Shown piece after piece: positions 1 to 64,000 of a DNA stretch of 64,000 bases. The stretch is from IMG/VR virus record IMGVR_UViG_3300047564_003078, positions 28,766 through 92,765 of that record; one strand, written 5' to 3'. Position numbers and translations under genes: made by a program. Under the pieces are notes generated by a model. It made no database searches. It saw only the letters and a program-made list of their open reading frames with translations, and was not told the origin of the DNA. Numbering within the stretch: the first letter of the stretch is position 1; the number at the start of each line of letters is the position of its first letter. This stretch comes from a virus.

Positions 1-486
1 AGACTAAGAAAGTTAAACTGGAAATACAAAAATAGAACTAGACAGACTGGTAGTAAAATTTTAATATGTCCGCCGTCTGACAAAGTAATGAAGTTTTATG
101 AAAAAGATCTTGACGTTTGGTTAAAGGAAACTATTGATACAATTAAGACATATACTGATCGTCCAATTGAAGTTAGACTCAAACCTGATCGGTCTGAAAG
201 AGTTACAACGAATACAATTTGGAATGCATTAGATGATGCATATTGCTTGGTTACGTTTAACAGCATTGCAGCAACCGAAGCATTACTTTACAGTGTACCG
301 GCTATAACACTAGCACCAAACGCTGCTTCTGTATTGTGTAATACCGAACTTAAACAGATCAATAGTTTATATTTGCCCACCAAAGAAGAAACTGTTAGAT
401 TTGCAGCACACTTGTCTTATTGTCAGTTTACTGCTACCGAAATGCAAAACGGATTTGCATGGAGCATACTAAATGAAGATAGTTAG
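1..486 (+). CDS. Capsule-synthesis-like protein, 3' part (5' end outside window)
   Basis: The reading frame is open from base 1, so the gene begins upstream of the window; the ATG at 88 is internal. The visible part has a PPSDK segment, then TDRPIEVRLKPD, then a C-terminal stretch with AAHLSYCQF and FAWS. The same order (PPDEK, SSRPIRVRQRP, AHLSYSQF, YAWA) occurs in the protein at 32154-32936, so the two are paralogues. RP(I)xxRxxP blocks of this kind occur in capsule polysaccharide/GT-B-type transferases. A role in surface glycan synthesis is inference supported by the neighbouring glycosyltransferases. Confidence 0.6.
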   Translation, partial: RLRKLNWKYKNRTRQTGSKILICPPSDKVMKFYEKDLDVWLKETIDTIKTYTDRPIEVRLKPDRSERVTTNTIWNALDDAYCLVTFNSIAATEALLYSVPAITLAPNAASVLCNTELKQINSLYLPTKEETVRFAAHLSYCQFTATEMQNGFAWSILNEDS

Positions 487-1402
487 TTATCTTAAAACTG
501 TTCCAGCAAACAATACCAATCAGCAAAAAACAGATCTTTTATTAAAATTTATCACCGGTGTTGTAAAAAACAGCGACGAAGGAATAATAGAAAATACCGG
601 CAAAGTATTGTCTGCAGATGTAGGAGTTATACAAGGGTGGGTATATGATGATATCTCGTCTCCGCATTTAAAGTTAAGAAAACAAATAATCGATACTCAA
701 CTAAAAAACAAAAAATATGTAGTAGTTGCTGATGCAAATTTGTTTTTGTATTCAAACAAAATCAATCCTCACGGATATCTACGATATAGTTTCAACGGAG
801 TTTTTCCTAATACAGGAATCTATTGCGACGATAAAGTAGATCCTGCTAGATGGCAACAAATATCTAGAGATTGTAAGATCAATATAGAAAACATAAAACC
901 ACACGGCAAGCATATACTTTTAATGTTACAAAGAAAAGGCGGCTGGAGTATGGGCGGCGTAGACACACAACAATGGGCGTTGGATACAATTAAAAAAATT
1001 AGAAAACATTCAAGCCGACCAATTTTAATTAGACCGCATCCTGGAGACAAACAGGCTAAAATCTATTTAGATCCTAGAAAAACCTTAATAAAAAACTTGC
1101 CAAATGTATCGATCAGTAATTTTAACAATTCTTTAGAAACCGATTTAGCAAATGCCTGGGCAGTGGTTAATCATAATAGCAGTGCAATTGTAGGACCTAT
1201 TATCAAAGGATATCGTGGATTTATTACAGACCCAGTAAAAAGTCAATGTAAAGATGTTGCAAATACAGACTTTAGTAAAATAGAAAATCCAGATGATTTT
1301 GATAGACAACAATGGCTAGAAAGAATATCGATGTTTCATTGGAAGTTTAGTGAACTCGAAGACGGCTCAGCTTGGCGTCATATGAGAAATTATTGCCAGT
1401 AA
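473..1402 (+). CDS. Capsule polysaccharide synthesis-like protein
   Basis: A 309-aa protein whose ATG overlaps the end of the preceding gene by 14 nt, implying coupled translation. It carries SSRPILIRPHPGD near residue 185 and HNSSAIVGPIIKG near residue 235, the RPHP plus N/S-S-A arrangement typical of GT-B-like capsule synthesis proteins. The C-terminus (QQWLERIS, then W at the end) matches the paralogues at 1-486, 2247-3092 and 32154-32936. The catalytic activity cannot be assigned from sequence alone. Confidence 0.6.
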   Translation: MKIVSYLKTVPANNTNQQKTDLLLKFITGVVKNSDEGIIENTGKVLSADVGVIQGWVYDDISSPHLKLRKQIIDTQLKNKKYVVVADANLFLYSNKINPHGYLRYSFNGVFPNTGIYCDDKVDPARWQQISRDCKINIENIKPHGKHILLMLQRKGGWSMGGVDTQQWALDTIKKIRKHSSRPILIRPHPGDKQAKIYLDPRKTLIKNLPNVSISNFNNSLETDLANAWAVVNHNSSAIVGPIIKGYRGFITDPVKSQCKDVANTDFSKIENPDDFDRQQWLERISMFHWKFSELEDGSAWRHMRNYCQ

Positions 1403-2208
1403 CTTTCGTTGCGTTTTACGATTAAATCAGTTTGTTTGCTTTTACCAGTATTTTTTCTATCACCCTTTAAATGATCCAAATACCGACCAAGGTCACTGTT
1501 AATCAACGGATGCCCTTCTCCGTTTACTAAATCTTTACTAATATTAATGATTGCATCATTGGGATAGTTTGCGTATATTTTCTTACGTACTTCTTCAAAC
1601 ACAAAACTATCATGCCACTCATCCATGCGGAATATTCCATATTCGGCATGTTCGTATACATGTTCAAATTCTTTTAAAAATTCTTGTCCGGTAGAGTGTT
1701 TTAGATTTATACCATAAAACCCACATTCTGGCCATTTTTTACCTCTGCCTAAATAGCACAACCATGCTTTTTTACTCATATGTTTTTCAAATGCTTCTTG
1801 TGGCATATAGGAATGTACAAATGTATCTGCATCCATCCAAAACAACCAATCTGCATCTGTGCGTTTTGCAGCATCAAATACTGCATAAACTTTATTAGCA
1901 AATCTTATTGCATCCCATTTAAATGTTTTATTCCAATCTTTTCTTTTACGTTTAATATCGTCAGGTGGTATTCCATTTGCACGAGGATCGTTTTTCCAAT
2001 ACTCTTTGAATGCATTTAATTTTGGAAGATTTTCTTTTTGATCTAATATGGTAATTCTACTGTCATTTGTAGTAGGAACACAATCTTCTGCATATAGTAA
2101 AAGTTCTATTTTAGGATCAATATTTTTGCTAAAACTATCAATAAACCGCTGACCATATAAGTCCAGCACCGGAGCATGAAATGTACTAACTACAGAAATT
2201 TTTGTCAC
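1390..2208 (-). CDS. GT-A type glycosyltransferase-like protein
   Basis: 272 aa on the minus strand, starting with GTG at 2208; AAGGA lies 7 nt upstream of the start. The centre has DADWLFWMDADTFVH, a DxD-containing block shared with the glycosyltransferase-like proteins at 6982 and 7737. It runs opposite to its neighbours and overlaps the end of the 473-1402 gene by 13 nt (tail to tail). Probably transfers a sugar to host or virion glycan; the substrate is unknown. Confidence 0.6.
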   Translation of the reverse strand: MTKISVVSTFHAPVLDLYGQRFIDSFSKNIDPKIELLLYAEDCVPTTNDSRITILDQKENLPKLNAFKEYWKNDPRANGIPPDDIKRKRKDWNKTFKWDAIRFANKVYAVFDAAKRTDADWLFWMDADTFVHSYMPQEAFEKHMSKKAWLCYLGRGKKWPECGFYGINLKHSTGQEFLKEFEHVYEHAEYGIFRMDEWHDSFVFEEVRKKIYANYPNDAIINISKDLVNGEGHPLINSDLGRYLDHLKGDRKNTGKSKQTDLIVKRNESYWQ

Positions 2209-2246
2209 TATAAAATCCTTATTAAATATACTTGGAGTATTTACTT

Positions 2247-3092
2247 ATGAAATTTAGTTTATTCAAAGAATATGGAGCATTAAACAGTAAACCTGTGTTT
2301 GAAGCATTCGAACATAGTTTACGTTCTGCAGGTCATACTGTTGTCTACAATGATATGAATGCAGATGTTGCTGTTATATGGAGCGTGTTGTTTTATGGAC
2401 GTATGGCCAAAAACAAAGACGTATGGAATAGTTTTCGTAAAAATAATCGTAATGTAGTTGTGTTAGAAGTCGGCGGTATCAAACGTGGAACAACATGGAA
2501 AGTAGGACTAAATGGAATTAACAGGGATGCTTATTTTGGGCCTGGTGGTATGGATGATCTACGCAGTCGCAAATTAGGACTAGAATTAAAACCATGGCGA
2601 CAAGATGGTGAATGTATTTTAATTTGTGGACAACACGATAAAAGTTTACAGTGGCAAGGCATGCCATCTATGAGCAAGTGGGTAATGGATACAATCGAAG
2701 CGTTGCAAATGCATTACAACTATCCTATTATATTTCGCCCGCACCCGAGATGCAGACTTCCAGACATTGAACGTCAATACAAGAATGTTTATAGGCAAGA
2801 ACCAAAGCAGATATCAGGCACATACGACGACTTTGATATGAACTTTGCTAATGTAAAATACACTGTAAGTTGGAGTAGTAATCCAGGGATACACAGTATC
2901 ATCAATGGTGTACCTGCGTTTGTTAGTCCATATAGTTTAGCGTTTGATGTAGCATGTCCGCATTTGTTAATGGTAGACAATCCTCATTTGCCAGATAGGC
3001 AACAATGGCTCAACAACTATGCACACACTGAATGGACAGTAGAAGAAATATCGCAAGGTATCCCTTTGAAAAACTTGACACAGAAACTTTAA
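2247..3092 (+). CDS. Capsule polysaccharide synthesis-like protein
   Basis: 281 aa from ATG 2247, chosen because GGAG lies 9 nt upstream; the TTG at 2232 is in frame but has no such signal. Contains NYPIIFRPHPRC near residue 165 and SWSSNPGIHSIINGVPAFV near residue 215, then DRQQWLNNYAHTEW near the end, matching the paralogues at 473 and 32154. A TAAATA late-type element lies at 2223-2228. Probably part of the glycan gene set. Confidence 0.6.
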   Translation: MKFSLFKEYGALNSKPVFEAFEHSLRSAGHTVVYNDMNADVAVIWSVLFYGRMAKNKDVWNSFRKNNRNVVVLEVGGIKRGTTWKVGLNGINRDAYFGPGGMDDLRSRKLGLELKPWRQDGECILICGQHDKSLQWQGMPSMSKWVMDTIEALQMHYNYPIIFRPHPRCRLPDIERQYKNVYRQEPKQISGTYDDFDMNFANVKYTVSWSSNPGIHSIINGVPAFVSPYSLAFDVACPHLLMVDNPHLPDRQQWLNNYAHTEWTVEEISQGIPLKNLTQKL

Positions 3093-3109
3093 TATGCTAA
3101 ATTTACTGT
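3074..3109 (+). promoter_or_regulatory. sigma70-type promoter abutting the start codon at 3110
   Basis: TTGACA at 3074-3079, 17-nt spacer ending TGC (extended -10), TAAATT at 3098-3103, then six nt to the ATG at 3110. The expected start point is at or within a base or two of the start codon and no Shine-Dalgarno is present, so the mRNA is predicted to be leaderless. Confidence 0.6.
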
Positions 3110-4318
3110 ATGTTCATAGAAGATATACTACAAACCCTAGTGGATAATCACGACATTAATCCGTCAGACAAGCCCATTCTTGTTAGCATTAGTCAACAGG
3201 TAAAAAAAGGCACTGCTCTAACTGATCGTCAACATGCTCTTGTTAAATCAAAGCTGCTTAATTACAAGCACTGTTTTGATGTTAACATTGATGAAATGTT
3301 AGATAACACTAGATTGCCGTTGCGTATAATCAACCGCGAACATTCGATTACTATTGTAAATCATCAAAACATGATGGGTGACGCTCCATATGAGAGTTAC
3401 AAACAAAAATGGAAATGGATTAAGATTAAATTTCCATTTAGTAAAAAAAATATTGTTGCAGTTGAACAACTTAATTCAAGTTCAAAAAGAAATAATTATT
3501 TTCATCAACGCGGTAGTCATGAACACTATTTTCGTTTAACTGAAAATAATGTTTATAATGTTGTACATTCTTTTATAGAAAAGAAGTTCGACATTGATAC
3601 TCAACTGATTGAATGGTACAACGAAGTTAAATCTTTAAAAGAGAACGAACGTTCTCTGTACCCTAGTGTAATCAATTACACTGTAAAAAATATAAGCGAT
3701 GACGGTTGTCAATTAATCGAAAAAGAAATTGGCAATATTGACAAGTCAAATATTTTAAAAATCATTGATCGTAAACGTAGATATGGCATTGTAACAGTTG
3801 ATTATGATAACGTGCCTGCTGGCTTAATTGGCGAAATTGCTTTTAGGACAGATAAAGAAATCAATATCAATCCAGAATCGTTTAATTTAAATTCAATTGC
3901 AGAAGCAACTATGCATCTTGATAGATTTCCGCTACTTGTTGTAATTGACAAAGAAGATGCTTTAAAACAAGTGTCGTCTGTTTATGATGCGTTTTCTTAT
4001 CTAGTTCCTTCTGAAAAACAAAGTGTTTTATTTAGAGTAGAAACCGAAAACAAATACAATGTTAACGATTTTATTCACGAGCGGTCTTTGAACAACTGGC
4101 TTGACACAAACACTGAAATCGTGTATATTTGTAAAAATAAACTTCCTAAATTGTTGTTAAAAACAGATTGGAAACCTAGTGCTGCATTAATTATTACCGG
4201 CACTAGAAGTCATACACACGTTAATTATTATATTAACGATTGTTGCGATCTTGTCATGGTACATGATAAAGATTCTAGTTTAATAGGAAAACTGAATAAA
4301 TCGTATGCCTACTTGTAA
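3110..4318 (+). CDS. Unknown protein coupled to UvsW-like helicase
   Basis: 402 aa, not recognised. Its stop overlaps the helicase start by 14 nt, so the two are probably co-translated and may work together in recombination or replication. No P-loop was found. The C-terminal third has hydrophobic strands (LLVVIDK, AALIITGT) suggesting an alpha/beta fold. Expressed from a host-type promoter that directly abuts the start codon, which fits early or middle expression. Confidence 0.7.
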   Translation: MFIEDILQTLVDNHDINPSDKPILVSISQQVKKGTALTDRQHALVKSKLLNYKHCFDVNIDEMLDNTRLPLRIINREHSITIVNHQNMMGDAPYESYKQKWKWIKIKFPFSKKNIVAVEQLNSSSKRNNYFHQRGSHEHYFRLTENNVYNVVHSFIEKKFDIDTQLIEWYNEVKSLKENERSLYPSVINYTVKNISDDGCQLIEKEIGNIDKSNILKIIDRKRRYGIVTVDYDNVPAGLIGEIAFRTDKEININPESFNLNSIAEATMHLDRFPLLVVIDKEDALKQVSSVYDAFSYLVPSEKQSVLFRVETENKYNVNDFIHERSLNNWLDTNTEIVYICKNKLPKLLLKTDWKPSAALIITGTRSHTHVNYYINDCCDLVMVHDKDSSLIGKLNKSYAYL

Positions 4319-5768
4319 ACTAATAATTGAAGATGAAGTCAATATCAAGCTCGAAGGACTTGATATTGACGTTCGTCGTAAACTTGCAAATGCACTAAAG
4401 TTTGAAGTGCCGTATGCAAAACACATGCCTCAATTCAAGCTTGGACGTTGGGATGGCAAAGTTGCGTTCTTTGGAATCGGCGGCAGCGGCTATGTTAATC
4501 ATTTGGATATTATTGTTGACATTCTACAAAAGAACAATGTTCAAATTGTAGACATCGAAGATAACAGGCATCCAATACAATTAAATCTTCAACCAGTAAC
4601 CGAAACCTATTGGGCCGATCAAGGCGTGCGTTGGCCAAAAGGCCATCCAGCTGAAGGCGAACTTATTATGCTTCGCGACTATCAAGTTGAAGCAATCAAC
4701 AACTTTATTGCTAACCCGCAAAGTCTACAACAGATTGCTACCGGTGCAGGTAAAACTATTACCACAGCAACACTAAGTCACATTAGCGAACCATATGGTC
4801 GCAGTCTTGTCATTGTACCTAACAAGAGCTTGGTTGAACAAACTGAAGAAGATTATATTAACTGCGGACTTGACGTAGGTGTTTATTTCGGTGACAGAAA
4901 ACAACTAGGAAAAACACACACTATTTGCACTTGGCAAAGTTTAAACATTCTTGATAAGCGTCACAAAGACGGTGATGCAGTACTAAGCCTAGCAGAGTTC
5001 TTAGAAGGTGTAAGCACAGTTATTGTTGACGAAGTACACCAGGCCAAAGCAGAAGTACTAAAAAATCTACTTACACGCAACTTGCGTAACGCTCCAATTC
5101 GCTGGGGACTAACTGGTACAGTGCCCAAAGAGAAGTTTGAGTTTGAAAGTATTCACGCAAGCCTTGGCCCGGTTATTGGACAGATTACAGCAAAAGAATT
5201 ACAAGACAAAGGTGTGCTAGCAGACTGTCATGTTAACATTGTACAGCTAATTGATACTGTGGCACATAGAGGCTATCAAGAAGAATTAAAATATCTAGTT
5301 AGTAATAAAGAACGTATAGAATACATAGGCAAATTATTAAACACTATAAAAAACTCAGGCAATACTCTAATTCTTGTAGATAGAATTTCTGCAGGAGAGA
5401 TGCTACAGGAACTTATACCTAATAGCACCTTTATCAGTGGTGCTGTTAAAGTAAAAGACAGAAAAGAAACATACGACACAATTCGAGAAGGCACAAACGA
5501 AGTAATTATTGCTACGTATGGTGTTGCTGCGGTTGGACTTAACATTCCACGTATTTTTAATCTTGTGTTGCTTGAACCTGGTAAAAGTTTTGTAAGAGTG
5601 ATTCAAAGTATCGGTAGAGGCGTTAGAAAGGCAAAAGACAAAGACTTCGTACAAATATGGGATCTTACAAGCACATGTAAGTTTGCGAAGCGGCACCTTA
5701 CCGAACGAAAGAAGTTTTACAAGGAAGCTCAATACCCATTTACCATTGAAAAGGTAGATTGGAATTAA
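4305..5768 (+). CDS. uvsW: UvsW-like DNA/RNA helicase, superfamily 2
   Basis: 487 aa, close to the T4 UvsW size. N-terminal UvsW-type domain (about residues 1-115), then Walker A ATGAGKT at 145-151, the DEAH-like box DEVH at 242-245, LTGTVP (motif III-like), and QSIGRGVRK (motif VI) near residue 433. UvsW unwinds R-loops and branched DNA, moving replication from origin- to recombination-dependent initiation. It starts inside the upstream gene. Confident family call. Confidence 0.92.
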   Translation: MPTCKLIIEDEVNIKLEGLDIDVRRKLANALKFEVPYAKHMPQFKLGRWDGKVAFFGIGGSGYVNHLDIIVDILQKNNVQIVDIEDNRHPIQLNLQPVTETYWADQGVRWPKGHPAEGELIMLRDYQVEAINNFIANPQSLQQIATGAGKTITTATLSHISEPYGRSLVIVPNKSLVEQTEEDYINCGLDVGVYFGDRKQLGKTHTICTWQSLNILDKRHKDGDAVLSLAEFLEGVSTVIVDEVHQAKAEVLKNLLTRNLRNAPIRWGLTGTVPKEKFEFESIHASLGPVIGQITAKELQDKGVLADCHVNIVQLIDTVAHRGYQEELKYLVSNKERIEYIGKLLNTIKNSGNTLILVDRISAGEMLQELIPNSTFISGAVKVKDRKETYDTIREGTNEVIIATYGVAAVGLNIPRIFNLVLLEPGKSFVRVIQSIGRGVRKAKDKDFVQIWDLTSTCKFAKRHLTERKKFYKEAQYPFTIEKVDWN

Positions 5769-5774
5769 TTTTAG

Positions 5775-6281
5775 ATGAGAATACTGACATTAGAAAATAA
5801 ATCATTTTCTTTGAATCGATTACCAGACAGCGTTGACGATACACTAAGATTTGCCGTACTAGACAACAGTAACCCAGTAGATCCAGATTTCTTTTTTAAC
5901 CCACTGATTTTTTTAGAAAGTTTTAATAGTCCTGCTATAGTATTAGAAATTAATGGCAATGAAATCACAATGCCATTAGACTGGTGTGTAGCTGTTGGCT
6001 GTAGTGAAGCAGGCAGTGACTTAGAAGTATTACCGCTTACAAGTTTAAATGATAGAGGCTTTGAAGCCTTTTTGTTTAATCCGTTAACCGGAAATATGGC
6101 ACAGTTTGGTAATATAGAAATAACTAATTTTTATAATGATGTAAAATGGTTTTTTCCGAAAATGAGAAACGGACATCTTTTATGTGTACCAATAACTGAA
6201 GGACCTAATCCACAGTGTGCATACTTTGTCAAGGATATAAACCGTCAAAGTGAAATTATTGATTTTGGAAAACTATTATAA
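5775..6281 (+). CDS. Unknown phage protein
   Basis: 168 aa, starting 7 nt after the helicase stop and probably in the same transcript. No known motif; acidic, with FFFNPLIFLESF near residue 38 and FVKDINRQSEIIDFGKLL at the end. No signal peptide or transmembrane segment. Function unknown. Confidence 0.7.
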   Translation: MRILTLENKSFSLNRLPDSVDDTLRFAVLDNSNPVDPDFFFNPLIFLESFNSPAIVLEINGNEITMPLDWCVAVGCSEAGSDLEVLPLTSLNDRGFEAFLFNPLTGNMAQFGNIEITNFYNDVKWFFPKMRNGHLLCVPITEGPNPQCAYFVKDINRQSEIIDFGKLL

Positions 6282-6293
6282 AGGAGAATTAAA

Positions 6294-6440
6294 ATGAAAA
6301 CATATGAAGCAATTGTAACTGTTGGTGGCATGAGCACAAAAACTCAAGTAAGTGCCAAAGATACTGTTAGTGCTAAAAAACTTATCGAAGCACAATACGG
6401 TAAAGATAATGTAAAATCTGGCGTATACGAGGTTAGATAA
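6294..6440 (+). CDS. Small unknown protein, 48 aa
   Basis: ATG at 6294 is preceded by AAGGAG with good spacing. The product starts MKTYEAIVTVGGMSTKTQVS and ends YEVR; it is soluble and looks like a small alpha/beta protein. Immediately followed by the next start codon. Function unknown. Confidence 0.65.
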   Translation: MKTYEAIVTVGGMSTKTQVSAKDTVSAKKLIEAQYGKDNVKSGVYEVR

Positions 6441-6596
6441 ATGGAGTTGGTTGCATTACTAATTGTAATATTTGTAGGACTGTTAGCACTTGTTGTTTTA
6501 GGTAAATTGTTTTCTTGGGCATTAAGAAACAACAATTCGGCAATTTTGCTATTGGTAATTGCACCAATACTAGCATACATTGCATATAATATTTAA
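6441..6596 (+). CDS. Small membrane protein, 51 aa
   Basis: ATG directly follows the previous stop codon. Two hydrophobic segments (about residues 3-20 and 33-49) separated by a short polar turn with WALRNNN. Likely a two-pass inner-membrane protein; function unknown. Confidence 0.6.
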   Translation: MELVALLIVIFVGLLALVVLGKLFSWALRNNNSAILLLVIAPILAYIAYNI

Positions 6597-6607
6597 GGAG
6601 AATAACA

Positions 6608-6973
6608 ATGGCGACACGAGCAGGAAAAATTTGGGGTACTACAGATTTTATATTTGGTAATGGTGCATTAGAGTTTCATAGGATTGCATTTAAGGCTGGT
6701 TACAAATGCAGCGAGCATCATCACAAATACAAGTGGAATGGATTTTACGTAGAACATGGAAAGATGATAATTCGTGTTTGGCAAGACGAAGATCAAAACG
6801 GATTAGTTGATGAAACAGTTCTTCACGGCGGACAATTTGCAATGGTTAAGCCAGGCAAGGTGCACCAGTTCGAAGGCCTAGAAGATGGCGTAGCATTTGA
6901 ACTATACTGGGCAGAATTTAATCACGATGATATTGTTCGCAGGACTATTGGTACAGCAGTGGACAAAAACTAA
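6608..6973 (+). CDS. Cupin-fold protein
   Basis: 121 aa preceded by AAGGAG. A histidine-rich block SEHHHKYKWNGFYVEHG near residue 37 and a second block GQFAMVKPGKVHQFEGLEDG near residue 80 form the two cupin motifs, so it is a single-domain metal-binding cupin. Located at the head of the glycan cluster, so a sugar isomerase or epimerase-like role is possible but not shown. Confidence 0.7.
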   Translation: MATRAGKIWGTTDFIFGNGALEFHRIAFKAGYKCSEHHHKYKWNGFYVEHGKMIIRVWQDEDQNGLVDETVLHGGQFAMVKPGKVHQFEGLEDGVAFELYWAEFNHDDIVRRTIGTAVDKN

Positions 6974-6981
6974 ATATCTGT
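6971..6981 (+). promoter_or_regulatory. Late promoter fused to start codon (leaderless type)
   Basis: TAAATA at 6971-6976, five nt (TCTGT), then ATG 6982. No Shine-Dalgarno. Heads the glycan/KDO gene run. Confidence 0.6.
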
Positions 6982-7740
6982 ATGAAAAAGTACGCATTTA
7001 TTACAAGCATGAATCAACGATACTATGATCACATAGGTAGATTCATGCTTGAAAGTTTTTTAAAATATGCACCAAAACATTTTGTTTTGCATCTATATGC
7101 CGAAAGTATTATTAGCAAATTACCCAAAGCACTTAATTTAGTAATCTATGATTGGAATAAAGTGTGCAAAGAAGACTGGGAAAAGTTTGCAGTTAAAACC
7201 GATGATAACAGTGCAAGAAAATTTGGCAAAAAAGGATGGGCAAGTATTCATGCTTGGGAAAACATAGATGCAGATTACCTTATTTGGTTAGATGCAGATT
7301 TATTATTTCACAATCCGTTCGACGAAGATGTTATAAAACTTACTATTAAAAAAAATATGTTAATTGGATTGTTTAATCACGCCTACATTGCTCATACAAA
7401 AAATGAAGTACCTATAGGATACAGTGCCGAAACAGGATACGTCATTATAAACAAACGTCATAAAGATTTTTTAAAATTTGTAAAAAAATATAGAGAAATA
7501 TATGAGTTACCTTTTAAGCCAACCGACATAGTTAAATGGTGGGACAATCAAATTTGTATGATGGTTGCTAATATGTTTATAGAAAACGTATTTGATTTAA
7601 GTATTATTAGAACAACTGATAAAACACAAACTCCATTAAATCATAGCGAATTAAGCAAATATTTTAGTCATCAAAAAGGTAAAAGTAAAAAACATATGAA
7701 TGCTACACAAATGCAATCACTAATTGGATTAAAAGAATGA
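6982..7740 (+). CDS. GT-A type glycosyltransferase-like protein
   Basis: 252 aa. N-terminal YAFITSMNQRYYDHIGRFML, then DADYLIWLDADLLFHNP near residue 92 with the DxD-type metal/sugar-nucleotide site, and a C-terminal HQKGKSKK stretch. Similar in plan to the next gene and to 1390-2208. First gene of a run whose stops and starts overlap through 12487. Sugar specificity unknown. Confidence 0.65.
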   Translation: MKKYAFITSMNQRYYDHIGRFMLESFLKYAPKHFVLHLYAESIISKLPKALNLVIYDWNKVCKEDWEKFAVKTDDNSARKFGKKGWASIHAWENIDADYLIWLDADLLFHNPFDEDVIKLTIKKNMLIGLFNHAYIAHTKNEVPIGYSAETGYVIINKRHKDFLKFVKKYREIYELPFKPTDIVKWWDNQICMMVANMFIENVFDLSIIRTTDKTQTPLNHSELSKYFSHQKGKSKKHMNATQMQSLIGLKE

Positions 7741-8483
7741 AAATAACAATCATTTCAACTTTTGGTCCAGCTCACTATAAAACTTACGGCAGATATTTTG
7801 TCGAAAGCCTAGAGAAATTTTTAGATAATCGTGTTGATGTTGTTCTATATACAGACACACCATTGACTTTATTTAAGCCAAATTTTAGCAACAGAATCTT
7901 AAACCAGTGTTCTCCTAATTTAGTAGAATTTAAAAAACGCAACAGCGACAAAGTTATACCTACTGGAACCAAAGGATGGATAAGAGATGCAGTAAGATTT
8001 AGTCATAAAAGTTACTGCATAATACATGCAAGCAGAACAATCGAAACTGATTTGCTTATTTGGTTAGACGCCGATACAGAAGTTATTGCTCCTATCACTC
8101 ACCAATATCTAAGCGAACAATTAGATTTAGATTATTTTGTGAGTTATTTAGGTAGACCCAATAGATATAGTGAAACTGGTTGGTTATGTTTTAATTTAAG
8201 GAATAAGTGGTCAAAAACGTTTTTTGATCGTTGGGAATGGTATTATAATACAAATGAAATTTATAACTTGCCTGCTCAACTAGATTGTCACGTATTTGAC
8301 GCTGTAAAGGAAGAAATGGAATCATTGGGTAAAATTAAAGCTCAAAATATAAGTCCACCAGATTTAAGCTCTCAGCATTTTGATAGAAAATTTATAGGAA
8401 AAATAACTCATTACAAGGGAGACAAAAAAGAAAACAGAGATCAAAATTTAAAAATTGCAAAACTGCGGGCTAGAAAAAAATGA
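7737..8483 (+). CDS. GT-A type glycosyltransferase-like protein
   Basis: 248 aa overlapping the preceding stop by 4 nt (ATGA). Has TDLLIWLDADTEV near residue 102 and a C-terminal HYKGDKKENRDQ, close to the equivalent HLKGDRKNTGK of the minus-strand protein at 1390-2208. These three proteins form a family in this window. Role in glycan assembly is inference. Confidence 0.65.
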   Translation: MKITIISTFGPAHYKTYGRYFVESLEKFLDNRVDVVLYTDTPLTLFKPNFSNRILNQCSPNLVEFKKRNSDKVIPTGTKGWIRDAVRFSHKSYCIIHASRTIETDLLIWLDADTEVIAPITHQYLSEQLDLDYFVSYLGRPNRYSETGWLCFNLRNKWSKTFFDRWEWYYNTNEIYNLPAQLDCHVFDAVKEEMESLGKIKAQNISPPDLSSQHFDRKFIGKITHYKGDKKENRDQNLKIAKLRARKK

Positions 8484-9346
8484 AAATAGTATTAACAGGC
8501 CACAAAGGTTTTATCGGTAGTCATTATTTAGATTATATAAAAGACCGAGTCGAAGTAGAATCAGTTTACGGGTTTGATAAAGACTCGGGCGAAGATCTGT
8601 GCAATACAAGAACTGCTTACGAAAGTCCGGATTGCGATGTACTGGTACATATGGCTGCAACCAATGGTACAAAACTGTTTTATGAAATTCCAACTGAAGT
8701 TGCAACCAACAATACACTGCCTACTTTCAATCTAGTACACAGATATCAAAATACCAATACTAAGATTGTGTTTACAAGTACTTGCGAGATTTTTAATACT
8801 ACTGTAGATAGAAATCTACACAGTGTCCCCACTGACGAATCTGTACCAATAATGTTTGAAGATATAACTAATCCTAGATGGAGTTACAGTCTTCCAAAAG
8901 CATTAGGTGAAAACTTAGTTGCCAATTGTGGTGCACCTTGGCTTATCATTAGATATTTTAATATCTATGGTCCAAGACAACGAGATCACTTTATCAGTGA
9001 ATTTGTTGAACGTGTAAAGAACGGCGAATATTATATTAAAGGCAACGATACTAGAAGTTTCTGCTACATTGATGATGCTGTTGTTATGACACATAATCTT
9101 GTCCAACATCATAATGGTTACATTGTAAACGTAGGTCATCAAGAAGAAATTGAAATAAGTACTGTAGCAAAAACAATTATGAATATTATGGGTGTAGATC
9201 CAGATCGGTTAGAAATCTTACCAGGGCTTGCAGGAAGTGCTAAACGCAGATGTCCTGATACTAGTTTAGTTCGTATGCTTACTGGATTTAAAGATTACAC
9301 GCCGTTGGAATTAGGACTTAAAAAAACAATAGAAAGTCTAATATGA
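8480..9346 (+). CDS. NAD-dependent nucleotide-sugar epimerase/dehydratase (extended SDR)
   Basis: 288 aa. N-terminal Rossmann motif TGHKGFIGS (TGxxGFIG class), the catalytic serine region TSTCEIF, the YxxxK site SYSLPKALGE near residue 138, and YNIYGPRQ-type FNIYGPRQRD near residue 155. These mark an extended SDR acting on UDP- or GDP-sugars. Overlaps both neighbours by 4 nt, in the middle of the glycan run. Confidence 0.85.
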   Translation: MKIVLTGHKGFIGSHYLDYIKDRVEVESVYGFDKDSGEDLCNTRTAYESPDCDVLVHMAATNGTKLFYEIPTEVATNNTLPTFNLVHRYQNTNTKIVFTSTCEIFNTTVDRNLHSVPTDESVPIMFEDITNPRWSYSLPKALGENLVANCGAPWLIIRYFNIYGPRQRDHFISEFVERVKNGEYYIKGNDTRSFCYIDDAVVMTHNLVQHHNGYIVNVGHQEEIEISTVAKTIMNIMGVDPDRLEILPGLAGSAKRRCPDTSLVRMLTGFKDYTPLELGLKKTIESLI

Positions 9347-10137
9347 AATTAGGTATAGTAGGGTTAGGTGCTGTAGGAAGTGCAAACAAACAAGGGTTTG
9401 AATATCTTGGTCACGAAGTAAGTGTACACGACATCAAATTGCCCACACTAATAACTGATGTACTAAACACCGAAATAGTATTTATTTGTGTTCCAACTCC
9501 TCAAGCAGCAGATGGTAGTTGCAATACAAGTATAATCGAAAGTGTAATACAAGAATTACAAGACCACACATACAAGGGTATTGTAGCTATACGTAGTACC
9601 GTAGTTCCTGGTTTTACACAACGAATGATAGATACATATAAAAATCTAACTATTTGTTTTGTTCCTGAATTTTTAAGAGAACGTTGTGCTGCTGACGATT
9701 TTATAAACAATCACAAACTACTTGCTATTGGAACACATGATATTTGGGTGTATAGAAAACTTGTAAAAGCTCATGGCAACTTACCAGAGAATACAGAACA
9801 TCTTACGCCCAGTGAAGCAGAGGTGCTAAAATATTACAATAACGTATATGCAGCTCTACGTGTTACCTTTGCAAATGTTATGTACGAAATCTGTGATAAA
9901 CTAGATTGCGATTACACAACTATTAAAAATGCTTATATTAAAACAGGAAAAGCAGTTGACATGTATCTTGATGTGAGTCCTGGGCTAAGAGGTTACGGCG
10001 GAATGTGTTTGCCAAAAGATACACAAGCTATTGCTGCATTGTTAAATCAACTGAACTTGGACTTTGATCTAATACAAAGTATAAACAATGATAATAACAA
10101 ACTTAAAAAAACAGTGTTTAACGGAATGAGAGAATGA
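9343..10137 (+). CDS. UDP-glucose/GDP-mannose dehydrogenase family, short form
   Basis: 264 aa against about 430 for the family. It has the N-terminal NAD site GIVGLGAVGSA, RSTVVPG, FVPEFLRE, the central helix KYYNNVYAALRVTFAN, and the catalytic cysteine block GYGGMCLPKD near residue 220. It stops soon after, so the C-terminal UDP-binding domain is absent. Either a compact functional enzyme or one with altered activity. Overlaps both neighbours by 4 nt. Confidence 0.8.
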   Translation: MKLGIVGLGAVGSANKQGFEYLGHEVSVHDIKLPTLITDVLNTEIVFICVPTPQAADGSCNTSIIESVIQELQDHTYKGIVAIRSTVVPGFTQRMIDTYKNLTICFVPEFLRERCAADDFINNHKLLAIGTHDIWVYRKLVKAHGNLPENTEHLTPSEAEVLKYYNNVYAALRVTFANVMYEICDKLDCDYTTIKNAYIKTGKAVDMYLDVSPGLRGYGGMCLPKDTQAIAALLNQLNLDFDLIQSINNDNNKLKKTVFNGMRE

Positions 10138-10733
10138 AAAAGAATCCTTTACTCGGAAAGTCCGAAGCACAAGCAGGACAAGATTTATTTGCATTAGAAA
10201 TATGCAAAAATAAAACCTATATTGAGATTGGTGGCAGTCATCCTAGACGCATTAATAACACATTCAATCTAGATTCTAATCACGGATGGAAAGGATTTAG
10301 TATTGAACTAAACGACAAATGGAACAATGCATGGGACACGTCGTCGAGAAACAATCCTTGTTATTTTGAAAACGCACTTACATTTGATTACCTTGCAGCA
10401 ATTCGCGAACAAGGAATGACCACCAAAGTTGGATATTTGAGTTGCGACATTGAACCGCCTGAAAATACCTATGCAGCTTTGCAGCGTGTAATCAATCAAG
10501 GTGTTGAGTTTGAATCTATTACATTTGAACACGACTGGTATAACTTTCCTGATACAACCTTTAATGAACAAGCAACTGAGTTTTTAAAGAAGCATGGATA
10601 CAAAGTTGCTGTTAGAGATGTGTTTTGTAAAAAATCTTGGCTACCATATGAAACATGGTATGTAAGAGAAGACATAGTATTCGAAGAACTAGACTTTCAA
10701 CAATGGCGTGCAAACAAGGTACAAACTCTATAA
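10134..10733 (+). CDS. FkbM-like methyltransferase
   Basis: 199 aa. SEAQAGQDLFALE at the start, then KTYIEIGGSHPRRINNT (a SAM-binding loop of the FkbM type, D/E-I-G-G/A) near residue 32 and FEHDWYNFPDT near residue 125. Likely O-methylates a sugar. Overlaps the dehydrogenase by 4 nt and shares its last base with the next ATG (TAATG). Confidence 0.6.
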   Translation: MKKNPLLGKSEAQAGQDLFALEICKNKTYIEIGGSHPRRINNTFNLDSNHGWKGFSIELNDKWNNAWDTSSRNNPCYFENALTFDYLAAIREQGMTTKVGYLSCDIEPPENTYAALQRVINQGVEFESITFEHDWYNFPDTTFNEQATEFLKKHGYKVAVRDVFCKKSWLPYETWYVREDIVFEELDFQQWRANKVQTL

Positions 10734-11017
10734 TGTTAATAGACCGTCCTGATTTAGTTGAACTGATTGGTGAGTCATTGATATATGAACAAGCCAACAG
10801 TGTGACATATGCACGTTTTAGAGATGAACCAAAAAAAAGTTTATATGCAGGACGTTGGATAATCGGCGGCAGTGCCGAGGAGATTGCTGTAGCACAAGGT
10901 TATTTGAGTTATGATAGTTGGAAAGAATTATTCAGTTTAGCAGACAAAAATCCTACTCTTAGAAAACAACTTGACAAAACTCTTGACATATATTATCTTA
11001 TAAAAAATGGAAAATAA
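10733..11017 (+). CDS. Unknown 94-aa protein in glycan operon
   Basis: Start chosen at ATG 10733, which overlaps the preceding stop (TAATG); an upstream in-frame ATG at 10655 lies deep inside the methyltransferase gene. Product starts MLIDRPDLVELIGES and contains RDEPKKSLYAGRW. Helical, soluble, no recognised domain. Confidence 0.6.
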   Translation: MLIDRPDLVELIGESLIYEQANSVTYARFRDEPKKSLYAGRWIIGGSAEEIAVAQGYLSYDSWKELFSLADKNPTLRKQLDKTLDIYYLIKNGK

Positions 11018-11810
11018 AATGAAAATTATTGCAGGCCCATGCCAGCACGAAACTCTAGAACAGAGTTTAGAAATTGCTCAAGAATGCAAACGTGTATGTG
11101 AAAAATACGGCGTTGAATATTATTTCAAGGCCAGCTATGATAAAGCAAACCGTACAAGTATGTCAGGTAAGCGAGGACTAGGTCTCGAAAAAACCATGTA
11201 TGACTTCAGAAGCCTAAAAGAACAATTAGGAGTAAATACACTAACAGACGTACACGATATAAACCAAGTAACTTATATCAATACAGTTTGGGGAGATTCA
11301 GTTGACGTTTATCAGATCCCTGCTTTTCTTTGTCGCCAAACAGATCTTATTAGAGCTTGTGTGGCAACAGGCAAAACGGTTAATATTAAAAAAGGACAGT
11401 TTCTTGCACCGTGGGATGTCGCGGGTATTCTTTCGAAGATCGAAGGAGCCAAAGAAGTTTGGATAACAGAGAGAGGAACTAGCTTTGGATATAATGCCTT
11501 GGTTGTTGATTTCACCGGCCTTAACTATATGCTCGATAATTTTAGTGTACCTATTGTACTCGACGCCACGCACAGTGTACAAAAACCAGGCGGCCGAGGA
11601 ACTAGTAGCGATGGCAATCGTTCTTATGTTCCTGGCTTGGCTCGTGCAGCTAGTGCTCTAGGCGTAACCAACTTCTTCCTAGAAGTACACCCTGATCCGG
11701 ACAACGCACCCAGCGATGGTCCTAATATGTTACATTTAAAAGACTTTGAAGATGTTGTAAAACAAATTAAAGTAGTCGGTGATGCAGCAAGAGGATACAC
11801 TTGGCTATGA
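11007..11810 (+). CDS. kdsA: 3-deoxy-8-phosphooctulonate synthase (KDO-8-P synthase)
   Basis: 267 aa. Condenses phosphoenolpyruvate with arabinose-5-phosphate to KDO-8-phosphate, the committed step to the LPS inner-core sugar KDO. Hallmarks: IAGPC near the start, FKASYDKANRTS, KKGQFLAPWD, ERGTSFGYN, DATHSVQ, and FLEVHPDPDNAPSDGPN. Full family length. An in-frame ATG at 11019 just after the upstream stop is an alternative start. Directly overlaps kdsB. KDO genes in a phage imply modification of host LPS or capsule. Confidence 0.93.
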   Translation: MENKMKIIAGPCQHETLEQSLEIAQECKRVCEKYGVEYYFKASYDKANRTSMSGKRGLGLEKTMYDFRSLKEQLGVNTLTDVHDINQVTYINTVWGDSVDVYQIPAFLCRQTDLIRACVATGKTVNIKKGQFLAPWDVAGILSKIEGAKEVWITERGTSFGYNALVVDFTGLNYMLDNFSVPIVLDATHSVQKPGGRGTSSDGNRSYVPGLARAASALGVTNFFLEVHPDPDNAPSDGPNMLHLKDFEDVVKQIKVVGDAARGYTWL

Positions 11811-12487
11811 CAACAGCAATACTAATCCCTGCAAGATATGCCAGTACTAGATTTCCTGGAAAGATGATGGCAAAGTTAAACGGTGTTCCCCTTGTAGAAC
11901 ATGTTTACAACAAGTGTGCTGCAACAGGACTTAGTACATATGTGCTAACTGATAACCAAGAAATTTACAACTACCTTGGTGCTAAAAAATGTTTGTGGAC
12001 TACAGAAGCAGAAAACGGTACAGAACGTTGTATGCAAGTTATTGACGAAGTGTTGCAATATGATCGCTACATTAATGTGCAAGGAGACATGCCAGACATT
12101 ACTCCTGAAATAATTCTTAAGGTAGAATCAGAATTACAAAAAAGTGATGTATCAACTGCATATACACAGATGGATTTTAACTTGCGTAATAATCCAAACA
12201 CTGTTAAAATGATACACAGTAGAGGAAGAGCACATTGGTTTCTACGTGCAAGCCTACAATATGGTGATCACCATCTTGGAGTATATGGCTACAACAGAGA
12301 AGCAAAATCAATGTATTCAACCAGCACCAAATTTATTGAAGAAGACATTGAAAAACTAGAACAACTAAGATGGATACAGAACGGTGTCAAAATCGGAGTT
12401 GTTGAAGTAGAGTTTGACGGTATAGAAATTAACACACCAGAAGATTTGGTAGAATGGCACAAACGTAATGGCGAACAAACATATTGA
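11807..12487 (+). CDS. kdsB: CMP-KDO synthetase (3-deoxy-manno-octulosonate cytidylyltransferase)
   Basis: 226 aa from ATG 11807, which overlaps the kdsA stop (ATGA); the TTG at 11801 is not needed. Nucleotidyltransferase signature IPARYASTRFPGKMM near the N-terminus, NVQGDMPDI near residue 85, and the C-terminal EGIEINTPEDL-like block (DGIEINTPEDL). Activates KDO with CTP. Slightly shorter than the usual 245-255 aa. Pairing with kdsA makes the assignment strong. Confidence 0.9.
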   Translation: MTTAILIPARYASTRFPGKMMAKLNGVPLVEHVYNKCAATGLSTYVLTDNQEIYNYLGAKKCLWTTEAENGTERCMQVIDEVLQYDRYINVQGDMPDITPEIILKVESELQKSDVSTAYTQMDFNLRNNPNTVKMIHSRGRAHWFLRASLQYGDHHLGVYGYNREAKSMYSTSTKFIEEDIEKLEQLRWIQNGVKIGVVEVEFDGIEINTPEDLVEWHKRNGEQTY

Positions 12488-12935
12488 TCTTTTTAAGGAA
12501 ATGATTCCTGCTATTGACTTAGGAATCAAAGAACTTTGGGATGCAGCAACCGACGAAGGCAAGAAAGAAATAAAACTTGACTTGTGGAATCTCAATCGTT
12601 ATATTAGTAGTGTTGGCGGCAGCTTTGAAAAACAAGCGTTGGCGTTGGTCAAAGTTAATGCATATTACAATAAGAACTGGGCAGTGTTAGGAGCAAATCA
12701 TCCTAAGCTACAATGGCAACTGTTGTGTGTTGCTGGTAAAACTGGTAAAAAAGAATTCCATCCGTGGATAGGGCTTAAAAAGAAAAAGGATGATAGTAGT
12801 AAAGCAGTAAAGTTATTATTACAAATTTATCCAAATATGAAGTTAGATGAGGTTGAAACGCTTGCTAGAATATCTACAAAAAAAGAGCTCCAAGAACTTG
12901 CCCGTGAACACGGATACGATAAAGTTGACCTCTAA
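12468..12935 (+). CDS. Probable gp62-like clamp-loader small subunit
   Basis: 155 aa overlapping the kdsB end by 20 nt. The pattern NRYISS, ALALVKVNAYYNKN, LQWQLL, KKEFHPWIGLKKKKD, then a C-terminal helix pair around LDEVETLARISTKKELQEL resembles the small clamp-loader subunit of T4-like marine phages (my recollection of family layout, not a search). Its place among replication genes (next to a DnaE-like protein and before primase) fits. No enzymatic motif is expected in gp62. Confidence 0.4.
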   Translation: MANKHIDLFKEMIPAIDLGIKELWDAATDEGKKEIKLDLWNLNRYISSVGGSFEKQALALVKVNAYYNKNWAVLGANHPKLQWQLLCVAGKTGKKEFHPWIGLKKKKDDSSKAVKLLLQIYPNMKLDEVETLARISTKKELQELAREHGYDKVDL

Positions 12936-13608
12936 AAGTTACACATGTGAATATTGCAACAAAAGTTACACTAAAGAAAGTACACTCGTTGCACACCTGT
13001 GTGAACCTAAAAGACGTTGGCTTCAGAAAGATGAAAAACGAGTACAGTTAGGGTTCTATGCCTTTCAAAGATTTTATCGACTAAGTGCAGGTGCTAAAAC
13101 AGACAAGACATATGATGAATTTGTAAAGTCAAGTTTCTATAATGCGTTTGTAAAGTTTGGTAGCTTTGTTAACAATGTAAGACCGCTGTATATGGAAAAA
13201 TATATCGATTATGTTGTAACCAGCGGAATTAAATTAGATCAATGGTGCAAAGACGAACTGTATGAAAAATATGCAATTGAGTTGATACGCAAAGAAGGTG
13301 TTGAAACAGCACTGGAGCGTAGTATAAATACAATGGTTGCTTGGGCTGCTGAACATAACAGCGTTTACAATCACTATTTCAATTACGTATCATTGAACAA
13401 ACTCACATGGGATATTAGAGATGGAAAGATATCTCCGTGGTTGGTTTTGAATTGCAAGAGCGGTAAAACAGCACTTGGCAAACTAAACAACGAACAGTTA
13501 AACATGTTGACCAATATCTTAGATCCACAACACTGGGCTGTGAGATTTAAAAGACAGCCAAAAGATGTAGAACTTGTAAAACAAATTTCACAGGAAGCCG
13601 GACTTTAA
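12925..13608 (+). CDS. C2H2 zinc-finger protein of unknown function
   Basis: About 227 aa if it starts at TTG 12925; GTG 12904 and ATG 12847 are in-frame alternatives overlapping the upstream gene further. I prefer 12925 because the zinc finger YTCEYCNKSYTKESTLVAHLC follows at once. The rest is helical with many aromatic residues and ends KQISQEAGL. Lies in the replication block, so a DNA-binding accessory role is plausible but unproven. Confidence 0.6.
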   Translation: MTSKSYTCEYCNKSYTKESTLVAHLCEPKRRWLQKDEKRVQLGFYAFQRFYRLSAGAKTDKTYDEFVKSSFYNAFVKFGSFVNNVRPLYMEKYIDYVVTSGIKLDQWCKDELYEKYAIELIRKEGVETALERSINTMVAWAAEHNSVYNHYFNYVSLNKLTWDIRDGKISPWLVLNCKSGKTALGKLNNEQLNMLTNILDPQHWAVRFKRQPKDVELVKQISQEAGL

Positions 13609-13611
13609 TTA

Positions 13612-14181
13612 ATGCCTGATATCGACATAGACTTTGCAGACAGAGACGTTGTACTATCAAAGTTACAACATCGTGTCGCACGATTGGAAACAGGTAAAAA
13701 ACATAATACGGGCGTGTACGTTACTGAGGTGCCACACAATCCTATAGATAATATTGCAACCATTGATTATAATACTGCTGAGGACAGAGGGTATTTTAAA
13801 CTTGACTTTCTTAACGTACACATTTACAAAGATGTACGTGACGAAGCTCACATGCAAGAGTTGATGAATAAAGAACCATTATGGGAATTACTTGAACATT
13901 TTGAGTTTTGCACACAGGTGTTTCATCTAAGTGGCAACGAAAATTTAGTAAAAAAACTAGCACCTAAAAGTATAGAACAACTAGCTGCTACACTGGCTAT
14001 TATTAGACCTTCAAAAAGATATCTAGCTAACACAGTAGATTGGAATAGAATAAACAACGAAGTTTGGACTGTACCAGACGACGGCAGTTACTACTTTAAA
14101 AAAGCCCATGCGTTTAGCTATGCTATGGCTGTGGTAGTACACATGAATTTGTTATGTGAAAAAGTCAACGAATCTTTTTAA
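13612..14181 (+). CDS. Miniature C-family (DnaE-like) DNA polymerase palm homologue
   Basis: 189 aa. Segments line up in order with bacterial DnaE: MPDIDIDFADRD (PDxDxDF, two catalytic Asp), HNTGVYVTEVP (HAAGVVI-like), FKLDFLN (FDFLG, third catalytic Asp), TQVFHLSGNENLVKKLAP (VFQLES...L.P), AIIRPSKR (ALYRPGP), and FKKAHAFSYAMAV (FNKSHAAAYA). PHP, fingers and C-terminal domains are missing and the gap between motifs is very short. It may be a replication accessory or a reduced polymerase. Family relation is clear by eye; activity is unknown. Confidence 0.65.
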   Translation: MPDIDIDFADRDVVLSKLQHRVARLETGKKHNTGVYVTEVPHNPIDNIATIDYNTAEDRGYFKLDFLNVHIYKDVRDEAHMQELMNKEPLWELLEHFEFCTQVFHLSGNENLVKKLAPKSIEQLAATLAIIRPSKRYLANTVDWNRINNEVWTVPDDGSYYFKKAHAFSYAMAVVVHMNLLCEKVNESF

Positions 14182-14533
14182 TTAACTGAACGCTTTTTCT
14201 TTTTATTCGTTTAAGAGTTAAGTTTGTTACATTAACGCATGGCCCTATAACAACTTTAACATCTTTGCTGTTCATAGTCATCATACAATATTTTAGATTA
14301 TCAATTTCTCTTCTGAGGAATATATTAATAGGAATCATTCGATTTGATTCCCACCACCATATTTCTCCTAAATCCAACAACAGTTTTTTATCCTCGGGTG
14401 TTCTTAAACCTGTATAAACAAACATGGTAGTAACATACTGATCTTGATTTGAGATAATGCCTACATATTCGTTGCCGCCATAAGCAACAACACTAACATA
14501 AGGAAATTGATTTTCTATTTCTTTTAATAACAT
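14165..14533 (-). CDS. Unknown phage protein
   Basis: 122 aa from ATG 14533 (GGAAAAG upstream); an upstream GTG at 14551 is possible. Contains VVAYGGNEYVGIISNQDQYV and LGEIWWWESNRMIP; basic C-terminus RIKRKSVQLIKK. It ends tail to tail with the DnaE-like gene, overlapping it by 17 nt. Function unknown. Confidence 0.6.
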   Translation of the reverse strand: MLLKEIENQFPYVSVVAYGGNEYVGIISNQDQYVTTMFVYTGLRTPEDKKLLLDLGEIWWWESNRMIPINIFLRREIDNLKYCMMTMNSKDVKVVIGPCVNVTNLTLKRIKRKSVQLIKKIR

Positions 14534-14540
14534 CTTTTCC

Positions 14541-14548
14541 AATAAATA
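14541..14548 (+). promoter_or_regulatory. T4-type late promoter (AATAAATA)
   Basis: AATAAATA about 33 nt upstream of the structural-type gene at 14581; AAGGA lies in the leader. Confidence 0.5.
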
Positions 14549-14580
14549 CACTATAATAATTTTTAAGGATCCAGTATAGT

Positions 14581-15354
14581 ATGCAACTAACCCCTAGATA
14601 TTTAGTCGATAATTTTACTTATGTTATTTCTAGTGAAACTGGATTTGTAGTGGAGTATAGACCAGTGTATAGCAGACAATTAAAAGTATATAGAGGTATA
14701 GACAATACCTTACAGTTTAGATTACTAAATGCTGATCAAAAACCTGTATTTGTTGAAGGTACTCCAATTTTTGTTGCCTTTGACGAAAATGGCATTTTGG
14801 TTATTGAACGTGACTGTACAGTTACCGACGATAGTAGTACAGCATTGAAAGGTATGTTTGAGGTAACCATAACCGAAAACGATTTGTTGAATATAAGACA
14901 ACAGTACCTTACCTATAACATTTATATAAATGGCAATTCTAAAACTTTAACCTACGCCAATAGAAATTTTGACAGTGCTGGAATAATATATGTAAACGGC
15001 AATAGCTTCCCAGGAGTTAAACCTAGCAAAGTTGTAAACAATTGGCAATTTTTAAATGACCTTTATTACGGAACATTAGATGAAGATGGTGAACGTATCA
15101 GTGCTGACCCTGGAATAAATGGTAACGAAGCATTGCATACCATTGCAGTTTATTCAAACGGTTACACAGGCAATCTAATTGTACAAGCTACGCTAGACAA
15201 CAGCACCGATACACTAGATTGGGCAACTGTAACTACTGTTACGTTTACCGGCAACGAAACAGAACCAACTCCTGTAAACTTTAACGGTGTTTACAATTAT
15301 CTAAGATTTGTAGCTGTTGACGATACTATTGAGAAGATACTCGTTAGAAATTAA
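14581..15354 (+). CDS. Virion-type beta-rich protein
   Basis: 257 aa, with LVDNFTYVISSETGFVVEYR at the start and many short beta strands with Asn/Thr/Gly turns. Contains a late promoter and leader, as structural genes do in this genome. No specific domain recognised; could be a tail or baseplate decoration protein. Confidence 0.6.
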   Translation: MQLTPRYLVDNFTYVISSETGFVVEYRPVYSRQLKVYRGIDNTLQFRLLNADQKPVFVEGTPIFVAFDENGILVIERDCTVTDDSSTALKGMFEVTITENDLLNIRQQYLTYNIYINGNSKTLTYANRNFDSAGIIYVNGNSFPGVKPSKVVNNWQFLNDLYYGTLDEDGERISADPGINGNEALHTIAVYSNGYTGNLIVQATLDNSTDTLDWATVTTVTFTGNETEPTPVNFNGVYNYLRFVAVDDTIEKILVRN

Positions 15355-15388
15355 TTGACATACAGACAGTAAAATGCTACTATGAACT
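15355..15388 (+). promoter_or_regulatory. sigma70-type promoter abutting primase start codon
   Basis: TTGACA 15355-15360, 17-nt spacer ending TGC, TACTAT 15378-15383, then GAACT and ATG 15389. Predicted start point at or next to the start codon; no Shine-Dalgarno. Confidence 0.65.
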
Positions 15389-16387
15389 ATGAGCATTGTA
15401 TCTGACGTCTTGACCACTTACTTGCCTGCAAAGCGTAAAACCACACCTAGTGGTTGGACCAGCTTCAATGCACCTTGTTGTACGTACAATGGTGAAAATG
15501 CAGACACTAGAGGACGTGGCGGACTTATCACAGAAGGCGATGTAATCAGCTATCATTGCTTCAACTGTGGCTTCAAAGCCAGCTGGCAACCCGGACGCAA
15601 TCTAAGTCACAAGTTTAAAAAATTGTTGGAATGGTTAAACACACCCGACAGTGAAATTACAAAACTTGCACTGGATGTAATGCGTATCAACGAAGGCGTC
15701 GAAGTTCAAATACACAAAGTTGAACTGCCTGAATTTACAACCGTGCCTTTGCCAGATGACGCTGTGCGTATACGAGACATACCAGACTACAATGAAAACT
15801 GTTTGAGTTTTAAAAACTTTTTACAGGTAATTGATTATATGGCTGAACGTAATCTAAATCTCGATGATACAGATTATTATTGGAGCCCTAGCCTTGCATA
15901 TAGAGAACGTTTGATTGTTCCGTTTTACTATGAAGGTAGGATTGTAGGATGGACTGCTCGCAGTATAAATCAAAACAAAAAACCCAAGTACCTTACAGAA
16001 ACACAACCTGGATTTGTGTATAACTTGGATGAGCAACGTCCACAAAAAGCATTTACTCTAGTATGCGAAGGACCCATCGATGCTATCCATATCGAAGGGT
16101 GTGCGTTAACTGGTAGCGAAATAAACGACGCCCAGGCCTTGTTACTAAACAGACTTGGCAAGGATATATACATTGTTCCGGATAGAGATCAAGCTGGCAG
16201 TAAACTAATTGAACAAGCTATTGACAGAGGTTGGGGTGTTAGTATGCCAGAATGGGGTCCGGGCATAAAAGATATAAGCGATAGCGTAGCCAAGCACGGT
16301 AGACTATATACACTGTATAGTATCGTAGCTGCGGCTGAAACATCGCCGCTTAAAATTAGATTGAGAGCAAAGAAATGGTTTATTTAA
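15389..16387 (+). CDS. DNA primase (T4 gp61-like)
   Basis: 332 aa. N-terminal zinc-binding domain (CCTYNGE ... YHCFNCGFK, about residues 29-63), then TOPRIM motifs LVCEGPIDAIHIEG and YIVPDRDQAGSKL in the second half. Synthesises RNA primers together with the gp41-type helicase encoded at 18695. Length matches gp61 (342 aa). Its promoter has a host-type -35/-10 directly abutting the start codon. Confidence 0.9.
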   Translation: MSIVSDVLTTYLPAKRKTTPSGWTSFNAPCCTYNGENADTRGRGGLITEGDVISYHCFNCGFKASWQPGRNLSHKFKKLLEWLNTPDSEITKLALDVMRINEGVEVQIHKVELPEFTTVPLPDDAVRIRDIPDYNENCLSFKNFLQVIDYMAERNLNLDDTDYYWSPSLAYRERLIVPFYYEGRIVGWTARSINQNKKPKYLTETQPGFVYNLDEQRPQKAFTLVCEGPIDAIHIEGCALTGSEINDAQALLLNRLGKDIYIVPDRDQAGSKLIEQAIDRGWGVSMPEWGPGIKDISDSVAKHGRLYTLYSIVAAAETSPLKIRLRAKKWFI

Positions 16388-16497
16388 AAAAGATTTGGTC
16401 TATACTTACATGGCCCTATAATAAAATCAAAGAAGAGATTGCATGGCGTAAACGTTTGAAAGAACTACGCAAGAGAGATCCGTTTATTTACAAATGA
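16375..16497 (+). CDS. Small conserved-looking basic protein, 40 aa
   Basis: ATG 16375 overlaps the primase end and its TGA overlaps the next ATG, so it is translationally coupled on both sides. Sequence begins MVYLKKIWSILTWPYNKI and ends LRKRDPFIYK: an amphipathic N-terminal helix followed by a basic helix. Possibly membrane- or partner-binding; function unknown. Confidence 0.6.
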   Translation: MVYLKKIWSILTWPYNKIKEEIAWRKRLKELRKRDPFIYK

Positions 16498-17060
16498 AAT
16501 ATAGAATATTACTAGTAGCATTGGAAGCAGAACTTCCTTATAAACTTGCACCTAAAAATTATAAAGTAATTTACACAGGTGTAGGAAAAGTAAACGCAGC
16601 ATTTGAAGCCACTAGAGCTATTGCAGAAGCACACAGTTTGGGGTTCCATCCTGAAGTTTATAACTACGGCACTGTTGGATCATGTAAACCCGATCTTACA
16701 GGCATGCACCGTATTACAAGATTTGTGCAGCGTGACATGAATGCAGAACCGCAAGCACCAAGAGGTGTAACTCCATTTGAAGCAGGGCTACCCTATTTGG
16801 ACTTTTCACTGGATATGACTCATGGTCTTACGCTAGGCACAGGCGATCAGTTTGTACACGAATTAGAACCGTGGCTGGTAAACAACAGCATTGATGTAGT
16901 TGACATGGAAGCATATGCTATTGCTCATGTGTGTAAACGCATGAATGCACAATTCACTTGCTACAAGTATATCACCGATTATGTAGGTACACCGCATCAA
17001 GCAGACACTTGGCAACAGAATGTAGCAAATGGTGTAGGGGAAATTTTAAAAGTATTATGA
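16494..17060 (+). CDS. MTA/SAH nucleosidase-like protein (purine phosphorylase fold)
   Basis: 188 aa. YTGVGKVNAAFEATRAI near residue 27, YNYGTVGSC near residue 57, LGTGDQF near residue 121, and VVDMEAYAIAHVCK near residue 138 are the ligand-binding and glutamate motifs of the MTAN/PNP family. Probably cleaves a purine (deoxy)nucleoside or 5'-methylthioadenosine. Shorter than MTAN (about 230 aa). Overlaps both neighbours by 4 nt. Confidence 0.75.
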   Translation: MKYRILLVALEAELPYKLAPKNYKVIYTGVGKVNAAFEATRAIAEAHSLGFHPEVYNYGTVGSCKPDLTGMHRITRFVQRDMNAEPQAPRGVTPFEAGLPYLDFSLDMTHGLTLGTGDQFVHELEPWLVNNSIDVVDMEAYAIAHVCKRMNAQFTCYKYITDYVGTPHQADTWQQNVANGVGEILKVL

Positions 17061-18577
17061 TTACTTGGGGAATAAGTGCCAACAGCCACGATGCTGCTCT
17101 AGCAGTGTACAAACACGAACATGTGGGTATTGATCTCAAACTGATGTTTGCAAGTCACAGCGAACGTTACAGTGGAATTAAAAACGACCCCCATCTAAAT
17201 ACTGCATTAATAGATGCAGCAAAACAACACGGAGAACCAGATGAAGTTGTTTGGTATGAACAACCTTTACTCAAAACTATTAGACAGTTTAGAGCAGGCC
17301 AAGGAATTCGGTTACGCGAAAACAATGTTAAACGTTATCTTAAATCTCATGGGATACACGCTCCTATTAGGTATGTTGATCATCATCTTGCCCATGCTGC
17401 TGCCGGTTTTTATACTAGTGGGTTTACAGAAGCTACTGTCGCATGTATCGACAGTATTGGAGAGTTCGAAACCCTTACCATCTGGGAAGGCAAAGACCGA
17501 GAACTCAAACGTATATATTCACAATCCTATCCCCATTCGCTGGGACTCTGGTATAGTGCGTTCACGCAAAGACTAGGGTTAAAACCGCAAGAGGACGAAT
17601 ATATTCTTATGGGTATGGCAGCCTATGGCGACCCTCTAAAGTACATGAACGAAATACTTGAAGAGTTTTTTTACCCTATAGAAAAAGAAAATCTCAAAGA
17701 CATATTCTTTCCTAAACCTAGAATCAAACTGCGTCACAATTTACACAGGGGATGTCTATGGTGGCGGCCAGAACTCAATAGCCCCCAAGATATAATGGAC
17801 ATAGCAGCGGCTGTTCAAGCAATATATGCGTACTTATTGAAATACATCAGCAACTGGGCTAGATGGAAATCATCCTCGGGTAACCTTGTTCTAATGGGAG
17901 GGTGTGCTTTAAATTGTGCTGCAAACAGCGGCATATACAAAGATTGGAATCAAGTTTGGATAATGCCCAATCCGGGCGATGCCGGGTCAGCTATCGGAGC
18001 ACCACTAGCCCATTACAAACAACACGTTGAATGGCCGGGTCCCTATCTAGGTCACAACATAGAAGGAGATTATCCTGTTGAAGATATTATCCGAGAACTG
18101 CTTACCACAGGTATCTGCGGTGTTGCTAGTGGCCCAGCTGAGTTTGGCCCTCGTGCTCTTGGTCATCGTAGTTTATTGGCTGACCCAAGAGGTGTGGACA
18201 TCAAGGATCGGGTCAACCGCATCAAGCAACGTCAGCAGTTTAGACCATTTGCCCCCGCAGTACTTGAAGAACATGCTGCAACCTATTTCGATGGCCCAGC
18301 AGGACCCTACATGCAATACACTGCTGTTTGCACAGACCCTGGACTACCTGCAATCACGCACGGGGACGGCACCAGTAGGGTACAGACAGTTTCTCGAGAT
18401 CAAAGCCCGGGCTTTAGACGTTTGCTAGAACGCTGGTACGAGGAAACTGGATGCCCTATACTGTTAAATACCAGTCTTAACATCAAGGGTCAACCAATTG
18501 TTAACACTGTAGAGGATGCTATAGAGTTTGAAAAACATTACGGTGTAAAAGTATGCTTGGCTGCTGCGAAAAAGTAA
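17057..18577 (+). CDS. Carbamoyltransferase (NodU/CmcH family)
   Basis: 506 aa from ATG 17057 (overlaps the upstream stop as ATGA). N-terminal ISANSHDAALAVYK, VDHHLAHAAAGFYTSG with metal-ligand histidines near residue 110, DSIGEFET, LMGGCALNCAAN near residue 282, and C-terminal GPAEFGPRALGHRSLLADPR and ILLNTSLNIKGQPI. Transfers carbamoyl from carbamoyl phosphate to a hydroxyl, often on sugars. May decorate phage DNA base or glycan; not decidable here. Confidence 0.9.
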   Translation: MITWGISANSHDAALAVYKHEHVGIDLKLMFASHSERYSGIKNDPHLNTALIDAAKQHGEPDEVVWYEQPLLKTIRQFRAGQGIRLRENNVKRYLKSHGIHAPIRYVDHHLAHAAAGFYTSGFTEATVACIDSIGEFETLTIWEGKDRELKRIYSQSYPHSLGLWYSAFTQRLGLKPQEDEYILMGMAAYGDPLKYMNEILEEFFYPIEKENLKDIFFPKPRIKLRHNLHRGCLWWRPELNSPQDIMDIAAAVQAIYAYLLKYISNWARWKSSSGNLVLMGGCALNCAANSGIYKDWNQVWIMPNPGDAGSAIGAPLAHYKQHVEWPGPYLGHNIEGDYPVEDIIRELLTTGICGVASGPAEFGPRALGHRSLLADPRGVDIKDRVNRIKQRQQFRPFAPAVLEEHAATYFDGPAGPYMQYTAVCTDPGLPAITHGDGTSRVQTVSRDQSPGFRRLLERWYEETGCPILLNTSLNIKGQPIVNTVEDAIEFEKHYGVKVCLAAAKK

Positions 18578-18717
18578 ACATAGTACAACACATTGAAAAG
18601 ATTGAGATTGACACACATACATACTGTATTACAATTATATATTGTGAAAATTGTGGCAGTGTGAAAGCAACAACAAACGTGAGACAAATAAAAAATGGCA
18701 ACAAGACAGAATACTGA
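18553..18717 (+). CDS. Possible small Cys-rich protein, 54 aa
   Basis: ORF overlapping the end of the carbamoyltransferase and the start of the helicase gene. Product MLGCCEKVNIVQHIEKIE... contains CITIIYCENCGSVKA, a possible zinc-knuckle. No Shine-Dalgarno. It fills most of the 117-nt gap between the two genes, which favours a real gene, but support is weak. Confidence 0.3.
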   Translation: MLGCCEKVNIVQHIEKIEIDTHTYCITIIYCENCGSVKATTNVRQIKNGNKTEY

Positions 18718-20113
18718 TTACGGATACGATATACAAAAACTATACTTAGAAATAATGCTCACAGATGCAGAAACATTTGTGCGTTGCCAAAGTGTGTTTG
18801 ATTCAACTACGTTTGATCGTAGACTGCAAGACACTGCTAAATTTATCAACGAGTATGTTATTGCACACAACATTGTGCCCACGTTTGATATGGTTAATGC
18901 TGCAACCAAATCAGATCTTAAGAATCCAGGAACACTTGAAGAAGCACACTATGATTGGCTACTACAAGAATTTGAAACATTCTCGAGACACAAAGCACTG
19001 GAAGCTGCTATTCTCAAAAGTGCAGACTTGCTGGAAAAGGGCGAGTATGGTCCTGTTGAAGAACTTGTAAAGCGGGCTGTACAAATTGGTTTGCAAAAAG
19101 ACTTGGGTACAGACTACTTTGCTGACCCGCGACGCAGACTAGAAGCAATCAAAAGCAACAACGGGCAAGTTAGCACAGGCTGGCCCACACTGGACAAGAA
19201 ACTGTTTGGCGGATTCAACAGAGGCGAACTCAATATCTTTGCAGGCGGTTCGGGCTCGGGCAAGAGTTTGTTCCTTGCTAACATGGGTGTAAATTGGGCA
19301 TTGGCTGGAATGAACGTGCTGTATCTCACTTTCGAACTTAGCGAAAACCTAGTCAGTATGCGTATTGACAGTATGGTTACAGACATTCCCAGCAGAGACA
19401 TCTTTAAGAGCATTGACGATGTTGAAATGAAAGTAAAGATGATTGGAAAGAAGTCGGGCAGTATACAAGTCAAGTACATGCCCACAGGCAAGAATGCCAA
19501 TGACTTGCGTAGCTATATCAAAGAATATGAAATCAAAACAAAGAAAAAACTTGATGTTGTATTGGTAGACTATCTAGATCTTATGCATCCAATCGGACAA
19601 AAGATTTCAGCAGAAAATCTATTCGTCAAAGACAAGTATGTCAGTGAAGAACTGCGTAACCTAGCAATGGAACTGAACACAGTGTTTGTTACAGCAAGTC
19701 AGTTGAACAGAGCCAGCGTTGAAGAAATTGAATTTGATCACAGTCATATTTCCGGTGGTATTTCAAAGATCAATACTGCGGATAACTTGATCGGTATCTT
19801 CACAAGTCGTGCAATGAGAGAACGTGGACGTTATCAAATTCAGCTGATGAAAACACGCTCAAGCTCAGGTGTTAACAGCAAGATTGATTTGGAGTTTGAT
19901 GTAGACAGTCTGCGTATTAGAGATCTTGGCGAGGAAGAAGAATTCAACGATTCTGACAAACGCAAGAGCACAGTGTTTGATCAACTCAAACGCAACAACA
20001 ACGCTCCTACTGCACCTGACAATCCCAGCGAAGGCGACACTGTTGGAAAAATACGTGCAACCACAGACAGCACTGCATTAAGAAACTTCTTAAACAAACT
20101 AGACGTTGAATGA
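18695..20113 (+). CDS. Replicative DNA helicase (DnaB/gp41-like)
   Basis: 472 aa, near T4 gp41 (475 aa). N-terminal helical domain; RecA-like core with Walker A GGSGSGKS at 184-191, LYLTFELSE, Walker B VVLVDYLDL, TASQLNRAS and GGISKINTADNL. Hexameric 5'-3' helicase that travels on the lagging strand and partners with the primase at 15389. C-terminus is a disordered, polar tail. Confidence 0.93.
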   Translation: MATRQNTDYGYDIQKLYLEIMLTDAETFVRCQSVFDSTTFDRRLQDTAKFINEYVIAHNIVPTFDMVNAATKSDLKNPGTLEEAHYDWLLQEFETFSRHKALEAAILKSADLLEKGEYGPVEELVKRAVQIGLQKDLGTDYFADPRRRLEAIKSNNGQVSTGWPTLDKKLFGGFNRGELNIFAGGSGSGKSLFLANMGVNWALAGMNVLYLTFELSENLVSMRIDSMVTDIPSRDIFKSIDDVEMKVKMIGKKSGSIQVKYMPTGKNANDLRSYIKEYEIKTKKKLDVVLVDYLDLMHPIGQKISAENLFVKDKYVSEELRNLAMELNTVFVTASQLNRASVEEIEFDHSHISGGISKINTADNLIGIFTSRAMRERGRYQIQLMKTRSSSGVNSKIDLEFDVDSLRIRDLGEEEEFNDSDKRKSTVFDQLKRNNNAPTAPDNPSEGDTVGKIRATTDSTALRNFLNKLDVE

Positions 20114-20129
20114 GATATTATCTAGGAAG

Positions 20130-20891
20130 TCAGCCTACAAATAGACGCTGCCAAAAGGTCTGTGTTTGAACAGTACGCACCACGGGCAATCTACGCACAC
20201 CTAATGCTCGGCTAGGATCATAGAGATCAATTCTAACCGAGTTCTTTTGATTGCCGCCCAATATTTGCCAATACACCTTGCCATCTACAGTTACAGTGTC
20301 CACATAGAATCCTACATGACCTTGCCAGCTTTGTCTACCACGTGGAAACACCACTATGTCACCGGGCTGTGGATCCTCATGTTTATGATTCACAGGCTCG
20401 CCCCATTCTAAGAAACTTCTAGCCATCAACGGATATTCACTTACACTCTCTGATCCTGCATGATCGCCGCTGTGCAACACCGAGTTAACAAAAGCTGCAC
20501 ACCACTCCGTCTGTCTTGGATCCACACCCAAAAAGTCTCGCAGTTCTGATCTGTGCTGTTGTTCGTTCTTGTCCACCCACTCGTAGGCCACATCAAGATA
20601 AAAAGTTTCTCTTATCTTAGGTGCAAACAAAGCTTGAAACAAAGGATCGTTGCGTCGCGGCGGTTCGGGCTCAGGCGGCACCGACACATTTGATATCACA
20701 GCATCAGGTCTACTGCGTGGTCGTGGACTGGTTTCCACCACTGTGACCACGGGCACCGACTCCGGTGTTGCTGGTTCTGTAACAGCATATACCACACCGC
20801 TGGCACGTTCTTCTATGTCTTGTGAAACAACTTGCAATTGACTGCAAGCCCCTAATATGCTGACAGCAGCTACGATTGTTGGTATTCTCAT
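20130..20891 (-). CDS. Lipoprotein with NlpC/P60- or CHAP-like peptidoglycan hydrolase domain
   Basis: 253 aa. N-terminal signal with lipobox ILGAC (Cys16), a Pro/Glu-rich linker to about residue 80, then EWCAAFVNSVLHSG and GDIVVFPRGRQSWQGHVGFYV, which supply the Cys and His of a TIGR02594-type papain-like amidase. Likely cuts peptidoglycan from the outer-membrane side. A lipid-anchored lysin is unusual. GGAGG lies 8 nt upstream; TATAAGTA-like late element further up. Confidence 0.75.
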   Translation of the reverse strand: MRIPTIVAAVSILGACSQLQVVSQDIEERASGVVYAVTEPATPESVPVVTVVETSPRPRSRPDAVISNVSVPPEPEPPRRNDPLFQALFAPKIRETFYLDVAYEWVDKNEQQHRSELRDFLGVDPRQTEWCAAFVNSVLHSGDHAGSESVSEYPLMARSFLEWGEPVNHKHEDPQPGDIVVFPRGRQSWQGHVGFYVDTVTVDGKVYWQILGGNQKNSVRIDLYDPSRALGVRRLPVVRTVQTQTFWQRLFVG

Positions 20892-20960
20892 ACTTGGCCC
20901 TCCTAGTACTTATACACACCAACAGAGATACTGCGTGTGGTAAGCAGGATCTTGCTGACT

Positions 20961-21662
20961 CTACTGTAGAAAATGTTCTATGCTGTGGGCTAAACTGCTG
21001 AAGTTGGCTGCTAACCAAGCATGTCCTGCAGGTCCAGGATGAGCACCATCTCTGGCACCTCGGTCAAAGAACACACCGTTCAACCGTGGATCGTCTATGC
21101 TGATCATCTGAACCTCAAACCCGTAGCGTTGGCTGAGACCGTATAGTGCATAGCGTGTGGTACGTACCATAGCACTCAACACACCTGGATGCATGGCAGT
21201 GCGAGTCCAATAACGCCGTATCACCGAAGGATCCGTCAACGGAACATTGGGACGACTGTGAACACTGAATGTGTCCGCTCGTGCATCCTCATAATGACCC
21301 AAATAACGTCTGCCTGGTGTAGGCTCCAAATAGTACAGCACACTGATACGGTGGTTGCACTTTCGCAACAGCGTTTCCAAATAGTGTATGCAGGCTTCTT
21401 GTCCAGTACCACCTTCGCTGATGTTCATGGTTATGCCCATAACACTGCTCCAGGTTTGCTCCTCGCGAACTCCTACACCATAGGTACAACTGCAACCTAA
21501 ACTGGCAGTGGTTGGCTCCGACACTGGCCAATCCAGTCCTCTAAATCCATAACGATTGTGACGATATTCTATGTCCACACCACGCCAGGCAGGATTGCCA
21601 AATCCTCTATCTCCTGCACATAACGGACCTACTGTATAAGGCTTTACATGTGTTAATTGCAT
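20961..21662 (-). CDS. SGNH/GDSL hydrolase-like protein
   Basis: 233 aa from ATG 21662, chosen because a late element ends 5 nt upstream; 27 further in-frame codons upstream cross that element. Block I SLGCSCTYGVGV near residue 54 and block V DGAHPGPAGHAWLA near the end fit an SGNH hydrolase (esterase or acetyl-transfer on sugars). A second, different SGNH protein is at 36864-37472. Precedes the lipoprotein lysin on the same strand. Confidence 0.65.
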   Translation of the reverse strand: MQLTHVKPYTVGPLCAGDRGFGNPAWRGVDIEYRHNRYGFRGLDWPVSEPTTASLGCSCTYGVGVREEQTWSSVMGITMNISEGGTGQEACIHYLETLLRKCNHRISVLYYLEPTPGRRYLGHYEDARADTFSVHSRPNVPLTDPSVIRRYWTRTAMHPGVLSAMVRTTRYALYGLSQRYGFEVQMISIDDPRLNGVFFDRGARDGAHPGPAGHAWLAANFSSLAHSIEHFLQ

Positions 21663-21673
21663 ACAGATATTTA
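21663..21673 (-). promoter_or_regulatory. Late promoter fused to start codon (leaderless type)
   Basis: On the minus strand GTAAATA, TCTGT, then ATG 21662: gap of five nt and no Shine-Dalgarno. Confidence 0.6.
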
Positions 21674-21785
21674 CCAAGAGCCCTAAGCCGCTCGCGGAAA
21701 AGCCCCACGCTGCGAAGCAGCTCGCGGTAGCAAAAAATAACAATTCAGTACCAGCGTACTAGAACCGTATATAAAAACAATTCTA

Positions 21786-21846
21786 CATTGACCACGTCGC
21801 TAGCACCCTAACGACACGTCGATAACCGCCTAGCGACACGGTGTAG
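21786..21846 (-). repeat. 22-bp repeats, left copy (inverted relative to 31.2 kb)
   Basis: On the minus strand TATCGACGTGTCGTTAG and neighbouring degenerate units (starts near 21786, 21808, 21830) recur every 22 bp. The same units occur in opposite orientation at 31187-31260. The two arrays bracket the minus-strand early region. Confidence 0.75.
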
Positions 21847-21855
21847 AAAAATACA

Positions 21856-22071
21856 TCATTCTATTATGCGTACACCGTCTGTACTCAACAAAAACAGTGT
21901 CATATTTTTAGGACTGTGATGAGCTGCACACACTATTTCAAAATGTTCACTGGCTAACAGAGTAAACCCACGGTGAACCAATTCTACTCGTACCCATTGA
22001 ACTTTTCCAAACGGGTACAAAAACATGCTACGGCGGTCTAACTCAACATGCAGTCGCCAAGTGTACAACAT
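21856..22071 (-). CDS. Unknown 71-aa protein
   Basis: Start at ATG 22071, five nt downstream of a late TAAATA element. Product begins MLYTWRLHVELDRRSMFLYP and ends TDGVRIIE; about four beta strands predicted by eye. Function unknown. Confidence 0.6.
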   Translation of the reverse strand: MLYTWRLHVELDRRSMFLYPFGKVQWVRVELVHRGFTLLASEHFEIVCAAHHSPKNMTLFLLSTDGVRIIE

Positions 22072-22082
22072 AGAAATATTTA
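22072..22082 (-). promoter_or_regulatory. Late promoter fused to start codon (leaderless type)
   Basis: GTAAATA, TTTCT, ATG 22071 on the minus strand; gap of five nt, no Shine-Dalgarno. Confidence 0.6.
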
Positions 22083-22116
22083 CCGGAGCAACGCTCCAGT
22101 GCAGGCAGTTGATCAC

Positions 22117-22465
22117 TGCCTTGCAGTTTCAGTTGAGAGGGGTATACTGCGTAAAAAAAATACTGCAAAAAAAATTTACACGGAGTACTTGAGCAAGGTG
22201 GGACCGAGATTTCATACACAGTGAGAAAAAACTTGTGCTGCGGTTTTTTATAAAGAAGTACTTATAGTTTCAGGGTGGTGATCGTGCAACCCCTGGTATT
22301 TAAAATCGCTACTACGCTGTGTAAGCTTTTGTAAATAAAGAATTATATGCGACCCCCCGAAGAGAAAAAATATTTTTCTTTGCCGACCTCAAGAGAAAAT
22401 CCGCAGGTTGTCAAACACTGCGGAAGTTCTGTATACATCAACGAAGGAGACAGCCGTTGTGATCG
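22117..22465 (-). other. Gene-free stretch downstream of early operon
   Basis: No convincing ORF. Contains A-runs (near 22154-22180), a GAAAAAATATTTTTC hairpin near 22364-22379, and the terminator-like hairpin at 22400-22424. Probably the transcription end zone of the minus-strand early region. Confidence 0.5.
22388..22425 (-). terminator. Probable terminator of early operon
   Basis: Perfect 7-bp inverted repeat TCCGCAG/CTGCGGA with 11-nt loop, followed on the minus strand by TTTTCTCTT, about 40 nt after the stop of the last early gene. Confidence 0.55.
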
Positions 22466-22840
22466 TTAGTCTGCTCTGCTGCCAGCGTAGGCAGTGTAAC
22501 CATACTTGGTGAGCACACGAGCAGCAGCACGAGCACCTGCTTCCTTAGCGTCCATGCTCTGCCCGGGCCACTGTGCAGGGTTCCACAGTTCGTAAGCCCG
22601 ACCAGTGTAGTCAGGACGCAGTCCAATCTCCTTAAGCGTTTGACGCTCCAGCTTACCCAGCTTAGTGTTGCCCTTGTGCTTGGGATATACAGTGACCCAA
22701 GCAAAGCCGCAGTACATGGGTTCGCCATAAGCATTGCCGCCAGTGCTGGCTTTCCACTCTGCGATGTAGTCGTGTGCAGCAGCAGCAGCCGCAGTCAAGG
22801 TCTCGTCACGTACTTGGATGGTGTCCATGGTAAAGGTCAT
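22466..22840 (-). CDS. Unknown early protein, 124 aa
   Basis: ATG 22840 with AAGGA 8 nt upstream, in a leader starting from the promoter at 22871-22898. Contains an Ala-run helix and YCGFAWVTVYPKHKGNTKLG, then GYTAYAGSRAD. No known domain. Last gene of the minus early block. Confidence 0.7.
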   Translation of the reverse strand: MTFTMDTIQVRDETLTAAAAAAHDYIAEWKASTGGNAYGEPMYCGFAWVTVYPKHKGNTKLGKLERQTLKEIGLRPDYTGRAYELWNPAQWPGQSMDAKEAGARAAARVLTKYGYTAYAGSRAD

Positions 22841-22870
22841 CTTGTGTTCCTTTGTGTTGCCTACAGTGTT

Positions 22871-22898
22871 TATATAGTACGCTGCGGTGGAAGGTCAA
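22871..22898 (-). promoter_or_regulatory. Early sigma70-type promoter
   Basis: Minus strand TTGACC, 16-nt spacer, TATATA, followed by the shared CTGTAGGCAACA leader. Confidence 0.7.
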
Positions 22899-23122
22899 GC
22901 CACTGTGGCGAAGTTTTCTTGCCGCAGAGGCAGATAGTTCTTTGCCACAGCATAGCGGATCAATTGACGATCCAGTTCAGTGAGTGTGGTCACACGGTTA
23001 GGAGTCTCCAGTTCAAATGCCAGTTGGCTTGCGGCATTGGCGATGCGATCGTTGAGATCACGTTCAGCAGTGCAGCGGAGACGATACATGATCTGTTGGA
23101 CTTGAGCGGCAGTGAGTTTCAT
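22895..23122 (-). CDS. Unknown early protein, 75 aa
   Basis: Helical protein starting MKLTAAQVQQIMYRLRC. Its ATG overlaps the stop of the upstream gene by 4 nt. Its stop overlaps the -35 of the next promoter. Function unknown. Confidence 0.65.
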   Translation of the reverse strand: MKLTAAQVQQIMYRLRCTAERDLNDRIANAASQLAFELETPNRVTTLTELDRQLIRYAVAKNYLPLRQENFATVA

Positions 23123-23250
23123 TTCTCTTCCTCATATACTAGGACAGGGTCGTGTGCATTGCGTGGTGCAGTGGTCATTGCGATAGCGTCTTCTAGACGT
23201 GTGACCACAGCTACGATTTCGCGGGTAAGATAGTCGCGGATGATATACAT
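23119..23250 (-). CDS. Unknown early protein, 43 aa
   Basis: ATG 23250 (MYIIRDYLTREIVAVV...) is preferred to the ORF's upstream start at 23337, which lies inside the membrane-protein gene. Ends VLVYEEEK and overlaps the next gene. Function unknown. Confidence 0.55.
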   Translation of the reverse strand: MYIIRDYLTREIVAVVTRLEDAIAMTTAPRNAHDPVLVYEEEK

Positions 23251-23251
23251 G

Positions 23252-23443
23252 TTAGTCTCGCTTGATTCGAACAGTGCTCTTGCCAAAGAACGCAACCAGC
23301 ACAACCATTGCCAGCCAGTTCCAGAAGCTGTAGGCAATGCCCATAGCGAACAGAGTGTTCAGTGCCCAAATCGCAGCCAAGGGCCAAAGGAAGACCCAAA
23401 GGATGATGGTGAGCACAAGGGTAGTTCCAAACCAGGTCTTCAT
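23252..23443 (-). CDS. Early membrane protein, 63 aa
   Basis: Two hydrophobic segments (about residues 5-25 and 30-54) with charged ends (GKSTVRIKRD). AGGAG precedes the ATG. Likely inner-membrane; may alter host envelope after infection, which is inference. Confidence 0.65.
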   Translation of the reverse strand: MKTWFGTTLVLTIILWVFLWPLAAIWALNTLFAMGIAYSFWNWLAMVVLVAFFGKSTVRIKRD

Positions 23444-23456
23444 CTCAGTTCTCCTA

Positions 23457-23702
23457 TCAAAATTCGTCGATCAGTGCGAAGTCGTCATCGCCCTCGTAGT
23501 GGTCTTGGTAGTCATCTGCACTGTAGGTATAGATTGTGCTGTATTCGCCGTTGCTGAGGTGAACCGCAACATCAATGGTGTTGTATCCGCCAAAGCCGTC
23601 TTCAACATAATCATCTGCCCAACGCAGGGCTTCACTGCGAGTGTCAGCTTCATGCAGCAGGCATTCGGTGGTGTAGCCATAGTCGCCATAGATCTTGTAC
23701 AT
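23457..23702 (-). CDS. Unknown acidic early protein, 81 aa
   Basis: Starts MYKIYGDYGYTTECLLHE; very acidic and Tyr-rich C-terminus (YEGDDDFALIDEF). Acidic small early proteins are often inhibitors or DNA mimics; that is speculation here. Confidence 0.65.
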   Translation of the reverse strand: MYKIYGDYGYTTECLLHEADTRSEALRWADDYVEDGFGGYNTIDVAVHLSNGEYSTIYTYSADDYQDHYEGDDDFALIDEF

Positions 23703-23730
23703 CGTCGTCTCCTGTGTTGCCTACAGTCTA

Positions 23731-23759
23731 CATATAGTGTTCTGGTTTCGGTTTGTCAA
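23731..23759 (-). promoter_or_regulatory. Early sigma70-type promoter
   Basis: TTGACA, 17-nt spacer, TATATG, then the shared CTGTAGGCAACA leader (minus strand). Confidence 0.75.
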
Positions 23760-23786
23760 CCTCTAACAGCGGGGTTCTGTGATTTT

Positions 23787-23957
23787 TTATTCCAGAGCCT
23801 CAGTGCAGTCGCAGTCCATCATATACTCGCTCATGATGCTGTCGTATGCAACATCACGCTTGGCCTGCCATTGTCCCACAGTCTCAGGACTGAACACGTA
23901 CACCAGCACGATGAGCCATGCAGTGGCGAAGAACAGGTTCGTTGGGTAGTTTTGCAT
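23787..23957 (-). CDS. Small early membrane protein, 56 aa
   Basis: AGGAG upstream of ATG 23957. One hydrophobic segment (LFFATAWLIVLVYVF) after a short N-terminus, then an acidic tail with DCDC. Single-pass membrane protein of unknown role. Confidence 0.6.
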   Translation of the reverse strand: MQNYPTNLFFATAWLIVLVYVFSPETVGQWQAKRDVAYDSIMSEYMMDCDCTEALE

Positions 23958-23958
23958 C

Positions 23959-24234
23959 TTATTTCTCCTCTTTCACGCCCATTGCACGGGCAGCGGCTAC
24001 ACCTGCTTCAGTGAGGTACAGCACACGGTTACGGGTCTCAGTTTCGACAAACAGGCAACCAGCGTCATCTCCGCGTCCTTGGTTCCAGCTTTGGAGACGT
24101 GCATCTGGGTTCTTCAGCAGTGCGGTGAGTGCCATCTTGCGAGCACGGTCGCCTTCGTTGTACTTGCCATTGCAGCCGCACATGCAGCCAGGCTTGCCAG
24201 CGTATGAACGGACGGTGTGTTCCAGTGCGAGCAT
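23959..24234 (-). CDS. Unknown early protein with Cys cluster, 91 aa
   Basis: ATG 24234 follows an AGAGGG site in the conserved leader; the longer ORF start at 24285 would cross the promoter. CMCGCNGKY near residue 18 could bind a metal. C-terminus ARAMGVKEEK. Its stop lies one base before the next ATG. Confidence 0.65.
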   Translation of the reverse strand: MLALEHTVRSYAGKPGCMCGCNGKYNEGDRARKMALTALLKNPDARLQSWNQGRGDDAGCLFVETETRNRVLYLTEAGVAAARAMGVKEEK

Positions 24235-24267
24235 CGTGTATCCCTCTTCGTTGCTGCCTACATGTTT

Positions 24268-24296
24268 AATATAGTAACCGTTCAACGGTTTGTCAA
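24268..24296 (-). promoter_or_regulatory. Early sigma70-type promoter
   Basis: TTGACA, 17 nt, TATATT, then AAACATGTAGGCAGCAA leader (minus strand). Confidence 0.8.
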
Positions 24297-24691
24297 GAGC
24301 CTTCAGCCACTTTTTCTAGGTCTGCCAAAAGATTTTTCAGAGCCGCGATACGCTCTTGGCTAGGAAAGAAGCGGCCTGAATAGCTGTAGCCCTCCTTGAG
24401 TTCCTGCTCCATAGCACGAGCGATTCGCACCTGCTCCTTGCGACGAGTCTCGCTCTCTTGGATCATACGCAGTTTGGCAGCCTGCATCAAGCTAGGACCA
24501 TAATCGTCCTTGTAAGCATCTCCCGTCTTGGTGAAACGATACTCCCGGTCATCGCTTTGGACGAAGATGTGTCCGTGTCCGTTGACCTTGGTCACAGTGC
24601 CAAAGCGGCTCATCAAGATCGTGCCGTGGCGATGTTGACGAACAATACCAACCGTTTCACCAACCTCAGTAACGAACTCACCGTATGCCAT
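24293..24691 (-). CDS. Unknown early protein, 132 aa
   Basis: N-terminal beta-rich part with FGTVTKVNGHGHIFVQS (SH3/KOW-like barrel, by eye) and a C-terminal charged helix. The stop overlaps the next -35 region. A related barrel occurs in the gene at 29806. Function unknown. Confidence 0.65.
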   Translation of the reverse strand: MAYGEFVTEVGETVGIVRQHRHGTILMSRFGTVTKVNGHGHIFVQSDDREYRFTKTGDAYKDDYGPSLMQAAKLRMIQESETRRKEQVRIARAMEQELKEGYSYSGRFFPSQERIAALKNLLADLEKVAEGS

Positions 24692-24729
24692 CTGCTTGTG
24701 CTCCTCTAGCAGTGTTGCCCTACATGTTT

Positions 24730-24758
24730 AATATAGTCATGGTGACCGCAAAGGTCAA
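24730..24758 (-). promoter_or_regulatory. Early sigma70-type promoter
   Basis: TTGACC, 17 nt, TATATT, then AAACATGTAGGGCAACA leader (minus strand). Confidence 0.75.
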
Positions 24759-24777
24759 CCTCGAACTCAATCTTTTT

Positions 24778-24969
24778 TTAGATTCCGTCGTAGTCGGGCA
24801 GTGCCTGCAGGCGGGGGATTTCCTTTTGGATGATCTCCAACTCCTGTGCTTCGGGCACAGGCGGCATGGAGTAGGCCATAGCCAACCAGCCAATGGTGTA
24901 TTCTGTGCCACACTTCTGACGCAGGAGTTTGACGAAGTCTTGCTTGACGTAGAACGGTTTGGTTTCCAT
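24778..24969 (-). CDS. Unknown early protein, 63 aa
   Basis: Begins METKPFYVKQDFVKLLRQ, helical, with a Pro-rich middle; stop is followed by an A-run just upstream of the next promoter. Function unknown. Confidence 0.65.
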   Translation of the reverse strand: METKPFYVKQDFVKLLRQKCGTEYTIGWLAMAYSMPPVPEAQELEIIQKEIPRLQALPDYDGI

Positions 24970-24996
24970 CTTGTGCTCCTTGCTGCCTACACGTTT

Positions 24997-25025
24997 AATA
25001 TAGTAGGTGCGACCCTGGTTGTCAA
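24997..25025 (-). promoter_or_regulatory. Early sigma70-type promoter
   Basis: TTGACA, 17 nt, TATATT, then AAACGTGTAGGCAGCAA leader (minus strand). Confidence 0.8.
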
Positions 25026-25046
25026 GAGCCGCACCAGAATTTTTTT

Positions 25047-25331
25047 TTACATGCTCCAGTAGGTTTCGCTAGCGGGCGAGCAAGCCAGTGGCGTGTTCAC
25101 GCTCTCCTCGTACTCAACACCGCTCATCAAATTGACTCGCTTCACAGTCCGCTCAATGTGACGGAAGTAGTATTCTTTCTCTGCGATGCCGTAGCAGTAG
25201 ATTGGATGATTAGGATCTGTTTGCAATTGACCTTTGCCCATACGAGTCAGTTGGGCCTGAGCAGCGGCGTGCGTCTTGTACTCCTTGCTGACGATGCGAG
25301 TGTCGTGCCGATCGTAAAGAAAGTATCCCAT
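25047..25331 (-). CDS. Unknown early protein, 94 aa
   Basis: Starts MGYFLYDRHDTRIVSKEYKT; contains YCYGIAEKEYYFRHIER. Looks like a compact alpha/beta protein. Stop TAA is followed by an A-run. Function unknown. Confidence 0.65.
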   Translation of the reverse strand: MGYFLYDRHDTRIVSKEYKTHAAAQAQLTRMGKGQLQTDPNHPIYCYGIAEKEYYFRHIERTVKRVNLMSGVEYEESVNTPLACSPASETYWSM

Positions 25332-25365
25332 CTTCGTTCCCTCTTGTGTGTAGCCCTACTCAGCA

Positions 25366-25394
25366 TATATAGCACGCCAAGTAGGGCTCGTCAA
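25366..25394 (-). promoter_or_regulatory. Early sigma70-type promoter
   Basis: TTGACG, 17 nt, TATATA (minus strand); the downstream leader (TGCTGAGTAGGGC) diverges from the consensus. Confidence 0.65.
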
Positions 25395-25399
25395 CCGGT

Positions 25400-25588
25400 T
25401 TATGCTGAGAAATTGTGTTCTCTGAACAGAACGTCTAGCACACTGTCAATGGTCTCTCTGTCTGTTGCCAGCAGTTGATAACCGTGTGCGAGCAGTGCAG
25501 CCTTGATGCTCCAGATCTGTTCATAGCGGTCGGCGTCTCGGTTGAGGTTGTTGGCTACGAACTTTGCTACTTGTTGATGGAATGTCAT
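25400..25588 (-). CDS. Unknown early protein, 62 aa
   Basis: Helical, MTFHQQVAKFVANNLNRDAD..., ends FREHNFSA. One gene per promoter unit. Function unknown. Confidence 0.65.
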   Translation of the reverse strand: MTFHQQVAKFVANNLNRDADRYEQIWSIKAALLAHGYQLLATDRETIDSVLDVLFREHNFSA

Positions 25589-25623
25589 TGTGTGTTCCCT
25601 CTGTTGTGTTGCCCTACATGTTT

Positions 25624-25652
25624 AATATAGTAGGTGGCAGATGGGTTGTCAA
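25624..25652 (-). promoter_or_regulatory. Early sigma70-type promoter
   Basis: TTGACA, 17 nt, TATATT, then AAACATGTAGGGCAACA leader (minus strand). Confidence 0.8.
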
Positions 25653-25661
25653 GAGGTAAGA

Positions 25662-25703
25662 TGAAAAAAATGCCCTAGCAGGATGAGGGCGGTCCTGCTA
25701 GGG
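25662..25703 (-). terminator. Strong Rho-independent terminator after AAA+ gene
   Basis: Perfect 12-bp stem (GCCCTAGCAGGA ... TCCTGCTAGGGC) with a 9-nt loop, followed on the minus strand by ATTTTTTT. It separates the AAA+ unit from the next early promoter. Confidence 0.85.
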
Positions 25704-25785
25704 CTATGGGGAGCAGAGCGTGAGGGCTACGCTGTTCCCCTTCAGACCAGGACGAGGGCACATCCCAGCCTAACCGGATACGGAG
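25704..25785 (-). other. Structured 3' untranslated segment
   Basis: No ORF longer than 20 codons. Contains a second imperfect hairpin (GGGGAGCAGAGCGT ... ACGCTGTTCCCC) just before the terminator, so the AAA+ mRNA ends in tandem hairpins or yields a small stable RNA. Confidence 0.4.
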
Positions 25786-26784
25786 TTACACTCGACGCAT
25801 CACGGTGTTCTCAGCAAAGACTTCCCAACGATCAGGAAAGCTCACTGCCAAGTCTGCCACCTTTAGTACAGTCCGAAGACTGAGTTCACGTAGGCGGTTC
25901 TTGTTAATATCCACGAACTCAATGATATCTTCTTTGACTTCGTCACCGAGGTTGTATGCATCCAACATGCCATCACGGATCACTTGACGGATACGCAGCA
26001 TCTTCTCACGCTCAGTGTCAATGGTCAGGTCCATGTAGTGGCAGCGGCTTTCCAGAGCTTCTAGGTGCTCACGCAGCTTGCCTTTGACCTTTCCAAACTT
26101 GAGGTTGGTGATAAAGATAGCACTTGCCTTGAAAGTGAAGCAATCTGGAATGCCTTCTTGCCGCAGCTTGTGGCTATCCGTGTTCCAGTGGATCTTGCGG
26201 TTCTTCTTTGAGTCCAGAGCTGCCTTAAGAATGTTCAGCGACAGTTCGTCCGAGAAGATGCTGTCACAGTCGTCGAACACGATCACATTGCCTTCGTCTG
26301 CCATCTTGTACAGTTTGGCATAGAGACCCAACGCACTCATGGCACCTTTGACCACTTCGTGTGTCTTGCGACCGCCCATGTCTTCCATCATCTTGTAACG
26401 ATCAAGGACTTCTTCTACACCGTGACTCTTGCCAACACCAGGAGGACCTGATACGATCATTGCTCGCACATCGCCCTTCTTCACAGCTTTGGTCATGTCG
26501 GTGAGCATATTGAAACGATCACGCAGTCTAGCGATGATGTCTTCGTCCGACTCCTCTTGACCCGCGGCGGTTATGGAGCCTTCAGTTTCAACAACCGAGT
26601 CTGCACCTGCTACCATCACCTTGATATTGCGGTCTGGAAACCCAGGGACAGCCGCACCATCAACTGTCACATAACCGCCGCGAACGCCAACCTTGTATCC
26701 TTCTGCAACAGGCAAGGTCATGCCTGCTACGCTAACCATCTTGCCACGCAGTTTGAATTCGCCGTCTTGGAATTTCATGTTCAT
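25786..26784 (-). CDS. AAA+ ATPase
   Basis: 332 aa. N-terminal domain of about 85 residues (repeated GG/V strand pattern), then Walker A SGPPGVGKSHG near residue 112, Walker B NVIVFDDCDS near residue 167, sensor-1-like IFITN near residue 227, and C-terminal helical lid. Largest early gene, with its own promoter and terminator. Such phage AAA+ proteins may remodel host or replication complexes; the target is unknown. Confidence 0.8.
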   Translation of the reverse strand: MNMKFQDGEFKLRGKMVSVAGMTLPVAEGYKVGVRGGYVTVDGAAVPGFPDRNIKVMVAGADSVVETEGSITAAGQEESDEDIIARLRDRFNMLTDMTKAVKKGDVRAMIVSGPPGVGKSHGVEEVLDRYKMMEDMGGRKTHEVVKGAMSALGLYAKLYKMADEGNVIVFDDCDSIFSDELSLNILKAALDSKKNRKIHWNTDSHKLRQEGIPDCFTFKASAIFITNLKFGKVKGKLREHLEALESRCHYMDLTIDTEREKMLRIRQVIRDGMLDAYNLGDEVKEDIIEFVDINKNRLRELSLRTVLKVADLAVSFPDRWEVFAENTVMRRV

Positions 26785-26810
26785 GTGTTTTGCCCTCGTT
26801 GTATCTGTTC

Positions 26811-26838
26811 AGTATACATGTTCTTGCAGTGTTGTCAA
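26811..26838 (-). promoter_or_regulatory. Early sigma70-type promoter of AAA+ gene
   Basis: TTGACA, 16 nt, TATACT on the minus strand; the downstream leader differs from the other units. Confidence 0.65.
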
Positions 26839-26840
26839 CC

Positions 26841-27008
26841 TCAAAGACTGTTCATATATAGCAGCCAGCCTAGGAGACCAAACACCGCAAACAGCACCAC
26901 CGGACGTGTCATGATCTTGAAAATCAAACCAACCACACCCAAGATGATCAAGGCACTCAGTGCCAAGACCACTACAGAGAACGAATCCATCATCGCAGGA
27001 TCCATCAT
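26841..27008 (-). CDS. Small early membrane protein, 55 aa
   Basis: ATG overlaps the previous stop (ATGA). Two hydrophobic stretches (SVVVLALSALIILGVVGLI and VVLFAVFGLLGWLLYM) split by KIMTRP. Two-pass membrane protein, function unknown; its end abuts the next -35. Confidence 0.65.
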   Translation of the reverse strand: MMDPAMMDSFSVVVLALSALIILGVVGLIFKIMTRPVVLFAVFGLLGWLLYMNSL

Positions 27009-27406
27009 ACCATCGACTCCATCTCTGAGATCACAGTCTGGATCTGCTGATCAAATAGGCCTTTGTAGGGCAGTCCGAAGTGCCAAGCCACATAGTCCGA
27101 ACCATAAGCCAGGTCGTTCTCAGTGAATGCTTCAGCTTCGAGGATCCAACGGATGGCAGTCAGCTCGTCCTTAGCACCAATCAGCATGTAGCCTTGGACA
27201 CGCTGGTGGAACGCAATCTCTGCACGAGCATAGGCGTCCTTCTGCCGTGCTGTCTCAGTGGCCAGTTCCTCCAGCAGGTTGTCCCACATGGATTGACGAG
27301 TGTCGTCGCCGCACTGGCTCCACTCTTCCCAGAAGTACTCGGTCGGACGATAGCCGCGAGCGTCCTTGTGGAGGTCGGAAACGATCTGCTCATCGAAAGT
27401 ATACAT
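27005..27406 (-). CDS. Unknown early protein, 133 aa
   Basis: Starts MYTFDEQIVSDLHKDARGYR; rich in Trp and acidic residues, helical, with DDTRQSMWDNLLEELATETA. Followed by a coupled membrane protein. Function unknown. Confidence 0.7.
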   Translation of the reverse strand: MYTFDEQIVSDLHKDARGYRPTEYFWEEWSQCGDDTRQSMWDNLLEELATETARQKDAYARAEIAFHQRVQGYMLIGAKDELTAIRWILEAEAFTENDLAYGSDYVAWHFGLPYKGLFDQQIQTVISEMESMV

Positions 27407-27441
27407 CTTGTGTCCCTCAGTTCTGTTTGCCCTACACGTTT

Positions 27442-27470
27442 AATATAGTAGCCTCACAACCGTTTGTCAA
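27442..27470 (-). promoter_or_regulatory. Early sigma70-type promoter
   Basis: TTGACA, 17 nt, TATATT, then AAACGTGTAGGGCAAAC leader (minus strand). Confidence 0.8.
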
Positions 27471-27501
27471 GAGGTAGAAGAAGATTTTTTTAAACTTCTT
27501 T

Positions 27502-27578
<77 letters not shown>

Positions 27579-27591
27579 AGCAAAAGAAGTT

Positions 27592-27668
27592 TGGTAGGAC
27601 CTGCAGGACTCGAACCTGCAACCGACCCGTTATGAGCGGGGGGCTCTAACCAATTGAGCTAAGGTCCC
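27592..27668 (-). tRNA. tRNA with CAU anticodon (Ile2 or Met)
   Basis: 77 nt with encoded CCA; anticodon loop CTCATAA. The C27/U43 pair at the top of the anticodon stem is mismatched. CAU could be elongator Met or, after lysidine modification, Ile(AUA); the AUA-rich phage genes favour Ile2, as inference. Confidence 0.85.
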
Positions 27669-27674
27669 AAACTT

Positions 27675-27757
27675 TGGTACGGGCACCCGGACTCGAACCG
27701 GGATGCATTAAGCGAGAGATTTTAAGTCTCTTGTGGCTACCATTTCACCATGCCCGC
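27675..27757 (-). tRNA. tRNA-Leu(UAA)
   Basis: 83 nt with encoded CCA and a long class II variable arm; anticodon loop CTTAAAA (anticodon TAA). Reads TTA (and TTG), frequent in this genome. Confidence 0.9.
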
Positions 27758-27767
27758 ATAGATTTAT

Positions 27768-27956
27768 TTATACTGGTACATTCTCGAACATATCGTTAAT
27801 TCGACATTGACGTTCCGTCTCTTCATCGATTTGACGAACTTCTGTTTCCAGCCGAACAATGTATTGATCCAGTGCTTGGCGAATCTTAGCTGTCGGAAGT
27901 TCGGCAATATCGCCTAGCTTGCTGATGACTGCGATCAGTGTCATGTAATCGTTCAT
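27768..27956 (-). CDS. Unknown early protein, 62 aa
   Basis: Helical: MNDYMTLIAVISKLGDIAEL..., ends CRINDMFENVPV. First gene of the transcript that then runs into the tRNA cluster. Function unknown. Confidence 0.65.
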   Translation of the reverse strand: MNDYMTLIAVISKLGDIAELPTAKIRQALDQYIVRLETEVRQIDEETERQCRINDMFENVPV

Positions 27957-28086
27957 TGTGTCCCTCTTTGCTGTCTACATGTTTAATATAGTGGCCGTCT
28001 TCGGGTTTGTCAAGACCTAAAAAGTCTTTTTTTAGAATTTCCAGCTGCTCCAGTGCATCCGGATACCGCTCCAGCAGACTGTCCAT
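27886..28086 (-). CDS. Doubtful small ORF coupled to upstream gene
   Basis: ATG overlaps the preceding TGA (TGATG). It opens MDSLLERYPDALEQLEILKK, which looks coding, but its frame then runs through the next promoter and into the next gene. The real product may be shorter or end after a frame change at the A-run near 28028-28034. Confidence 0.3.
   Translation of the reverse strand: MDSLLERYPDALEQLEILKKDFLGLDKPEDGHYIKHVDSKEGHNERLHDTDRSHQQARRYCRTSDS
27985..28013 (-). promoter_or_regulatory. Early sigma70-type promoter
   Basis: TTGACA, 17 nt, TATATT, then AAACATGTAGACAGCAA leader (minus strand). Confidence 0.8.
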
Positions 28087-28175
28087 CAGCAGGTCTCCAT
28101 CACATAGCCGTCCTCTTCTGCTTGCCGCAGCAGGTGTTCAATATAGTCCAGATAATCTTGGATAGTCAAGTCCAT
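28086..28175 (-). CDS. Small early protein, 29 aa
   Basis: ATG 28175 preceded by AAGGAGAAC. Product starts MDLTIQDYLDYIEHLLRQ and ends METC. The frame stays open after the UGA for 17 more codons. Short acidic helix; function unknown. Confidence 0.45.
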   Translation of the reverse strand: MDLTIQDYLDYIEHLLRQAEEDGYVMETC

Positions 28176-28185
28176 GTCGTTCTCC

Positions 28186-28470
28186 TTATGCCGGAATCTT
28201 TTTGATGTTGAGGTCTTGTGCTTCGTAGTCTGCATCGATAGTGCCGCTGACGAAGTAACGACGACGAGTGCCGTCGTGCTCAAAGCCCATCTCGTGAGTA
28301 TAGTTCTCCTTGGGCAGGTAAGCAAAGCCGCGATAGTTATCAGTCTCCATCAACACGGCTTCGATCACCGCAGCAACCGCCTCACGCTCTTCAGCGGTGG
28401 TGTGCTTGGCAGCAAGAAAGTTATTCGCAATCCGCAGTACCTTGCCAACTTCAATCGTCTTACGTGCCAT
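28186..28470 (-). CDS. Unknown early protein, 94 aa
   Basis: N-terminal helical part (MARKTIEVGKVLRIANNF), C-terminal beta-rich part with RRRYFVSGTIDADYEAQDL. Has its own promoter at 28505-28533. Function unknown. Confidence 0.7.
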   Translation of the reverse strand: MARKTIEVGKVLRIANNFLAAKHTTAEEREAVAAVIEAVLMETDNYRGFAYLPKENYTHEMGFEHDGTRRRYFVSGTIDADYEAQDLNIKKIPA

Positions 28471-28504
28471 CTGCGTGCCTCCTGGCGTTGCTGTCTACAG
28501 TTTA

Positions 28505-28533
28505 CATATAGTGGCCGCAACCCGCTTTGTCAA
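28505..28533 (-). promoter_or_regulatory. Early sigma70-type promoter
   Basis: TTGACA, 17 nt, TATATG, then the CTGTAGACAGCAA leader (minus strand). Confidence 0.75.
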
Positions 28534-28551
28534 GAGGGCTGCGACATTTTT

Positions 28552-28959
28552 TTATGCTTCTTCTGTTTCCAATGCACGAGCAAGGTCGTAGATGCCGTTG
28601 TAGGTGCTCACCTGCCAGCCAGCACCAGGAGTGAACAGGTAGTCATACTCCTGCCCGTTCTCAGCAACGAACTGACGCCAGTTGTGTGCAGTGCGAGCAT
28701 CAACATCACGCTCGCCACGATCGCGAGCATAGGAATTGGTTTCGCCCGCAGGAGCATTGTCAAAGTCGTGAGCAGTGCCAATCTCAGCACCAAGCGAACT
28801 GATATCGCCAAGACCGATCAACTCACGCACCTTAGCTTCGTCCGTATAGTTCTCAGCAAGGATTCGGCCGTTGTGGCTCAAGTAGCCGTCCCAGTGGCAG
28901 TAGATGCCCGTAACCGAACCGTCTTCATTCTGGATCCCAATAGTTGAACGAGTTCCCAT
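28552..28959 (-). CDS. Phage protein of the MGTRSTIGI...CHWDGYLSHNG type
   Basis: 135 aa. The N-terminal MGTRSTIGIQNEDG and YCHWDGYLSHNGRIL are typical of a conserved hypothetical family found in many phages and some plasmids; its function is not known. The rest contains a Tyr/Asp-rich region and a C-terminal helix. Confidence 0.75.
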   Translation of the reverse strand: MGTRSTIGIQNEDGSVTGIYCHWDGYLSHNGRILAENYTDEAKVRELIGLGDISSLGAEIGTAHDFDNAPAGETNSYARDRGERDVDARTAHNWRQFVAENGQEYDYLFTPGAGWQVSTYNGIYDLARALETEEA

Positions 28960-28998
28960 AGTAGCCTCCTCAGGCGTTGTGTTGCTGTCTACAGTTTA

Positions 28999-29027
28999 CA
29001 TATAGTCACGGGCGACCCAAAGGTCAA
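28999..29027 (-). promoter_or_regulatory. Early sigma70-type promoter
   Basis: TTGACC, 17 nt, TATATG, then the CTGTAGACAGCAAC leader (minus strand). Confidence 0.75.
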
Positions 29028-29032
29028 GTGGT

Positions 29033-29398
29033 TCAGGCAAATTCTTTTGCACCTGTGATCACATAATCCTGCCGCCAGCTGCCGATGCGGATATCCGTGT
29101 AGTGGCTGCGGTGGAAGTAGTCCGTCATTGAGTCGTCGTGGTTGAAGTAGTCCGGGCCCTTCATAGCAGCCAGCAACTCAGTGAGGAAGCGACGAGCGAC
29201 ACCAGTGTAATGCTCGTGGATCCAATACTCGTTGACATCAATGTTGGTGCCGCCAAAGTCAATGGGTCCGCTCTTGATCTTCACAACCAGAGTGCTGTGA
29301 TGACCAACGCTGATGGTGCCCTTCATCTTGTACTTGGCGAGCACGGCACGGATCCCCGGTGCCAGCTTGGACTTGTCTTCCTGCGAAACATATGCCAT
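29033..29398 (-). CDS. LPD29-like early protein
   Basis: 121 aa. KGTISVGHHSTLVVKIKSGP, then NVNEYWIHEHYTG, then a Asp-Tyr-Phe rich C-terminus with YTDIRIGSWRQ. This pattern resembles the large-polyvalent-protein-associated domain LPD29 that also occurs as stand-alone phage proteins (from memory). Function unknown. Confidence 0.6.
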   Translation of the reverse strand: MAYVSQEDKSKLAPGIRAVLAKYKMKGTISVGHHSTLVVKIKSGPIDFGGTNIDVNEYWIHEHYTGVARRFLTELLAAMKGPDYFNHDDSMTDYFHRSHYTDIRIGSWRQDYVITGAKEFA

Positions 29399-29428
29399 GT
29401 CGTGTGCTCCTGTGTTGCCTACATGTTT

Positions 29429-29457
29429 AATATAGTTGCCCCACCTGGTGTTGTCAA
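29429..29457 (-). promoter_or_regulatory. Early sigma70-type promoter
   Basis: TTGACA, 17 nt, TATATT, then AAACATGTAGGCAACA leader (minus strand). Confidence 0.8.
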
Positions 29458-29477
29458 GAGGGGCAACGACATTTTTT

Positions 29478-29657
29478 TTATTCTAGCACGGTGCTCCAAG
29501 GTTGAGCGTTCTGCCACTCTTCGTAGTTCAGCAGGTGCAGCAGAGTGAGGTGTGTGCCAGCAGTGATGGTCTTACCACTGTCACGATGACGAGCACGCCA
29601 GTTGTTCGAACGATAGATGTTCCAGCCACGCTCTGCGAGTTCTTGCGAGTTCAGCAT
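29478..29657 (-). CDS. Small early protein, 59 aa
   Basis: ATG 29657 preceded by AGAGGGCAGGGCA. Product starts MLNSQELAERGWNIYRSN, with RARHRDSGKT, and ends WSTVLE. Function unknown. Confidence 0.55.
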   Translation of the reverse strand: MLNSQELAERGWNIYRSNNWRARHRDSGKTITAGTHLTLLHLLNYEEWQNAQPWSTVLE

Positions 29658-29669
29658 TGCCCTGCCCTC

Positions 29670-29741
29670 TTAGGCGAAAGTGATGAAGTGGTGTGCAGCG
29701 ACAGCAATCATGATCGCGGAAAGCAGGATCGGAAGTTTCAT
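29670..29741 (-). CDS. 23-aa hydrophobic peptide
   Basis: ATG 29741 preceded by AAAGAGGC in the standard early leader; encodes MKLPILLSAIMIAVAAHHF plus ITFA. A single membrane-spanning micropeptide, first in its transcript. Confidence 0.5.
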   Translation of the reverse strand: MKLPILLSAIMIAVAAHHFITFA

Positions 29742-29771
29742 CGTGTGCCTCTTTGTGTTGCCTACAGTTAC

Positions 29772-29800
29772 TATATAGTCACCGTTGAACCGTTTGTCAA
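29772..29800 (-). promoter_or_regulatory. Early sigma70-type promoter
   Basis: TTGACA, 17 nt, TATATA, then GTAACTGTAGGCAACA leader (minus strand). Confidence 0.8.
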
Positions 29801-29805
29801 GTGGC

Positions 29806-30087
29806 TCAAGCAAATTCTTTTACTGGCTTGAGCAAGCTTGCATGAACCTTCCACGTGGTGTAGGCATTGTCCTGCTTGACTTGGATGGTCTTGATGTTGA
29901 CTTTGGTCACAGTGCCCAGCACCTGCATACCACGAGCGGCAAACGATACACGGTCGCCAACAGCGAAACTCACAGCACTCTGACGAGCAAGGTAGGTGCG
30001 GCGGTCTTTGATTGCACGAACCACAGCGTTCAGTTCGTCGTTGTCCATCTTGTGGATTGCAGTGATGGCGGTTGCAAAGTTGTTCAT
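29806..30087 (-). CDS. Early protein with KOW/SH3-like barrel, 93 aa
   Basis: ATG 30087 in the standard leader; the longer start at 30135 would cross the promoter. Helical N-terminus, then VGDRVSFAARGMQVLGTVTK and IQVKQDNAYTTWKV, a small beta-barrel pattern as in nucleic-acid-binding KOW-like domains. Function unknown. Confidence 0.65.
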   Translation of the reverse strand: MNNFATAITAIHKMDNDELNAVVRAIKDRRTYLARQSAVSFAVGDRVSFAARGMQVLGTVTKVNIKTIQVKQDNAYTTWKVHASLLKPVKEFA

Positions 30088-30117
30088 CTTGTGGTCCTCT
30101 TTGTTGCCTACAGTGTT

Positions 30118-30146
30118 TATATAGTCACCAGTCAATGTAAGATCAA
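30118..30146 (-). promoter_or_regulatory. Early sigma70-type promoter
   Basis: TTGATC, 17 nt, TATATA, then AACACTGTAGGCAACA leader (minus strand). Confidence 0.7.
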
Positions 30147-30160
30147 GTGGTGCAGGAAAA

Positions 30161-30532
30161 TTATTTTACATGAACCGAGCAGCTCTCTGTTGCGGGTTTG
30201 TACACCACAGCATCTGCCGACACGCCTGCCGCAGCCAGAGCAGCCAGGAAGTCCGCACGACGACGAGCACGATTCAGCACCACTCGGTTGAACTTGACTT
30301 CTGTGTGAGCCTCGCGACGAGCAGTGCGACCCCGTGCTGTCTCGTATATAGCAGCCCAACCTGCGAAGTATTCACGCATGATGCTCTTCACTGTTTCTAC
30401 TCGCAGTTGATGGGCAGTGCTGTCAAACAGGTTGCGGTTGGCAAGATACGCTGCCTCTGCACGAGCATTGATGTCTTCTACTGCGAACCATGCGGGCTGA
30501 CGAGTGTTTGATTCAGTGTCCTTGATCAGCAT
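30161..30532 (-). CDS. Unknown early protein, 123 aa
   Basis: First gene of the minus early block. Helical and Ala/Arg-rich (RGRTARREAHTEVK, RARRRADFLAALAAAG), likely basic and nucleic-acid or protein binding. Its own promoter is the outermost one. Confidence 0.65.
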   Translation of the reverse strand: MLIKDTESNTRQPAWFAVEDINARAEAAYLANRNLFDSTAHQLRVETVKSIMREYFAGWAAIYETARGRTARREAHTEVKFNRVVLNRARRRADFLAALAAAGVSADAVVYKPATESCSVHVK

Positions 30533-30560
30533 GTCTGTGCTCCTTGCTGCCTACAGTTAC

Positions 30561-30589
30561 TATATAGTCACCCCTCCTACAGTTCGCAA
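30561..30589 (-). promoter_or_regulatory. Outermost early sigma70-type promoter
   Basis: TTGCGA, 17 nt, TATATA, then GTAACTGTAGGCAGCAA leader (minus strand). Confidence 0.65.
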
Positions 30590-30646
30590 GAGGCAGCACG
30601 AAAAAAAATTTCCGAAAAAAAAGTGAAAAAATCTTCCTCCAGCCTC

Positions 30647-30674
30647 TTGTAAAGCTCGCAAGCCGCACTATATT
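30647..30674 (+). promoter_or_regulatory. Rightward early-type promoter
   Basis: TTGTAA, 16 nt, TATATT, with CCTC in front as in the leftward early promoters. Points into the repeat block, divergent from the promoter at 30561. Confidence 0.45.
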
Positions 30675-30747
30675 AAGTAGTGAGGCCAGCAAAGCACCGC
30701 GGACACGGAGCGAGTAGGGGACGCGAGGGTCGCCGAACCCTGAACCT

Positions 30748-30887
30748 ATGGTTTAATGATTAAACCATTCTCTCCCCGCGAGATAGTTTAACGTTAAACC
30801 TTCTCCTCCGATTGGTTTAACACTAAACCATTCACCTCGATTCGGTTTAACTCTAAACCATTGCCTCAAACCAGTTTAACATTAAAC
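30748..30887. repeat. Five phased TTTAA-centred palindromes
   Basis: Palindromes of the form (A/G)GTTTAA-N-TTAAACC at 30750-30766, 30786-30799, 30814-30829, 30844-30859 and 30874-30887, with centres about 34, 29, 30 and 29 bp apart and C/T-rich linkers. Iteron-like binding sites for one dimeric protein. Confidence 0.8.
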
Positions 30888-31084
30888 CATCTGCTTCCCG
30901 CCACCAAGATGCACCTTCTTGCCACCACCACCGCCCCACCACCACAGACAGTTCAACCAACCGCTGAACTTGACCAGCTAACCCATCGATCACGGATAGT
31001 GTAATGAAATCAATCACTTATACCACCTATTAGAACCACCACATAACCCATTGATCTTACACTAGTAAAAAGATCCAACAAAGT

Positions 31085-31127
31085 CAATAGGTTACACTGC
31101 ATAGTAGAACCACAGTGTAACCCATTG
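31085..31127. repeat. 15-bp inverted repeat with 13-bp loop
   Basis: CAATAGGTTACACTG ... CAGTGTAACCCATTG, one mismatch. Further half-site relatives (TAACCCAT(C/T)GATC) lie at about 30978 and 31043. Confidence 0.7.
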
Positions 31128-31186
31128 AAAGAATTCGGTTTTTCTCCAACACGGTAATGCCTGTGCCCTATACTCCACTAGAGGCT

Positions 31187-31260
31187 TACCGACACGCCGC
31201 TAGACGGCTATCGACGTGTCGCTAGGGGCTTATCGACGTGTCGTTAGACACCGTATGACG
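31187..31260 (+). repeat. 22-bp direct repeats, right copy
   Basis: Units of type TATCGACGTGTCGCTAG start at 31187 (degenerate), 31209 and 31231, a 22-bp period, followed by a partial unit. Inverted relative to the array at 21786-21846. Confidence 0.8.
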
Positions 31261-31425
31261 TGGTTGATCTGAGATTTTCTAAACTTTTCAAGGATTTGTA
31301 GTAGAAAAATCAGATTGAGGTTGAGGTCTTGAGAGGCATAGTTCAAATACTTTTCACTACTTTTCACTACTTCTCACCTTAGTCTCAACGATTCTCACCT
31401 TTGTTTACAGTGTATAAAAGTTCTC

Positions 31426-31453
31426 TTGACAGTGTGTGTATACAGTGTATAGT
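31426..31453 (+). promoter_or_regulatory. sigma70-type promoter
   Basis: TTGACA, 16 nt, TATAGT; would start transcription about 90 nt upstream of the GIY-YIG-like gene. Confidence 0.5.
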
Positions 31454-31548
31454 GTTGTAAAGCTCTTGCCTTTGTACACACTTCTACTGTGAGATCTCTA
31501 GCCGCCCTTTGTGGTGTATGTGCAGTTGACTCGCTAAGTATGTGTGCA

Positions 31549-31818
31549 ATGTATTTGTATGCTATCAAAGACACCACCACAGGTTTAATCAAGTTGGGTT
31601 ACAGTTCTGATCCAGTCAGTCGTCTACGTGAGTTACAAACAGGCAGCAGCAGTGTTCTCGTTTTGGTACACACAGAGGCAGTATCATCAGATGCACGTAT
31701 ACTAGAGCGAGAGTTGCATAGGGATATAAACCATCTGCGTGTTCGTGGTGAGTGGTTTCGGTTAACGGAATCTTCAGCACGCAATTTAATTCAGTGGTGT
31801 GTGATTCGCTATGACTAA
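31549..31818 (+). CDS. GIY-YIG family protein (MUG113/T5orf172-like)
   Basis: 89 aa from ATG 31549; GTG 31489 and ATG 31540 are in-frame alternatives. MYLYAIKDTTTGLIKLGYSS is the Y-x-Y ... IKIG motif, followed by DPVSRLRELQTGSSSVL and ILERELHRDINHLRVRGEWF, as in the MUG113/T5orf172 branch of GIY-YIG. Perhaps a nuclease or nucleic-acid-binding protein. Confidence 0.7.
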   Translation: MYLYAIKDTTTGLIKLGYSSDPVSRLRELQTGSSSVLVLVHTEAVSSDARILERELHRDINHLRVRGEWFRLTESSARNLIQWCVIRYD

Positions 31819-31905
31819 CAGCGGGGCCTTTTGTACTGTGTGTGTTTCTTGTTTTAACCATATACTAACAGCGGGGCCTTTAGGTATCCGTATTGCGGGG
31901 CCTTT
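31814..31905. repeat. Direct repeats ACTAACAGCGGGGCCTT
   Basis: Identical 17-mers at 31814-31830 and 31864-31880 (exactly 50 bp apart) and a shorter GCGGGGCCTTT copy ending 31905. Not part of a hairpin; role unknown. Confidence 0.7.
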
Positions 31906-32098
31906 ACTGTGTACTATACTTTATTGTTAACAACAATCGTTCAGCTTCTGTGAATCTACTGGGTAGGTCATAGCGAGCGAAGAAGCCTTCGCTGCATCTG
32001 CGATAGCACCATAGTTCTGATCCTGAGTCCCAGCGATATTCCGCCCAGGAGAATTGGTTGTCTCGGATTTTAAGTGTGCGTTCTTCTGTGAACTTCAT
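31904..32098 (-). CDS. Unknown protein, 64 aa
   Basis: Starts MKFTEERTLKIRDNQFSWAE, with WDSGSELWCYRRCSEGFFAR. TATAAT lies 11 nt upstream of the ATG on the minus strand, so the leader is short. Function unknown. Confidence 0.6.
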   Translation of the reverse strand: MKFTEERTLKIRDNQFSWAEYRWDSGSELWCYRRCSEGFFARYDLPSRFTEAERLLLTIKYSTQ

Positions 32099-32153
32099 AG
32101 CGTTATTGTATTATACTTGGTGTGTTTAATCAACCTAAAGGATATATAACTGT

Positions 32154-32936
32154 ATGAATTTCATATGTGTAGAACGATCAGGCAATGACTATGGCATCCA
32201 TGACTTGTGTCGCGGATCCGGTGGAGTGTTTGTTGATGTGGGGACCATGCTGGCGGATACAGTACATGATCGTGCTTGGGCAGGCTGTTACAAGCGTGGT
32301 CTACATGATCATTGTACTGCTCATGGGTTATCATTTTACAACACAGACAGTGCATACTTCGGAGATTCGGGCAAGCACAAGAGTTTGTTTAGACTCAGCC
32401 GGAACAGTTATCAAAACTTGAATACTATAGTCTGTAGACCCTTGGCGAGGTTAGAACGTTTGAGTGTGGATACTACAGTAATACCACAAGGTAGTAGTAT
32501 AGTGTTGGTACCGCCGGATGAGAAAGCCTGTCATAGATGGGATTTAGGATCACAAGCGTCGTGGATTGAGAACACTTGTGCGGAGATCCAGCGTTACAGT
32601 TCAAGACCAATACGTGTAAGACAGCGTCCTACGCATCGTTGTGATAGATTGATTTGGAACAGTTTTGTGGATTACCTGCGTGAGGATGCATTTTGTGTAG
32701 TTGGCTACAGTAGTGTAGCATTAGTAGAGGCAGCACGACATAGTATCCCTGTGGTAGCATTGGGTGAGAGTGCAGTGTCCAGTTTGTATACTTGTGGTTT
32801 GGAGTCAGTGGAAGATCTCCGTCCAGCAGAACAGGATCACCAGACTGCTTGGCTAGCACATCTCAGTTATTCGCAGTTTGATCGATCGGAGTTGCGGTCA
32901 GGTTATGCTTGGGCTGTGATATCAGGGCAGATCTAG
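32154..32936 (+). CDS. Capsule polysaccharide synthesis-like protein
   Basis: 260 aa. IVLVPPDEKACHRW near residue 118, YSSRPIRVRQRPTHR near residue 148, VVGYSSVALVEAARHSIPVV near residue 180, and AHLSYSQF near the end. Closest relative in the window is the partial gene at 1-486. Base composition is more GC-rich than that copy, so the two may have different histories. Likely a glycan-modifying enzyme. Confidence 0.6.
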   Translation: MNFICVERSGNDYGIHDLCRGSGGVFVDVGTMLADTVHDRAWAGCYKRGLHDHCTAHGLSFYNTDSAYFGDSGKHKSLFRLSRNSYQNLNTIVCRPLARLERLSVDTTVIPQGSSIVLVPPDEKACHRWDLGSQASWIENTCAEIQRYSSRPIRVRQRPTHRCDRLIWNSFVDYLREDAFCVVGYSSVALVEAARHSIPVVALGESAVSSLYTCGLESVEDLRPAEQDHQTAWLAHLSYSQFDRSELRSGYAWAVISGQI

Positions 32937-33056
32937 TTGTTGTACTAGACTTTCCAGCATAGCATTGTTGCGGCTAGTGGTGATGAGGTTGCTCACGGCC
33001 AAAGCAAAGTTGATCAGTATCAGAGCAGGAAATATCAATCGCAGGAGTGGTTTCAT
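32922..33056 (-). CDS. Small membrane protein, 44 aa
   Basis: Begins MKPLLRLIFPALILINFALA: one hydrophobic N-terminal segment, then a short polar tail. Its ATG lies 4 nt after a minus-strand TAAATA late element, which supports it as a real gene. Could be a signal-anchor or lysis-related peptide; no firm evidence. Confidence 0.5.
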   Translation of the reverse strand: MKPLLRLIFPALILINFALAVSNLITTSRNNAMLESLVQQLDLP

Positions 33057-33066
33057 CGGGTATTTA
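33057..33066 (-). promoter_or_regulatory. Late promoter fused to start codon (leaderless type)
   Basis: CTAAATA, CCCG, ATG 33056 on the minus strand. Overlaps back to back with the plus-strand element at 33071. Confidence 0.6.
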
Positions 33067-33070
33067 GCAC

Positions 33071-33080
33071 TAAATATTTC
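33071..33080 (+). promoter_or_regulatory. Late promoter fused to start codon (leaderless type)
   Basis: CTAAATA, TTTC, GTG 33081. No Shine-Dalgarno; divergent from 33057-33066. Confidence 0.6.
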
Positions 33081-33953
33081 GTGGCTACTGCATTATTACA
33101 CAAAGATGATTTACACACTGTATCCCCGGAGGATACTAGTGTAACAGTGTTTTGGTTTGAAGAACTTGCACACAGGAATAATTTGCGTTTGCCTTCTGAG
33201 TACCAGTATTGGAATGGCTGTCGTCCTTGGCACACTTGTGGCGGCGTGGGTTATCTCTACTATCTATGGATCAGTGCAGTGTTTGACACTGTGGTACCCG
33301 AACCCGAACGGCATTTTGTTTGTATGAATCACAATCCCAGACCACACAGAATCCAGTTCTTGGATCTACTGTGGGAGGAGGGTTTGTTTGGGTATGCTAC
33401 AGTGAGTTTCCCAGAGAGTGTGCGGTCACCGTGGCGTGAGCATACTGTGCCTTGGTTGGGGAGTAACCTGGGTCCTACGAGTGTATTGCCAGTGTTGGCA
33501 CCACCTGTAGAGACATTTGGCACTGTAGCGTTTAGTTTGATAACAGAAACCAACACTGAACTGTTTGACATTTCGGAGAAGACATTTCAGTGTTTGAGTG
33601 TGGCTCAGCCGTTTCTGGTGTGGGGTTGTGCTGGAGTGCAAGCTTGGCTACGAGACAGAGGCTTTAGAGATCTACCTGGAGTAGACTACAGCTACGACAG
33701 CATCCGGGATACCGATCATAGACGGCGAGCTCTTGTTGCAGAAGTCCGACGTTTGACCGAGCAGGATCCAGTTGAACTCAGTGCTGCTTGGAGACCGACT
33801 GCCCTGTACAATCAAAGTCTGTATCGTCGTTATCATCGTCGTTTGCGATTGCCTTTTGAATCCAGTTATGATCGTGTTGGACCCTGGGCACAGCGTCAAA
33901 TCGATTCGTTGCTGAAGTTGCAAAGAGATTATCTGTTGTATCAGAACACCTAA
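33081..33953 (+). CDS. Possible glycosyltransferase-like protein
   Basis: 290 aa from GTG 33081, directly after a late element. The segment SLITETNTELFDISEKTFQC, then PFLVWGCAGVQAWLRDRGFR and DYSYDSIRD, resembles the S/TEK-T ... PF ... lR..GF ... D.sYD pattern seen in fucosyltransferase-like phage proteins. Function tentative. Confidence 0.55.
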   Translation: MATALLHKDDLHTVSPEDTSVTVFWFEELAHRNNLRLPSEYQYWNGCRPWHTCGGVGYLYYLWISAVFDTVVPEPERHFVCMNHNPRPHRIQFLDLLWEEGLFGYATVSFPESVRSPWREHTVPWLGSNLGPTSVLPVLAPPVETFGTVAFSLITETNTELFDISEKTFQCLSVAQPFLVWGCAGVQAWLRDRGFRDLPGVDYSYDSIRDTDHRRRALVAEVRRLTEQDPVELSAAWRPTALYNQSLYRRYHRRLRLPFESSYDRVGPWAQRQIDSLLKLQRDYLLYQNT

Positions 33954-33972
33954 CTGCCGCAATTGTACCTGT

Positions 33973-33982
33973 TAAATATTCA
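33973..33982 (+). promoter_or_regulatory. Late promoter fused to start codon (leaderless type)
   Basis: TTAAATA, TTCA, GTG 33983; no Shine-Dalgarno. Confidence 0.6.
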
Positions 33983-34690
33983 GTGCAGATTCATATATTA
34001 GATACACCTCGTTGTAGACCCAATCGTGCAGTGGAGCCTGTGCTGGTTCGTGTACCGGAATTGTTCAATACGGTGGACACTGGTGTGTTGGATCGGTTGG
34101 GTATAGTTTATCGTACACAAGAGATACCCAGCAGTGTATTTTGGTATCGCAGTTATCAGCCTCCGTTGGGTCCGGCTCAGCGTTGGTCTGTGAGTTTTCT
34201 ATCAGAACCTTGGCAGGCGTTGATGCCTGTGTTGTATCATGCGGGCTTTGATGCGGGTTACAGTTCACCTTGGCCCACAGTGGGCTGGCGTAAACCCAAT
34301 CGCGATATCGCCACTGTGGGCAGCATATACCTAACTGACGTTGAAGGATTCTCGGGCAGTCTATGGGGACAATTGGCTGCTGGCACGCCTGTGGAGCCAG
34401 TGCAAGCATCAGTGAGATCCAGTTTGAGGGATTGGGGATTTGAATTGTATCTTGCTGGCGATCCTCCTGAAGACAGCGTGGGTTGTGCAGAATGGTTGTT
34501 GAACTCGGATACACAGATCTGTGCGGATATAATAGATCAAAGACGTGATCGTGCTAGACTGTTGATACAGGCGGCGTTGACGGATCTGTTCCAGGATCCT
34601 GTGCCGATTTGGGCTGGCCATCTACGGCAGTTGCAGCAGGAGATTCGTTGTCATGCACAATCGTGGGGATTCTCGGTGCCAAAGGTTTGA
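33983..34690 (+). CDS. Unknown 235-aa protein
   Basis: GTG start after a late element. Trp- and Arg-rich, with SVFWYRSYQPPLGPAQRW near residue 50. It shares the plan of a short N-terminal region followed by Trp-rich strands with its neighbour but has no S/TEKT segment. The last 137 nt overlap the convergent gene at 34554. Function unknown. Confidence 0.6.
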   Translation: MQIHILDTPRCRPNRAVEPVLVRVPELFNTVDTGVLDRLGIVYRTQEIPSSVFWYRSYQPPLGPAQRWSVSFLSEPWQALMPVLYHAGFDAGYSSPWPTVGWRKPNRDIATVGSIYLTDVEGFSGSLWGQLAAGTPVEPVQASVRSSLRDWGFELYLAGDPPEDSVGCAEWLLNSDTQICADIIDQRRDRARLLIQAALTDLFQDPVPIWAGHLRQLQQEIRCHAQSWGFSVPKV

Positions 34691-34967
34691 ACTCTGGGCC
34701 ACGCACACGATTGATTAGATCATACAATTCCTGTCGCAGCGGCACACCTAGGTTGTCTAGATGATAGGCAGCTTCCAGTAGAGCTGCCATTATTTCCGGT
34801 GCTGCGGTGATAAGGTGTAGATTGGCTTCGCGTTGTTCAAATGGTATTGCACCCGACTTAGGCACAGTAGCAATCAAACGATCTGTTTGATCCACCACTT
34901 GCCCTCTTCCCCGATTCATGATTCTCCACGGAGGTTGTGTGAAGCGTAATTTCTTTACGAATAACAT
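34554..34967 (-). CDS. Ead/Ea22-like phage protein
   Basis: 137 aa from ATG 34967. QREANLHLITAAPEIMAALLEAAYHL is the ARLIAAAPE-type motif widespread in small phage proteins; a Pro/Thr-rich tail follows. The gene starts five nt after a late element. Function unknown. Confidence 0.6.
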   Translation of the reverse strand: MLFVKKLRFTQPPWRIMNRGRGQVVDQTDRLIATVPKSGAIPFEQREANLHLITAAPEIMAALLEAAYHLDNLGVPLRQELYDLINRVRGPEFKPLAPRIPTIVHDNESPAATAVDGQPKSAQDPGTDPSTPPVSTV

Positions 34968-34978
34968 GTGAATATTTA
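34968..34978 (-). promoter_or_regulatory. Late promoter fused to start codon (leaderless type)
   Basis: TTAAATA, TTCAC, ATG 34967 on the minus strand; divergent from the element at 34984. Confidence 0.6.
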
Positions 34979-34983
34979 ACCAA

Positions 34984-34989
34984 TAAATA
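34984..34989 (+). promoter_or_regulatory. T4-type late promoter
   Basis: AATAAATA-type element; leader of about 22 nt with AAGGAG before ATG 35017. Confidence 0.6.
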
Positions 34990-35016
34990 TCTATACGTAA
35001 TCAAAGGAGAACTCCC

Positions 35017-35196
35017 ATGAGCAGTCTAAGCAAAATCACACTAGATCTAGAACTCGGTCAAACTATCCTAGTAGGAAAGAACAACGAGCCAGCCACTATT
35101 ACCAAGATTGAGTATTTTGAAAAGTCTGGCGAGGTAAGTTTGAATACCACTAGAGGTCCAAGAAAGGCTTTGACCTTTCGTATCCCTGCGGAATAA
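35017..35196 (+). CDS. Small unknown protein, 59 aa
   Basis: ATG 35017 with AAGGAG. Starts MSSLSKITLDLELGQTILVG and ends ALTFRIPAE; a small beta-rich protein. Function unknown. Confidence 0.65.
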   Translation: MSSLSKITLDLELGQTILVGKNNEPATITKIEYFEKSGEVSLNTTRGPRKALTFRIPAE

Positions 35197-35233
35197 TTTT
35201 ATAACAAACTGCATATCAGATAGTTGCATACGA

Positions 35234-35244
35234 TAAATAATTGT
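35234..35244 (+). promoter_or_regulatory. Late promoter fused to start codon (leaderless type)
   Basis: GATAAATA, ATTGT, ATG 35245; no Shine-Dalgarno. Confidence 0.65.
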
Positions 35245-35493
35245 ATGCGATTAGATGAATTATTCACCCGTGAACATGACATAGAAGAATGGAAAGCAAC
35301 CAAGAAGTTGTGTTCAGATCCCAACCGATCTGACAAGAGTCTTGGTGCCAGTGCTTTGAGCAGTTGTAGAAGTCAAGGACTACGCAGTCGCGATAGCAAG
35401 GTAAGTGCAACATACCGCGGCAACAAGCGTAAACCAATCAAAGGCCGTGTGAAGGGCAAGAAATACGGCGGACCATTACCGGATTGGAGTTAA
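35245..35493 (+). CDS. Basic small protein, 82 aa
   Basis: Start ATG 35245. Acidic N-terminus (MRLDELFTREHDIEEW) and a Lys/Arg/Gly-rich C-terminus (RGNKRKPIKGRVKGKKYGG), so likely binds nucleic acid. Stop lies one base before the next ATG. Late expression suggests a virion or DNA-packaging role, as inference. Confidence 0.6.
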   Translation: MRLDELFTREHDIEEWKATKKLCSDPNRSDKSLGASALSSCRSQGLRSRDSKVSATYRGNKRKPIKGRVKGKKYGGPLPDWS

Positions 35494-35494
35494 C

Positions 35495-36022
35495 ATGAGC
35501 AGAGCAGGAAAGTTCTTGATTGCTAGACCAGGGTTAACACAAGGATTTTTTGCTCGCAGTGTGGTTTTTGTTTATGAAGACAGCGACAATGGAACAGCAG
35601 GGTTAGTTGTAAACAAGACCAGCACAGGAGACTTTGCCGATGTTGTGTTGGACAGAGGCTATCAAGTGCCCAGAGGTGTGAACCCTATCTACGCAGGGGG
35701 TCCTGTGAACATTAGGGCTATTACCATGTTGCACACAGATGAATGGTACAGTCAAAACACCTTGTACACCGGAACCGGATTAAATCTCAGCAGCGACAAT
35801 CTAATGATACATAAGTTAGTAGAAGGCAACACACCCAAGCAATATAGACTATTTGCAGGAGCAAGCGTTTGGGCACCAGGGCAACTGGATTTTGAAGTCA
35901 ATCGAGACAGTTGGTTGATCAGCACTTTGCCTATTGATGCAGTGTTTCACAACAAAGGAGATCAACAATGGGAACATTGCATAGACTTGGCTGGGCAAGC
36001 ATTGGTTTCAGCCTGGTTCTAG
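35495..36022 (+). CDS. AlgH/YqgE family protein
   Basis: 175 aa. GKFLIARPGLTQGFFARSVV, then AGLVVNKTS, YAGGPVNIRAITMLH, RLFAGASVWAPGQLDFEV and the C-terminal WISTLP region match YqgE/AlgH (DUF179) throughout. Its biochemical role is unclear. Its last 55 nt overlap the next gene. Confidence 0.85.
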   Translation: MSRAGKFLIARPGLTQGFFARSVVFVYEDSDNGTAGLVVNKTSTGDFADVVLDRGYQVPRGVNPIYAGGPVNIRAITMLHTDEWYSQNTLYTGTGLNLSSDNLMIHKLVEGNTPKQYRLFAGASVWAPGQLDFEVNRDSWLISTLPIDAVFHNKGDQQWEHCIDLAGQALVSAWF

Positions 36023-36297
36023 GCGGAACTGCCCTAGCACAACCCAAAGAGTACAAGACATTTTATACACAACAGGTATGCGGTCATCCGGATCTAATGT
36101 TCAAAGAAAGCTTAGACTACGGCGAGGATCCATTGTTCGGTGGCGAAACAATGATAATAGGAACAGACAACAATGCCTACTGGGGTAAGACCCTGTTCAC
36201 GGTAAATCAAAACAACGGATTTTGGACACTGTTCACCTTTTACGACGAAAATACTGTTTGTCTAACAGCCAGCGGCATTGGATTCTCACCTTTCTAA
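35968..36297 (+). CDS. Secreted protein, 109 aa
   Basis: Preceded by AAGGAGATCAACA. Signal peptide (WASIGFSLVLGGTALA, cut before QPKEYK), mature part of about 85 aa with two Cys that may pair. Expected in the periplasm. No recognised domain. Confidence 0.65.
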   Translation: MGTLHRLGWASIGFSLVLGGTALAQPKEYKTFYTQQVCGHPDLMFKESLDYGEDPLFGGETMIIGTDNNAYWGKTLFTVNQNNGFWTLFTFYDENTVCLTASGIGFSPF

Positions 36298-36306
36298 AAA
36301 AAGAGA

Positions 36307-36335
36307 TTGACATTTGGTTTAGACTCAGTTACAAC
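36307..36335 (+). promoter_or_regulatory. sigma70-type promoter upstream of HNH gene
   Basis: TTGACA, 17 nt, TACAAC; immediately followed by a late element, so the gene may be used at both stages. Confidence 0.5.
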
Positions 36336-36337
36336 GG

Positions 36338-36345
36338 TATAAATA
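36338..36345 (+). promoter_or_regulatory. T4-type late promoter, perfect TATAAATA
   Basis: Exact match to the T4 late consensus; leader has GAAGGA before ATG 36371. Confidence 0.75.
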
Positions 36346-36370
36346 GTTTTGAAACTGAAGGAAAACTACG

Positions 36371-36916
36371 ATGAGCGATACACTAGTTATCAATGCTGAT
36401 GGTCTGCCGGTGAGCATGTTGCCACTGAGTGTAGTTCAGTGGAAAGAGGCTGTCATGTATATGTACCATGACAAGGTTAACGTGCTAGAATGGTACGATG
36501 ACTGGATGGTGCGAAGTCCGAGCTGGGAAACGCGGGTTCCGGCCGTGATTATGTTAAAAGAGTACCTACACAAAACCCGCAAGCCACGTTTTAGTAAATC
36601 TAATTTGTACTTGCGGGATTTGTATGAGTGCTGCTACTGCGGATGCAATGTGACCAAAGGTGTTGCTACCATGGACCACGTACTTCCACTGAGTCGTGGC
36701 GGCAAGACCAACTGGGAAAACATTGTTACCGCCTGTGGCCCTTGCAACAGCAAAAAAGGCAATAGCATGGGACCAAAATGGAAACCCAAATACAAGCCAT
36801 ATGCACCAGGATACTATGAACTGGTGCGTAAGCGTAAGCAATTTGGTTTTGACGTGCGTCACCCTAGCTGGGTACAATGGCTAGGAATTGACGAGCCATC
36901 TGACGATGCGATCTAA
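36371..36916 (+). CDS. HNH endonuclease
   Basis: 181 aa. Stand-alone HNH: NADGLPVSMLPLSVVQW at the start, CCYCGCN (zinc knuckle) near residue 93, MDHVLPLSRGGKTNWENIV (the DH...GG...N core) and ACGPCNSKKG. Known in the family from both phages and bacteria (for example packaging-associated or homing). Overlaps the convergent SGNH gene by 53 nt. Confidence 0.85.
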   Translation: MSDTLVINADGLPVSMLPLSVVQWKEAVMYMYHDKVNVLEWYDDWMVRSPSWETRVPAVIMLKEYLHKTRKPRFSKSNLYLRDLYECCYCGCNVTKGVATMDHVLPLSRGGKTNWENIVTACGPCNSKKGNSMGPKWKPKYKPYAPGYYELVRKRKQFGFDVRHPSWVQWLGIDEPSDDAI

Positions 36917-37472
36917 GTCCCGGATGGGCATTGTCTAAAGCATAATCAACGATGTTTTCTGGACCAAAGGAAATTTTTGGACAATAAGATTCAAACCACA
37001 CAGGTTTAATAGTCCAAAAATTTCCAATGGTGCTGTTGATATACGGAATGTTGTTTCTTTCTAGATAACTCAATGCACTGGCCACATACATCATATCGGT
37101 GTATTCTAAATCAAATTCCGAATGCAGCATATAGAATAGCTTATCTTTGGGATGATTATTGTTGCTAATATGATATCTGTAATCTCTACGATCAGTTTTT
37201 TTATTAAAAATAATAGATCTCAATGGTATGGTCCACATTACCACCACAAGGTCATCTGGTTGATATTCAAATTCCAGTACATTACGAGCAATTTCTTTGT
37301 TGCTGGCACCTGACATTCCTAGATTTTTCAACGAACGTTTTAGTTTGTATGAAAGAATGTAAGGCCAGTTTTGTTTGCTTTCTTTGATAGGGTCACCGAG
37401 ATGACTACCGCTTTCGTCCGGTAGTGCTGCCCCCCAAGTAAAACTACAACCAAAAGTTATTAGTCTAGACAT
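36864..37472 (-). CDS. SGNH/GDSL hydrolase-like protein
   Basis: 202 aa from ATG 37472, which overlaps the end of hemA. Block [30 protein letters not shown] (the Asn/Gly blocks) and block [16 protein letters not shown] give the Ser, Gly, Asn and Asp-His of SGNH hydrolases. It is last in the minus operon with hemA. Substrate unknown. Confidence 0.7.
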
Positions 37473-38653
37473 TTTATCAATGCTCGTACACAATCATCAA
37501 TCATAGCATCGGTATGTAGTGGAGTAGGTGCGAAACGCAATCGCTCCTCACCTACTGCCACTGTTGGGTAGTTAATTGGTTGCACATAGATGCCGTGTTC
37601 ATCTAATAGTCTATCGCTGATAGTCTTGCAACGTTTGGCGTCACGGATCATCACGGGAATGATATGAGTACAGGCTTTATCATGTGTCTCAATGCCAGCT
37701 TCTTGCAAACGAGTTTTGAACCTAGCTGCAACAGCCTGATGCTGGTCACGAAGATCGTTGTGATCTCGCAAATACTTTATGCTGGCCAACGCACCTGCAC
37801 AAAGAACTGGTGACATGCTGGTTGTAAAGATAAACCCACTTGCCACTGAGCGGATGCCGTCTATGACTTCCCTGTCCGCTGCTATATAACCTCCTGTAAC
37901 GCCGTAGGCCTTGCCCAGCGTTCCGTTGACAATATCTACTCTATCTTGAAGACCCAGTTTTTCCAAGTACCCTGCTCCATGCTGGCCATACAATCCCACA
38001 GCATGGACTTCATCGATATAGGTTATTGCACCGTAATGCTGGGCAAGATCGCAAATGTCTGCTATTGGGCTTACATCACCGTCCATGCTATACACGGACT
38101 CAAACACTATGCAGGGGGTTTGGTTTTGTGCGATGACCTGGGCCAGTTTAGCAGCTAGATCACTCATGTCGTTGTGTTGCCAAATCACTTTGGCTGCACC
38201 ACTGTGTCGGATACCTTGTATGAGGCTTGCGTGATTTTTGCTATCACTCAAAAACACAATGTTGGGAACGATTTGGCTTAGAGCAATCAGACTCCATTCA
38301 TTTGCGACATAGGCACTGGAAAACAGCAATGCAGCGTCTTTGCTATGCAAGGTCGCAAGCTCGTGTTCCAATGCCACGTGGTAATGACTGGTGCCGCCTA
38401 TGTTTCTGGTGCCGCCGCTGCCTGCACCTGTTTGATCAAGTGCAGTATGCATTGCATCAATTACCACTCTGTGTTGACCCATTCCTAAATAATCGTTGCT
38501 GCACCAGTTTACGATATTCTTGATCGCATATTTGCCATACCAAATGGCTCGTGGAAAGTCGCCACGCTCCCTAACTATGTCATTGAACACTCGGTATTTG
38601 CCCGACGATTTGAGCTCGGCAATCAGCGATTGGAATGGAGTCTTATCAATCAT
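37460..38653 (-). CDS. hemA: 5-aminolevulinate synthase (C4 pathway)
   Basis: 397 aa from ATG 38653, which overlaps the upstream stop (ATGA). PLP-dependent: condenses glycine with succinyl-CoA to 5-aminolevulinate, the first step of tetrapyrrole synthesis. Hallmarks: [46 protein letters not shown], the His/Asp block [12 protein letters not shown], and the PLP lysine in [13 protein letters not shown]. The C4 route is typical of alphaproteobacteria, hinting at host. Forms an operon under a late promoter. Confidence 0.93.
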
Positions 38654-39066
38654 CGTAGCCACGCAACTCGCTTGCCTGCGTCAACTCTACGACGATATTC
38701 TTCTTCACTGCTGGGATATCTCCATGCCCAAACAGCAACCAGTATCATGAATGCACCTGTCCACAGTGCAGCAAGATCGTTGCCAGTTGCTAACCATGTG
38801 ATCAACACAGTGGATAGCATTGTGACCAACATTAGATATTTCAGTCGTTGTGGAAATATACGCTTTTCTTGCCAACCTGTTAAGAAAGGACCAAATCTTG
38901 GATGATTGTACAACCAATTGTGCATACGATCACTGCTTCTAGCAAAACAATATGCTGCTATCACAGTAGGAGTACTCCACGGAATACCCGGAACTACAAC
39001 GCCTATAAATGCTACGCCTATAGACAGTATACCAGTGGCAAACCACAGTGCTTTACTTAATTTCAT
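38650..39066 (-). CDS. YbaN-like membrane protein (DUF454)
   Basis: 138 aa. Hydrophobic stretches around residues 8-28, 70-88 and 95-110; [19 protein letters not shown] and [19 protein letters not shown] are the DUF454/YbaN core. Translationally coupled with hemA (its stop overlaps the hemA ATG) and with the upstream gene. Function of the family is unclear. Confidence 0.8.
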
Positions 39067-39220
39067 CTTGTTTCTCTTTGTTTTTTGAATATTCTTCTTC
39101 TAGATCAAGGACCCAAACTATGTTGCCATCGTAAGAACTTAGATACACTAAGTTTCCGCTGAATAGATCATTGTAGGTTTCTGTCCATTCGTTCCAAAAA
39201 TTTGTAATACGTCTCAACAT
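39053..39220 (-). CDS. Unknown 55-aa protein heading hemA operon
   Basis: ATG 39220 lies four nt after a late element. MLRRITNFWNEWTETYNDLF, then an acidic, Lys-rich tail. Its stop overlaps the next start. Function unknown. Confidence 0.6.
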   Translation of the reverse strand: MLRRITNFWNEWTETYNDLFSGNLVYLSSYDGNIVWVLDLEEEYSKNKEKQDEIK

Positions 39221-39230
39221 GCAGTATTTA
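39221..39230 (-). promoter_or_regulatory. Late promoter fused to start codon (leaderless type), hemA operon
   Basis: TTAAATA, CTGC, ATG 39220 on the minus strand; back to back with a plus-strand element at 39235. Confidence 0.65.
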
Positions 39231-39234
39231 ACCA

Positions 39235-39240
39235 TAAATA
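39235..39240 (+). promoter_or_regulatory. T4-type late promoter
   Basis: CATAAATA-type element; leader with AGGAG before ATG 39259. Confidence 0.6.
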
Positions 39241-39258
39241 AAGTACAGGAGAATTGTT

Positions 39259-39492
39259 ATGGAAGATGATGTTATACGATTAAATGTAGCACTATTCTTG
39301 CGTTTGATGGAATTAGCACGTGAAGCAGTCAAGGATGATGCTGATTTGCATTTTATAACGGAGATAGTCACCCGCATTAGTCAAGACCGTGTGGTAACCA
39401 TGGACGATTATGAAAACATTCTTGCTTATATGAACAAGAACAAAAAGTCAGATGAGTTAGAAACTATCAAGCGACTGGGCGGTATACAATGA
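39259..39492 (+). CDS. Unknown 77-aa protein
   Basis: MEDDVIRLNVALFLRLMELA..., all-helical with acidic surface. First gene of the tail-fibre run; overlaps the next start (ATGA). Function unknown. Confidence 0.65.
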   Translation: MEDDVIRLNVALFLRLMELAREAVKDDADLHFITEIVTRISQDRVVTMDDYENILAYMNKNKKSDELETIKRLGGIQ

Positions 39493-39791
39493 GAGCTACT
39501 GATTTAATTAGAAACGTATTGGATTTGATTGATCAAGTGGATGGTGGTCACAGTTTTACGCAGTCTGCTCCTGAACTGTTGCCTACACCAAACGCAGACG
39601 GAGAGTTAGTATCTAGATTTCGACAAATACATCAGGTGCTTGCAAATCGAGACGTTCCTGTACAATACAGCAATACACCCAACGAAATAGTTACAGATGT
39701 GGCTAGCGTTACAACCGATGTAGGCGGTGGACCAAACGGTATCAAGCATCCTAAAGATATAAGAGTCAAAGATCCGAGAGGATATGAATAA
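39489..39791 (+). CDS. Unknown 100-aa protein
   Basis: Starts MRATDLIRNVLDLIDQVDGG, similar in its opening to the MRATEF protein at 48406. Middle part polar; ends KDPRGYE. Overlaps the next start. Function unknown. Confidence 0.65.
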   Translation: MRATDLIRNVLDLIDQVDGGHSFTQSAPELLPTPNADGELVSRFRQIHQVLANRDVPVQYSNTPNEIVTDVASVTTDVGGGPNGIKHPKDIRVKDPRGYE

Positions 39792-40933
39792 TGGCAAGTA
39801 TTGATCTAACCTACAAAGGACTTACAGGAGCACTTGGCAGTATCACAGGGTTTGATGATACCACAACCATAGACGACCTTATCACTGCTATTGCCACTGA
39901 CGAAGGATTAGACACCAACTATTATACAATCAGCAAACTCGGTGATCCAAATAATACATTGAGCATCACCTACGGAGACAGCAGTACCAGTGTAGCAGAT
40001 TTAGGTATTGTTGACGGAGATACTATACTTTGTACAACCAACCAAAACGGCAGCAGAGAGTTTAGACAGGTACAGAAACTGGATATAGCACAGAGAAAGC
40101 GTCAAGGAGGGCCAGCTGATGATAGTTCTACCGATACACCATATTACAGAATTCTAAACGAATACGACAGAGATAGCTTGCCTACAAAGTATGTGGGAAA
40201 CACCGTCGTCGATAATTCCAACAGTGGCGGATTATTGCCAGGTAGACCGTGGACCGGCAGTCCAAGTGCACCATTCGCTAATCCAACACTGACCATTGGT
40301 TCAGCAGTAACAGTAACAGCACAGAGTCCATTCGGTGGAGGCGGCAACAGTTACAACTTTATCAGTTCAGTTAACAGTTACATTACAGCACCGGCCAGCA
40401 CAGATTGGGCTGTGGGGACTGGAGACTTTACAGTAGAATGGTTTGGTCGTCAAAGCACATTGGCACAATTCCAACGTGTGTTTACCGTAGGTGATTATCC
40501 TGCTATTGACTTTGGTGTTAGTATTGAATCAGGAACATTCTATTTCTGGAGCGGCGGCGATGCCGACACAGATTATAGCAGTGCCAGTGCTACAACAACA
40601 AACACTTGGTATCATTGGGCAGTGGTTAGATCCGGCACTACGCTTAGTGTTTATAGAGACGGTACACTGAGAGGAAGTGCAGTTAGCAACACAGACAACA
40701 TCAATGATAGTTCTACAGCATTTGTGGTAGGCAATACCAATACCTTTGCCACCAACGCTGCTTTTGTTGGAGAAATAACAAACTTCCGTCTAGTAAAAGG
40801 CTTAGCAGTTTATACTGGTAACTTTACAGTGCCTACCAGTGCATTGACTGCAACAGCCGGTGCTAATCCATATGGTGGATCTAATACAGCCGCTATTGGG
40901 TCTGGCTTAACAAAATTATTGTTGGTGCCATAA
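39791..40933 (+). CDS. Tail-fibre-like protein with LamG-type domain
   Basis: 380 aa. N-terminal ubiquitin-like region (about residues 1-90), a linker with DNSNSGGLLPGRPWTGS, then a concanavalin/LamG-like domain: SSVNSYITAPASTDW, FTVEWFGRQST, NTWYHWAVVRSGTTLSVYRD and ITNFRLVKGLAVY. Such domains bind glycans on virion fibres. Followed by another fibre-like gene. Confidence 0.75.
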   Translation: MASIDLTYKGLTGALGSITGFDDTTTIDDLITAIATDEGLDTNYYTISKLGDPNNTLSITYGDSSTSVADLGIVDGDTILCTTNQNGSREFRQVQKLDIAQRKRQGGPADDSSTDTPYYRILNEYDRDSLPTKYVGNTVVDNSNSGGLLPGRPWTGSPSAPFANPTLTIGSAVTVTAQSPFGGGGNSYNFISSVNSYITAPASTDWAVGTGDFTVEWFGRQSTLAQFQRVFTVGDYPAIDFGVSIESGTFYFWSGGDADTDYSSASATTTNTWYHWAVVRSGTTLSVYRDGTLRGSAVSNTDNINDSSTAFVVGNTNTFATNAAFVGEITNFRLVKGLAVYTGNFTVPTSALTATAGANPYGGSNTAAIGSGLTKLLLVP

Positions 40934-42249
40934 TGCCTAATTTAAATCCCAACAGCACAAACTACATTCACAGTTACGAACCCAATACCAACGATCTAAC
41001 CATGGCCATGCAGTATGATACTGAAGGTAGACCAACCCTGAGGACCATAGACAGCCAAGCAGGTTACACCAGCAAGAATCGTATGAAGGTATCATCCTAC
41101 ACCACTGACTTCTTCAACACATTCCAATACGGCAAAGAAACAGATGTGTGGGATGAAAGCACTGTCTCAGGCGGATCTGCCACTTGGAATAGTAATACCA
41201 ACTGGATAGACATGGCAGTGGACAGCACACAAGGAGCCAAGGTTACTCGACAGACTCGCAATGTGATGCGATATATACCGGGACGTAGTAGCACACTGAC
41301 CTATGCAGTTAGATTACAAACACCAGTAACAGGTATACGCAGACGCTTTGGCCTTTATGACGATGCCAACGGTTTTTTCTTTGAAGATGCAGGAGTCATA
41401 GGTGCGGACGGCTTACCAGAATACAACGTGGTGGTGCGTACCAGTACATCGGGCAGCTTGGTTGAAAATCGTATTCCTCGCAGTCAATGGAACGGCGATA
41501 AATTAGATGGGTTAGGAGTAGATGGTATCACTGCTGACCCCACCAAAGTACAGATGGTGAGTTTTGATTACGAGTGGTATGGTGCTGGACAGGTTGTTGT
41601 AGGTTTTGTGATCAACGGATCTACACACATAATACACACCTTTAATCACGGAAACATATCTACTGTACCATGGAGTTCAACGCCTTTCCTGCCTATTAGA
41701 TTAGAGATTGAAAATCTCACAGGGGTGGCAGGCACACACTATCTCTATCAAGGATCCAACAGTCTTATATCAGAAGGTACCCCAACTAAAATGGGTATTG
41801 CACAGAACATTACCAGTCCTATTACTGGTAGGACCATGGCCAGTTCCAACACCTTCTATCCTATACTCAGCATTAGATTAAAAAGTTCTGCACTCAAAGG
41901 TATTGTATTGCCCACATTCTTCCAAGCGGCTACTGTGGACAACACATCGGTGTTTTATAAACTGGTTCGCAATGCTACACTGACTGGTGCAAACTTTGTG
42001 AACATGCCTGACACCAACGCATTTACACAGTATGACGTCAGTGCTACCAGTTATACCGGCGGCATTGATATTGATAGTGGATTCGTTATTGGCAGCGGCG
42101 GCACCGGCATTAGATTGGATCAAAACACAGAATATCAACTCGGCCGTGGCAGTATGGGCACAGTCAGTGACACTTTGACGTTAGCTATAGCCTGCCCTAA
42201 CACTAACAAAGCGGCACTGGCTGCTATGACTTGGATTGAACAGCGTTAA
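40933..42249 (+). CDS. Virion structural protein, fibre-like
   Basis: 438 aa, starts directly at the preceding stop (TAATG). Beta-rich with N/T/G turns and no catalytic motif; NFVNMPDTNAFTQYDVS near residue 358 and DTLTLAIACPNTNKAALAAM near the end. Fits a receptor-binding or fibre protein. Confidence 0.65.
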   Translation: MPNLNPNSTNYIHSYEPNTNDLTMAMQYDTEGRPTLRTIDSQAGYTSKNRMKVSSYTTDFFNTFQYGKETDVWDESTVSGGSATWNSNTNWIDMAVDSTQGAKVTRQTRNVMRYIPGRSSTLTYAVRLQTPVTGIRRRFGLYDDANGFFFEDAGVIGADGLPEYNVVVRTSTSGSLVENRIPRSQWNGDKLDGLGVDGITADPTKVQMVSFDYEWYGAGQVVVGFVINGSTHIIHTFNHGNISTVPWSSTPFLPIRLEIENLTGVAGTHYLYQGSNSLISEGTPTKMGIAQNITSPITGRTMASSNTFYPILSIRLKSSALKGIVLPTFFQAATVDNTSVFYKLVRNATLTGANFVNMPDTNAFTQYDVSATSYTGGIDIDSGFVIGSGGTGIRLDQNTEYQLGRGSMGTVSDTLTLAIACPNTNKAALAAMTWIEQR

Positions 42250-42299
42250 AAAGATTCACCCCCCGCAGTGTAAACTACGAGGGGCTTGCTTCATATTAT

Positions 42300-42320
42300 T
42301 AATAAAGGGCTATGCCCTGA
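42300..42320 (-). terminator. Possible terminator of minus-strand gene
   Basis: GGGC/GCCC hairpin followed by TTTATT on the minus strand, just after the gene at 42343. Confidence 0.4.
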
Positions 42321-42342
42321 CATCTTAAATAACTATTATAAC

Positions 42343-42636
42343 TTATTTATTTTTAACGCCGCTTACAAACTCATAAAACTTTTCAGCAGCTTCTAGTACT
42401 TTCTCAGTGCCCGGAGCATCTGGCATTGCAACCTTGGTAACAATTTCGCCATTTTCTTTTGAAATACTGGTTTCAAAAGCACCCCATTTTGCGTGATAGT
42501 CTTGCCATACCTGGTTCTGTGCAAACTCTAGAACTTTGGTACGAATCTCGTAGCCATTCTTGTTTGGCTTGACAGTGGGCATCATGCTCTTCATTACTTC
42601 TGTCATCTGTTCAAATTGTTTAGTTACATCATTCAT
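42343..42636 (-). CDS. Helical protein of unknown function, 97 aa
   Basis: ATG 42636 preceded by AAGGAGAAAAGC. MNDVTKQFEQMTEVMKSMMP is a coiled-coil-like start; FAQNQVWQDYHAKWGAFE and VLEAAEKFYEFVSGVKN follow. Resembles phasin-like helical proteins loosely. Driven by the strong promoter at 42674-42702. Confidence 0.6.
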   Translation of the reverse strand: MNDVTKQFEQMTEVMKSMMPTVKPNKNGYEIRTKVLEFAQNQVWQDYHAKWGAFETSISKENGEIVTKVAMPDAPGTEKVLEAAEKFYEFVSGVKNK

Positions 42637-42673
42637 AGCTTTTCTCCTTGTGTATGTGTGTGAATGTGCTAAT

Positions 42674-42702
42674 ATTATAGCAAAATTATTTAGTGTTGTC
42701 AA
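42674..42702 (-). promoter_or_regulatory. Consensus sigma70 promoter
   Basis: TTGACA, 17 nt ending TGC, TATAAT on the minus strand; perfect consensus, upstream of the gene at 42343. Confidence 0.85.
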
Positions 42703-42760
42703 CAGGCTTATGATCTTTTTTTGGTGCTGAATCCTCACCGTAGTACGGAATATGTGACAT
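42686..42760 (-). CDS. Micro-protein, 24 aa
   Basis: MSHIPYYGEDSAPKKDHKP...; ATG overlaps the preceding TGA. Last of a chain of six overlapping small minus-strand genes; its end overlaps the -35 of the next promoter. Confidence 0.4.
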   Translation of the reverse strand: MSHIPYYGEDSAPKKDHKPVDNTK

Positions 42761-42885
42761 CAGATGTCTCCTTCACCTAGCATGATCTTACGAGCAAGAT
42801 CATGACGTCCTTGACGTGCTAGTTCAGCAGCAGCTCTAGCACGACCTGTACGTTCAAATAAGTTAATAATGCGTTGCCACATCAT
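42760..42885 (-). CDS. Small Arg-rich protein (DUF1127-related), 41 aa
   Basis: MMWQRIINLFERTGRARAAA then ELARQGRHDLARKIMLGEGDI. The RARAAAELARxGRHD pattern resembles small alphaproteobacterial DUF1127-associated proteins. Overlaps both neighbours. Confidence 0.6.
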   Translation of the reverse strand: MMWQRIINLFERTGRARAAAELARQGRHDLARKIMLGEGDI

Positions 42886-42944
42886 TTGCCGCCGGGTTTT
42901 TTTTCGTTCTTATCGCGAAGATAACTGTGATCTGGATCTAACAT
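42882..42944 (-). CDS. Micro-protein, 20 aa
   Basis: MLDPDHSYLRDKNEKKPGGK; ATG overlaps the previous stop (TAATG), TGA overlaps the next ATG. Coupling supports translation; function unknown. Confidence 0.4.
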   Translation of the reverse strand: MLDPDHSYLRDKNEKKPGGK

Positions 42945-43135
42945 TATATCCACCCCTTCAAGTTTTGATTTGCTCTAATCTGCCAAGGTGCTTCACCTCT
43001 GCTGATGGAACGCTGTCTGCGTTCTAAATCTTCTAGGCTGATACTGTCAGCTAGGTATTCTTCAACAAACTGCTTTTCAGTACGAGTGTTGAGTATATCT
43101 TTGAACATGTTTTTAAGCATTACTGTACCTATCAT
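42944..43135 (-). CDS. Small DUF1127-like/DUF3563-like protein, 63 aa
   Basis: EEYLADSISLEDLERRQRS is the YLAxSxDLxDLERR pattern of small host-type proteins; then RGEAPWQIRANQNLKGWI. In the overlapping small-gene chain. Confidence 0.55.
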   Translation of the reverse strand: MIGTVMLKNMFKDILNTRTEKQFVEEYLADSISLEDLERRQRSISRGEAPWQIRANQNLKGWI

Positions 43136-43293
43136 TGTCTTGCTCCGTAAGCAGCTTCGCTGGCAACCACCGGAATCATTTCGGGTGCAAGACCGAGATC
43201 ACGCAGTTCGTGATAGGTAAGCGAATTTAACTCTCTAAGAGTTTGCTTATACACTCTATGACGAGCAAGCCAAGTTTTAAACTTTTCAATCAT
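43132..43293 (-). CDS. DUF1127-like protein, 53 aa
   Basis: MIEKFKTWLARHRVYKQTLR then ELNSLTYHELRDLGLAPEMIP: the RELxxLxxxELxDLGL core of DUF1127, small Arg-rich proteins common in alphaproteobacteria and reported to act in phosphate, carbon and stress regulation. Neighbour of pstS. Probably host-derived. Confidence 0.7.
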   Translation of the reverse strand: MIEKFKTWLARHRVYKQTLRELNSLTYHELRDLGLAPEMIPVVASEAAYGARQ

Positions 43294-43457
43294 TATCTTG
43301 CTCCTGCTCCGGGAGCAACACCATGCTCAAGCATGTAGTGATAAGCGTAAAGTGAATCTTTTTTGTATTCGATACGGGCCCAAGTTGCTAGATCCTTGTC
43401 TGAAGGTCTAGTTGACAGTAAATGTACCCAGTCGTTGAATAGTTTTAGTGTTAACAT
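43293..43457 (-). CDS. Small unknown protein, 54 aa
   Basis: Starts MLTLKLFNDWVHLLSTRPSD; contains RIEYKKDSLYAYHYMLEHG. First of the chain of six genes; TAATG overlap with the next. Function unknown. Confidence 0.6.
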   Translation of the reverse strand: MLTLKLFNDWVHLLSTRPSDKDLATWARIEYKKDSLYAYHYMLEHGVAPGAGAR

Positions 43458-43742
43458 TTTTTTCTCTCTATATATGTGTGAAATGCTGCACTTGCAGCAT
43501 TAACTATATATTTAACATAAAATGTTGACAAAACCGAGCGTGATTATTGCATATCGCCCTGCAAGAAAATGCATACCTGAGAATGGTTTTTTAAATGTTT
43601 GATAAAATCTTCATAAATCTGTTACACTTTTATGTTACATTATCTTTTAAATAATAGCGTAATGAGACACAGACACATACACAACCTCACACAGAGAAAC
43701 AGTCTCCTTGCGTTTTATTTTGTTAACAAAAGGATAACACAC
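43458..43742. promoter_or_regulatory. Divergent control region, DUF1127 cluster / pstS
   Basis: Contains a perfect 9-bp inverted repeat AATGCTGCA/TGCAGCATT (43481-43500), TATATA-type -10 sites on the minus strand, TTGACA at 43523, and two TGTTACA repeats 13 bp apart near 43619-43638. The repeats could be a PhoB-like box, but the spacing is not the canonical 11 bp. Confidence 0.4.
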
Positions 43743-44705
43743 ATGAAAACATTACTAACAGCAGCGGCAGTGGTAGCCCTAACAGCCACAGGTGCATTTG
43801 CCCGTGACAACGTACAGGTTACAGGCTCAAGCACAGTTCTTCCATATGCAACCATTGTTGCAGAAGCATTTGGCGAAAACTTTGAATTTCCATCACCGGT
43901 AGTTGAAGGTGGCGGTTCGGGTGCAGGTCGTAAGAAACTATGCGAAGGCGTAGGCGAAGGCACAGTTGATATTGCTAACAGCAGTTCAAAGATGAAAGAA
44001 GAAGAATGGGCCAAGTGCGAAGAAGCAGTTGGCAAGATTACAGAAGTTAGAATTGGCTACGATGGTATCGTATTTGCATCTAACATTGATCAACTCAACA
44101 TTGACGATCTAACAGTAGTTCAACTGTACACTGCACTACATGCTGACAGCACTGCAAAACTTTGGAGCGATGTCGATCCTGCTCTACCAGCGGTAGAAAT
44201 CCTTGCCTACATTCCAGGTACCAAGCATGGCACACGTGAAGTGTTTGATGTAAAGGTTATGGAAGATGGTTGTAAAACAGTACTAGGTGTTGAAAAGCTA
44301 GACGACGATCAGAAGAAGGCTTGCGTTAAGGTTCGTACTGATGGTGCAGCAATTGACATCGACGGCGACTATACTGAAACACTTGCACGTCTAGATGCAA
44401 ACAAGACAGCACTTGGCGTGTTTGGTCTTAGCTTCTATCAGAACAACACTGACAAGCTAGAAGTTGCTACAGTCAGCGGCGTATTTCCTAGCGTAGAAAC
44501 AATCTCAAGCGGTGATTATCCAATCAGCCGTCCGCTTTACTTCTATGTTAAGGATGCACATCTTGAAGTAATTCCAGGACTTAGAGAGTATGTACAGTTC
44601 TTCGTAAGTGATGAAATGGCAGGTCCAGACGGTGCTCTAGCACAATACGGTCTTGTTCCTGATCCAGAACTAGCAGCAACTCAAGAAGAGTGGGCTAACA
44701 AGTAA
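43743..44705 (+). CDS. pstS: Phosphate-binding protein PstS
   Basis: 320 aa from ATG 43743, with AAGGA upstream. Signal peptide MKTLLTAAAVVALTATGAFA; mature N-terminus VTGSSTVLPYATIVAEAF, GGGSGAGRKKLCEGVG and the ANSSSKM block, the phosphate-site motifs of PstS. Binds inorganic phosphate in the periplasm for the host Pst transporter. Phage pstS is known in marine T4-like phages. Ends in a strong bidirectional terminator. Confidence 0.92.
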   Translation: MKTLLTAAAVVALTATGAFARDNVQVTGSSTVLPYATIVAEAFGENFEFPSPVVEGGGSGAGRKKLCEGVGEGTVDIANSSSKMKEEEWAKCEEAVGKITEVRIGYDGIVFASNIDQLNIDDLTVVQLYTALHADSTAKLWSDVDPALPAVEILAYIPGTKHGTREVFDVKVMEDGCKTVLGVEKLDDDQKKACVKVRTDGAAIDIDGDYTETLARLDANKTALGVFGLSFYQNNTDKLEVATVSGVFPSVETISSGDYPISRPLYFYVKDAHLEVIPGLREYVQFFVSDEMAGPDGALAQYGLVPDPELAATQEEWANK

Positions 44706-44715
44706 TTGAGATACT

Positions 44716-44743
44716 CAAGGAGCAGGGTTAACCCTGCTCCTTG
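44716..44743. terminator. Perfect 28-bp palindrome, bidirectional terminator
   Basis: CAAGGAGCAGGGTT and its exact reverse complement are fused without a loop, between the convergent pstS and lipase genes; it covers the lipase stop codon. Confidence 0.8.
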
Positions 44744-45492
44744 TTCCATGCTTCTATATTTGCAACATAATTGACCATACTGTGATCAGAAAAGTTGTCA
44801 ATACTGCCTTTCTTAACACCCATCCACATACCACGACAACGATCTTTTACACGCTGCCATCCTGTGTTTTTGCGTACCTGTCCATAGGCGTTCATATAGT
44901 GTTCTGTACCGTGATGTCTATAGCCCATCAATGCAAGCGGAACTCTTGTCACAACATCATTGTTGTTGACCCAGCGATGATGTTGTACACCAAGATGCAC
45001 AACATATCCACGCCAACCTACACGTGGTGAACCAAACGTGTAAAGTTCTTCAGGATCGGGTAGTTTCTCGCAATATAAACAGCGACTAGACATAATGGTT
45101 GCCATTGCAGCACCAAGACTGTGTCCGGCAAACCATAATTTTTGTGATACAGGTTTGTCAAGTAAATCTTTTTGTATCATAGGCCACAAATCGTCTACTT
45201 CTTCTTTGAAACCTTTGTGTACTCTACTGATGGTTTCAGCCATAACTGGCACGGCTTTTAGGTCTGCTCGGATATCGTTAAAGCAAGTAGGTTCTGTTCC
45301 TCTACATACTATTACCATATCCTCTTTGTTTTGAAATCTGTAGGCTTGAGCTCCATGCTTATCATAGAGTTTAGTGCTGTTAAAACCTAATTTTTTTGCT
45401 TGACTTTTGGCTTCTCTTTCATTACAATAGGAAACTTGTGCTAATCTAGCAAATAATAGGCTACGTTCCTTGAAATTTAATTCTGTTATCAT
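44728..45492 (-). CDS. Class 3 lipase-like alpha/beta hydrolase
   Basis: 254 aa. GHSLGAAMATIMSSR (GxSxG nucleophile) near residue 120, FGSPRVGW, and VTRVP with HYMNAYG near the C-terminus as in lipase class 3. No clear signal peptide. May act on host membrane lipid at lysis or be a neutral gene; not decidable. Confidence 0.8.
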   Translation of the reverse strand: MITELNFKERSLLFARLAQVSYCNEREAKSQAKKLGFNSTKLYDKHGAQAYRFQNKEDMVIVCRGTEPTCFNDIRADLKAVPVMAETISRVHKGFKEEVDDLWPMIQKDLLDKPVSQKLWFAGHSLGAAMATIMSSRCLYCEKLPDPEELYTFGSPRVGWRGYVVHLGVQHHRWVNNNDVVTRVPLALMGYRHHGTEHYMNAYGQVRKNTGWQRVKDRCRGMWMGVKKGSIDNFSDHSMVNYVANIEAWNKEQG

Positions 45493-45514
45493 TTTACGCC
45501 CCCACTTATGTTCT

Positions 45515-45520
45515 TATTTA
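45515..45520 (-). promoter_or_regulatory. T4-type late promoter
   Basis: AATAAATA on the minus strand, about 25 nt upstream of the lipase ATG 45492. Confidence 0.5.
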
Positions 45521-45534
45521 TTGATAGACCATAC

Positions 45535-45540
45535 TAAATA
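45535..45540 (+). promoter_or_regulatory. T4-type late promoter
   Basis: CTAAATA with AAGGG in the leader before ATG 45559; divergent from 45515. Confidence 0.5.
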
Positions 45541-45558
45541 CAGTAAGGGAATTTTGCA

Positions 45559-45810
45559 ATGAAGAAAAGAACTAGAGGAATTTTAGAAGAACTCAGCACA
45601 ATCGGACGTAGAGGTTTCAGTGACGAGTTTATACAAACTACTGGTAACAATATTATTGAAAGTGCAATTAATTTACTTTCAAAGATACATGAGAGCTACC
45701 CTGAGGATACTGCCTTAGATTTAGAAAGGCGTTTCCTAAATGCAATTAGAAGTAACAATCCGAAGAAATTCAAAAGCGGTGTTGACAAAATAATGGAGAG
45801 CAAAAAATAA
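45559..45810 (+). CDS. Unknown 83-aa protein paired with nucleotidyltransferase-like gene
   Basis: Starts MKKRTRGILEELSTIGRRGF; helical, basic C-terminus. Shares its last base with the next ATG, so both are made together. Function unknown. Confidence 0.6.
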   Translation: MKKRTRGILEELSTIGRRGFSDEFIQTTGNNIIESAINLLSKIHESYPEDTALDLERRFLNAIRSNNPKKFKSGVDKIMESKK

Positions 45811-46547
45811 TGGGCGGCAATGTATTCCAAGGCACCAGTGACTTTGATCAAAAAGATATCCCTGCAATGATGGCACAACTCAATCCTATTCTTGCCAAGA
45901 TAGGAATCAAAGGGCATGTTATCGGCAGTGGTGCAACTCCAACCGCTGGTAAGAAAAGCGGCGATCTTGACGTAATGATTGACCAAGATGTTCTTGCACA
46001 AAAATTTAAGATCTCGTCGCCCAAAGACATCAAAATTGCCCTTGAAAAAATGCTTCAACAATCTGGATTTGAAACTGCCAAAAGCGGTGTTAACGTACAT
46101 GTGAAAGTGGTGCTTGATGACACTGCTCACCAAGTTGACCTAATGGTAGTTCCTCATGCTGAATTGGTCAGCAAGTTTCACGTACATGATTTGCCCAAAG
46201 GATCTCCCTACAAAGGTAAGAACAAGCAATTGGCTATTTGGTGGCTGAGCAAACAAGCAGGATACAACTGGAGTGCATTCAAAGGACTGGTTGATGCACA
46301 GACCAAAGAAGTTATCAGCAGAGACATGGACCAGATTGCAAAAATGATCATAGGTCCAAATGCCAGTGCTAGAGATCTAGGCAGTGTAGAAAGTATTATG
46401 GCAGCATTGCCTAGCAACAAAGCCAACAGTATGCTAGCAGATCTAAAACAAAACCCTGACTGGAGCGAACTGCCCACTGAGAGTGCTGAATTAGAACGCA
46501 TTAAACAACTCAGTGGATTAAGTCTAAACAGTGTAAGAATGATTTAA
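45810..46547 (+). CDS. Nucleotidyltransferase-fold protein
   Basis: 245 aa. GSGATPTAGKKSGDLDVMID near residue 40 is the GS...DxD site and VDLMVVP near residue 110 the third carboxylate of the pol-beta nucleotidyltransferase superfamily. Substrate unknown. Its pairing with a small helical partner recalls MNT/HEPN-like arrangements, but the partner has no HEPN motif that I can see. Confidence 0.65.
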   Translation: MGGNVFQGTSDFDQKDIPAMMAQLNPILAKIGIKGHVIGSGATPTAGKKSGDLDVMIDQDVLAQKFKISSPKDIKIALEKMLQQSGFETAKSGVNVHVKVVLDDTAHQVDLMVVPHAELVSKFHVHDLPKGSPYKGKNKQLAIWWLSKQAGYNWSAFKGLVDAQTKEVISRDMDQIAKMIIGPNASARDLGSVESIMAALPSNKANSMLADLKQNPDWSELPTESAELERIKQLSGLSLNSVRMI

Positions 46548-46590
46548 TTGCGTTTTTAAGCCATATTACCCCTATTTTACTACTCTTGAC

Positions 46591-46596
46591 TAAATA
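46591..46596 (+). promoter_or_regulatory. T4-type late promoter
   Basis: CTAAATA; a leader of about 50 nt contains an ATCCAC/GTGGAT hairpin (46608-46624) and AAGGAG before ATG 46651. Confidence 0.6.
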
Positions 46597-46650
46597 CATT
46601 ATACAAGATCCACTGAGCGTGGATTGTCATTTAGAGTAAGGAGAATTAAA

Positions 46651-47031
46651 ATGGCAGACGTAACAAGCGTAGCAATTGGTGCAACTACAGTTGGTGCTAA
46701 CTACGAAAAGTTTTCAATCAATACTTCAGATGCTGGTAAGGAGTATATCCTAAGTATCACTGCTGACGCTGGTACACTTACCAACGCAAAATTAAAAGAA
46801 GTTTACAACTATCTAACTACCAACAATTATACACCAGCAAATACTGATGGTAGCTCAGCAGGTACATGGGCAGGTCTTGGCACAGCAGATGGAACACCTC
46901 TTGATTTTACCGCTGACACTGTAGCATTAATCCGTTTTCAGACTACACAAGATTTTGATGTTACTGATTTCAATGCTGCATCAACACTGACAACATTAGC
47001 TATTGTTGCAGTATTTAGACCAGCAAAGTAA
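46651..47031 (+). CDS. Structural-type protein, 126 aa
   Basis: ATG 46651 with AAGGAG. Beta-rich, Thr/Ala-rich (VAIGATTVGANYEKFSINTS), ends LAIVAVFRPAK. Has the longest structured late leader and a strong terminator behind it, fitting an abundant virion protein. Confidence 0.65.
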   Translation: MADVTSVAIGATTVGANYEKFSINTSDAGKEYILSITADAGTLTNAKLKEVYNYLTTNNYTPANTDGSSAGTWAGLGTADGTPLDFTADTVALIRFQTTQDFDVTDFNAASTLTTLAIVAVFRPAK

Positions 47032-47052
47032 TTTAAGTTAAATTACAACAAA

Positions 47053-47080
47053 GGGTTCGCATTTTGCGGACCCTTTTTTT
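47053..47080 (+). terminator. Rho-independent terminator
   Basis: GGGTTCGC/GCGGACCC stem with ATTTT loop followed by seven T, just after the structural gene. Confidence 0.85.
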
Positions 47081-47088
47081 GTGACCGT

Positions 47089-47098
47089 TAAATACTGT
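47089..47098 (+). promoter_or_regulatory. Late promoter fused to possible start codon
   Basis: TTAAATA, CTGT, ATG 47099; starts right after the terminator. Confidence 0.5.
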
Positions 47099-47512
47099 AT
47101 GATTTTCCAATTGATAACCCTTGTTGACATAACTCAAACCAACGCCCGTCGAGGACATGATATGTTCGAACAAAAGCAACAACAAAACTTTCTAACAGTG
47201 CTGCAAACACTGAGTCTACGAAGCAATGCAGTAGTAGACAGTGAGCCTAAGAGTTTTTTTGACGATGCTGAACATTATGGGTTTGGAGAAGATTACCATG
47301 GCAACAACCAACTGTGGAAGCTAAATTTCAGCTATGAAAGCAGTCTAGAAAACATCTTAGAACTTGTACTAGATGATTTAAATTACGTACCATTCATTCC
47401 TAACCTAAATGAATCGGTTTTCTTTGACCTATCGGTTTTCCAAACCAAAGACGCTAGGGCAAAAAATACAATTGTAATACCTTTAGAAAACACATCTAAG
47501 ATAAATAAATGA
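47099..47512 (+). CDS. Unknown acidic protein
   Basis: Leaderless-type start at ATG 47099 gives 137 aa; ATG 47162 with GAGG upstream is a competing start giving 116 aa (MFEQKQQQNFLTVLQ...). Contains VLDDLNYVPFIPNLNES. Function unknown. Confidence 0.6.
   Translation: MIFQLITLVDITQTNARRGHDMFEQKQQQNFLTVLQTLSLRSNAVVDSEPKSFFDDAEHYGFGEDYHGNNQLWKLNFSYESSLENILELVLDDLNYVPFIPNLNESVFFDLSVFQTKDARAKNTIVIPLENTSKINK
47502..47507 (+). promoter_or_regulatory. T4-type late promoter
   Basis: GATAAATA element overlapping the end of the preceding gene; leader with GGAG before ATG 47584. Confidence 0.5.
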
Positions 47513-47583
47513 GTTAGAAATAACTTAGGCATTTAATAGGTACTACGAAAAGGCTTTTTCCTGTCGAACCAATGGAGTGTTAA

Positions 47584-47814
47584 ATGTCGACCACTGATCT
47601 TGAAAGAACTAGTTTAGAAGCACATGTGGACTTGTGTGCAATCCGTTATGAAGCATTAGACAAACGTCTAACCAAGGTAGAAGAAAAATTAGATACCATT
47701 GCTGATGATATGAAAGCAGGTCAAAACAGCTTGGCCAAGGTAATTATAGGTGCTGCTGGAACTATAGTAGCAGGATTGTTGAGCACTGTTGTCGTTGTTA
47801 TAATGCAAATGTAA
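47584..47814 (+). CDS. Holin-like membrane protein (XhlA-like)
   Basis: 76 aa. Coiled-coil helix (RYEALDKRLTKVEEKLDTIA) followed by a transmembrane stretch (VIIGAAGTIVAGLLSTVVVVI) and a tiny tail. This is the plan of XhlA-type holin or holin-associated proteins. Could trigger lysis with an endolysin elsewhere or the lipoprotein at 20130. Confidence 0.55.
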   Translation: MSTTDLERTSLEAHVDLCAIRYEALDKRLTKVEEKLDTIADDMKAGQNSLAKVIIGAAGTIVAGLLSTVVVVIMQM

Positions 47815-47823
47815 CTTCCACGA

Positions 47824-47834
47824 TAAATAACTTT
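47824..47834 (+). promoter_or_regulatory. Late promoter fused to start codon (leaderless type)
   Basis: GATAAATA, ACTTT, ATG 47835; no Shine-Dalgarno. Confidence 0.65.
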
Positions 47835-48110
47835 ATGTTGTTACGTGAAGTTTTTGATCAAAAAATAGATGAAAAATTAATATGGGGTCGTGCCGGTAAT
47901 AAGGTTGTACGCAAGTACCGTTGCAGCGGCGGCACCCGTCATGGTAGAATTGTGAGCAAAGCTCAACAATGTTTTGCCCCTTTGGATTTTAAGCAGAGTG
48001 CAAGATTTAAAAAAGTAAAAGCTAGAATTGGCGATCGCATGAGTCGTAAGGCTAGACGAACCAAGCGTGTAAATCCTGCAAGCAAACGAGTACAGGCGTT
48101 GAACAAGTAA
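47835..48110 (+). CDS. Basic tandem paralogue A, 91 aa
   Basis: IWGRAGNKVVRKYRCSGG, then RHGRIVSKAQQC and a Lys/Arg-rich C-terminus (MSRKARRTKRVNP). Very basic, so probably nucleic-acid binding. Shares the W-GR...VxRxYRC...GR-V pattern with the next gene. Confidence 0.65.
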   Translation: MLLREVFDQKIDEKLIWGRAGNKVVRKYRCSGGTRHGRIVSKAQQCFAPLDFKQSARFKKVKARIGDRMSRKARRTKRVNPASKRVQALNK

Positions 48111-48409
48111 TGCAAGTAGTAGAGATCATAGAAGGCTATACACAAGTTTGGGGACGCAGTAAAAAAGGAGTCGTTAGACGTTATCGTTGTACTGATGGTC
48201 CTAAAAAAGGGCGTGTGGTTGCAAAACCCAGTACTTGCGGAACAAGAGTTAATCAAAAGAAAAGCTTACAATTAAAAAATACTCGCAGAACCAAAGGTAA
48301 GTCACAATCTATAAAACGTGCCGCTACAATGAAACGTCCAACAACCAGCAGAATTCAAAAACTAAACAAAGGCATAACACCACGTCGCGGAAAGAGTAGA
48401 AAAAAATGA
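48110..48409 (+). CDS. Basic tandem paralogue B, 99 aa
   Basis: QVWGRSKKGVVRRYRCTDG, then KKGRVVAKPSTCGT and a long Lys/Arg-rich tail. Starts at the preceding stop. Looks like a duplication of paralogue A. May condense DNA or form part of the virion. Confidence 0.65.
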   Translation: MQVVEIIEGYTQVWGRSKKGVVRRYRCTDGPKKGRVVAKPSTCGTRVNQKKSLQLKNTRRTKGKSQSIKRAATMKRPTTSRIQKLNKGITPRRGKSRKK

Positions 48410-48819
48410 GAGCCACAGAATTTATCACTCTAGAACAAAAATTAGACGAGGTAATACCTCTAATTACCAATAGCAACAGTCTAGCCGTTGCAAAACAAAA
48501 TGCCAGTGTTACCAATAAACAAACAAAGACAACGGGTACTGTAGGAACTGTAAAAACCAAAGGTACTGTGCAACAACAGACACAACAAACACCTGAGCCT
48601 GCTGACATTACCCAAGCAGAAATACAAATAGACAAAGCAATACAACCCGGAAAACAAATCCCGTTGCCTACAGGAGCCGGAAGATCACAAAATTTTAGAA
48701 TAACAGCAGTCAAGGGGGACGAAGTAGAAATTGAAAACCCTGACGGACATCGTAATCCAAATCAACCTAACAAACTAACTTATAAAAGAAAAGACATAAA
48801 GAAGTCAATAGCAATATGA
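48406..48819 (+). CDS. Unknown 137-aa protein
   Basis: MRATEFITLEQKLDEVIPLI, a low-complexity Thr/Lys/Gln middle (TGTVGTVKTKGTVQQQTQQT), and a structured C-terminal part with FRITAVKGDEVEIENPDG. Its opening resembles MRATDL at 39489. Likely a virion-associated protein; function unknown. Confidence 0.6.
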   Translation: MRATEFITLEQKLDEVIPLITNSNSLAVAKQNASVTNKQTKTTGTVGTVKTKGTVQQQTQQTPEPADITQAEIQIDKAIQPGKQIPLPTGAGRSQNFRITAVKGDEVEIENPDGHRNPNQPNKLTYKRKDIKKSIAI

Positions 48820-49022
48820 AACTAAATGATCTTATTAATGAATTTAGTGTTTTTACAAGCAATGAAGAAAGACATTTGCTTGACAAGATCAAGCAACCAT
48901 GCTATATTGAAACTCTTAGCGAACGAGAAGCTACTGTCGCAGAAAACTTAGTGCGAAAAAGTCTACTTACAAAAGTTAGATATCAAGGGTCAACGGTGTT
49001 TATGCAAAATGAAAAGTCTTAA
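48816..49022 (+). CDS. Unknown 68-aa protein
   Basis: Starts MKLNDLINEFSVFTSNEERH. The plan resembles a small winged-helix domain (helices then a strand pair). Overlaps both neighbours. Function unknown. Confidence 0.6.
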   Translation: MKLNDLINEFSVFTSNEERHLLDKIKQPCYIETLSEREATVAENLVRKSLLTKVRYQGSTVFMQNEKS

Positions 49023-49440
49023 AGAAGCTATCAACGACTTAGAAAAAATTGTCGATTTTGAAATAAATGAATTTAATCTGCCTGTGGTAAAGGGCGGTGT
49101 AGTAAGAATTGGCAAAGTTATTATCCGTCCAAGCAAAAGTCTTGGATACCTAGTTGTTGATACTGAAACAAACAAAACAATCGAAGTTGCATACACAAAG
49201 CGTGGTGCAGTTGCAATTGCCCAAGCCTATTTAAAAAACGTTTCGTATCACTCTTTGCGATATCAAGATCGTATTATAGAAAAACACACCAACGACAGTG
49301 TTTTTTATACTGCCAGTATGCAAGGGTCAGTTGCTGATTTTAAAAAACATATATTGGCTTCTCGCCTTGAGATCGCCACACAAAAAATTGAAATTGCAAA
49401 ACAACATCTAGATCGATTTATCTTTGAAAATATTAGATAA
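49009..49440 (+). CDS. Unknown 143-aa protein
   Basis: Starts MKSLKEAINDLEKIVDFEIN; beta-rich centre VVRIGKVIIRPSKSLGYLVV, helical end. No recognised domain. Confidence 0.6.
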   Translation: MKSLKEAINDLEKIVDFEINEFNLPVVKGGVVRIGKVIIRPSKSLGYLVVDTETNKTIEVAYTKRGAVAIAQAYLKNVSYHSLRYQDRIIEKHTNDSVFYTASMQGSVADFKKHILASRLEIATQKIEIAKQHLDRFIFENIR

Positions 49441-49443
49441 ATA
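49438..49443 (+). promoter_or_regulatory. T4-type late promoter
   Basis: GATAAATA overlapping the previous stop; leader with AGGAAC before ATG 49472. Confidence 0.6.
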
Positions 49444-49471
49444 AATTTAACAACTATCAGGAACTTTAAAA

Positions 49472-50341
49472 ATGCAAGTAAGAGAATTCGCAAAGCCAGT
49501 AACTGCAAATAAGCTAAACGAAAGCATGGCAGCTCGTTTTGGCACTAAACTAAGTTTGACCAAGTTCACACTTGAACAACTTCAAGATGCACGTAACAGA
49601 ATACGTACACAGCTATCACAAGTTGAGACCAATGAAAGCTTTGACAGTGTTCAAAATGAAACCTATCAAAAATCTAAAATGATGCTTGATGTTCTAAACG
49701 CTGCAATCAGTGAGCGTGGTGGAATTGACGAGGGTGCAAAGCCAGACTTCCTTGACATGGACAAAGACGGCAACAAAAAAGAGCCAATGAAGAAAGCCGT
49801 CAAGGATAAGAAAAAGAAAATCAAAGAAGGTGCTGAAGATCACGCAGAGCTTGTTATGGCAGCCAAGGAAATGGTTGACCGTGTTACAGGCTGGATGGAA
49901 GATACAGCAGAAATGCAGACTGAAAGCATGTTAGAACTAGCAGATGCTATCAGAGACGAAATGGGTCAAGCTGCATCAGATGCCTTTATTGGCATGGTAA
50001 AACCAGGTCTTGATAGTCTTTACACCGCACTGGACTCAACACGTACATCTCTAAATGGCGGAGTTAGCCAACTCACTGGTGAAGGTGAACCAGCTGACAT
50101 GATGGGAACTGATGACATGGGTGACATGGGTGACATGGAACCTCCAGTAGATGCTGACGCTGATATGATGGATGCACCTGTTGACGACGAAGGCGACTTT
50201 GGTGCAGCAGAGCCAGCAACAGGCGGAGACGAACCTGCAGATCGTGCAAAACGTGAAAGTATTCAACGAATCGTTAAAAAAGTTACCAAAGAAAATGTTA
50301 ATGGCCGTAAGCTAGTAACAAGCCTTTCAAAAAAAAAGTAA
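49472..50341 (+). CDS. Scaffold/prohead-core-like acidic protein with frameshift signal
   Basis: 289 aa. Helical N-terminus (LEQLQDARNRIRTQLSQVE), Lys-rich patch (KAVKDKKKKIKEG), DFLDMDKDGNKKEPM, long helices to about residue 200, then an Asp/Met-rich disordered segment and a basic tail ending SKKK. This composition fits a scaffold or head-core protein. It ends on A AAA AAG TAA, and a -1 shift would add about 105 residues. Confidence 0.6.
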   Translation: MQVREFAKPVTANKLNESMAARFGTKLSLTKFTLEQLQDARNRIRTQLSQVETNESFDSVQNETYQKSKMMLDVLNAAISERGGIDEGAKPDFLDMDKDGNKKEPMKKAVKDKKKKIKEGAEDHAELVMAAKEMVDRVTGWMEDTAEMQTESMLELADAIRDEMGQAASDAFIGMVKPGLDSLYTALDSTRTSLNGGVSQLTGEGEPADMMGTDDMGDMGDMEPPVDADADMMDAPVDDEGDFGAAEPATGGDEPADRAKRESIQRIVKKVTKENVNGRKLVTSLSKKK

Positions 50342-50652
50342 CAGAAGCTTCTGTTGAAGCAGATAAACTCTACAGAGTCTTAAATCTCTTAAAAGATAAA
50401 GGCGTTGTAGAGTTTTCTTTTGACCAATTGAATCAATATATGATGAATGTTGGTGCTCCGCAGTTTGATTATGAAAGCCTTAAGAACCTGCATGACAACG
50501 ATTCACGTATAAAAACTATTATCAAAGATTTTACCGATCAAGGCATTACTCTTAAAACCAGTGAAGTAGACGATATACAGACAAAAGCTACAAAGAGAAA
50601 AAACACTGTAAAGAATATGGCAAAGAAAGCTGTTGACTTAAAAGATTTGTAA
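50311..50652 (+). CDS. C-terminal extension in -1 frame (no good start codon)
   Basis: This frame is open from 50311 to 50652 with no ATG or GTG before the TTG at 50428, yet the sequence before the TTG (ASVEADKLYRVLNLLKDKG) looks like a helical domain that continues as VEFSFDQLNQYMMNVGAPQF. It would be read as a fusion to the scaffold-like protein after a -1 shift at 50332-50338, or reflect a homopolymer error. Confidence 0.55.
   Translation, partial: ASNKPFKKKVTEASVEADKLYRVLNLLKDKGVVEFSFDQLNQYMMNVGAPQFDYESLKNLHDNDSRIKTIIKDFTDQGITLKTSEVDDIQTKATKRKNTVKNMAKKAVDLKDL
50329..50356 (+). promoter_or_regulatory. Candidate -1 ribosomal frameshift site
   Basis: Slippery A AAA AAG (50332-50338) inside a run of nine A, then the stop TAA (50339-50341) and a palindrome ACAGAAG/CTTCTGT that could form a short stem. 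A AAA AAG is the efficient shift heptamer of E. coli dnaX. Confidence 0.55.
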
Positions 50653-50666
50653 TGCTATAATTTGTT
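50633..50666 (+). promoter_or_regulatory. sigma70-type promoter abutting the start codon at 50667
   Basis: TTGACT, 17 nt ending TGC, perfect TATAAT at 50656-50661, then TTGTT and ATG 50667. Predicted leaderless mRNA; lies within the end of the preceding frame. Confidence 0.7.
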
Positions 50667-51347
50667 ATGTCTCTAATTAAAAACAAATTCACATATGCAA
50701 AATTAAAACGTGTAGAAGTAAACGGTAAACGCAGATACGAAACTCCTGGCGGCCCTCCTGTAGCAAGCGTTACAACTATTTTAGGTGCAACCAAAGATCA
50801 AACACACCTTATTGAATGGCGTAGAAGAGTTGGCGAACAAAAGGCTCAAGAGATAACCACTGAGGCTGCGGGAGTTGGTACCCGGATGCACAAGTATCTA
50901 GAAGATTACATTGACACAGGTACGTGGCCCGTAGCAGGCGGCAATCCTTATGCTCAGCAAGCACATGCTATGGCTACAGCAATCAAAGTACATGCACTCG
51001 ATGATGTGGATGAAATTTGGGGCAGCGAAGTTCCATTGTACATCCCGCAACTCTATGCAGGAACAACGGATCTTGTAGGATTATACAAAGGCAATCCGTG
51101 CATTTTAGATTTTAAACAAACCAACAAACCAAAAAAAGCAGAGTGGGTAGAGGATTACTTCCTTCAGCTAACAGCATACGCTCTTGCTCACAATGAAATA
51201 CACGGTACCAACATACGTGAAGGACATATATTCATGTGTTCACGCAATCTAGAGTACCAACAATTTGATTTATGGCCAGATGACTTTGACGAATGGAGCC
51301 ATAAATGGTGGGATAGAGTGTATCAATATTACGAGAAATACGCATAA
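50667..51347 (+). CDS. PD-(D/E)XK family exonuclease (RecB/Cas4-like)
   Basis: 226 aa. AAGVGTRMHKYLEDY (G-x3-H motif) near residue 68, YAGTTDLVGLYKGNPCILDF then KQTN (D ... DFKxT core) near residue 130, and YFLQLTAYALAHNE (Q-x-x-x-Y motif) near residue 168. Such nucleases process DNA ends in recombination. Early or middle promoter abuts its start, unlike its late neighbours. Confidence 0.8.
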   Translation: MSLIKNKFTYAKLKRVEVNGKRRYETPGGPPVASVTTILGATKDQTHLIEWRRRVGEQKAQEITTEAAGVGTRMHKYLEDYIDTGTWPVAGGNPYAQQAHAMATAIKVHALDDVDEIWGSEVPLYIPQLYAGTTDLVGLYKGNPCILDFKQTNKPKKAEWVEDYFLQLTAYALAHNEIHGTNIREGHIFMCSRNLEYQQFDLWPDDFDEWSHKWWDRVYQYYEKYA

Positions 51348-51350
51348 ATA
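51345..51350 (+). promoter_or_regulatory. T4-type late promoter
   Basis: CATAAATA; leader with AGGAG before GTG 51378. Confidence 0.65.
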
Positions 51351-51377
51351 CTTCTAGTAAACACTAGGAGTATTGAA

Positions 51378-53009
51378 GTGGCAATTGTACAAATTTCTCG
51401 CATCCAGCACAGAAGAGGTCGTAAACTAACATCAACCGGTATGCCCCAATTAGCATCTGGTGAAATTGGTTGGGCTATCGATACTCAAGAATTATTCATA
51501 GGTAATGGTGCTGTCAGCGAAGGTGCTCCTAGTGTAGGCAACACCAAAGTCTTAACCGAACACGATAACATTTTTGATTTAGCTGAACAATATGCCTACA
51601 AACCAGATACTAGCATTTGGGGTATCAGTTCACCTGTAAGACGTAGTCTGCAATCGAGACTGGACGATTTTGTTGCAGTATCTAGTTTTGGTGCAAGCGG
51701 TAATGGCACTGATCAAACAACAGCAATTCAATCGGCTGTTGATGCATTATTTCTAAGCGGCAGTACTGTGAACAGGGCTATACTGTATTTTGGACCAGGT
51801 ACCTATGTGATCAGTCAACCTATTGAATTACCTCCTTACACAACTATAGTTGGTGCAGGCAAAGAAAAAACTATTTTTATATCAAGCACTGCTGGTGTTT
51901 TTAAAACAGTAAACAGTACCGGAGACGCAGAAACCACTACACCATATGATGATAGCTTTCCTAATCAAGCTCGTTATATCAAGATGAGTGACTTTAGTAT
52001 TGTAATGAATGCCAGTGCAACTGCATTGGATATCGTTGACTGCGTGTACAGTGATTTCAGCAATATAAGACTCAAAGGCACATGGACCACAGGCGGTGCT
52101 GATGCATTGCTGATAGGAATCAAACTAGGCAATAGAAACACCAGTGCTGGCACAGTGGAAACAAAATACAATAAATTCTCTAATATTGAGATTGACAGTT
52201 TCCATTACAGTGTGTATAGTGATTATGATATTAAAGAAAACACATGGAGAGATTGCAATCTTTATCTAGCAAAGTTTGGATTTGCGTTTGGTGAAAACAG
52301 TGTTATTGGTTCACCAGGTCAAATAACTGGTCCACTGTTTAACACTATAGAAAATTGCACATTTGATATGATAGACGACGAAGGTATTTTGGTTACTAAT
52401 GGTGAATACAACACCAGCAAAAGTAACAAGTTTTTTGGTGTTGGTAACAGAGGTGGAGCAAGCACCGTCTGCGTTACACCTGTGATTACCTTTGCTGGTG
52501 TAACCAATGTCAGTGATATGGATTTCTTTGAAAGAACACAAGATCTTACACCAAACGACACCCTTGCTGATGGCTATAGAAAAGATTACATTCCTGAAGT
52601 ATCTGGTAGAACACTGTATAGAAATGCTTATGCCAATCAAATTTCAATAGGACAAAGTTTAGTACCAATCGAATTACTAAAGTTTCCTGTTGTGGAAAGT
52701 GGTACAATTTTTGTTGACTATGTTTACACCGAAGATGACAGCGACATTGTACGCGAAGGAACCATTGAGTTAGTGTGTAATCTATTACCATCCAGTACTG
52801 TGGATAAGCAAGTACACCTAGTTGATACCTACAATTTTATGATTAGAGATCCTCTAGATCCGTCTGTGTTTAGTGTTGCACTACAATTTACTGCGAGCCT
52901 AGTAGACTACGGCGGGGCTAGCGGTATAGATACTGTTAGTGTTAGAGCAACAAACTCTGCAGGCGTTGCAACTGATAAAATGACATATACAATTAGAGTC
53001 AAATCTTAA
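51378..53009 (+). CDS. Tail spike with beta-helix (pectate-lyase-like) domain
   Basis: 543 aa, GTG start. N-terminal QHRRGRKLTSTGMPQLASGE and LFIGNG are the Mtd-N/T4 fibre-type attachment motif. SSFGASGNGTDQTTAIQSAV with ILYFGPGTYVISQPIELPPY near residues 100-150 starts a right-handed beta-helix (pectate lyase 3 class), followed by repeats of N-x-F/I-x-N. C-terminal beta domain. Likely binds and cuts host surface glycan. Confidence 0.75.
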   Translation: MAIVQISRIQHRRGRKLTSTGMPQLASGEIGWAIDTQELFIGNGAVSEGAPSVGNTKVLTEHDNIFDLAEQYAYKPDTSIWGISSPVRRSLQSRLDDFVAVSSFGASGNGTDQTTAIQSAVDALFLSGSTVNRAILYFGPGTYVISQPIELPPYTTIVGAGKEKTIFISSTAGVFKTVNSTGDAETTTPYDDSFPNQARYIKMSDFSIVMNASATALDIVDCVYSDFSNIRLKGTWTTGGADALLIGIKLGNRNTSAGTVETKYNKFSNIEIDSFHYSVYSDYDIKENTWRDCNLYLAKFGFAFGENSVIGSPGQITGPLFNTIENCTFDMIDDEGILVTNGEYNTSKSNKFFGVGNRGGASTVCVTPVITFAGVTNVSDMDFFERTQDLTPNDTLADGYRKDYIPEVSGRTLYRNAYANQISIGQSLVPIELLKFPVVESGTIFVDYVYTEDDSDIVREGTIELVCNLLPSSTVDKQVHLVDTYNFMIRDPLDPSVFSVALQFTASLVDYGGASGIDTVSVRATNSAGVATDKMTYTIRVKS

Positions 53010-53434
53010 TGTTCGATAAAAAATTTGATGACCGGCTTCGTGCCTGGATAGAATTTAGAAACCGGTTAGAAAATTCAGAAACACCAATTCAAGATACAAT
53101 AGACTTGTATTCACAAGCACCTATGGTTAATATCCAAGTAGATCCTTGGAGCCAAGACACATGGTTGGATCCTTGGCAACTGCTTCTAGAAAACAAATAT
53201 TGCGACTTTGCAAAATTGTTAGGAATTTTTTACACTTTGAAATTAACTACAAGGTTTTCTGATGCTACTGCCGAGATACATATCTGTACCGATAGTGAAA
53301 AGTCCAAGTCAATGTATCTATTATTTTTTGGTGATAAAGTTATAGGTTACGATATGTGCAAGGCTGTTGAATCAACCGAACTACCAAAAAAACTTAGACT
53401 CGAAACAAAATACTGTCTAAATCTCGATCAATAA
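53009..53434 (+). CDS. Unknown 141-aa protein
   Basis: MFDKKFDDRLRAWIEFRNRL at the start, shares one base with the previous stop. PWSQDTWLDPWQLLLENKYC in the centre. Mixed alpha/beta; role possibly as spike chaperone given its position, which is inference. Confidence 0.6.
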   Translation: MFDKKFDDRLRAWIEFRNRLENSETPIQDTIDLYSQAPMVNIQVDPWSQDTWLDPWQLLLENKYCDFAKLLGIFYTLKLTTRFSDATAEIHICTDSEKSKSMYLLFFGDKVIGYDMCKAVESTELPKKLRLETKYCLNLDQ

Positions 53435-53437
53435 ATA
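53432..53437 (+). promoter_or_regulatory. T4-type late promoter
   Basis: AATAAATA at the stop of the previous gene; leader with AAGGA before ATG 53471. Confidence 0.5.
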
Positions 53438-53470
53438 TTTCATTGTTGCAAAAAGAAAAAAAAGGATATA

Positions 53471-55780
53471 ATGATGACTCAAGTTACCAAGCGTGATGGA
53501 CGCAAAGAACCATTAGATATTGAAAAACTTCATAAGGTAGTGTTTTATGCATGTGAAGATATTACAGGTGTTAGTCCAAGCGAGGTAGAAATCAAAAGTC
53601 AGATACAATTTTATCACAACATGCCAACCAGTGAAATTCAAGAAACACTTATCAAGGCAGCAGCAGATCTGATTTCAGAAGAAACTCCTAACTATCAATA
53701 TGTAGGCGGAAGACTTATCAACTATGGTTTACGCAAGGAAGTCTATGGTGGTTACGAACCATGCACAGTAAAAGAACTGGTAGAGCGTAATACCGAGCGT
53801 GGATTTTATGACCCTGATCTAATCGGATACTACAACAATGAGGAATGGGAAAAAATCAACAGTTTCGTCAAGCACGAACGTGATGAAACGCTAACCTACG
53901 TTGCGATGGAACAGTTGCGTGGCAAGTATCTAGTGCAAAACAGAGTCACTGGAGAAATATTTGAAACTCCGCAAATGTGCTACATCCTCATTGCAGCAAC
54001 ATTGTTCTATAGCTATCCAAAAGAAACAAGATTAAAGTGGATCAAAGAGTACTACGATGCAATTAGTCTTCACGATATTAGCTTACCTACTCCTGTTATG
54101 GCTGGTGTTCGCACCCCGCAAAGACAATTTAGTAGTTGTGTCCTTATTGAATCTGCTGATAGCCTTGATAGTATCAACGCTACTTCTAGCAGCATTGTTA
54201 AGTATGTAAGTCAAAAGGCTGGCATTGGCATTGGTGGTGGAGCCATTCGTGCAATTGGTTCGCCTATACGCAAAGGCGATGCATATCATACAGGTATCAT
54301 TCCATTCTACAAGATGTTTCAGGCAGCAACAAAAAGCTGTAGCCAGGGCGGTGTACGTGGCGGAGCAGCAACCATTTACTATCCAATTTGGCATCTTGAA
54401 GCAGAAGAGATGTTGGTGCTAAAAAACAACAAAGGCACCGAAGAAACTCGTGTACGACACATGGACTACGGTGTACAGTTTAACAAGCTGATGTACGAAA
54501 GACTAATCACTGGAGGCGATATTACTCTTTTCTCGCCTAATGACGTTCCTGGTTTGTACGAGGCATTTTTTGCAGATCAAGATCGTTTCCGAGAGTTGTA
54601 TGAAACAGCAGAACGCAACACACGCCTTCGTAAAAAGGTTGTTAAGGCTATCGACTTGTTTAGTAGCTTTATGGAAGAGCGTAAAAACACAGGCCGTATC
54701 TATCTACAAAACGTAGACAATGCAAATGACCACGGCAGTTTCTTGCCTGAACTTGCACCTATTAGACAAAGCAATCTTTGTGCAGAGATTGATCTGCCCA
54801 CCAAGCCGCTAAATGATTTAAATGATCCGGAGGGAGAAATTAGCCTTTGCACCCTTTCCGCCATTAACTGGGGTAATGTTAAAACACCTGCAGACTTTGA
54901 GCGTATTTGTAGATTAGCAGTTCGTGGTTTGGATGTGTTGTTAAGCTATCAAAACTATCCTATTCTTGCTGCCAAACTCAGCACAGAAAAGAGACGTCCT
55001 ATTGGTATTGGTATTATTAACTTTGCCTATTGGATGGCCAAACATGATTTAACTTACCAAGGTATCACACCAGACGGCCTAGCAAAAATTGATGAGTATG
55101 CAGAAGCGTGGAGTTATTATCTTATCAAAGCCAGTGCTGACCTAGCAGCGGAACAAGGTGCACCAAGTGGCAACATGGAAACCAAATACGGTCACGGTAT
55201 TACTCCAAATCAAACCTATAAAAAGGATGTAGACGAATTGGTTCCGCACGTTGAACGCATGGATTGGGACGGACTTCGTGCTCAACTGCGTGAAACAGGT
55301 ATTCGCAACAGTACATTGATGGCGTTGATGCCAAGCGAGACCAGTGCTCAAATTGCAAATGCTACCAATGGTGTTGAACCACCTAGAGCATTGATCAGCG
55401 TCAAACAAAGCAAGCATGGCGTGTTAAAGCAGGTTGTACCAGAATTCAAAAAACTAAAAAACAAATATGATCTGCTATGGGAACAGCGTAGTCCCGAAGG
55501 ATACCTAAAGATTATGGCAGTGCTACAAAAATACATTGACCAGGGCATTAGTGTCAACACCAGTTACAATCCGCAGTTCTACGAAGATGAAAAGATTCCT
55601 ATGAGCGTGATGCTACAACATATGTTGATGTTCTACAAGTACGGTGGCAAGCAATTGTATTATTTCAACACCAATGACGGACAAGGCGAAGTGGACGTGG
55701 GTAAGCTACTAAACAAAGTGGAAGAGGTTGAAGAAGAATTTTCCATCGACGACGAAGTGTGTGAAAGCTGCACAATATAA
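53471..55780 (+). CDS. nrdA: Ribonucleoside-diphosphate reductase, large subunit (class Ia)
   Basis: 769 aa. N-terminal ATP-cone (KRDGRKEPLDIEKLHKVVFY), TPVMAGVRTPQRQFSSCVLI with the active-site Cys, NLCAEIDLPT with the radical Cys, SALMPSETSAQI-like LMALMPSETSAQIANATNG, and the C-terminal redox pair CESC. Reduces ribonucleotides to deoxyribonucleotides with NrdB and the glutaredoxin downstream. Confidence 0.95.
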   Translation: MMTQVTKRDGRKEPLDIEKLHKVVFYACEDITGVSPSEVEIKSQIQFYHNMPTSEIQETLIKAAADLISEETPNYQYVGGRLINYGLRKEVYGGYEPCTVKELVERNTERGFYDPDLIGYYNNEEWEKINSFVKHERDETLTYVAMEQLRGKYLVQNRVTGEIFETPQMCYILIAATLFYSYPKETRLKWIKEYYDAISLHDISLPTPVMAGVRTPQRQFSSCVLIESADSLDSINATSSSIVKYVSQKAGIGIGGGAIRAIGSPIRKGDAYHTGIIPFYKMFQAATKSCSQGGVRGGAATIYYPIWHLEAEEMLVLKNNKGTEETRVRHMDYGVQFNKLMYERLITGGDITLFSPNDVPGLYEAFFADQDRFRELYETAERNTRLRKKVVKAIDLFSSFMEERKNTGRIYLQNVDNANDHGSFLPELAPIRQSNLCAEIDLPTKPLNDLNDPEGEISLCTLSAINWGNVKTPADFERICRLAVRGLDVLLSYQNYPILAAKLSTEKRRPIGIGIINFAYWMAKHDLTYQGITPDGLAKIDEYAEAWSYYLIKASADLAAEQGAPSGNMETKYGHGITPNQTYKKDVDELVPHVERMDWDGLRAQLRETGIRNSTLMALMPSETSAQIANATNGVEPPRALISVKQSKHGVLKQVVPEFKKLKNKYDLLWEQRSPEGYLKIMAVLQKYIDQGISVNTSYNPQFYEDEKIPMSVMLQHMLMFYKYGGKQLYYFNTNDGQGEVDVGKLLNKVEEVEEEFSIDDEVCESCTI

Positions 55781-55783
55781 TAA

Positions 55784-55812
55784 TTGACACGCCTTGATAG
55801 GCGTGCTATAAC
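55784..55812 (+). promoter_or_regulatory. sigma70-type promoter of nrdB with operator-like palindrome
   Basis: TTGACA, 17 nt ending TGC, TATAAC. The spacer is filled by a perfect 6-bp inverted repeat CACGCC/GGCGTG (55788-55805), suggesting a repressor site. Confidence 0.65.
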
Positions 55813-55836
55813 TTAACAACATTATGAGGACTAACA

Positions 55837-56964
55837 ATGAGCGTATTTGATATTGATAACCGTGCAGACCATACACAAGTTTTGGCATTTCTTGACCCCA
55901 GCGGCGGCCCTACTATTCAACGTTATGACACACTAAAATATAAAACCTTTGATAGTCTTACAGACAAGCAACTGGGTTTCTTTTGGCGTCCTGAAGAAAT
56001 TGATATTTACAAAGATGCCAAAGACTTCAAAGCTCTAACACAGCATGAGCAGCACATTTTTACATCAAATCTCAAACGTCAGATCCTATTAGACAGTGTT
56101 CAAGGCCGTGCTCCAGTTGAAGCATTTGCTCCTATTGTTAGCTTGCCGGAAATTGAGAATTGGATTCAAACTTGGACCTTCAGTGAAACTATCCACAGCC
56201 GCAGCTACACACACATTATTCGTAATGTGTACAGCAATCCTAGCAAGATCTTTGATGAAATGATGGACATTGAAGAGATTGTTGATTGTGCTGGAGATAT
56301 TTCAAAGTACTATGACGAGCTTATTGAAACCAGTATGTACTACAATTTACTTGGTGTAGGCACACACACCGTCAACGGAAACAAAGTTGTTGTGAATCTT
56401 TATGACCTAAAGAAGAAACTTTGGCTCACTCTTATGAGTGTGAACATTCTTGAAGGCGTTCGCTTCTATGTTAGCTTTGCATGTAGCTGGGCATTTGCTG
56501 AATTAAAGAAAATGGAAGGCAATGCAAAAATCATCAAGTTGATCGCTCGTGATGAAAACCTACATCTTGCAAGCACACAAATGTTGCTTAAACTACTTAA
56601 ATCAGACGATCCTGATTTTGTCAAAATTGCAGCAGAAACAGAAGCAGACTGCATCAAGATGTTTGTAGATGCAGTGGATCAAGAGAAAGCGTGGGCTCAA
56701 TATCTGTTCAAAGACGGCAGCATGATTGGTCTTAATACTCAACTGTTGTGCGATTATATCGAGTGGATCTGTACTCGCCGTATGCAAAATGTGAATCTCA
56801 GCAGTCCATATACTGTTAAGAGCAATCCTCTGCCTTGGACACAAAAATGGATTTCAGGCTCCGAAGTTCAAGTAGCACCACAAGAAACTGAGATTACAAG
56901 TTACGTAAGCGGTGGTACAAAACAAGACGTTGACAACGATACATTTAAAGGATTCAGCCTATGA
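55837..56964 (+). CDS. nrdB: Ribonucleoside-diphosphate reductase, small subunit
   Basis: 375 aa. Di-iron ligand motifs EQHIFTSNLKRQILLDSVQG, SETIHSRSYTHII, and RDENLHLASTQ; radical tyrosine region follows the second Glu. Supplies the tyrosyl radical to NrdA. Its stop overlaps the glutaredoxin ATG by 4 nt. Confidence 0.95.
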   Translation: MSVFDIDNRADHTQVLAFLDPSGGPTIQRYDTLKYKTFDSLTDKQLGFFWRPEEIDIYKDAKDFKALTQHEQHIFTSNLKRQILLDSVQGRAPVEAFAPIVSLPEIENWIQTWTFSETIHSRSYTHIIRNVYSNPSKIFDEMMDIEEIVDCAGDISKYYDELIETSMYYNLLGVGTHTVNGNKVVVNLYDLKKKLWLTLMSVNILEGVRFYVSFACSWAFAELKKMEGNAKIIKLIARDENLHLASTQMLLKLLKSDDPDFVKIAAETEADCIKMFVDAVDQEKAWAQYLFKDGSMIGLNTQLLCDYIEWICTRRMQNVNLSSPYTVKSNPLPWTQKWISGSEVQVAPQETEITSYVSGGTKQDVDNDTFKGFSL

Positions 56965-57212
56965 TAGAAATTTGGGGGAAGCCTGCATGTCCGTATTGTG
57001 AAAAAGCAAAAAGACTCTGTGAAAGCAGAAATCTAAAGTACGTGTACAAGCAGTTGGATGTTGACTTTACAAGAGATGAAATTTTTGAAGAGTTTCCTGA
57101 AGCAAAAACATTTCCGCAAATTAAAATTAACGGTACAAGGATAGGCGGTTATGATAAACTTGGCATCTATCTCGAAGAAACAGGATACAACGGAACAGGA
57201 CACACTCTATGA
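56961..57212 (+). CDS. Glutaredoxin
   Basis: 83 aa. WGKPACPYCEKAKRLC contains the CPYC redox site, then FPQIKINGTRIGGYDKL with the cis-proline and glutathione-binding loop. Recycles NrdA. Overlaps both neighbours. Confidence 0.92.
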   Translation: MIEIWGKPACPYCEKAKRLCESRNLKYVYKQLDVDFTRDEIFEEFPEAKTFPQIKINGTRIGGYDKLGIYLEETGYNGTGHTL

Positions 57213-57499
57213 TTATCGAAACACCCTATAAACAAAACGACACCATTACTATTAAAACAGTTGGCGGCGACGAACTAGTTGCTAGATTCGTTGAAGAAAA
57301 CGATAAAACTGTCACTATTCAAAAACCACTTGCATTGATGGCTACTCCACAGGGCATCGGGCTAGGTCCATTTACTTTCACAGTCAATCCTGACGCAAAA
57401 ATTAAATTGAACAAGGATGCAGTATTGTTTGTACACAAAACTGATAGCGAAATGGCAAAACAATACATACAAAGCACCAGCGGTTTACAGATGATTTAA
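57209..57499 (+). CDS. Lsm/SH3-like small protein, 96 aa
   Basis: VGGDELVARFVEENDKTVTI followed by KPLALMATPQGIGLGPFTFT; all-beta with the strand order of an Lsm-like barrel (by eye). Widespread type in T4-like marine phages as far as I recall; function unknown. Confidence 0.6.
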   Translation: MIIETPYKQNDTITIKTVGGDELVARFVEENDKTVTIQKPLALMATPQGIGLGPFTFTVNPDAKIKLNKDAVLFVHKTDSEMAKQYIQSTSGLQMI

Positions 57500-57500
57500 G

Positions 57501-57529
57501 TTGACATCTGTAACTTAGCATCGTATTAT
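57501..57529 (+). promoter_or_regulatory. sigma70-type promoter
   Basis: TTGACA, 17 nt, TATTAT; upstream of the HAD gene at 57563. Confidence 0.65.
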
Positions 57530-57562
57530 AACTTGTAAAAGGCAAAATAGAAAGGCACTTCG

Positions 57563-58150
57563 ATGAATAAAATTATTCTCACCGACGCAGACGGCGTCCT
57601 TCTTAACTGGGAATATGCGTTTTGTTGCTGGATGGAGCAACATGGTTACACACAAATTGAAAACGGCAATCACGAATATGATATTGCTAAACGTTTTAGC
57701 ATTACCAAAGAGTGTGCAAAATCAAAAGTAAAGATTTTTAACGAAAGTGCTGCAATTGGCTTCCTGCCAGCTCTACGTGATGCGATGTATTATGTAAAGC
57801 GACTGCACGAAGAACACGGCTATGTGTTTCATTGCATTACCAGTTTGAGTCTAGATGAAAGTGCTTACAAACTTCGTAAGATGAATCTCGAAAAACTGTT
57901 TGGTCCTACAGCATTTACCAAACTGGTCTGTCTTGATACTGGAGCAGACAAAGAAGCAGCTCTAGCCAAATATCAAGATACAGGACTTTACTGGATCGAA
58001 GATAAAATGGAAAATGCTATTGCTGGATTGAATGCGGGACTACAACCCATTCTAGTTGAGCACGGTTTCAACATGAATGATCCAATTCCGGTAGGAATGT
58101 TCAAAGCACTTAATTGGAAAGAAATTTACGAACACATCACAGGTGAATAA
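57563..58150 (+). CDS. HAD-family phosphatase-like protein
   Basis: 195 aa. LTDADGVLLNWEYAF (DxDGVL motif I), HCITSLS (motif II Ser/Thr region), a Lys in KAALAKY, and WIEDKMENAIAGL (motif III/IV acids). Could be a 5'-nucleotidase acting on dNMPs, consistent with the neighbouring nrd genes, or another HAD hydrolase. Confidence 0.75.
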   Translation: MNKIILTDADGVLLNWEYAFCCWMEQHGYTQIENGNHEYDIAKRFSITKECAKSKVKIFNESAAIGFLPALRDAMYYVKRLHEEHGYVFHCITSLSLDESAYKLRKMNLEKLFGPTAFTKLVCLDTGADKEAALAKYQDTGLYWIEDKMENAIAGLNAGLQPILVEHGFNMNDPIPVGMFKALNWKEIYEHITGE

Positions 58151-58330
58151 TTGAGTGACTTGCACGAACAGATTAAACTAACGTTTGCTATCTATGTTAG
58201 AGAATCAGAAAAATTTGACCAAGAAGGTGTAAAGGTTAGTGCAGTTCGTGCAAGACAAGCTCTGTTGGATTTAAAAGACCTATTAGTTGAAAGACGTAAA
58301 GAAATACAAGAAAAGAAAAAAGACGTTTAA
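58151..58330 (+). CDS. Small helical protein, 59 aa
   Basis: TTG start directly after the HAD stop. SDLHEQIKLTFAIYVRESEK, then SAVRARQALLDLKDLLVERR and a Lys-rich end. Histone-H1-like or coiled-coil composition. Function unknown. Confidence 0.6.
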   Translation: MSDLHEQIKLTFAIYVRESEKFDQEGVKVSAVRARQALLDLKDLLVERRKEIQEKKKDV

Positions 58331-58336
58331 TAAATA
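58331..58336 (+). promoter_or_regulatory. T4-type late promoter
   Basis: AATAAATA; leader with GAGGTAAG before ATG 58356. Confidence 0.5.
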
Positions 58337-58355
58337 CACTATAGAGGTAAGATAA

Positions 58356-58625
58356 ATGCAAACAGTTGAACAATTAAAAAAATATATATTTTCAGAATAT
58401 AGTGTAAGTCCTATTAAAGCCCATGGCAACATTCTAGAATATCGTGCGATTATATTTGAAAAAAACACCGCCTCGATAATTCTAGCAAACAAAGAAAAGG
58501 GCGAGCTATGGACTATAAGACGAAAAGGCCACAGCATTGACTTTTTTAGACCCGAAGAACTAGAAACTGCTATTGCTCCTGGCGGTAGCCTGTTGTATTA
58601 TTTTTTACCTGAATCGAGGATGTAA
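58356..58625 (+). CDS. Unknown 89-aa protein
   Basis: MQTVEQLKKYIFSEYSVSPI..., alpha/beta; ends LPESRM and shares one base with the next ATG. Function unknown. Confidence 0.6.
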   Translation: MQTVEQLKKYIFSEYSVSPIKAHGNILEYRAIIFEKNTASIILANKEKGELWTIRRKGHSIDFFRPEELETAIAPGGSLLYYFLPESRM

Positions 58626-58954
58626 TGGATAAAGAAAATAGCCTATACCTGCATAATTTGGCTACAAAGGTTCAATATTATCACAATATTAGAAAAAAAG
58701 CAATCAAATATATCAACGATAACAATCTGTTGAAAAACAAAGATTTATGTGTAAGTGTTATGCTGACCAGTGCATTGTGGGCTGCACATAAACGAAAAGA
58801 AACTTTGGACGCAGACGATCTAATGATCTTTTTTGGATTAGAAACCATTGACAAAGATTCTGATATCCTAGAACCGTTGGTGTTATCTGAAGAACATCAA
58901 AATTTAACATTAAAGCAATTGCAAGACATTACAGTACAATCTTTCAAAGCTTAA
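58625..58954 (+). CDS. Unknown helical protein, 109 aa
   Basis: MDKENSLYLHNLATKVQYYH..., fully helical, with LLKNKDLCVSVMLTSALWAA. Function unknown. Confidence 0.6.
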   Translation: MDKENSLYLHNLATKVQYYHNIRKKAIKYINDNNLLKNKDLCVSVMLTSALWAAHKRKETLDADDLMIFFGLETIDKDSDILEPLVLSEEHQNLTLKQLQDITVQSFKA

Positions 58955-58981
58955 TGTTAGCGTTATAACTGTATTAATCAG

Positions 58982-58991
58982 TAAATATGTT
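58982..58991 (+). promoter_or_regulatory. Late promoter fused to start codon (leaderless type)
   Basis: GTAAATA, TGTT, ATG 58992; no Shine-Dalgarno. Confidence 0.6.
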
Positions 58992-59183
58992 ATGACATTG
59001 TATGAACGCAAAGAAGCCAATAGATACTATTGGATTGTTAAAGGGCATTTGATTCCAGATGCATGGCCTGAAAAAGACATCCTAAGTGTGTATAACAGTT
59101 ACTTTGAGCGTATCTGGGGCAATCACGAAAACGTTGTACACGAAGATGGCTTCGAGGAAGCATGGAGGAAAAAACATGGTTAG
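58992..59183 (+). CDS. Unknown 63-aa protein
   Basis: MTLYERKEANRYYWIVKGHL..., ends FEEAWRKKHG. Trp/Tyr-rich, small. Overlaps the next start by 8 nt. Confidence 0.6.
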   Translation: MTLYERKEANRYYWIVKGHLIPDAWPEKDILSVYNSYFERIWGNHENVVHEDGFEEAWRKKHG

Positions 59184-59352
59184 TAGAGATTTTGGAAATC
59201 TTTCAGAAGACGATCTAAGACTACTAGAAGAAATAGTAGCCAAAGAGTTTGCAGCAGCTAAATCAGAACATTCAGCTAGCAGTCCTCGTTTACTACGAAT
59301 ATACAATGCGTTGCGAAGCCAAAGAAATCTCTTGACAATGCCCAAATGGTAG
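59176..59352 (+). CDS. Unknown helical protein, 58 aa
   Basis: ATG 59176 with GGAGGAAAA upstream. MVSRDFGNLSEDDLRLLEEI..., two helices, ends LLTMPKW. Function unknown. Confidence 0.6.
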   Translation: MVSRDFGNLSEDDLRLLEEIVAKEFAAAKSEHSASSPRLLRIYNALRSQRNLLTMPKW

Positions 59353-59368
59353 TATACATTTATACTAC
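59332..59368 (+). promoter_or_regulatory. sigma70-type promoter with -10 palindrome
   Basis: TTGACA, 17 nt, TACATT; the -10 lies inside a perfect 8-bp inverted repeat GTAGTATA/TATACTAC (59349-59368). Confidence 0.55.
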
Positions 59369-59382
59369 GATGTGAACGAAGC

Positions 59383-59634
59383 ATGAGGGCAACTGTGGCT
59401 AAGAAGTTTGCTAAACGTTACTTGAAACCTGCGGATTGGACTTTCAAAGGCAATCTGTTGGTAGGCACTGAATGGAGTGTAGCAGGTACTAAAGCAGGCA
59501 GTAGTTACACAGTTGCCCTTACCGAACAAGGGTTCACTTGCGATTGCACAGGATTTACCTTCCATGGCAAGTGCAAGCACAGCGAAACTATTTTACAAGC
59601 CTTTGATATCGAACAAAACTATCTGGTCGCATAA
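59383..59634 (+). CDS. SWIM-type zinc-finger protein, 83 aa
   Basis: TCDCTGFTFHGKCKHSE is a CxCx(n)CxH SWIM zinc finger. N-terminus MRATVAKKFAKRYLK. SWIM domains bind nucleic acid or protein partners; function here unknown. Confidence 0.75.
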   Translation: MRATVAKKFAKRYLKPADWTFKGNLLVGTEWSVAGTKAGSSYTVALTEQGFTCDCTGFTFHGKCKHSETILQAFDIEQNYLVA

Positions 59635-59683
59635 TCCTACAACAGTGCTATATTAAATTATAACGCAACAGAGGAACACGGAC

Positions 59684-59905
59684 ATGATGCAGTTTGAAAC
59701 CGTCAACAAAGATCACTTCGTCGCTACCAATAGTATCAAATCAGTTCGTATCTCAAAAGTGTACGGCGGACAATGGATGCTGTTTACGCCCGAAGGTCGT
59801 CTGCTTGATGACTTTACTTCGGCCGGTCCGTTTGTAGACTTTGAAGCTGCAAAGCGTAACGCCGAAATGAATGTTGGAATGAAAATGAACTGGGAGGATT
59901 TTTGA
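59684..59905 (+). CDS. Unknown 73-aa protein
   Basis: MMQFETVNKDHFVATNSIKS..., with GAGG before the start. Small alpha/beta. Ends where the PNK phosphatase starts, so coupled with RNA repair. Confidence 0.6.
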   Translation: MMQFETVNKDHFVATNSIKSVRISKVYGGQWMLFTPEGRLLDDFTSAGPFVDFEAAKRNAEMNVGMKMNWEDF

Positions 59906-60357
59906 TGCTGATTGTATTTGACATCGACGGCACACTGGCTAACATCGAACACCGGCTGGACTACGTTCGTAGCAAGCCAAAGAACTGGAAGGCATTTGAT
60001 GCTGGTATTCCAAACGATGCTGTGAATCCGCATGTTGCAGAAGTGTTTTTTGCACTGCGTAATGATGGTCATGATATCATCTTTGCTAGCGGTCGTAACG
60101 AGCGTAGTCGTGATGCGACTGTTGATTGGCTTGATCGCAAGGGTTTCTGGTGTGCAGATTCGTCAAAACTCTACATGCGTAAGGCAGACGACTTCCGCAG
60201 CGATGACATTGTGAAGCTGGAAATCCTGGACGAGATTGTTGCTGACTGGGGACGCAAGCCCGACATGGTTTTCGACGATAGACCCAGGGTGGTTAGAGCT
60301 TGGCGTTCGCAAGGTATCTTTGTGTTCAACGTATACCAAGGTGAGGAGGACTTCTGA
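59905..60357 (+). CDS. Polynucleotide 3'-phosphatase domain protein (HAD, T4 Pnkp C-terminal-like)
   Basis: 150 aa (ATG 59905, or 59902). FDIDGTLANIEHR (DxDGT), IIFASGRNERSRDATVDWL, LYMRKADDFRSDDIVKLEIL and MVFDDRPRVVRAWRSQG match the phosphatase half of T4 polynucleotide kinase. Removes 3' phosphates or 2',3'-cyclic phosphates from broken tRNA. In this phage it is a separate gene from the kinase. Confidence 0.82.
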   Translation: MLIVFDIDGTLANIEHRLDYVRSKPKNWKAFDAGIPNDAVNPHVAEVFFALRNDGHDIIFASGRNERSRDATVDWLDRKGFWCADSSKLYMRKADDFRSDDIVKLEILDEIVADWGRKPDMVFDDRPRVVRAWRSQGIFVFNVYQGEEDF

Positions 60358-60569
60358 TGGAATTCAAAATTAATGTAAGCCGCGATAATCTTTACATTGC
60401 GGCAATCATGTTTATGGTTGGGGCATTCACGCACTCTATGCTGGATTATCTTGGTACGCCAACTGTAGAAGAAATTGCGGCGTGGAAAGCAAAAGAAGAA
60501 CTCGAAATGGAAACTGAAGCTAAAATGGCTGAGATTTTGCTTCAAGCAAGGTGCACGAACAATGACTAA
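60357..60569 (+). CDS. Small membrane-anchored protein, 70 aa
   Basis: Begins at the preceding stop. Hydrophobic LYIAAIMFMVGAFTHSML, then an acidic coiled-coil-like tail (WKAKEELEMETEAKMAEILL). Sits between the PNK phosphatase and kinase genes, overlapping the kinase start. Confidence 0.65.
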   Translation: MEFKINVSRDNLYIAAIMFMVGAFTHSMLDYLGTPTVEEIAAWKAKEELEMETEAKMAEILLQARCTNND

Positions 60570-61089
60570 ACCAGTTTGTTATGTGATGGTCGGCCTGCCA
60601 GCTTGTGGTAAAAGCACTCTAGTGAACCGAGTAATTCGAGATATGGGCGATCACGGCGATAGGGCGTTTGTTTACAGCACTGACAACTATATTGAACAGT
60701 GTGCTAACCAAAATGGCTGGACTTACGATCAGGCGTTTGCTGAGTTTATCGAGCCTGCTACCAAACACATGAACGAACAGCTTGATATTGCCGTTCGCAA
60801 TCGGCAAGATGTCGTTTGGGATCAGACAAATTTATCAATCAAGAAGCGAGCCAAGATCATCAATCGTATGCGTAACGCTGGCTATCGTGTTGAGTGCGAG
60901 TGCATCCTGCTGCCTGCGGGTGACAGCCAGTGGGAAGATTGGCAGTGGCGTATGCGTAGTCGTCCAGGCAAAACTATTCCTGCTCATGTTGTTGAATCAA
61001 TGATGGATAGTTTTGTTCGTCCTACTGTAGAAGAAGGCTTTGATGCTGTCCGCTGCTACGACATGTATGGCAACAGTATCAGTGGTTGA
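60562..61089 (+). CDS. Polynucleotide 5'-kinase domain protein
   Basis: 175 aa from ATG 60562. P-loop MVGLPACGKSTL, STDNYIEQ, and VVWDQTNLSIKKRAKIIN with a C-terminal lid region (RMRSRPGKTIPAHVV). Adds a 5' phosphate to RNA or DNA ends. In T4 it is fused with the phosphatase; here they are split. Confidence 0.82.
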   Translation: MTKPVCYVMVGLPACGKSTLVNRVIRDMGDHGDRAFVYSTDNYIEQCANQNGWTYDQAFAEFIEPATKHMNEQLDIAVRNRQDVVWDQTNLSIKKRAKIINRMRNAGYRVECECILLPAGDSQWEDWQWRMRSRPGKTIPAHVVESMMDSFVRPTVEEGFDAVRCYDMYGNSISG

Positions 61090-61124
61090 CAACAGTCTAC
61101 TCTTGTGCTATTGTATAAGAGTAG
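61086..61124 (+). promoter_or_regulatory. sigma70-type promoter with flanking inverted repeat
   Basis: TTGACA, 17 nt ending TGC, TATTGT; a perfect 8-bp inverted repeat CTACTCTT/AAGAGTAG (61097-61124) surrounds the -10. Confidence 0.6.
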
Positions 61125-61147
61125 AAACACTATACAGGACACTGAAT

Positions 61148-61303
61148 ATGGTTATTTCTAAAAAACGACTGAACACACAGATGATTAACTGGCTTAAGAA
61201 TCTCTTTAAAGTAAAAACGTGTAAGCACGATGGGTGTGGTTATCTGCAGCCTAACGTGCATGATCACAAATGTGCAATCTGTCGGCTTCCGATGGGTGAA
61301 TAA
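61148..61303 (+). CDS. Small zinc-ribbon-like protein, 51 aa
   Basis: ATG 61148 with AGGA upstream. CKHDGCGYLQ and HDHKCAICRLP give two pairs of metal ligands. N-terminal basic helix with MINWLKNLF. Confidence 0.6.
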   Translation: MVISKKRLNTQMINWLKNLFKVKTCKHDGCGYLQPNVHDHKCAICRLPMGE

Positions 61304-61389
61304 ATTATAGGATCGTTGCTGGCCTCGCCGAAGAAGAATACCGTAAAGTTAAAGAACCCGCTCCGTTCTGATAGTATAAGGCTAAAATC
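61304..61389 (+). other. Intergenic with possible gene remnant
   Basis: Frame from about 61310 reads IVAGLAEEEYRKVKEPAPF then a stop, without a start codon: it may be the tail of a lost gene. Otherwise no motif. Confidence 0.3.
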
Positions 61390-62523
61390 ATGAACTACCG
61401 TTTTCCTGAGATCCGTCACATCAGTGATGTGCTGCCGCACGTAGAAGGCCGTGACGAATTTGTCGTAGCCGAACGTGAAGGCTACACTGTGATCAACTAT
61501 GTTGTGGCTATGGCCGATACCTTTGACATGACCGGCCCAGACGACTTGGGCGGTGCGATTCGTCGTGAATGCCGCGGTCTTATCTTTGACCGTGCGGGCA
61601 ACTTAATGAGCCGTCCGTTCCACAAGTTCTTCAACGTGAACGAGCGTGAAGAGACTCAGACTCATGCTGTTGACATGTCACAGCCGCACGTGATCATGGA
61701 AAAGATGGATGGTAGTATGATCCGTCCTATCCTTGTTGATGGGCACCTGCGACTGGCTACCAAGATGGGTGTGACGTCAGTTGCTATGGATGCCGAGGCG
61801 TGGCTTGCTGCTCAGGACCGCAGATTGAAGGAATGGCTTCGCACTATGGTCGATCTTGGATTAACTCCGCTGTTTGAGTGGGTAAGCCCGTTTAACCAGA
61901 TTGTGCTGGCTTATGAGGCAGCAGATCTAGTGTATCTTGGTACTCGTGACAACTTGACTGGCGAATATGCAATGGATATCTCTTGTCCGTTCAACACTGT
62001 TACGCAGTATGGTAGTGTAGCAGGCAATCTTGTTGACTACATTGCTCGTCAGCGTGGTGCAGAAGGTCGTGAAGGCGACATCATCCGCTTTGCAGATGGT
62101 CACATGCTGAAGGTGAAGAACGACTGGTATGTGCGTATCCACAAGACTGTGGATCGTATTGTGTTTGATCGTAACATTGTGAACTTGATCCTCAACGAAG
62201 AAGTCGACGATGTGGTTCCGATGTTACCTGTTATTCAGGCTAACCGTGTTCGTAACTTTGAAATTCGCTTTGCGGAACGTCTGCACGCCACTGTGGAAAA
62301 GTATGATCGTTACTGGAACACTGTGGTTGCGTCAGGGCTTGATCGCAAGCGTTATGCACAGGAGTGGATGCCTACGATCAAGAACAACGATCCGTTTGCG
62401 GCTGCGTATGTGTTTGGTCGTTTTGGTGATCGTGACGGTCGTGCTATGATATTGGATCACATTGAAAAGTCAATCACTACCAACGTTCGATGGGACGAAT
62501 GTGCAGCTTGGATGGGCATGTAA
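61390..62523 (+). CDS. RNA ligase, T4 Rnl1 family
   Basis: 377 aa, similar to T4 RnlA (374). RRECRGLIFDRAGN, the adenylated lysine in EKMDGSMI near residue 103, FEWVSPFNQIVLAY, GDIIRFADGHMLKVKNDWY (motifs IV-V). Seals tRNA broken by anticodon nucleases after end healing by the PNK halves encoded just upstream. Confidence 0.93.
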   Translation: MNYRFPEIRHISDVLPHVEGRDEFVVAEREGYTVINYVVAMADTFDMTGPDDLGGAIRRECRGLIFDRAGNLMSRPFHKFFNVNEREETQTHAVDMSQPHVIMEKMDGSMIRPILVDGHLRLATKMGVTSVAMDAEAWLAAQDRRLKEWLRTMVDLGLTPLFEWVSPFNQIVLAYEAADLVYLGTRDNLTGEYAMDISCPFNTVTQYGSVAGNLVDYIARQRGAEGREGDIIRFADGHMLKVKNDWYVRIHKTVDRIVFDRNIVNLILNEEVDDVVPMLPVIQANRVRNFEIRFAERLHATVEKYDRYWNTVVASGLDRKRYAQEWMPTIKNNDPFAAAYVFGRFGDRDGRAMILDHIEKSITTNVRWDECAAWMGM

Positions 62524-62529
62524 ACACTT

Positions 62530-62561
62530 GAAAACGCAGGAAACTAAATTCTTGCGTTTTC
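62530..62561 (+). terminator. Hairpin after RNA ligase
   Basis: GAAAACGCA/TGCGTTTTC, a perfect 9-bp stem. Its right arm overlaps the next -35, so terminator and promoter share sequence. Confidence 0.6.
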
Positions 62562-62579
62562 TCTTAACTGTGTTATATT
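62552..62579 (+). promoter_or_regulatory. sigma70-type promoter
   Basis: TTGCGT, 16 nt, TATATT before ATG 62611. Confidence 0.45.
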
Positions 62580-62610
62580 ATTAGTATAAACCGATACACG
62601 GAGATATACA

Positions 62611-62931
62611 ATGGGTATTGTTGATTCACTGAAATGGCTGTGGGATCCTCGCAGCGAAGAACAAAAACGCTACGACGAAGATCCTCTACAACGTCATACT
62701 CAAACTCTGCACATCTATATCAAAGATGTGCCAGACCCGTTTGTTCGTGTGTTGGATTATGAAGATACCAGATTCGGAAGTCTTGGTGTGTTTAGGGTTG
62801 ACCTTGGCCGGAATGTTCAAGAATGGCTCAGCAATCGCGGCAGTAAAGGCGTAACAATCGACCAAGTTTGGTACGCACCTGATCAGATTGTGCGTATTGA
62901 AATTGGCGAACACACTGTGGAGTTGATCTAA
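62611..62931 (+). CDS. Unknown 106-aa protein
   Basis: MGIVDSLKWLWDPRSEEQKR..., then a beta-rich part VRVLDYEDTRFGSLGVFRVD and ends IGEHTVELI. Shares one base with the next ATG. Function unknown. Confidence 0.6.
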   Translation: MGIVDSLKWLWDPRSEEQKRYDEDPLQRHTQTLHIYIKDVPDPFVRVLDYEDTRFGSLGVFRVDLGRNVQEWLSNRGSKGVTIDQVWYAPDQIVRIEIGEHTVELI

Positions 62932-63095
62932 TGGAAGCACTGGCAATCCTTTTTGCAGGCTATGTAATTGCAGATGCTATCTTGTTTGTGAACGGGTACA
63001 AGAGTTGGAACTTTTTTGCAAAAACTGAACAGGAAAAGTCTGTTCGTCGTACATGGTTTAAAGATCGCGGTCTTGAATGGGATGAAAAACAATGA
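62931..63095 (+). CDS. Small membrane-anchored protein, 54 aa
   Basis: MEALAILFAGYVIADAILFV is one hydrophobic segment; then a charged tail ending EWDEKQ. ATGA overlap with the next gene. Confidence 0.55.
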   Translation: MEALAILFAGYVIADAILFVNGYKSWNFFAKTEQEKSVRRTWFKDRGLEWDEKQ

Positions 63096-63481
63096 AGCGT
63101 AAGTTTAGTCAACAGTTGATTTGGAAGGCACAGGAGTTTGCTCGTGCTGCTAAAGAGGAACTAGGCGAAGAACTAGGTGACGAGCGTGTATGTGCTATGT
63201 TTGACGCTTTTGATCCTGGTCTGCAACGACAGATGTTTATGGAACTGCTGATGGGCCATTCAGGTGGCACTATGCGTGTTCGTGCTGTGTGGCCGGATGG
63301 GAAGCAAAAGATCAATGCTATCAAAGCTGTTCGTACGGTGACACACTTTGGACTTCGAGAAGCGAAGGATGTAATCGATACTGCTGAAATTGGTGTTGCT
63401 GTTATTGATGGCAACTGGAGCACTGAAGATTATAACCAACTCAAACGAGAGTTGATCAACACAGGATACGAACTACTATGA
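63092..63481 (+). CDS. Protein with ribosomal bL12 C-terminal-like domain
   Basis: 129 aa. C-terminal half KINAIKAVRTVTHFGLREAK then DVIDTAEIGVAVIDG and ELINTGYELL lines up with the bL12 C-terminal domain (K-I-xVIKxVRxxTGLGLKEAKdLVe ... LkxxLexaGA). N-terminal about 70 residues are helical and unrelated to bL12 NTD. bL12-like genes are known in phages; may bind translation factors. Confidence 0.7.
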   Translation: MKRKFSQQLIWKAQEFARAAKEELGEELGDERVCAMFDAFDPGLQRQMFMELLMGHSGGTMRVRAVWPDGKQKINAIKAVRTVTHFGLREAKDVIDTAEIGVAVIDGNWSTEDYNQLKRELINTGYELL

Positions 63482-63714
63482 CTTATTGGGCTACACTTTG
63501 GTATGCTGGTGCAGTTGTTCTACAACTGGGCAGCGAAGGACAAAACCTCAATGATTGCGAAATGCTCACAACTATGATGCTCACTGACATCAAGCAGAGT
63601 TATGCGGATCCTGTGTTGAAAGCACAGTTGGATTTGAGCATGTTTCCCACTGACGAGTTTGATGCAACCTGTGAAACTGAACAACTGGCAACAGACGAGA
63701 AATACGCACAATGA
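63478..63714 (+). CDS. Unknown 78-aa protein
   Basis: MTYWATLWYAGAVVLQLGSE..., acidic C-terminus. Overlaps both neighbours (ATGA). Confidence 0.55.
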   Translation: MTYWATLWYAGAVVLQLGSEGQNLNDCEMLTTMMLTDIKQSYADPVLKAQLDLSMFPTDEFDATCETEQLATDEKYAQ

Positions 63715-63869
63715 CATTTGAAGAATGGTTTGAAGCGAATCGAGACGAACTTGCTACACTGTTGCGAAACGACGATGTAGAAGTTCTTTACAAAGCCTGG
63801 CTTGCTGGATACCAAGCAGGTTTAAATGAAATGGGCAAGTTTGCAAAAGAACTATGGAGTTTGAAATGA
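63711..63869 (+). CDS. Unknown helical protein, 52 aa
   Basis: MTFEEWFEANRDELATLLRN..., ends KELWSLK. ATGA overlaps on both sides. Function unknown. Confidence 0.55.
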   Translation: MTFEEWFEANRDELATLLRNDDVEVLYKAWLAGYQAGLNEMGKFAKELWSLK

Positions 63870-64000
63870 CCTGGACACTGTTTTTAGATGACATTCGTTT
63901 CCCTGCTGATGTGCGTTACAACTACGGACCTTACAAAAACGTAGTGATCTGCCGCAGCATGGATGATGCTGTTTGGTGTGTGGAAAAGTATGGCTTGCCC
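63866..64000 (+). CDS. cREC-like receiver domain protein, 5' part
   Basis: Runs off the window. MTWTLFLDDIRFPADVRYNY, then VVICRSMDDAVWCVEKYGLP. The LFLDDiRxP opening is that of the 'cyclic-phosphate processing receiver' (cREC) family predicted to act in RNA repair, consistent with the nearby PNK and Rnl1 genes. Confidence 0.6.
   Translation, partial: MTWTLFLDDIRFPADVRYNYGPYKNVVICRSMDDAVWCVEKYGLP

Follow-up and report, generated by a model that had tools for sequence, protein, structure and literature searches.

How is a protein domain of ~105 residues produced when it lies in the -1 frame behind the stop codon of a virion-type phage gene, with no start codon of its own near the junction? 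The question is raised by a locus in the 64,000-nucleotide stretch of viral DNA analysed here (hereafter the window), which was taken from a virus record of 92,765 bases. The upstream gene (N-part) is an open reading frame at positions 49472-50341 on the plus strand, codes for 289 aa and has more than 590 homologues among viral contigs. Its 3′ end reads TCA AAA AAA AAG TAA, that is, a run of nine A at 50329-50337 (TC-AAAAAAAAA-G, with the G at 50338), which is the candidate slip site, and the 0-frame stop TAA at 50339-50341, which ends the short product. This run is the only one of nine or more A in the whole 64 kb, and its last six A and the following G form the in-phase heptamer A_AAA_AAG (50332-50338); in-phase heptamers were also listed across the homologues. 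The -1 frame runs from 50311 without a stop until 50650-50652, and from the junction onward (50338-50652, plus strand) it codes for an extension of 104 aa plus stop, VTEASVEADKLYRVLNLLKDKG...VKNMAKKAVDLKDL, identified through alignment, dN/dS, AlphaFold2 and Foldseek. The first-pass annotation of this DNA had reported both the nine-A gene end and the open -1 frame, and we find both. Its remark that the -1 frame has no ATG or GTG holds near the junction but not further on, since ATG codons occur at 50440 and 50443, preceded only by a TTG at 50428 as the earliest potential start.

Scanned against viral contigs, the N-part gave more than 590 relatives, of which the best 80 were kept, and additional scans of viral contigs used a divergent profile and a protein of the separate-gene type, while genome contigs were also scanned. 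After all scans were pooled and duplicates removed, 119 distinct junctions remained, located on contigs of uncultivated marine T4-like phages. Note that the kept loci are the best matches per query, and therefore the proportions of architectures that follow are not those in nature: 97/119 junctions displayed 8-10 consecutive A where the N-part gene ends, with the extension in the -1 frame (A8 in 3, A9 in 86 and A10 in 8, including one A10 locus, L027, that was entered by hand), and the remaining 22 had no run of eight or more A at the site. The same conserved domain occupies the -1 frame at all 97 run-bearing junctions, and the 0-frame stop lies 0-22 nt past the run, so that the stop drifts and the run is retained. 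At the run-less junctions, the extension has its own ATG shortly past the N-part stop (22/22), with an SD-like sequence in 20 cases. An ATG plus SD near the junction was found at none of the 97 run-bearing junctions; between -12 and +75, 49 of them have no ATG, GTG or TTG at all, 32 have GTG or TTG only, and 16 have an ATG without SD. A single frame fused across the junction was not found in any of the 119. The first-pass annotation had named a normal start codon of the second part in homologues as a case that would speak against a shift. Such homologues do exist, but they are confined to these 22 run-less junctions, and they strengthen the recoding reading because they are found only where the A-run has been lost.

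The extension is under purifying selection. Its median dN/dS was 0.159 in the -1 frame, whereas the 0 frame gave 1.21 and the third frame 2.17 (109 pairs with 70-97% identity, pairwise codon alignments; an earlier run had given 0.57, which we attribute to a poor multiple alignment), and in an alignment of 40 sequences (A1) residues are conserved along its whole length. In addition, A-runs of this size are avoided elsewhere: in a background set of 771 non-redundant other genes (395 kb), runs of eight or more A are depleted about eight-fold, with 9 runs of eight observed for 55 expected by synonymous shuffling and, once a lone A9 (family member L015) is set aside, none of nine or more for ~23 expected.

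Homopolymers are error-prone and one extra A would merge the two frames; a one-base homopolymer error or mutation was the alternative given in the first-pass annotation. Faulty sequencing or assembly of the run, or a one-base mutation that hit it recently, is however excluded for all practical purposes by the 96 further distinct homologues that have the run and the frame, at roughly 50-70% protein identity and with shifting stops, by the lack of any fused frame among the 119 junctions and by purifying selection on the -1 frame, and we give it a negligible probability. The extension could also be an independent gene, translated by re-initiation or from a weak start, as holds in the 22 start-codon relatives and in the three jumbo phages described below. 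For the run-bearing phages we rejected a separate start on the survey of their 97 junctions, given that half of them (49) lack any start codon between -12 and +75, that the 16 ATGs come without SD, and that the earliest start of the window (the TTG) falls inside the conserved domain; moreover, an independent gene would leave the A-run unexplained, and we judge this reading very improbable. Programmed recoding at the nine-A run is, on comparative sequence grounds, the reading that we hold with high confidence, and the shift into the -1 frame adding a C-terminal domain, as initially proposed, is now backed by 96 further distinct homologues and by dN/dS. At this level, the comparisons establish the frame, the site, the selection acting on the extension and, in some relatives, an ATG (mostly with SD) that takes the place of the slip site. 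By default, translation would end at the TAA and give the 289-aa protein, and in a fraction of events a -1 change inside the A-run would give a fusion of ~393 aa with a winged-helix-like C-terminal domain, either through ribosome re-pairing on A_AAA_AAG or A_AAA_AAA or through an RNA polymerase adding one A. The ratio of short to long product, the slipping machine and the purpose of the fusion are what we infer beyond this.

The two architectures appear to interchange over the evolution of the family. The N-protein tree displayed 6 architecture changes, 5 of them forced (none of 500 shuffles was as low), and the tree of the downstream exonuclease displayed 11, with 4 forced, which suggests from sequence comparison that the run-bearing and separate-gene states have interchanged at least 4-6 times; recombination between phages may contribute to the scatter of states on these trees. 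As an example, L213 retains the peptide SKKK but codes it as TCA AAG AAG AAG, and its extension has a start. L178 looks intermediate, with TCA AAA AAG AAA TAG, an in-phase A_AAA_AAG and an ATG, and suggests that the recoded and separate-start modes may coexist. In L029 and L068 the 0 and -1 frames have only 10 nt in common, within the end of the run, and in L065 and L131 they share 13 nt, which pins the shift to the end of the run.

Which machine slips is more evenly argued. Ribosomal -1 frameshifting on A_AAA_AAG or A_AAA_AAA, as in dnaX or IS3-family elements, has in our view only just less than an even chance. An in-phase heptamer is found at all run-bearing junctions (the first 80 were listed, and every A9 includes one), and A_AAA_AAG ranks among the most efficient motifs in E. 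coli (PMC4066793). The RNA 3′ of the run folds at -5.9 kcal/mol versus -3.7 for synonymous resamplings (z -0.97 ± 0.16, versus -0.46 in a control region), and 31% of 74 representatives lie in the lowest 5% for downstream folding, versus 16% for the control region. Moreover, A6-A7 runs elsewhere are depleted in the X_XXY_YYZ phase (0.79 and 0.54) and little or not at all in the other phases, and avoidance is stronger for A-runs than for T-runs, though bacterial RNA polymerase prefers T (PMC6260861). However, A6G or A7G would be enough for a ribosome, whereas every frameshift-type homologue has at least eight A; moreover, in 88/96 cases the three Lys codons are preceded by a codon that ends in A (usually TCA, otherwise GGA, CCA or TTA), which the heptamer does not need. 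The hairpin and the upstream SD are both non-universal as well, the SD signal being marginal among the representatives and stable downstream folds occurring in about a third of them. The 14-bp palindrome to which the first-pass annotation pointed is indeed present at 50341-50354 on the plus strand (ACAGAAGCTTCTGT), but a role as stimulator is unsupported: it adjoins the slip site almost without spacer, it is not conserved among homologues, and the 60 nt 3′ of the run have a fold z of -0.72, with 46/200 shuffles equally good. We likewise found a hairpin unsupported as a universal stimulator.

Programmed transcriptional slippage, in which the polymerase would insert one A and thus produce A10 mRNAs that code for the fusion, is a serious candidate to which we assign a probability somewhat short of even. 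Run length (at least eight, mode nine) is conserved here, and not the codon phase, the preceding codon or the next base (G, T or C); at 5 junctions, TCG AAA AAA AAA GAC retains nine A in another phase. E. coli RNA polymerase is inactive on fewer than eight A, and A-runs give insertion with no deletion (PMC6260861); the conserved length together with this threshold therefore fits transcriptional slippage. Runs of eight or more A are also depleted elsewhere in all three phases. In contrast, the phase-specific avoidance of A6 and A7 and the downstream folding signal favour ribosomes, and bacterial RNA polymerase may slip inefficiently on A9. Stops in the +1 frame soon after the run are slightly enriched (46% vs 36%), too weakly for use. 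Ribosome and polymerase slippage may act together. The broader proposal that hundreds of uncultivated marine T4-like phages equip a virion protein with a winged-helix domain of DNA-binding type by polymerase slippage and not by ribosomal frameshifting, with lineages repeatedly switching to a separate gene, is one that we put forward as speculative and rather doubtful. Because 8-10 A are conserved, a direct test can tell slippage by the ribosome from slippage by the polymerase.

The N-part matches phrog_14154, a 'virion structural protein' of the head and packaging category, over residues 115-277 only (E 4.6e-10 in the window), and this match is found in 21/21 aligned members. The phrog_14154 profile has 771 positions, which is the length of AUZ94856 of phage Atu_ph07. 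AlphaFold2 predicted a helical N-part with a core at residues 109-202 plus a disordered acidic region. A scaffold-like role, as named in the first-pass annotation, is a plausible candidate, the family annotation being 'virion structural protein'; no Pfam scaffold match of the T4 gp22 type was obtained for the N-part, and in large relatives the gp21 and gp23 genes sit elsewhere, away from it. A tail assembly chaperone was rejected, since PF12322 lies in other genes of the three large relatives concerned (G001-G003) and the N-part has no Pfam match to such a chaperone. Within the N-part we also noted an inserted module of ~25 aa, KPDFLDMDKDGNKKEPMKKA (window 49735-49815), which is variably present among homologues; a second copy with 89% DNA identity is located in the same genome (G000:C1:18595-18675), and the module is also found in several cyanophage proteins.

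Fold search and profile search identified homologues in isolates. N-part homologues occur in three jumbo phages (E 2e-14 to 1e-5), each followed by a protein of ~120 aa: NVP2275O_025/_026 in Vibrio phage 2.275.O, genes 8/7 in Salicola phage SCTP-2, and AUZ94856/AUZ94855 in Atu_ph07. In contrast to the window, these are pairs of ordinary genes without an A-run. A PD-(D/E)XK-type exonuclease (50667-51347, plus strand; phrog_298, E 4e-57) is the syntenic neighbour of the recoding unit and lies outside it, and the order N-part, extension, exonuclease is found as separate genes in 2.275.O and SCTP-2; the third gene of Atu_ph07 is not clearly the same exonuclease. Synteny and the fold search, with a weak profile match, hint that the ~120-aa proteins are homologous to the extension. 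Mass spectrometry identified a cluster of Atu_ph07 virion proteins, CDS 31-76 (PMC6102473), and AUZ94856, which is CDS 44 when we number from AUZ94813 as CDS 1, falls by its position within this range. By tblastn, GenBank phages gave no match for the N-part or the extension of the window, and with L036 the sole match was the 25-aa KPDFLDxDKDG module, which occurs there in cyanophages. An Rfam search returned nothing relevant, and we found no description of this gene or its recoding in the literature. Two recoded pairs came from binned contigs, L226 on the 335-kb PBPT01000016.1 (Neomarinimicrobiota) and L227 on the 30-kb PALK01000009.1 (Rickettsiales); both are probably phage contigs inside MAGs.

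The AlphaFold2 model of the extension has the order H-b-H-H-b-b, with a pLDDT of ~88 for residues 3-65, and its best Foldseek matches in the PDB are mainly winged helices (MCM, Fur, STIV F93 and ZBP1), although weak (E ≥ 0.2). Going by the modelled fold, we take the extension for a probable winged-helix domain, probably DNA-binding-like. It has the C-terminal motif V..MAKkA, and the extension of the window, used as query against viral contigs, gave no relatives. All 22 separate extension proteins open with M-x-x-x-[ED]-[FILV]. The same start is found in the N-part and in 4/5 upstream genes, i.e., in 5/6 consecutive window genes (P 8e-5, calculated post hoc); these small genes, at 47835-49022, begin MLLREV, MQVVEI, MRATEF and MKLNDL. 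The ~120-aa proteins of the three jumbo phages start with MR..DL.E. In T4, capsid-targeted internal proteins carry a short conserved N-terminal targeting sequence (CTS), which is cleaved by gp21. The gp21 family is found in the records of 3/10 relatives, and the gp23 family also occurs among large relatives; the N-part shows no enrichment of [VIL]xE protease-site motifs. Judged from sequence, the shared start is possibly a head-targeting leader. Fusion to the virion protein would likely serve to deliver the winged-helix domain to the head or virion in limited amount, and the relatives in which the domain stands alone would give it a short N-terminus resembling that of the neighbouring genes. 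Because of the shared starts and the gp21 and gp23 families in large relatives, we tentatively propose, at rather less than even probability, that the domain enters the head or virion through fusion to the N-part or through its own leader; the location in the head is suggested by the family annotation and the gene neighbourhood.

The lambda gpG/gpGT system is likewise a phage structural-assembly gene with a short product and a minor -1 fusion, is conserved over divergent phages, and has some relatives with separate genes. However, its protein is unrelated to the N-part, and the T4-type chaperone is another gene in the three large relatives mentioned above; T4-like tail assembly chaperones have been reported as non-frameshifting (Vladimirov 2022, as cited in PMC10885494). 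In T3/T7 gene 10, Lactobacillus phage A2 and Listeria phage PSA, frameshifting likewise adds a C-terminal domain to a virion protein (PMC5009743), but in these capsid-extension systems the major coat protein gains, e.g., an Ig-like domain, whereas here a different virion-type protein would gain a winged-helix-like one. The in-phase heptamer A_AAA_AAG is identical to that of dnaX and IS3-family elements; unlike them, the family here retains 8-10 A, without a constant SD or stem-loop. Bacterial transcriptional slippage on A or T runs, e.g., in Shigella spa13 and IS elements, likewise links a conserved long homopolymer to a C-terminal extension; compared to these, the present case, in which such slippage is a candidate mechanism, would concern a virion-type gene of tailed phages. 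The few phage structural-type genes in which recoding is conserved would gain a new protein family, from an abundant marine phage group that apparently has no close isolate. The 97 slip-run versus 22 start-codon junctions provide a natural experiment on what replaces a lost recoding site. Note that gene callers miss the ~105-residue domain, or assign it a false start, throughout the group.

Several other features of the window were noted. Copies of CCTACATGTTTAATATAGT...TTGTCAAGAG are dispersed between 22800 and 30200; they number at least 9, against 0.12 expected, and as many as ~17, and on the minus strand they read CTCTTGACAA...TATATT and form an array of sigma-70-like promoters; each copy has a variable inverted repeat, with T runs near some of them, and three minus-strand tRNA genes (Arg-TCT, Met-CAT and Leu-TAA) lie within the array at 27502-27757. 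Finally, a PstS-like phosphate-binding protein (PBP_like_2) is encoded at 43632-44705 and a Nol-like carbamoyltransferase at 16958-18577, both of which are likely host-derived auxiliary genes.
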